NCBI GenBank assembly: GCA_030831135.1
Contig: JAURLR010000163.1
Location: forward strand, 1 to 12,082
Origin: Alphaproteobacteria bacterium
GTDB taxonomy: Bacteria; Pseudomonadota; Alphaproteobacteria; UBA6615
Direction: 5' to 3'
Length of the DNA: 12,082 nucleotides
Each line of letters opens with the position of its first letter. Position 1 is the stretch's first letter. Below the pieces are notes generated by a model. It was not told the DNA's origin and ran no database searches. It was given only the letters and a program-made list of their open reading frames with translations. Positions 1 to 12,082 of this stretch are shown here, one piece after another. Position numbers and translations under genes: made by a program.

Positions 1-1505
1 GGCGCGTCCCAGGAATAGGCCTTGTCGATCCGCAGAGCCTTTCCCTCGTCATCCACCAGCAGGTCTTCGGGGTCGGTCACAAAGCCCAGCGGCGGCCCAG
101 CCATTGGACTTCCCGGAGAGACCTGATCGGGCTTGCCGGCTGGTTTGGGCCCCGGGGGGGCCGGGCGCGGGAAGGGAGGCTTGTAGCGAAAACCACCGGG
201 GCAATCGATGCTGCCGAGCAGCATCTGCAGGATATGAATGGCCCGACAGGTCTGGAAACCATTGGAGTGGGCGGAAATCCCACGCATGGCATGCATGGAA
301 ACCGGGCGACCGATCATCTTGTCATGCTTGCGCCCGGCCCAGTCGGTCCAGGGGATGTCGAGGGTGATTTCCTGCTCAAAGGCGGCATGGGCCAGTTCGC
401 CGGCGATACGTCGGATGGTTGCCGCATCGATCCCGGTCTGACTTGCGACGGCGTCGGGGCTGTAACGGGGGTCGAGATAGCGTTCGAGCAGCAATTCGAA
501 TGCCGGGACGGCCTCCGCATTGGCGCCACCATCGTCGGAGATGTCGACGGGCAGTGTGAAGCTGCCCCGCATGGCCGGGTCGATATCGGTTCGTGCGGCA
601 TCGACCACTTGTTCCGTTGTACGGTCGTAGGCCAGTGGCTCGCCATTCTTGCCGCGGACGAACAATCCGTCTTCCGCCGTGCCCGGCGCACGGCGCACGA
701 GCCAATGGGCATTGGTGTAGCGAACCAGAAATTCGAGATCGACCTTGCCCGCGTGCAGCAGTTCATGGATGAGCGCCATCACGAACAGGCCGTCACTGCC
801 CGGTCGAATGCCGACCCACTCGTCGGCGATGGCCGAGTAGCCGGTCCGCACGGGATTCACAGACACGAACTTGGCCTGGCCCTTGGTCTTGAGTTTTCCC
901 AGACCCATCTTGATCGGGTTGGAATCGTGGTCCTCGGCGACGCCGAACATCATGAAGTAGCGCGTGTTCGCCCAGTCCGGCTCGCCGAACTCCCAGAAGG
1001 AACCGCCAATCGTATAGATCCCTGCCGCTGCCATATTGACCGAGCAGAAGCCGCCATGGGCGGCGTGATTGGGTGTCCCGAACTGGCTGGCCCAGAAACC
1101 TGTGAGAGACTGGCTCTGGTCGCGCCCGGTAAAGAAAGCCAGCTTGCGCGGGTCCTTGTTACGGATTTCCGAGAGCCAGTCGCTTGCCGTCGACAGGGCT
1201 TCTTCCCAGGAAATCGCTTCGAATTCGCCCGAGCCGCGCGGACCGACCCGGCGCAGGGGCTGCGAGAGCCGGGCCGGGGAATAATGCTGCATGATTCCCG
1301 CCGAACCCTTGGCGCAAAGCACGCCCTTGTTCACCGGGTGTTTGCGATTGCCCTCGATATAGCGGATCGCACCATCCTTGAGGTGGACATTGATGCCGCA
1401 GCGGCAGGCGCACATGTAGCAGGTTGTCTGCTTGATCTCGTCGGAGACGGTCGGTGAAAGATCAACCGTCTCGTAACGATCATCGGGGCGGATATCGTCG
1501 GGCAT
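1..1505 (-). CDS. soeA: SoeA-like molybdopterin oxidoreductase, catalytic subunit (C-terminal part beyond window)
   Basis: This frame runs open from an ATG at 1505 to the left edge, giving 501 codons of a family whose members are usually near 950 residues. The N-terminus has a [4Fe-4S] motif, CYMCACRC (C29, C32, C36, plus an extra C34), completed by C64 in VLCAKG, whose lysine K66 is typical between cluster and pterin in the DMSO-reductase superfamily. C154 in GGFCSVN is a plausible molybdenum ligand. There is no twin-arginine signal, so the protein should be cytoplasmic, as in SoeABC, where the enzyme oxidises sulfite to sulfate on the cytoplasmic side and feeds the quinone pool. It follows the usp gene by 9 bp with an AGGA ribosome site. 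Iron-sulfur (SoeB) and NrfD-type (SoeC) partners would be expected beyond the edge. The superfamily is certain. The SoeA assignment rests on overall resemblance and sulfur neighbours; a formate dehydrogenase-like or polysulfide reductase-like enzyme is the alternative. Confidence 0.8.
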   Translation of the reverse strand, partial: MPDDIRPDDRYETVDLSPTVSDEIKQTTCYMCACRCGINVHLKDGAIRYIEGNRKHPVNKGVLCAKGSAGIMQHYSPARLSQPLRRVGPRGSGEFEAISWEEALSTASDWLSEIRNKDPRKLAFFTGRDQSQSLTGFWASQFGTPNHAAHGGFCSVNMAAAGIYTIGGSFWEFGEPDWANTRYFMMFGVAEDHDSNPIKMGLGKLKTKGQAKFVSVNPVRTGYSAIADEWVGIRPGSDGLFVMALIHELLHAGKVDLEFLVRYTNAHWLVRRAPGTAEDGLFVRGKNGEPLAYDRTTEQVVDAARTDIDPAMRGSFTLPVDISDDGGANAEAVPAFELLLERYLDPRYSPDAVASQTGIDAATIRRIAGELAHAAFEQEITLDIPWTDWAGRKHDKMIGRPVSMHAMRGISAHSNGFQTCRAIHILQMLLGSIDCPGGFRYKPPFPRPAPPGPKPAGKPDQVSPGSPMAGPPLGFVTDPEDLLVDDEGKALRIDKAYSWDA

Positions 1506-1514
1506 AAGTCCTCA

Positions 1515-2033
1515 TCAAACCAGTCGGTCTATCTGTTCATCGGTCAGTCCACCGGGCACGATTGTGACGGGGATTCGCAGCAGGCTGATGGCCTTCTTTG
1601 TCAGATACGTGATCAGCGGGCCGGGCCCGCGTCGCCCGGTTGCAGCGGCAAGCACCAGAATGCGGATGTCATCATCTTCATCGATCAGGTCGATGACTGC
1701 GGCTTTGATGTCACCTTCCCGCAGGTAGAGAACGGGCATGCCGCCATAGAGTTTGAACACCTCGGCTGCATGTTCCTGCAGCAATTGTTCGGCTTCCTCA
1801 CGCGCTTCCACGGTCATCAGCTTCCCGACGGCAGCCCAGTGCTGAAAATCGGCCGGACGGATCACGCGGACAAGTCCGACGCGGCCGCCGGTCCGCCGGG
1901 CGCGCAGGCTGGCCCAGCGAAGGGCCACGTGCATTTCGGGCGTGTTGTCGACGACCACCAGAAATACCGCCGGGCGACCGCCGTCAGCATCACGGTGACC
2001 GAGGGATGAATCTGGGGCGAGCGAATCAGTCAT
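1515..2033 (-). CDS. UspA-like universal stress protein with degenerate nucleotide-binding motif
   Basis: A 172-residue single-domain protein with the alternating beta/alpha pattern of the Usp fold: a hydrophobic first strand followed by VDNTPE (residues about 24-34), a central RLREGD-like strand region, and a C-terminal segment ending in RIPVTIVPG, the usual Usp last strand. The family's ATP-binding signature G-x2-G-x9-G-S/T is only partly present: GRRGPGP supplies the first glycines, but the later G-S/T is not seen, so ATP binding is doubtful. The start lies 5 bp after the preceding stop, with an AAGGT-like ribosome site inside the end of that gene, so translation is probably coupled. It sits between the TIGR02186 gene and the SoeA-like gene, which suggests a role tied to sulfur stress. 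The exact role is unknown. Confidence 0.85.
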   Translation of the reverse strand: MTDSLAPDSSLGHRDADGGRPAVFLVVVDNTPEMHVALRWASLRARRTGGRVGLVRVIRPADFQHWAAVGKLMTVEAREEAEQLLQEHAAEVFKLYGGMPVLYLREGDIKAAVIDLIDEDDDIRILVLAAATGRRGPGPLITYLTKKAISLLRIPVTIVPGGLTDEQIDRLV

Positions 2034-2038
2034 GTCAG

Positions 2039-2812
2039 TCAGACCTTACGGAACACGAAGCCGGCGAACCACCCGGCAAAGAGTGCAATCAGCACGGCGA
2101 GGAGGCCGTACCAGTGCGAATTTTCAAAGGCGAATTCCGTCACCTTGGCTTCTATGCCGACCTTGCGAACAGACAACTGGGTTGAAGAGCGGCTCACGAT
2201 TTGCGCGTTGTCCACCAGCAGAACCGTCACCGTGTATTCGCCCGTCGGCACATTGGCGGGAAGTTCGAGGCGGGTTCGGAACAATCGTCCACCCTGGATG
2301 CTGACATCCCCCACCTTCTCGCCATAAAGGCCGCTGCGTTGCTTGTTACGGATCAGGGCGTCGCGGAACACCTGCTCTTCGCCGGGGGTCAGGAACTCAT
2401 GGGGCCTGAAGATGATGTTGTCGACCCCGATCTGATTGGCCTGGGCTTTGGCCGGAGAGAGAATTTCGTCGATCGGTGCGGAGGCCGCGACCTGATAGAA
2501 GCCGGGCGCATCATCAAATGTCAGTTCGTCCGCATTGACCCAAATTCCCGCCACGCGCGCCTTGCGCCGCACCACCACGCTACTGTTGGGGGAGCGAACA
2601 AGGACGATGACGTCGCCTTGTCCATCCGTGGTCCCGAACAGCAGGACGCTCGCCCCGGTAAAGCCGGTACTGATCCCGATCAACTCGTCGCTGAGGTCCA
2701 CGAGAAGCGCGTCTTCGCGCGCCGCATCAGCGGGAATCTGCAGGATGGCCAAGACTGCAAGCGCGAAGAGCGGCATCCGCAACCAGACTGTTGTGGGGCG
2801 CGAAATCCTCAT
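2039..2812 (-). CDS. TIGR02186 family (Alph_Pro_TM) membrane-anchored periplasmic protein
   Basis: A 257-residue protein with an N-terminal signal peptide (hydrophobic core about residues 11-28, AlaAspAlaAla cleavage region) and one C-terminal transmembrane helix at about 233-253 ending in a positive FRKV tail. The bulk is therefore predicted to be periplasmic and anchored at the C-terminus. The central part contains FTGASVLLFG and later EYTVTVLLVDN, both typical of the alphaproteobacterial family TIGR02186/PF09608, which has no established biochemical function. Its start overlaps the stop of the TSUP gene (ATGA), so the two are translationally coupled. The constant pairing suggests it works with the exporter, for example as a periplasmic partner; this is inference. 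No cysteines or cofactor motif were noticed. Confidence 0.85.
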   Translation of the reverse strand: MRISRPTTVWLRMPLFALAVLAILQIPADAAREDALLVDLSDELIGISTGFTGASVLLFGTTDGQGDVIVLVRSPNSSVVVRRKARVAGIWVNADELTFDDAPGFYQVAASAPIDEILSPAKAQANQIGVDNIIFRPHEFLTPGEEQVFRDALIRNKQRSGLYGEKVGDVSIQGGRLFRTRLELPANVPTGEYTVTVLLVDNAQIVSRSSTQLSVRKVGIEAKVTEFAFENSHWYGLLAVLIALFAGWFAGFVFRKV

Positions 2813-3735
2813 AGCCCGAAGCCGTCGATTTCATTGATCGAGTAGAGATCTTCGGGCCTTGCCACAAGCTCGATCCCGATTTTGGCACAGACCGCGAGGA
2901 CCATCAGCGCGAGAAGTCCCCGCAGTTGCTCACCGCGCAGTTTTCCGCCGACCTTTGTGCCGATCTGGGCACCAACAACAGCCCCGGTCAGCAACAGCAG
3001 CGCCAGGACGATATCAACCGTCTGGTTGTTGACCGCCTGTAGATAGGTGACGTTCGCAGTCACGAAGATGATCTGAAACAGGGATGTGCCGACAACCACG
3101 GATGTGGGCATCCCGAGCAGGTAGATCATGGCCGGCACCATCAGGAATCCGCCGCCCACGCCCATGATGGCGGCAAGGATGCCCACGAAAAAGCCGATCG
3201 AAAGCGGCAGAAGGGCGCTGATGTAAAGCCGGGACCGCCGAAACCGCATCTTGAAGGGCAGGCCGTGGAGCCATGTGTGCTGGTGCAGCTTTCCGCGTGA
3301 CGCGGTGCCTTTCTGACGTCGGAGGATGGCGCGTCCGCTTTCAAACAGCATCAGTGATCCGACAATGCCCAGGAAGACGACGTAGCAAAGCCGAACGAGC
3401 AGATCGACTTGGCCGATTTCACGCAGGAACGTGAAGATGACAACACCAATGCTCGATCCGGCAAAGCCACCGATGGTGAGGACAATACCCATTTTGAAAT
3501 CGACATTGCGGCGGCGCATATGGGCCAGAACGCCAGAGACCGAAGCCGCAACGATCTGATTGGCCTCGGTGGCGACAGCCACGGCGGGCGAAATACCAAT
3601 GAAGATCAGCAGCGGTGTCATCAGGAACCCGCCGCCGACGCCAAACACCCCGGACAGAAATCCCACGCCCCCGCCCATCAGCAGGATGAGAAAGACGTCG
3701 ACCGACATCTCGGCAATGGGAAGGTAAATGCTCAT
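2809..3735 (-). CDS. TSUP (TauE/SafE) family sulfur-anion exporter
   Basis: A 308-residue integral membrane protein with about eight hydrophobic segments. It shows the internal duplication of the TSUP family: GVGGGFLMTP at residues 32-41 and GVGGGFLMVP at 192-201, exactly 160 residues apart. The two halves are joined by a basic, histidine-containing loop (about 138-170). Family members export sulfite, sulfoacetate or related sulfur anions across the inner membrane. Placed between a rhodanese and a sulfite-dehydrogenase-like gene, sulfite or thiosulfate is the likely substrate here, but the sequence alone cannot decide this. The ATG at 3735 has a clear GGAG ribosome site 5-6 bp upstream. The stop overlaps the start of the TIGR02186 gene. 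The 53-bp gap to the rhodanese gene contains only a short inverted repeat, GGTCA-N7-TGACC (3761-3777), and no convincing terminator. Confidence 0.92.
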   Translation of the reverse strand: MSIYLPIAEMSVDVFLILLMGGGVGFLSGVFGVGGGFLMTPLLIFIGISPAVAVATEANQIVAASVSGVLAHMRRRNVDFKMGIVLTIGGFAGSSIGVVIFTFLREIGQVDLLVRLCYVVFLGIVGSLMLFESGRAILRRQKGTASRGKLHQHTWLHGLPFKMRFRRSRLYISALLPLSIGFFVGILAAIMGVGGGFLMVPAMIYLLGMPTSVVVGTSLFQIIFVTANVTYLQAVNNQTVDIVLALLLLTGAVVGAQIGTKVGGKLRGEQLRGLLALMVLAVCAKIGIELVARPEDLYSINEIDGFGL

Positions 3736-3788
3736 TTTTCTCCGGCACGTCGAAGTTAAAGGTCAGACGTGGTGACCGCGTTATACGC

Positions 3789-4142
3789 TCAATCTATCGG
3801 GCCTGTCTCCATGGGGAGGCCGTCGGCAGCCCAAGCAATCATGCCGCCGGCCATACGATGTATCTGGCCTGTATAACCCGTGACAATGAGATGCTCGGCT
3901 GCAACACCACAGCGTCGCGCACTGCGGCAGTGCAGGATGAGGTCCTTGCCCTCGGGGGTCTTAATTTTGGCCGGATCAAATGTGGAGAGGGGGTTGAGGG
4001 TCGCACTTGCGATGCGGGCCTCATCAAACTCATGTGGCTCGCGCACATCGACGATATAGGCAGTGCCGTTTTCAATGCGGTCCTGCACTTCCCGGGGGTC
4101 AAGCATCCAGACTTCAACCCCGTTCTGGTCAATCGCTTGCAT
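3789..4142 (-). CDS. Single-domain rhodanese (sulfurtransferase)
   Basis: A 117-residue cytoplasmic rhodanese. The structural motif VDVREPHEF lies at 31-39 and the active-site loop is HCRSARRC, with the persulfide-forming cysteine at C72. Most single-domain rhodaneses read CRSGxR here, so the alanine is a mild variation, and a second cysteine (C78) sits at the loop end. The C-terminal MAGGMIAWAADGLP is typical of the family. It would accept sulfane sulfur, for example from thiosulfate or glutathione persulfide, and pass it to thiols such as the TusA-like protein encoded on the other arm of the divergon. The start at 4142 has an AGGG ribosome site and follows the regulator stop by 26 bp, supporting co-transcription. 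The physiological donor and acceptor are inferred from context. Confidence 0.93.
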   Translation of the reverse strand: MQAIDQNGVEVWMLDPREVQDRIENGTAYIVDVREPHEFDEARIASATLNPLSTFDPAKIKTPEGKDLILHCRSARRCGVAAEHLIVTGYTGQIHRMAGGMIAWAADGLPMETGPID

Positions 4143-4168
4143 CGGGTTTCCCTGTTTGGCATCCGCGC

Positions 4169-4480
4169 TCAGCCATTGGCAGGCTCCTCGGCGCAGAATA
4201 GTTCGTAAAGTGTTGCGAGTACGGCTCTGGCTTCGTTGCTGGCAACCGAATAGAAAATGGTCTGGGCCTCGCGCCGGGTGGTGACCAGCGCTTCCTTGCG
4301 GAGCCGGGCAAGATGCTGCGAGAGGGCGGACTGGCTGAGGCCCACCAGCTTTTCCAGCTCCCCGACGGATTTTTCACCCTGGATGAGGTGGCATAGAATC
4401 AACAGCCGACGCTCATTGGCGAGCGACTTCAGCAAGCGGCTGACCAGTTCGGCCTTATCTTCGAGGGCTGACGTATCCAT
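4169..4480 (-). CDS. bigR: BigR/SqrR-like ArsR-family persulfide-responsive repressor
   Basis: A 103-residue winged-helix regulator of the ArsR/SmtB family. Helix one carries LKSLANERRLLILCHL, the recognition region is VGLSQSALSQHLARLRKE (about 46-63), the wing follows, and the last helix ends LYELFC. The family metal motif ELCVCDL is absent. Instead two cysteines, C30 in LLILC and C96 in LYELFC, lie 66 residues apart. From memory this equals the C41/C107 spacing of the Rhodobacter SqrR persulfide sensor, also matched in BigR; in that group a tetrasulfide or disulfide bridge releases DNA. It heads the rhodanese-TSUP-soeA operon and faces the tusA-mtnA pair across 46 bp, so it probably represses both arms. 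No Shine-Dalgarno sequence is visible before its ATG (start of a possibly leaderless transcript). BigR versus SqrR naming is arbitrary here. Confidence 0.88.
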   Translation of the reverse strand: MDTSALEDKAELVSRLLKSLANERRLLILCHLIQGEKSVGELEKLVGLSQSALSQHLARLRKEALVTTRREAQTIFYSVASNEARAVLATLYELFCAEEPANG

Positions 4481-4526
4481 TTGAATTAGTGTATTCGTAT
4501 ATTAGCAAACTGGTCAATGTGAGATC
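4481..4526. promoter_or_regulatory. Divergent AT-rich promoter/operator of the sulfur divergon
   Basis: This 46-bp gap is markedly AT-rich against its surroundings. An inverted repeat, GAAT-TAGTGT-ATTC (4483-4496), is the candidate repressor site, and ATTAG occurs twice in direct orientation (4485-4489, 4501-4505). For the minus strand, TTGACC (4517-4512) and TACACT (4493-4488) are 18 bp apart. For the plus strand, TATATT (4498-4503) is a fair -10 with no good -35. The inverted repeat covers the minus -10, as expected for autorepression. Assignments are by eye. Confidence 0.6.
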
Positions 4527-4781
4527 ATGAAAGATATGTCCGAAATCACACCCGATGAAGTGCTCGACACCAGTGGTCTGAGATGTCCCTTGCCCGTGCT
4601 CAAGGCCAAGAAGGCATTGAAATCCATGACGCCTGGCGCAACGCTCAAGGTGATTGCGACAGATCCGGGCGCGGTCGGCGATTTCGCCCATTTCTGTGAT
4701 GCGACGGGCGATAGCTTGCTGGTGTCTGACGACACGGCGGGTGTGCTGACCTTCGTGATCCAAAAAGCGGGTGCAGCATGA
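4527..4781 (+). CDS. tusA: TusA-family sulfur-carrier protein
   Basis: An 84-residue protein with the TusA/SirA (PF01206) pattern: [19 protein letters not shown], in which C20 of the CPxP motif is the sulfur-carrying cysteine, then the strand [14 protein letters not shown] and FCDATGD with a second cysteine, C57. Such proteins accept sulfane sulfur from cysteine desulfurase or rhodanese and hand it to partners in tRNA thiolation, cofactor synthesis or sulfur oxidation. The gene faces the rhodanese operon and overlaps mtnA, so sulfur trafficking within this divergon is more likely than tRNA modification; this is inference. The ribosome site is weak (GTGAG before 4527). An in-frame ATG at 4536 is an alternative start that would shorten the protein by three residues. 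Confidence 0.92.
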
Positions 4782-5872
4782 ATATCAACGGACAGGCCCA
4801 TCGCACGATCTGGCTGGCCGATGACGGTTGGACGGTCGAAATCATCGACCAGACCCGGCTGCCGCACCGCTTTGAAATTGAGCCGCTGACGACACTCGAT
4901 GCAGCTGCCCATGCGATCCGCGCGATGCTGGTGCGCGGTGCGCCATTGATCGGGGCAACGGCGGCCTATGGCATGGCGCTCGCGATGCGGGAGGATTCCT
5001 CGGACGCCGGTTTGGACAAGGCCTATGCGCTGCTGAATGCCACACGCCCGACCGCGATCAATTTGCGTTGGGCGCTCGATGACATGCGGGCGCGCCTGCG
5101 GGACCAGCCGCAAGATCAGCGGGCTGATATCGCCTATGCGCGTGCGGCCCAAATGTGTGACGAGGATGTCGCGATCAACAGCGCGATCGGGGATCATGGC
5201 CTGGAAGTGATCCGCGCCGTCCATGCGGCGGCGCCAGGAGACGGCCCGGTCAATATTCTGACTCACTGCAATGCCGGTTGGCTGGCGACGGTGGATTGGG
5301 GGACGGCGCTGGCGCCGATCTACAAGGCGCATGATCTGGGGATTCCGGTCCATGTCTGGGCCGACGAAACCCGGCCCCGAAATCAGGGGGCAGCCCTGAC
5401 CGCTTGGGAGCTGGGCCAGCATGGTGTGTCCCATGCCGTGATCGCAGACAATGCCGGTGGGCATCTGATGCAGCACGGCATGGTCGATCTGTGCATCACG
5501 GGCACTGATCGCACGGCGGCATCGGGCGATGTGGCGAACAAGATCGGCACCTATCTGAAGGCGCTGGCCGCGCGTGACAACGAGATCCCGTTCTATGTGG
5601 CACTGCCGTCGCCGACCATCGACTGGACGCTGTCCGACGGTGTTCGGGATATCCCGATTGAAGAGCGCGATCAGCAGGAGGTCACGCATATTTCGGGAAA
5701 GACAGACGCGGGCGATATCGTTTCGGTGCAACTCACACCCGACGGGTCACCGGCCGGGAATTATGCCTTTGATGTGACGCCGGCGCGGCTTGTGACTGGA
5801 TTGATCACCGAGCGCGGAGTTTGCCCGGCAAGCCGGGACGGGCTTGCCGGCCTTTTTCCCGAACGCGTCTGA
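4778..5872 (+). CDS. mtnA: Methylthioribose-1-phosphate isomerase
   Basis: A 364-residue protein matching MtnA in length and motifs. [13 protein letters not shown] lies at 53-65 and NLRWALD near 95. The catalytic cysteine is C164 in [11 protein letters not shown], and the catalytic aspartate is D244 in [19 protein letters not shown]. The C-terminus has the typical [15 protein letters not shown]. The enzyme isomerises the aldose 5-methylthioribose 1-phosphate to 5-methylthioribulose 1-phosphate in salvage of methylthioadenosine, in the cytoplasm. The ATG overlaps the tusA stop (ATGA), so translation is coupled. No mtnP, mtnK, mtnB, mtnC or mtnD is in the window, so the steps before and after must be encoded elsewhere, or the product enters a shunt. 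Related eIF2B-like or ribose-1,5-bisphosphate isomerases are less likely, given the methylthioribose-type motifs. Confidence 0.95.
5825..5857 (+). terminator. Intrinsic-terminator-like hairpin inside the mtnA 3' end
   Basis: A perfect 10-bp GC-rich stem, CCGGCAAGCC (5825-5834) with GGCTTGCCGG (5841-5850), has a 6-base loop and is followed by CC and TTTTT (5853-5857). It has the form of a rho-independent terminator but lies within the last codons of mtnA, 13 bases before the TGA begins. Efficient termination here would yield a stopless mRNA, so it may be weak. Confidence 0.55.
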
Positions 5873-5884
5873 AGTAACGTTCCG

Positions 5885-5903
5885 TCATTGCGCCTCGCAA
5901 TGA
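5885..5903. repeat. Short perfect hairpin in the convergent gap after mtnA
   Basis: TCATTGCG (5885-5892) and CGCAATGA (5896-5903) form an 8-bp perfect stem with a CCT loop. It lies in the 45-bp gap between the convergent mtnA and DUF1330 genes and is not followed by a T-run on either strand. It could be a dispersed REP-like element or an mRNA-end stabilising hairpin. With one copy seen here, neither can be shown. Confidence 0.4.
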
Positions 5904-5917
5904 TGAATTGTGGCGTT

Positions 5918-6226
5918 CTAACGCGGTGTGGCGTCGCCACCTTCAACGATCACCAGTTCGTTGTTGGCAACGCCCGCCGCGCGGCGATGGGCGGCTGCTT
6001 CGACATATTCGGGTGAATTGAAGCAGGCTTCGGCATCGGCCATGGAATCGAACTCGACCACGATGAAACGCTCATAGGGTGACTGGCCTTCGAGAACCTT
6101 GAATTCTCCGCCGCGCGCCAGTGGACGACCACCGAACTTCTTCAGGATGCCGGGAACCTGGTCGGTGTATTTCTTGTAGGCGACGGGGTCTTTGATCGTG
6201 GAACGGGCAAGCCAGTAGGCGGGCAT
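5918..6226 (-). CDS. DUF1330 family protein
   Basis: Starting at the ATG at 6226 gives 102 residues beginning MPAYWLARSTI, the standard N-terminus of DUF1330 (PF07045). An upstream in-frame ATG would add 17 residues that do not resemble the family, and the chosen start has a GAGAG ribosome site. Conserved features are the DPVAYKKYTDQVP stretch, GGRPLARGG and ERFIVVEFDSMADAEACFNSPEY. These are small dimeric alpha/beta-barrel (ferredoxin-like) proteins, related in fold to antibiotic-biosynthesis monooxygenases, without a settled activity. The gene follows the diheme cytochrome gene by 47 bp in the same direction, so it may be its last cistron. Nothing in the sequence shows a cofactor. Confidence 0.9.
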   Translation of the reverse strand: MPAYWLARSTIKDPVAYKKYTDQVPGILKKFGGRPLARGGEFKVLEGQSPYERFIVVEFDSMADAEACFNSPEYVEAAAHRRAAGVANNELVIVEGGDATPR

Positions 6227-6273
6227 GGTCTCTCTCACTGTGGTTTGACGGACGACGCAGGCAGCGCCGGTAT

Positions 6274-7149
6274 TCACTCGTTGCTAGCGATTGGCTTGAG
6301 GGACGTCAAATAGGTCGCGATGGCTTCGCGGTCTTCGGGTGTGAGCTTGCTGGTGTTGTCGTCCACCACCTCGGTCATGGAGCCGCCCAGAAAATCGCCG
6401 TCGGGAAGCATTCCGATTTCCAGCGCGGAAACGATATCGTCCATGCTCCAGTCCCCGATGCCGCCGGGGCCCGGTGTGATGTTGGGGACCGCTTTACCCT
6501 CGGGCCCGTTCTTGTAGCCCGACAGGGCCCGGTCCGCATCGACAACACCGATGATATTCCGGGGGCTGTGGCATTCACCGCAATGGCCCGGCCCGGTGAC
6601 CAGATATGCCCCCCGGTTCCACTCCGCCGATTGGGAGGGGTCGGGCGCGAACGGCGCATCATCGAGGAACAGCAACTGCCAACCGATCATGCTCATACGG
6701 ATTTTGAACGGAAAGGCCAGGTCATGCGCGGGCACCGGATTCCGCACGGCGGGGGTGGAATCCAGATAGGCCTTGAGGTCGACGATGTCCTGAACCGTCA
6801 TGCGCGCATAGGACGTGTAGGGGAAGGTGGGATAGTAGCGCGCGCCCGTGGGCGAAACACCCTTGCGCAAGGCCTTGATGAAGTCTTCGTCGCTCCAGCC
6901 GCCGATCCCGGTTTCGGGATCGGGCGTGATGTTGGGTGAAAAGAAAGATCCGAAATCGGTTTTCAGTTCGCGGCCACCGGCCAGAAACGCGCCGCCCTTT
7001 TCGACGGTATGACAGGCGACGCAGCCACCGGTCGCCAGAACATACTCGCCACGGGCCGGGTCTCCCGTCTGGGCATGGGCATCGGGATAGGCAAAGGGCG
7101 CAACGGTTATCGAGGCGAGTGCAAGCAGGGTGCGAAGAAGGTTTTTCAT
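6274..7149 (-). CDS. Periplasmic diheme c-type cytochrome
   Basis: A 291-residue exported protein with a signal peptide (hydrophobic core about 5-20, cleavage near AHA-QT at 26/27). Two haem-binding motifs are present: CVACH (C43, C46, H47) and CGECH (C190, C193, H194). Likely distal methionines are M117 in YARMT and M258 in LGGSM. Both domains end in the K/R-rich, YL-containing helix typical of class I cytochromes c (IVDLKAYL and AIATYLTSL). The pattern NITPDPETGIGGWSD and the YPTFPYTSYARMT stretch resemble the cytochrome subunits of periplasmic alcohol, aldehyde or gluconate dehydrogenases, which usually carry three haems; here there are only two, and no dehydrogenase is adjacent. It probably shuttles electrons to an oxidase or the bc1 complex. 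The partner enzyme is unknown. An AGGA ribosome site precedes the ATG. Confidence 0.92.
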   Translation of the reverse strand: MKNLLRTLLALASITVAPFAYPDAHAQTGDPARGEYVLATGGCVACHTVEKGGAFLAGGRELKTDFGSFFSPNITPDPETGIGGWSDEDFIKALRKGVSPTGARYYPTFPYTSYARMTVQDIVDLKAYLDSTPAVRNPVPAHDLAFPFKIRMSMIGWQLLFLDDAPFAPDPSQSAEWNRGAYLVTGPGHCGECHSPRNIIGVVDADRALSGYKNGPEGKAVPNITPGPGGIGDWSMDDIVSALEIGMLPDGDFLGGSMTEVVDDNTSKLTPEDREAIATYLTSLKPIASNE

Positions 7150-7163
7150 TTGGCTATCCTAAC

Positions 7164-7193
7164 AAAAAAACGCCCGGCAGGGCCGGGCGTTTT
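7164..7193 (-). terminator. Strong intrinsic terminator after the class II cytochrome gene
   Basis: CGCCCGGC (7171-7178), an AGG loop, and GCCGGGCG (7182-7189), extended by four A-T pairs, give a stable stem. On the minus strand it is followed by seven T residues (7170-7164). It lies 24 bp after the class II cytochrome stop but only 14 bp before the diheme cytochrome start. With four T residues on the plus side it could also act weakly in that direction. Confidence 0.85.
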
Positions 7194-7216
7194 CAGAATT
7201 GATCGTGTTGGACTGT

Positions 7217-7693
7217 TTAGACTTCGGGGCCGCGATAAACCTTGTGGCATGTGCCACAGGTTGCGCCGATGCTTCCGACAACGGCTTTCGGGTCAGACCC
7301 GAGCGTGCCGGCAGCGGCATCAGCTGCAACCTTGTCGGCTGCCGTTCCCATAGCGGCTGCCTTGGCATTGAAGTCAGCCATGTTGTCCCAGATTTCCGGC
7401 TTTGCGCGGGACTTTTCCGGAATTTCTTTGTCCATGAACAGCGCGGGCATCTTCGCCGCGACGGCACTGATCGCCTTCGCGGCTGCCTCTGCGTCAGCGG
7501 CATTGCCGGCCGCGACAGCGCCACCGAGCTTTTTCATATTGCCACCCATCGATTTCATCGCCGCGTTGCGTTCCTTGTAGTGATGTCCATCAGCTGATGC
7601 GACATCGCTGCTGAAGGTACCGAAAGCGGCGACGACAGCAAGGGCACTTGCTGCCATGAGGCCGTTACGGAGGGTCTTGCGAACCGAATTCAT
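7217..7693 (-). CDS. Class II c-type cytochrome (cytochrome c'/c556 type)
   Basis: From the ATG at 7693 the protein has 158 residues. This start gives a clean signal peptide (hydrophobic 11-25, ASA cleavage near 32-34) and an AGGGAG ribosome site; an open extension upstream has no signal-like N-terminus. The mature part is alanine-rich and helical, as expected of a four-helix bundle, with the haem motif near the C-terminus: CGTCHKVYRG (C146, C149, H150), diagnostic of PF01322. Methionines in RNAAMKSMGGNM near the mature N-terminus could supply a sixth ligand, which would make it a low-spin c556-like protein. Without a clear alignment, a five-coordinate cytochrome c' that binds nitric oxide remains possible. 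It is followed by a strong terminator and preceded by a divergent regulatory region. Confidence 0.92.
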   Translation of the reverse strand: MNSVRKTLRNGLMAASALAVVAAFGTFSSDVASADGHHYKERNAAMKSMGGNMKKLGGAVAAGNAADAEAAAKAISAVAAKMPALFMDKEIPEKSRAKPEIWDNMADFNAKAAAMGTAADKVAADAAAGTLGSDPKAVVGSIGATCGTCHKVYRGPEV

Positions 7694-7920
7694 ATTCAAT
7701 CTCCCTGTTACCCATGTGCTGGGTGATGCGGCATCCCGCCACATGTGTGAGCCATGGAGCCTGTTAAGCATTTGGTTTTCCATAAAAATATCACATCGAT
7801 CACGGAAACGTGAACAAAAACGACAAAATGATTCACGGCTGCGTGAGATCGGGAATAAAGCGGCGACGAGACTGTTAACGTGCACGTGTGTTTCAGTCTG
7901 AAATTCAGTGGAGACGGTTC
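7694..7920. promoter_or_regulatory. Divergent control region with two TCACG-N4-CGTGA palindromes
   Basis: This 227-bp gap between the class II cytochrome and DUF1223 genes holds two identical-core palindromes, TCACG-GAAA-CGTGA (7800-7813) and TCACG-GCTG-CGTGA (7833-7846). Their centres are 33 bp apart, about three helical turns. Further palindromes are ACGTGCACGT (7878-7887), CACATGTG (7740-7747), and two small adjacent hairpins at 7710-7724 and 7725-7735 in the cytochrome leader. The stretch around 7770-7830 is AT-rich and probably holds the promoters, but I cannot fix -35/-10 boxes with confidence. No coding region is supported here. Confidence 0.6.
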
Positions 7921-8688
7921 ATGAACATGTTTCGAGTCGCACTCACAGGCTTGGCGCTTGTCGGTTTGTATGGTTCCCACGCGGGAGCGCAATCATCGGA
8001 CAAGCCGGTCACGGTCATTGAGTTGTTCACCTCACAGAGTTGTTATTCCTGCCCGCCGGCCGAAGCCTATCTCGGGGAACTCTCGAAAGAAGACGATATC
8101 GTCGCGCTTGAGTATCACGTCGATTACTGGAACCGGATCAACTATGGCCGCCATGGCCGCTGGGTTGATGAATTCTCAAGTCCGGAAATGACCCAACGCC
8201 AGCGCGCCTACAATCTCGCCATCCGAAACACCGGCGCTGTCTATACCCCGCAGATGGTGATCGACGGGCGCGAAGAGGCCGTCGGGTCGCGGCGAGGCGA
8301 GGTGCAGCAACTTGTCAGCAAGGTCCGGGCTGATGATCCCGCACGGGTCGGCGTTGCCGTGTCCGACCTGAAAGATGGCGGGATCAGCATTTCGCTGCCC
8401 GACAACCTGAGGGGCGGCGCGGATGTCTGGCTTGTCACCTTCATCCGCGAAAACACCACGCAAGTCGTCAGAGGTGAGAACCACGGCAAGACGCTGACCA
8501 GCCACAATATCGTGCGGAAAGTCCGTCATGTTCGGGCATGGGACGGTAAGGCGGCGATCTTTGATCTGTCGCGGGACGAACTGGAGCTGGAACCCGGTCA
8601 GGGCTGTGCGATCCTGGTCCAGGATGAACGCCCGGGGCCGGTGCTTGGCGCGTCCTATTGTCCAGACAATGTGGGCGTGTCGTCCTGA
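7921..8688 (+). CDS. Secreted DUF1223 family thioredoxin-fold protein
   Basis: The ATG at 7921 has a GGAGA ribosome site at good spacing and gives 255 residues. A GTG at 7888 in frame would add 11 residues ahead of the signal peptide and is less likely. The N-terminus is a signal peptide (hydrophobic about 5-18, cleavage near AGA-QS at 24/25). The core begins VTVIELFTSQSCYSCPPAEAYL, with the CxxC pair C41 and C44 in a thioredoxin-like position, and later has ALEYHVDYWNR and VYTPQMVIDGR, both hallmarks of DUF1223 (PF06764). The CYSC site suggests a thiol-active periplasmic protein, but no substrate is established for the family. The stop directly abuts the stop of the convergent fucose synthase gene. 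Confidence 0.92.
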   Translation: MNMFRVALTGLALVGLYGSHAGAQSSDKPVTVIELFTSQSCYSCPPAEAYLGELSKEDDIVALEYHVDYWNRINYGRHGRWVDEFSSPEMTQRQRAYNLAIRNTGAVYTPQMVIDGREEAVGSRRGEVQQLVSKVRADDPARVGVAVSDLKDGGISISLPDNLRGGADVWLVTFIRENTTQVVRGENHGKTLTSHNIVRKVRHVRAWDGKAAIFDLSRDELELEPGQGCAILVQDERPGPVLGASYCPDNVGVSS

Positions 8689-9663
8689 TCAGCCCGTCTT
8701 GCGTGCGAAACTCTCACCGCTGATCGTGCGCAGGCTGTTCTCGTTTTCCAGAAACCACGCATAGGTCCGCTCGACGCCCTCGCGCAGGCCGATCTGGGAG
8801 GTCCACCCCAGACTGTTGAGGCGGGCCACATCGACAAGTTTGCGCGGCGTGCCGTCCGGCTTTGACGTGTCATAGGTGAACCGGCCCTCGAAACCGACGA
8901 CATCGGCAATCATCTCGGCGAAGTCCTTGATCGAGATGTCTGTGCCGACCCCGATATTCACGAAGTCTTCGCCTGAGTAATTCTGCATCAGATAGACGCA
9001 GGCATTCGCCATGTCGTCCACATACATGATCTCCCGGCGGGGGGTTCCCGTGCCCCAGATGGTCACTTCGTCTGCGCCGCTGACCTTGGCGTCATGCATC
9101 TTGCGGATCAGGGCTGCGGGCATGTGTGAGGTTTCATAGTCGAAATTGTCACCGATGCCGAACAGGTTGGTGGGCTGTACGCTGATCGCATCAAACCCGT
9201 ATTGCCGACGATAGGCCTGACACATCTTGATGCCGGCGATCTTCGCGACCGCGTACCACTGATTCGTTTCCTCCAACGGCCCGGTCAGCATGTAATCCTC
9301 TTTCATCGGCTGCGGTGCATCGCGTGGCATGATGCAGGTCGACCCCAGAAACAGCATTTTCCGGGCACCCGTGCGGTAGGCTGTATCAATCAGATTGGTC
9401 TGGATCATCAGGTTGCCGCCGATGAAATCAGCCGGGTACTGGTCATTGGCCTGAATGCCGCCGACCACCGCCGCGGCATCAAAGACGTATTCGGGTTTTT
9501 CGGCCGCAAAGAAATCACGCACATCGGCCTGATTGGTCAGGTCGAGTTCCTTGCGGGTACGGGTCACGATATTCGTGTGACCTTGCGCAGTGAGTTCACG
9601 GATCAGGGCCTGACCGACCAGGCCCCGGTGACCGGCAATGAAAATCTTTGCGTTGGTATCCAT
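8689..9663 (-). CDS. fcl: GDP-L-fucose synthase
   Basis: The ATG at 9663 gives 324 residues, the usual length. A longer open frame upstream overlaps the crotonase gene and is arginine-rich and unlike the family. It is an extended short-chain dehydrogenase: NADP(H)-binding GHRGLVG (11-17), catalytic S108 and C110 in LGSTCIMP, Y137 and K141 in YAVAK, and H180 in the HMPAALIRK stretch. Each catalytic residue is offset by one from the positions I recall for the Escherichia coli enzyme (S107, C109, Y136, K140, H179). It performs the epimerisation and reduction of GDP-4-keto-6-deoxymannose to GDP-L-fucose for polysaccharide synthesis. The usual partner gmd and glycosyltransferases are not in the window. 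It lies 25 bp after the crotonase gene, with a weak GGAA ribosome site. Confidence 0.94.
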   Translation of the reverse strand: MDTNAKIFIAGHRGLVGQALIRELTAQGHTNIVTRTRKELDLTNQADVRDFFAAEKPEYVFDAAAVVGGIQANDQYPADFIGGNLMIQTNLIDTAYRTGARKMLFLGSTCIMPRDAPQPMKEDYMLTGPLEETNQWYAVAKIAGIKMCQAYRRQYGFDAISVQPTNLFGIGDNFDYETSHMPAALIRKMHDAKVSGADEVTIWGTGTPRREIMYVDDMANACVYLMQNYSGEDFVNIGVGTDISIKDFAEMIADVVGFEGRFTYDTSKPDGTPRKLVDVARLNSLGWTSQIGLREGVERTYAWFLENENSLRTISGESFARKTG

Positions 9664-9688
9664 GTTTCGTTCCGAACGACTGTGGCGA

Positions 9689-10483
9689 TTATGTCTGGTA
9701 CTTGCGGAATTCCGGCTTGCGGCGTTCCTGAAAGGCGCGGGCGCCTTCCCTCGATTCTTCCGTGGCGTAATAAAGCTTCTGGGCCTCAAAGCCCATTGCC
9801 CCGATGCCCTTGATGTGGTCGGTGTCGATGTTGAAGGATCGCTTGGCGATGGCCAGTGCCGTGGGGCTGCGCTCCATCAGGTCGGCACACCAGCGCGCGA
9901 CTTCGGCATCGAGTTCACGGTCCGGGACAACCGCGTTGGCGAGCCCTATCTCCAGCGCTTCGCGGGCGGTGTACTGGCGACACATGTACCAGATCTCGCG
10001 CGCCTTCTTCTCGCCCACGATCCGCGCCAGATAGGCAGTGCCATAGCCCGGATCCACCGAGCCCATGCTGGGGCCGACCTGTCCGAAAATCGCACTCTCG
10101 CCCGCCAGGGTCAGATCACAGACCGTGGCGATCACGTTGCCGCCGCCAATCGCATAGCCGCGCACCTTGGCGATCACCGGTTTCGGGATATCCCGGATCA
10201 GGCCCTGGAGTTCCTCGATCGGAATGCCGATCGTGCCGCGGCGGCTGCCGTAGCCTTCGGTCGATTTGTTGTCGAGAGACTGGTCGCCACCCGACGAGAA
10301 GGCACGATCTCCCGCGCCTGTGATGACCACGACGCCAATGGATTTGTCCCAGCCGGCGTTCTGCAAGGCGTCGATCATTTCCTCGACGGTCTGGCCACGA
10401 AAAGCGTTCAGCTTGTCGGGCCGGTTGATGGTGATCGTCGCAACGCCGTCCTGGACGTCGTACAGAATGTCTTCATAGGCCAT
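9689..10483 (-). CDS. badI: BadI/MenB-type crotonase (likely 2-ketocyclohexanecarboxyl-CoA hydrolase)
   Basis: A 264-residue crotonase-fold protein. The CoA and oxyanion-hole segments are AFSSGGDQ (61-68) and GYAIGGGNVIATVCDL (109-124). GQVGPSMGSVDPGYGTA (134-150) and EKKAREIWYMC (158-168) follow, and the C-terminus is EESREGARAFQERRKPEFRKY. These segments mark the MenB/BadI subgroup. BadI opens the ring of 2-ketocyclohexane-1-carboxyl-CoA to pimelyl-CoA in benzoyl-CoA/cyclohexanecarboxylate degradation; MenB closes a ring in menaquinone synthesis. RSPTALAIAKRSFNID and the PIEELQGLIRDIPKPVIAKVRGY stretch recall Rhodopseudomonas BadI more than MenB. No other bad or men gene is nearby, so substrate assignment is moderate. 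It is divergent from the VOC gene across 102 bp and precedes fcl. The ribosome site is poor. Confidence 0.85.
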   Translation of the reverse strand: MAYEDILYDVQDGVATITINRPDKLNAFRGQTVEEMIDALQNAGWDKSIGVVVITGAGDRAFSSGGDQSLDNKSTEGYGSRRGTIGIPIEELQGLIRDIPKPVIAKVRGYAIGGGNVIATVCDLTLAGESAIFGQVGPSMGSVDPGYGTAYLARIVGEKKAREIWYMCRQYTAREALEIGLANAVVPDRELDAEVARWCADLMERSPTALAIAKRSFNIDTDHIKGIGAMGFEAQKLYYATEESREGARAFQERRKPEFRKYQT

Positions 10484-10585
10484 GATCGGGTGCCCCGGAA
10501 TGTAACGATTTCTCTGGTGTCGGTTGACGGAAGTGTATTGGGTTTTAAGTCACACTGCACATACCGATACACAAGGGGACCCTCC
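10484..10585. promoter_or_regulatory. Divergent intergenic region between crotonase and VOC genes
   Basis: A 102-bp gap with promoters expected in both directions. It contains an imperfect inverted repeat, GTGTATTGG (10533-10541) and CCGATACAC (10564-10572), matching at 8 of 9 positions with a 22-bp spacer. A plausible -35, TTGACG (10524-10529), lacks a convincing -10 at normal spacing. The AAGGGG ribosome site of the VOC gene lies directly after the second arm. Confidence 0.4.
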
Positions 10586-10975
10586 ATGGCCAAAAAAGCC
10601 GATAAACGCCCGCCCGTAGCCGTTGGCCATGTCTCACTCCATGTGAAGGATGTTCCCAAGGCCAGCGCCTTCATGCAGGTTCTGGGCCTGCGGCATGTCT
10701 TCGAAAACGAAAAGCAGACCTTCGCGGTTCTTGAGCTGCGTGGCGGCACCCATCTGATCCTCAACAAGTCCCGCAAGAAAATCCGGGATGGCGATGTCGC
10801 GCCAGTGGATCTGATGGTCGATGACGTGAAGGCGATGCGCGCCTATTGCAAGAAGGCGAAGCTCAAGCCGTCGAAAATCACCTCTGGTTCGGTACACAGT
10901 TCCTTCTACGTGCCGGGGCCCGATGGCTGGTCGATCAAGATCACCTCATCCCATGCCGGGAACCGCCCGGTCTGA
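10586..10975 (+). CDS. VOC-superfamily (glyoxalase/dioxygenase-like) protein
   Basis: A 129-residue single-module vicinal-oxygen-chelate protein. The ATG at 10586 has an AAGGGG ribosome site; a longer open frame upstream runs antisense through the crotonase gene and is a shadow. The first beta-alpha-beta unit is VGHVSLHVKDVPKASAFMQVLGL, with H15 as the first likely metal ligand, and RGGTHLIL supplies H56. The second half has VDLMVDDVKAMRAY and SSFYVPGPDGWSIKI. The glutamate usual in the last motif is replaced (SIKI rather than an E-L pair), so the metal site is incomplete or uses another residue, such as H104. Function cannot be assigned. Divergence from the BadI-like gene hints at a shared CoA-thioester or aromatic pathway, but only weakly. 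Confidence 0.88.
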   Translation: MAKKADKRPPVAVGHVSLHVKDVPKASAFMQVLGLRHVFENEKQTFAVLELRGGTHLILNKSRKKIRDGDVAPVDLMVDDVKAMRAYCKKAKLKPSKITSGSVHSSFYVPGPDGWSIKITSSHAGNRPV

Positions 10976-11090
10976 GGCGGTCCTGTCCGTCAATGCGGCA
11001 ATCTGCTGGTACGTGCTCCGGAAAATGGGCATCAACGATCCGATCCCCGGCTACGGGAAACTCCTGCTGGAGACCGGGATCGTCGGATAG
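10953..11090 (+). CDS. Small hypothetical protein overlapping the VOC gene end
   Basis: An ATG at 10953 opens a 45-codon frame that overlaps the last 23 bases of the VOC gene and ends at TAG 11088-11090, four bases before the stop of the convergent cupin gene. Beyond the overlap, most codons end in G or C, as in the neighbouring genes (for example GTC CTG TCC GTC, and CTC CTG CTG GAG ACC), and the product AICWYVLRKMGINDPIPGYG looks like ordinary folded protein. I do not recognise it. No ribosome site is clear, so it would depend on coupling to the VOC gene, or the true start may be a downstream codon. It could also be the relic 3' end of a lost gene. Confidence 0.45.
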   Translation: MPGTARSEAVLSVNAAICWYVLRKMGINDPIPGYGKLLLETGIVG

Positions 11091-11094
11091 CGGT

Positions 11095-11682
11095 TTATTC
11101 TGCCGCTTGTAGTCGATCAGCGAAGCGGAAGCCGACCTTGTCCATCTTGTTCAGGACATCTTCGCCGAACTTGTCGATGATTTCCTGACCGACTTCCGGG
11201 TGGAAGACGACCTCGTCTTTCGTGTCACCTTTGACGTTCTGGATCATCACTAGTAGGCGCGCGGTCTCGTCAGAGATATTGTGGAAATCGCGGTAGACCC
11301 CGGCGGGAACCGAAACAAAGTCCATCGGTTCGAGTTCGACCGAGTTTTCGGCATTCTCGCCCCAGGACACCCGGAACTTGCCATTCAGGCAGAAGAAGTT
11401 CTCCACCGTGTGCGAATGGCTGTGCAGACCCGGATGGTTGCCCGGCGGGCACTCGGCGATGGTGACGGTCAGGCCGTCCATGCCCTTGACGGGGGCCACA
11501 GCGGAGCGGCCTTCCCAGCCTTCCGGGGACATGATCGGATAGACCGACTTGGCCGAAACAACCTCGACAGCATCGGCGGGAATGCCGGTACCGTCCATGA
11601 TCGACTGCTTGTAGGGGACCAGATCCTTGAACCTGGCGACGCGGTTGGACATGTCAGGTGAATTCAGGTTTACGGCTTTCAT
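11095..11682 (-). CDS. Monocupin protein with complete metal site
   Basis: A 195-residue cupin. Motif one is PPGNHPGLHSHSHTVENFF, giving ligands H87, H89 and E94 (H91 is a spare), followed by G101. Motif two is PMDFVSVPAGVYRDFHN, with H134. The canonical three-histidine, one-glutamate site is therefore intact and probably binds Fe(II), Mn(II) or Ni(II). An N-terminal region of about 70 residues and a C-terminal helical tail (about 155-195) flank the barrel. No substrate can be assigned; family members include dioxygenases, isomerases and plain binding proteins. The start is secure: GGAGG lies 6 bp before the ATG, though inside a hairpin. The gene converges with the small ORF and diverges from the unrecognised gene at the right edge. 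Confidence 0.9.
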   Translation of the reverse strand: MKAVNLNSPDMSNRVARFKDLVPYKQSIMDGTGIPADAVEVVSAKSVYPIMSPEGWEGRSAVAPVKGMDGLTVTIAECPPGNHPGLHSHSHTVENFFCLNGKFRVSWGENAENSVELEPMDFVSVPAGVYRDFHNISDETARLLVMIQNVKGDTKDEVVFHPEVGQEIIDKFGEDVLNKMDKVGFRFADRLQAAE

Positions 11683-11714
11683 GGCTTCCTCCGAAGGATT
11701 TATTTTCGGAAGCC
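11683..11714 (-). promoter_or_regulatory. Hairpin holding the cupin ribosome binding site
   Basis: In the minus-strand transcript, GGCT (11714-11711) and TCCGAA (11710-11705) pair with AGCC (11686-11683) and TTCGGA (11695-11690), around a 9-base A/T-rich loop and a 3-base GGA bulge. The GGAGGA ribosome site falls in the 3' arm and bulge, and the hairpin touches the start codon. An alternative fold pairs GGCTTCC with GGAAGCC (11683-11689 with 11708-11714). Either fold would limit ribosome access. Confidence 0.55.
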
Positions 11715-11729
11715 TACCGCAATTCCGCG

Positions 11730-11759
11730 TTGGGACGAAACGGATTGAAACGCTATGAT
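11730..11759 (+). promoter_or_regulatory. Sigma70-like promoter for the right-edge gene
   Basis: TTGGGA (11730-11735) and TATGAT (11754-11759) are separated by 18 bp, matching 4/6 and 5/6 of the sigma70 consensus. Transcription would begin about 75-80 bp before the ATG at 11844. No sequence element is obvious in the leader. Found by eye only. Confidence 0.4.
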
Positions 11760-11843
11760 CTCAACCCTCATGCGGCAGAAATCATCAATCCGCGCGCCTG
11801 AATCCCACAATGCGGTAACGCACGAAAAGAGAGCAGAGGTTTT

Positions 11844-12082
11844 ATGCCTGATTTCTATAAACCCGATCTAGGCATCAATCCGGACGATGCGTTTGCGCGG
11901 GAAACGGACGGCAAGCTGGTGCGCCGGTCGTTCTGGCTGGATATGAGCGACCGTTCGGTGGTGCAGGCCATGACTCAGGGGCTTGGGGCAAATCTGGCCA
12001 ATGAACACAAAAGGGCGCATCTCGATGATATCGGACGCGCCCATCTTGTGGATCAGATTTGTGTGCAGGAAATTCTCCCGCC
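11844..12082 (+). CDS. Unrecognised protein, N-terminal 79 codons (runs off window)
   Basis: An ATG at 11844 with an AGAGG ribosome site opens a frame that continues to the right edge, giving 79 complete codons. The N-terminus, MPDFYKPDLGINPDDAF, is acidic and lacks a signal peptide or membrane segment, so a cytoplasmic protein is likely. The visible part is mixed charged and helical-looking (SFWLDMSDRSVVQAM, then NEHKRAHLDDIGRAHLVDQI) with one cysteine. Codon use matches the neighbours. I do not recognise the family from this fragment. It is divergently arranged with the cupin gene across 161 bp. Confidence 0.75.
   Translation, partial: MPDFYKPDLGINPDDAFARETDGKLVRRSFWLDMSDRSVVQAMTQGLGANLANEHKRAHLDDIGRAHLVDQICVQEILP

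Follow-up and report, generated by a model that had tools for sequence, protein, structure and literature searches.

Eight genes in the window (the whole 12,082-nucleotide stretch analysed here, which is the entire length of contig C98 of genome G000) are read by us as an autoregulated, sulfur-responsive divergent unit in which one repressor would act on both arms, a reading to which we give a probability of roughly 0.55. All eight genes lie where an earlier note on this DNA had placed them, and the spacing it gave between the repressor gene and tusA is likewise confirmed, the gap covering 46 bp (positions 4481-4526); the two plus-strand genes, tusA and mtnA, share 4 bp (Table 1). This arrangement is more than chance, since it recurs in relatives.

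According to the mechanism that we propose, the reduced repressor would sit on a conserved 20-bp block in the gap, where it would cover the -10 element and some of the spacer of its own promoter, together with the stretch immediately before tusA. Bridging of C30 and C96 by sulfane sulfur would then take the repressor off the DNA, and expression of both arms would rise. The minus operon would provide a rhodanese for sulfur transfer, a TauE exporter with TIGR02186 as membrane partner, Usp and SoeABC, and with such a gene set the sulfite formed from excess sulfane sulfur would be exported, or else oxidised to sulfate with electrons passing to quinone. On the plus arm, the only TusA, a sulfur carrier, and the only MtnA would ride on the same transcript.

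Table 1. Features of the divergent locus, with positions in the window
Feature	Position	Strand	Basis
soeA-like molybdopterin oxidoreductase, first 501 codons	3..1505	-	PF04879 and PF00384; open at left edge
Universal stress protein (Usp)	1515..2033	-	PF00582, 47 bits
TIGR02186/PF09608 protein	2039..2812	-	PF09608, 270 bits (cut-off 24.5)
TauE/TSUP family transporter, likely sulfite exporter	2809..3735	-	PF01925, 170 bits
Single-domain rhodanese, active-site loop CRSARR	3789..4142	-	PF00581 and motif
ArsR repressor, SqrR/BigR dithiol type (C30, C96)	4169..4480	-	HTH_5, NF040642, SqrR alignment
Predicted repressor-operon promoter TTGACC-N18-TACACT	4488..4517	-	Promoter scan and family spacing
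Conserved operator-like block TTAGTGTATTCGTATATTAG	4486..4505	+	Recurrence and conservation in family genomes
tusA	4527..4781	+	PF01206, 77.9 bits; CPxP motif (CPLP)
mtnA, S-methyl-5-thioribose-1-phosphate isomerase	4778..5872	+	TIGR00512, 413.8 bits (cut-off 279)

The repressor and its probable signal

The repressor has an ArsR winged-helix domain (HTH_5, 47.7 bits against a cut-off of 22). In an alignment with SqrR and HlyU chains, its residues C30 and C96 fall on cysteines of the SqrR chain, which we take to be the functional cysteines of SqrR. C96 is kept in all 13 aligned repressor sequences, including our own, and C30 in 12 of them, the repressor of G014 having a non-cysteine residue at this position; the presence and retention of both cysteines support the autoregulated unit, and the exception in G014 weakens it. 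The protein had been described in the earlier note as BigR/SqrR-like, and these cysteines uphold the dithiol SqrR/BigR type but identity with BigR itself does not follow, because the best NCBIfam model, NF040642 'BigR', scores 93.2 bits, below its curated cut-off of 155. We thus use the name SqrR/BigR-type, and count the low score against our reading. Passages of PMC12423496 place regulators of this ArsR subgroup with both cysteines beside rhodanese and TauE genes and describe a tetrasulfide bridge in its characterised members, which is further support. Judged by its residues and relatives, the repressor is probably a sensor of reactive sulfur.

Alternatively, the repressor could sense sulfite, disulfide or oxidative stress instead of persulfide, and the unit would be an operon for detoxifying sulfite that comes from the breakdown of organosulfur compounds. 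The related model NF040642 carries the description 'sulfite-sensing' in NCBIfam, and presumed sulfite handling (exporter, SoeABC) dominates the minus operon. Among the 24 family genomes, SoxB was over its cut-off in none (lower-scoring matches in four), an SQR search with a Methylocella query gave matches in four, all weak, and a close sulfur dioxygenase match, with at least 380 bits over the dioxygenase part, was found in three. None of the 24 exceeded the cut-off of the full bifunctional dioxygenase model, and the lower-scoring dioxygenase matches carry little information, being present in 23/24 family genomes and 13/14 controls. However, an organosulfur-fed unit is at odds with the finding of Xsc over its cut-off in 0/24 family genomes (lower-scoring matches occur in 24/24, and in 14/14 control genomes), and the rhodanese, TusA, the two conserved cysteines and the tetrasulfide mechanism of the two-cysteine subgroup all point to sulfane sulfur. 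We consider this alternative quite unlikely.

The route from sulfane sulfur through sulfite to sulfate that had been suggested for these products finds no support in that form, for the unit has no enzyme for the step from sulfane sulfur to sulfite. A sulfide:quinone oxidoreductase (SQR) or ETHE1-type dioxygenase is absent from the window, as the earlier note said; elsewhere in the same genome, contig C104 carries an ETHE1-like dioxygenase together with a BLH-SQR fusion.

The intergenic block and the predicted promoter

Searched for with up to two mismatches, the 20-bp block is present as a single copy in each of 13 of the 24 family genomes, always in the repressor-tusA gap, and a reversed control pattern gave 0 matches in the same search. 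Its mean pairwise identity in 12 family genomes is 92.8%, versus 42.9% at the third codon positions of the repressor, and it overlaps the predicted repressor promoter, taking in the -10 and some of the spacer. A block unique to the gap, conserved far above neutral sites and lying over a promoter argues for the autoregulated unit, as does its absence, at the same mismatch limit, from the seven genomes in which tusA faces tauE without a repressor. G017 keeps the block exactly despite a broken repressor.

Among 80 repressor genes examined outside the family, 16 (17 in a first run) have an upstream region in which the block matrix beat 99 or more of 100 shuffles, compared with a mean of 3.25 of 80 for 20 column-permuted matrices. 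This enrichment is in favour of our reading and suggestive but not decisive, because one of the permuted matrices reached the maximum of 13 of 80. The exact SqrR box ATTC-N8-GAAT, in the form quoted in a passage of PMC9774250, is absent from the 46-bp gap when this is read by eye, which weakens the case, and PMC10451225, searched for mention of the operator, yielded no passage. The dyad symmetry of the block, also judged by eye, is weak.

The repressor ATG lies 7 nt past the -10 (family range 6-7 nt), and the same spacing is seen in 12 of 14 family sequences, our own and that of G017 included. With its first ATG so soon after the -10, the repressor transcript is probably leaderless. The promoter scan was hardly above shuffles, with 2 sites in the region where shuffled sequence gave 1.3, and predicted no plus-strand promoter for tusA within the gap; both results weaken the autoregulated unit, and so does the position of the tusA match in G001, G002 and G010, where it starts some 85-125 bp away from the repressor gene.

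Another explanation is that the repressor controls the minus operon only and that tusA and mtnA are housekeeping genes expressed as a separate pair, two units sharing a gap. It fits with the predicted gap promoter reading only toward the repressor and with TusA and MtnA being single copy in the family genomes where they are found. Nevertheless, in the window's genus the four members that have the repressor carry the block 5 bp from its start and at most 46 bp from tusA, so close that repressor binding there would probably get in the way of both sides. The block is placed where both arms could be affected and is a candidate operator.

Distribution and history in the family

The family, one of uncultured alphaproteobacteria, was sampled with 24 genomes, 21 of them with TusA. 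In all 21, whether the repressor is present or not, tusA faces tauE-TIGR02186, and this facing pair is the nucleus of the unit. On the cluster tree the repressor is placed in a clade of 17 genomes; it seems to have joined the unit later and to have been lost or broken afterwards in some lineages, and no intact repressor is found at the locus in 8 of the 21 genomes. Three of these eight have mtnA next to tusA, namely G003, which has no repressor, G017, with its broken one, and G013, which is outside the repressor-bearing clade, and both arms persist in all three. These cases weaken the autoregulated unit, with the block of G017 still intact, and persulfide control, which the earlier note proposed for the unit, is not the tie that keeps its genes together, given the eight genomes lacking an intact repressor. 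They also make G003, G013 and G017 natural comparisons for the effect of the repressor on tusA-mtnA.

For control of the minus operon only, the same pattern would mean that the facing of tusA and tauE is older than the arrival of the repressor, and hence that the 'divergon' is two units sharing a gap. On the other hand, of the 80 repressor genes of the same type examined outside the family, 12 also have a divergent tusA upstream and, with the position of the block, we hold this explanation to be somewhat unlikely.

The tusA-mtnA arm

TusA and MtnA each gave a single match in the window's own genome. TusA scores below the NCBIfam NF001423 cut-off (60.2 versus 78 bits), and in MtnA, aligned with 1t9k, the motif THCNAG is identical and GTDR takes the place of GADR. 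In the comparison of gene neighbourhoods that had been suggested, conservation of both arms was found in much of the family but the mtnA arm was not seen beyond it: no mtnA-tusA linkage turned up among 140 loci outside the family, mtnA being next to none of the 80 repressor loci and none of the 60 TIGR02186 loci drawn from other families (one mtnA-like match lay 8 kb off).

It follows that mtnA might be a hitchhiker, its link to tusA a chance rearrangement fixed in one family and unrelated to sulfur sensing. Besides these counts, the link in three genomes without an intact repressor favours this idea, and in G008 mtnA is beside mtnP instead of tusA; the neighbours of mtnP, a beta-keto acid cleavage enzyme and a glyoxalase, gave no pointer to the next salvage step. 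Set against it are the adjacency of mtnA and tusA in 15 of the 21 family genomes having the tusA-tauE pair, the overlap of the two genes in the window, their touching or nearly touching in several other family genomes, and the fact that this MtnA is the only one found. A hitchhiking mtnA is a serious contender, a little short of even odds. A literature search found no published work linking mtnA with tusA or SoeABC with methylthioribose, or joining SoeABC with Usp and TauE.

From work on E. coli, TusA serves in sulfur supply for the molybdenum cofactor and in tRNA thiolation. With a persulfide-type sensor sitting over single-copy sulfur genes, the locus lends itself to experimental test. Perhaps a single dithiol repressor ties the only TusA and the only MtnA of the cell to reactive-sulfur stress, a suggestion that we regard as unlikely. 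If it were true, the sulfane-sulfur signal behind increased sulfite export and oxidation would at the same time govern how much sulfur goes to molybdenum cofactor and tRNA thiolation and how fast methylthioadenosine is recycled, and lineages with a broken or deleted repressor would run the sulfite and tusA-mtnA functions constitutively.

The molybdoenzyme

The leftward extension proposed in the earlier note leads to contig C167, whose start overlaps the left end of the window by 22 nt with 1 mismatch; an exact-match test found no overlap between them because of this mismatch. C167 contains the remainder of soeA, then soeB and soeC; 12 relatives keep these genes in the same order behind usp, which supports the autoregulated unit. 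The iron-sulfur and NrfD-type subunits expected beyond the edge are both represented there: SoeB has 16 cysteines and a Fer4_11 domain, as required for four [4Fe-4S] clusters, and the SoeC anchor, with 8 hydrophobic segments, scores as DmsC (PF04976) but not as NrfD itself. In passages of PMC8076601, DmsC and SoeC are both counted among the NrfD-like subunits. Contig C49 was also suspected of continuing soeA, since it starts inside a molybdoenzyme; the relatives point to C167, and the C49 molybdoenzyme is a different enzyme with no anchor gene adjoining.

The soeA-like protein has the Fe-S motif C-x2-C-x3-C-x27-C, and no RRxF or twin-arginine motif was found in its first 40 residues. The catalytic subunit of SoeABC is a molybdenum protein with one [4Fe-4S] cluster, and the lack of a twin-arginine signal is a defining feature of it. 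A full-length relative from G007 matches PF04879, PF00384 and PF01568 and shares 69% identity with three proteins that JGI calls SoeA. The enzyme is likely to be a SoeABC sulfite:quinone oxidoreductase, with sulfite its presumed substrate. It might instead belong elsewhere among the CISM enzymes, for instance as a polysulfide or thiosulfate reductase, given that its best NCBIfam model is PhsA (score far under its cut-off), its nearest solved chain is 2vpw, 'thiosulfate reductase', and most of the 120 homologues listed are unnamed or generic, one being named formate dehydrogenase. However, the missing twin-arginine motif, the 16-cysteine SoeB with an 8-segment DmsC-type anchor, and the identity of the G007 relative to SoeA-named proteins make this very improbable.

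Comparison with known systems

The three-subunit composition is that described for the SoeABC sulfite dehydrogenase in passages of PMC8076601 and PMC4334477, where the soe genes of Ruegeria pomeroyi are beside pta and near tauR; here they are behind usp of the TauE-TIGR02186 operon. Compared with the bigR operon of Xylella and Agrobacterium, as covered in parts of PMC5823870, our unit has a single rhodanese as sulfurtransferase and no ETHE1 dioxygenase, and it has SoeABC and an opposite tusA-mtnA arm. The sulfane-sulfur repressors sHdrR and SoxR of Hyphomicrobium belong to the same ArsR subgroup with two conserved cysteines, and rhodanese and TauE genes are among the neighbours of that group as they are here; the family differs in its lack of SoxB over cut-off, and section 6 of PMC12423496 does not name soeABC or mtnA. 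In the yrkD cluster of Bacillus licheniformis, a sulfane-sulfur repressor likewise occurs with TusA, rhodanese and TauE homologues, whereas that regulator is CstR-like, the cluster includes sqr and pdo, and the relevant passages of PMC9918477 do not name SoeABC or MtnA. E. coli ygaVP, from what is given in PMC9774250, resembles our proposal in having a SqrR-type autorepressor bound over its own promoter, and differs in its target genes.

TauE and TIGR02186

The TauE/TSUP protein has 10 hydrophobic segments in a simple hydropathy scan and is a likely sulfite exporter. Its neighbour scores under the NCBIfam TIGR02186 cut-off (191 versus 255 bits) and has hydrophobic segments at residues 6-24 (N-terminal) and 234-257 (C-terminal membrane helix). 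An AlphaFold2 model (pLDDT 78.6, pTM 0.64) had Ig-like chains among its top fold-comparison matches, with middling Z, and the core is accordingly predicted to be an Ig-like beta-sandwich. No published work was found by searching the literature under the family names PF09608, Alph_Pro_TM and TIGR02186. The family is over its PF09608 cut-off in 187 of 289 class genomes and, with one locus taken per family, tauE is directly upstream in 56 of 60 loci, so that TIGR02186 emerges as a near-constant neighbour of TauE.

Gene content and extension of the unit

All eight gene calls of the earlier note, for the six genes of the minus operon (repressor, rhodanese, tauE, TIGR02186, usp and soeA) and the divergent tusA-mtnA pair, were borne out by gene positions and family profile matches. 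The repressor carries both SqrR-type cysteines. The window is a complete contig (C98, 12,082 bp) of a genome assembly of 2.38 Mb and 389 contigs (completeness 84.6%), and the soeA reading frame is open at its left edge. The terminal 22 bases there agree with the opening 22 of contig C167 at all but one position, no exact match being present, and C167 carries the remainder of soeA, then soeB, then soeC. Given this overlap, the two subunit genes on C167 and the same order in 12 relatives, the leftward search for soeB and soeC proposed earlier has found both genes.

Features of the unit, its extension and other genes
Feature	Contig	Position	Description
TIGR02186 gene	C98 (window)	2039-2812	Ig-like domain predicted between two hydrophobic segments
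DUF1330, c-type cytochrome and cytochrome c' genes	C98 (window)	5918-7885, minus strand	beyond mtnA
enoyl-CoA hydratase family gene	C98 (window)	9689-10483	nearest to BadI (436 bits, cut-off 468)
soeB	C167		249 aa, 16 Cys
soeC	C167		315 aa, DmsC-type
second molybdoenzyme (C-terminus) and FeS subunit	C49 (locus L045)	1-2773	FeS subunit with a weak carboxypeptidase-regulatory-like match, below family cut-off

Conservation within the family

A TusA match above cut-off is present in 21 of the 24 family genomes; G005, G012 and G019 (completeness 61-89%) gave no such match. In all 21, tusA is divergent to tauE-TIGR02186, the G002 contig ending inside TIGR02186. At this place a rhodanese matched in 18 of the 21 genomes (no match in G008, G009 and G011) and the repressor is intact in 13, broken by stops in every frame in G017, and not found in G003, G008, G009, G011, G013, G015 and G016. 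Repressors at least 69% identical occur in 12 of the 24 genomes, the window's own included, and that of G014 has diverged to 41% identity. Directly 3' of tusA lies mtnA in 15 of the 21; it is about 0.7 kb past tusA in G011, adjoins mtnP in G008, and MtnA was not found in G001, G009, G015 and G016. The soeABC genes follow usp in 13 of the 21, a count that includes the window's genome through the C167 overlap; about 1 kb separates usp from soeA in G010, and the soeA match of G006 is spread across two frames. Outside this count, G002 ends at a contig edge and G004 reaches its edge with only the soeA start visible. The soeABC genes were not seen at the place beyond usp in G008, G011, G014, G015, G016 and G017, only about 2 kb being visible there in G011 and G016.

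A conserved block at the predicted repressor promoter

Side-by-side reading of the tusA-repressor gaps identified a conserved block, TTAGTRTATTCGYATATTAG. Genome-wide, allowing two mismatches, it occurs once in each of 13 of the 24 genomes, always in this gap, and the reversed pattern gave no match in any of the 24. The 13 are the 12 genomes with a close repressor and G017, with its broken one; the diverged G014 has a version with four mismatches, and where gaps without a repressor were examined, in G003, G013 and G011, the best matches have at least seven. Over 12 genomes the mean pairwise identity of the block is 92.8%, compared with 42.9% at third codon positions of the repressor and 32.1% at fourfold sites where the residue is shared; the 20 bases next to the block are 71.0% identical and the subsequent 20 are 41.8% identical.

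A predicted minus-strand promoter, TTGACC-N18-TAYACT, has its -10 and part of its spacer within the block, and repressor bound there would therefore compete with polymerase. This spacing, with an ATG 6 or 7 nt past the -10, was found in 12 of 14 sequences, counting the broken G017 gene and G002 with TTGACG; the pattern failed in G004 (TAGACT) and G014. Because the ATG follows the -10 so closely, the repressor transcript is probably leaderless. By eye, the first ATG in G020-G023 lies upstream of, and in frame with, the start used for the repressor protein. In the same genomes (G023, G022, G021 and G020; L036, L037, L038 and L039) a short start-codon-bearing unit is, again by eye, tandemly repeated at the repressor start, which makes the N-termini beside the predicted leaderless start variable.

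The promoter scan gave two sites versus 1.3 in shuffled sequences, a weak result by itself, so that the promoter case leans on conservation, and it showed no tusA promoter in the gap. On these grounds control by the repressor of its own operon is likely, whereas tusA-mtnA is a candidate target that it may control.

History and occurrence beyond the family

For 21 family genomes and three outgroup loci, a FastTree tree was built from four of the cluster's own proteins (TauE, TIGR02186, Usp and TusA, concatenated); support is low at some nodes (0.05, 0.08), and G011 falls with the outgroups. A 17-genome clade (support 1.0) takes in all 13 intact repressors, the broken one of G017, and the repressor-less G003, G015 and G016. 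G013, with linked tusA-mtnA and no repressor, lies outside. The simplest reading is that divergent tusA and tauE came first, mtnA second and the repressor last, the repressor later being lost in G003 and G015/G016 and broken in G017. Alternatively, the repressor may have been gained earlier and lost more often.

PF09608 (the TIGR02186 family) was over cut-off in 187 of 289 sampled class genomes. From about 150 loci listed with coordinates we drew 60, one per family, leaving out those near contig starts; the counts are lower bounds, the window's own proteins being the queries and some contigs ending early. Directly upstream of TIGR02186 is tauE in 56 of the 60; usp is downstream in 34 and soeABC follows in six. 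Upstream, a repressor of the SqrR/BigR dithiol type occurs in six and a rhodanese in one. A tusA gene is divergent in two and convergent in two, and mtnA is adjacent in none (one match about 8 kb off). A second survey took the 80 best repressor loci from named genomes, many on short contigs and none from near kin of the window: divergent tusA lies upstream in 12, a rhodanese gene follows directly in five and TIGR02186 is downstream in three, while neither mtnA nor soeA was seen; an Azospirillum plasmid likewise carries the divergent tusA-repressor pair. From these two surveys, the combination with mtnA was seen in the window's family only, and tusA-repressor and tauE-TIGR02186-usp are recurrent pieces outside it. 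No paper printing the names TIGR02186 or PF09608 was found in the literature searched; the gene is a near-constant neighbour of TauE across the class.

Possible functions of the two arms

In all 17 genomes that carry MtnA it gave a single match, and so did TusA in 20 of 21, G002 having a second below cut-off. The plus arm thus does not resemble a reserve set kept for sulfur oxidation, as far as these incomplete genomes tell. Of the 15 genomes in which mtnA adjoins tusA, 11 have an MtnP above cut-off at another place; in G003 and G006 the MtnP matches are fragmentary or score below cut-off, and G014 and G022 gave none. In most of these 15, therefore, MtnA has most probably kept its role in methylthioadenosine salvage. 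In three family genomes examined (L124, L136 and L138) mtnP is flanked by genes for a beta-keto acid cleavage enzyme and a glyoxalase-like protein.

The minus operon can transfer sulfur via rhodanese. By family, TauE could move sulfite, and SoeABC could oxidise it, as suggested by its subunit make-up and by the soeA relative of G007, whose product is 69% identical to three of the 120 homologues listed, each named SoeA. The unit is without an enzyme making sulfite from sulfane sulfur, and neither SoxB nor Xsc was over cut-off in any of the 24 genomes. On contig C104 of the window's own genome (L248, L282) an ETHE1-like dioxygenase gene adjoins a BLH-SQR fusion, its BLH of DUF442 type and its SQR part an SQR-like flavoprotein; these parts are known from the bigR operon but arranged differently. 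Close dioxygenase matches also occur in G002 and G013, the remaining genomes having weak matches or none. In the window's genome the block was found on C98 only, with no copy on C104. On C49 a further ORF, methyltransferase-like by eye, follows the FeS subunit, and no anchor gene is present.

Two-cysteine ArsR regulators are reported to lie near sqr, sox, pdo, rhodanese, shdr, TauE and YeeE-family genes (PMC12423496), a CstR-like repressor clusters with TusA, rhodanese and TauE (PMC9918477), and the bigR operon includes a sulfite transporter (PMC5823870). As far as titles and abstract openings in the literature searched tell, no paper was found joining a SqrR/BigR-type repressor with soeABC and mtnA. 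The boldest reading is that methionine salvage may be controlled by sulfane sulfur.

Other genes of the window

The trio of DUF1330, c-type cytochrome and cytochrome c' genes is in the same place in seven of the first 12 relatives fetched. The BadI-like match of the enoyl-CoA hydratase family gene hints at cyclohexane-carboxylate degradation.
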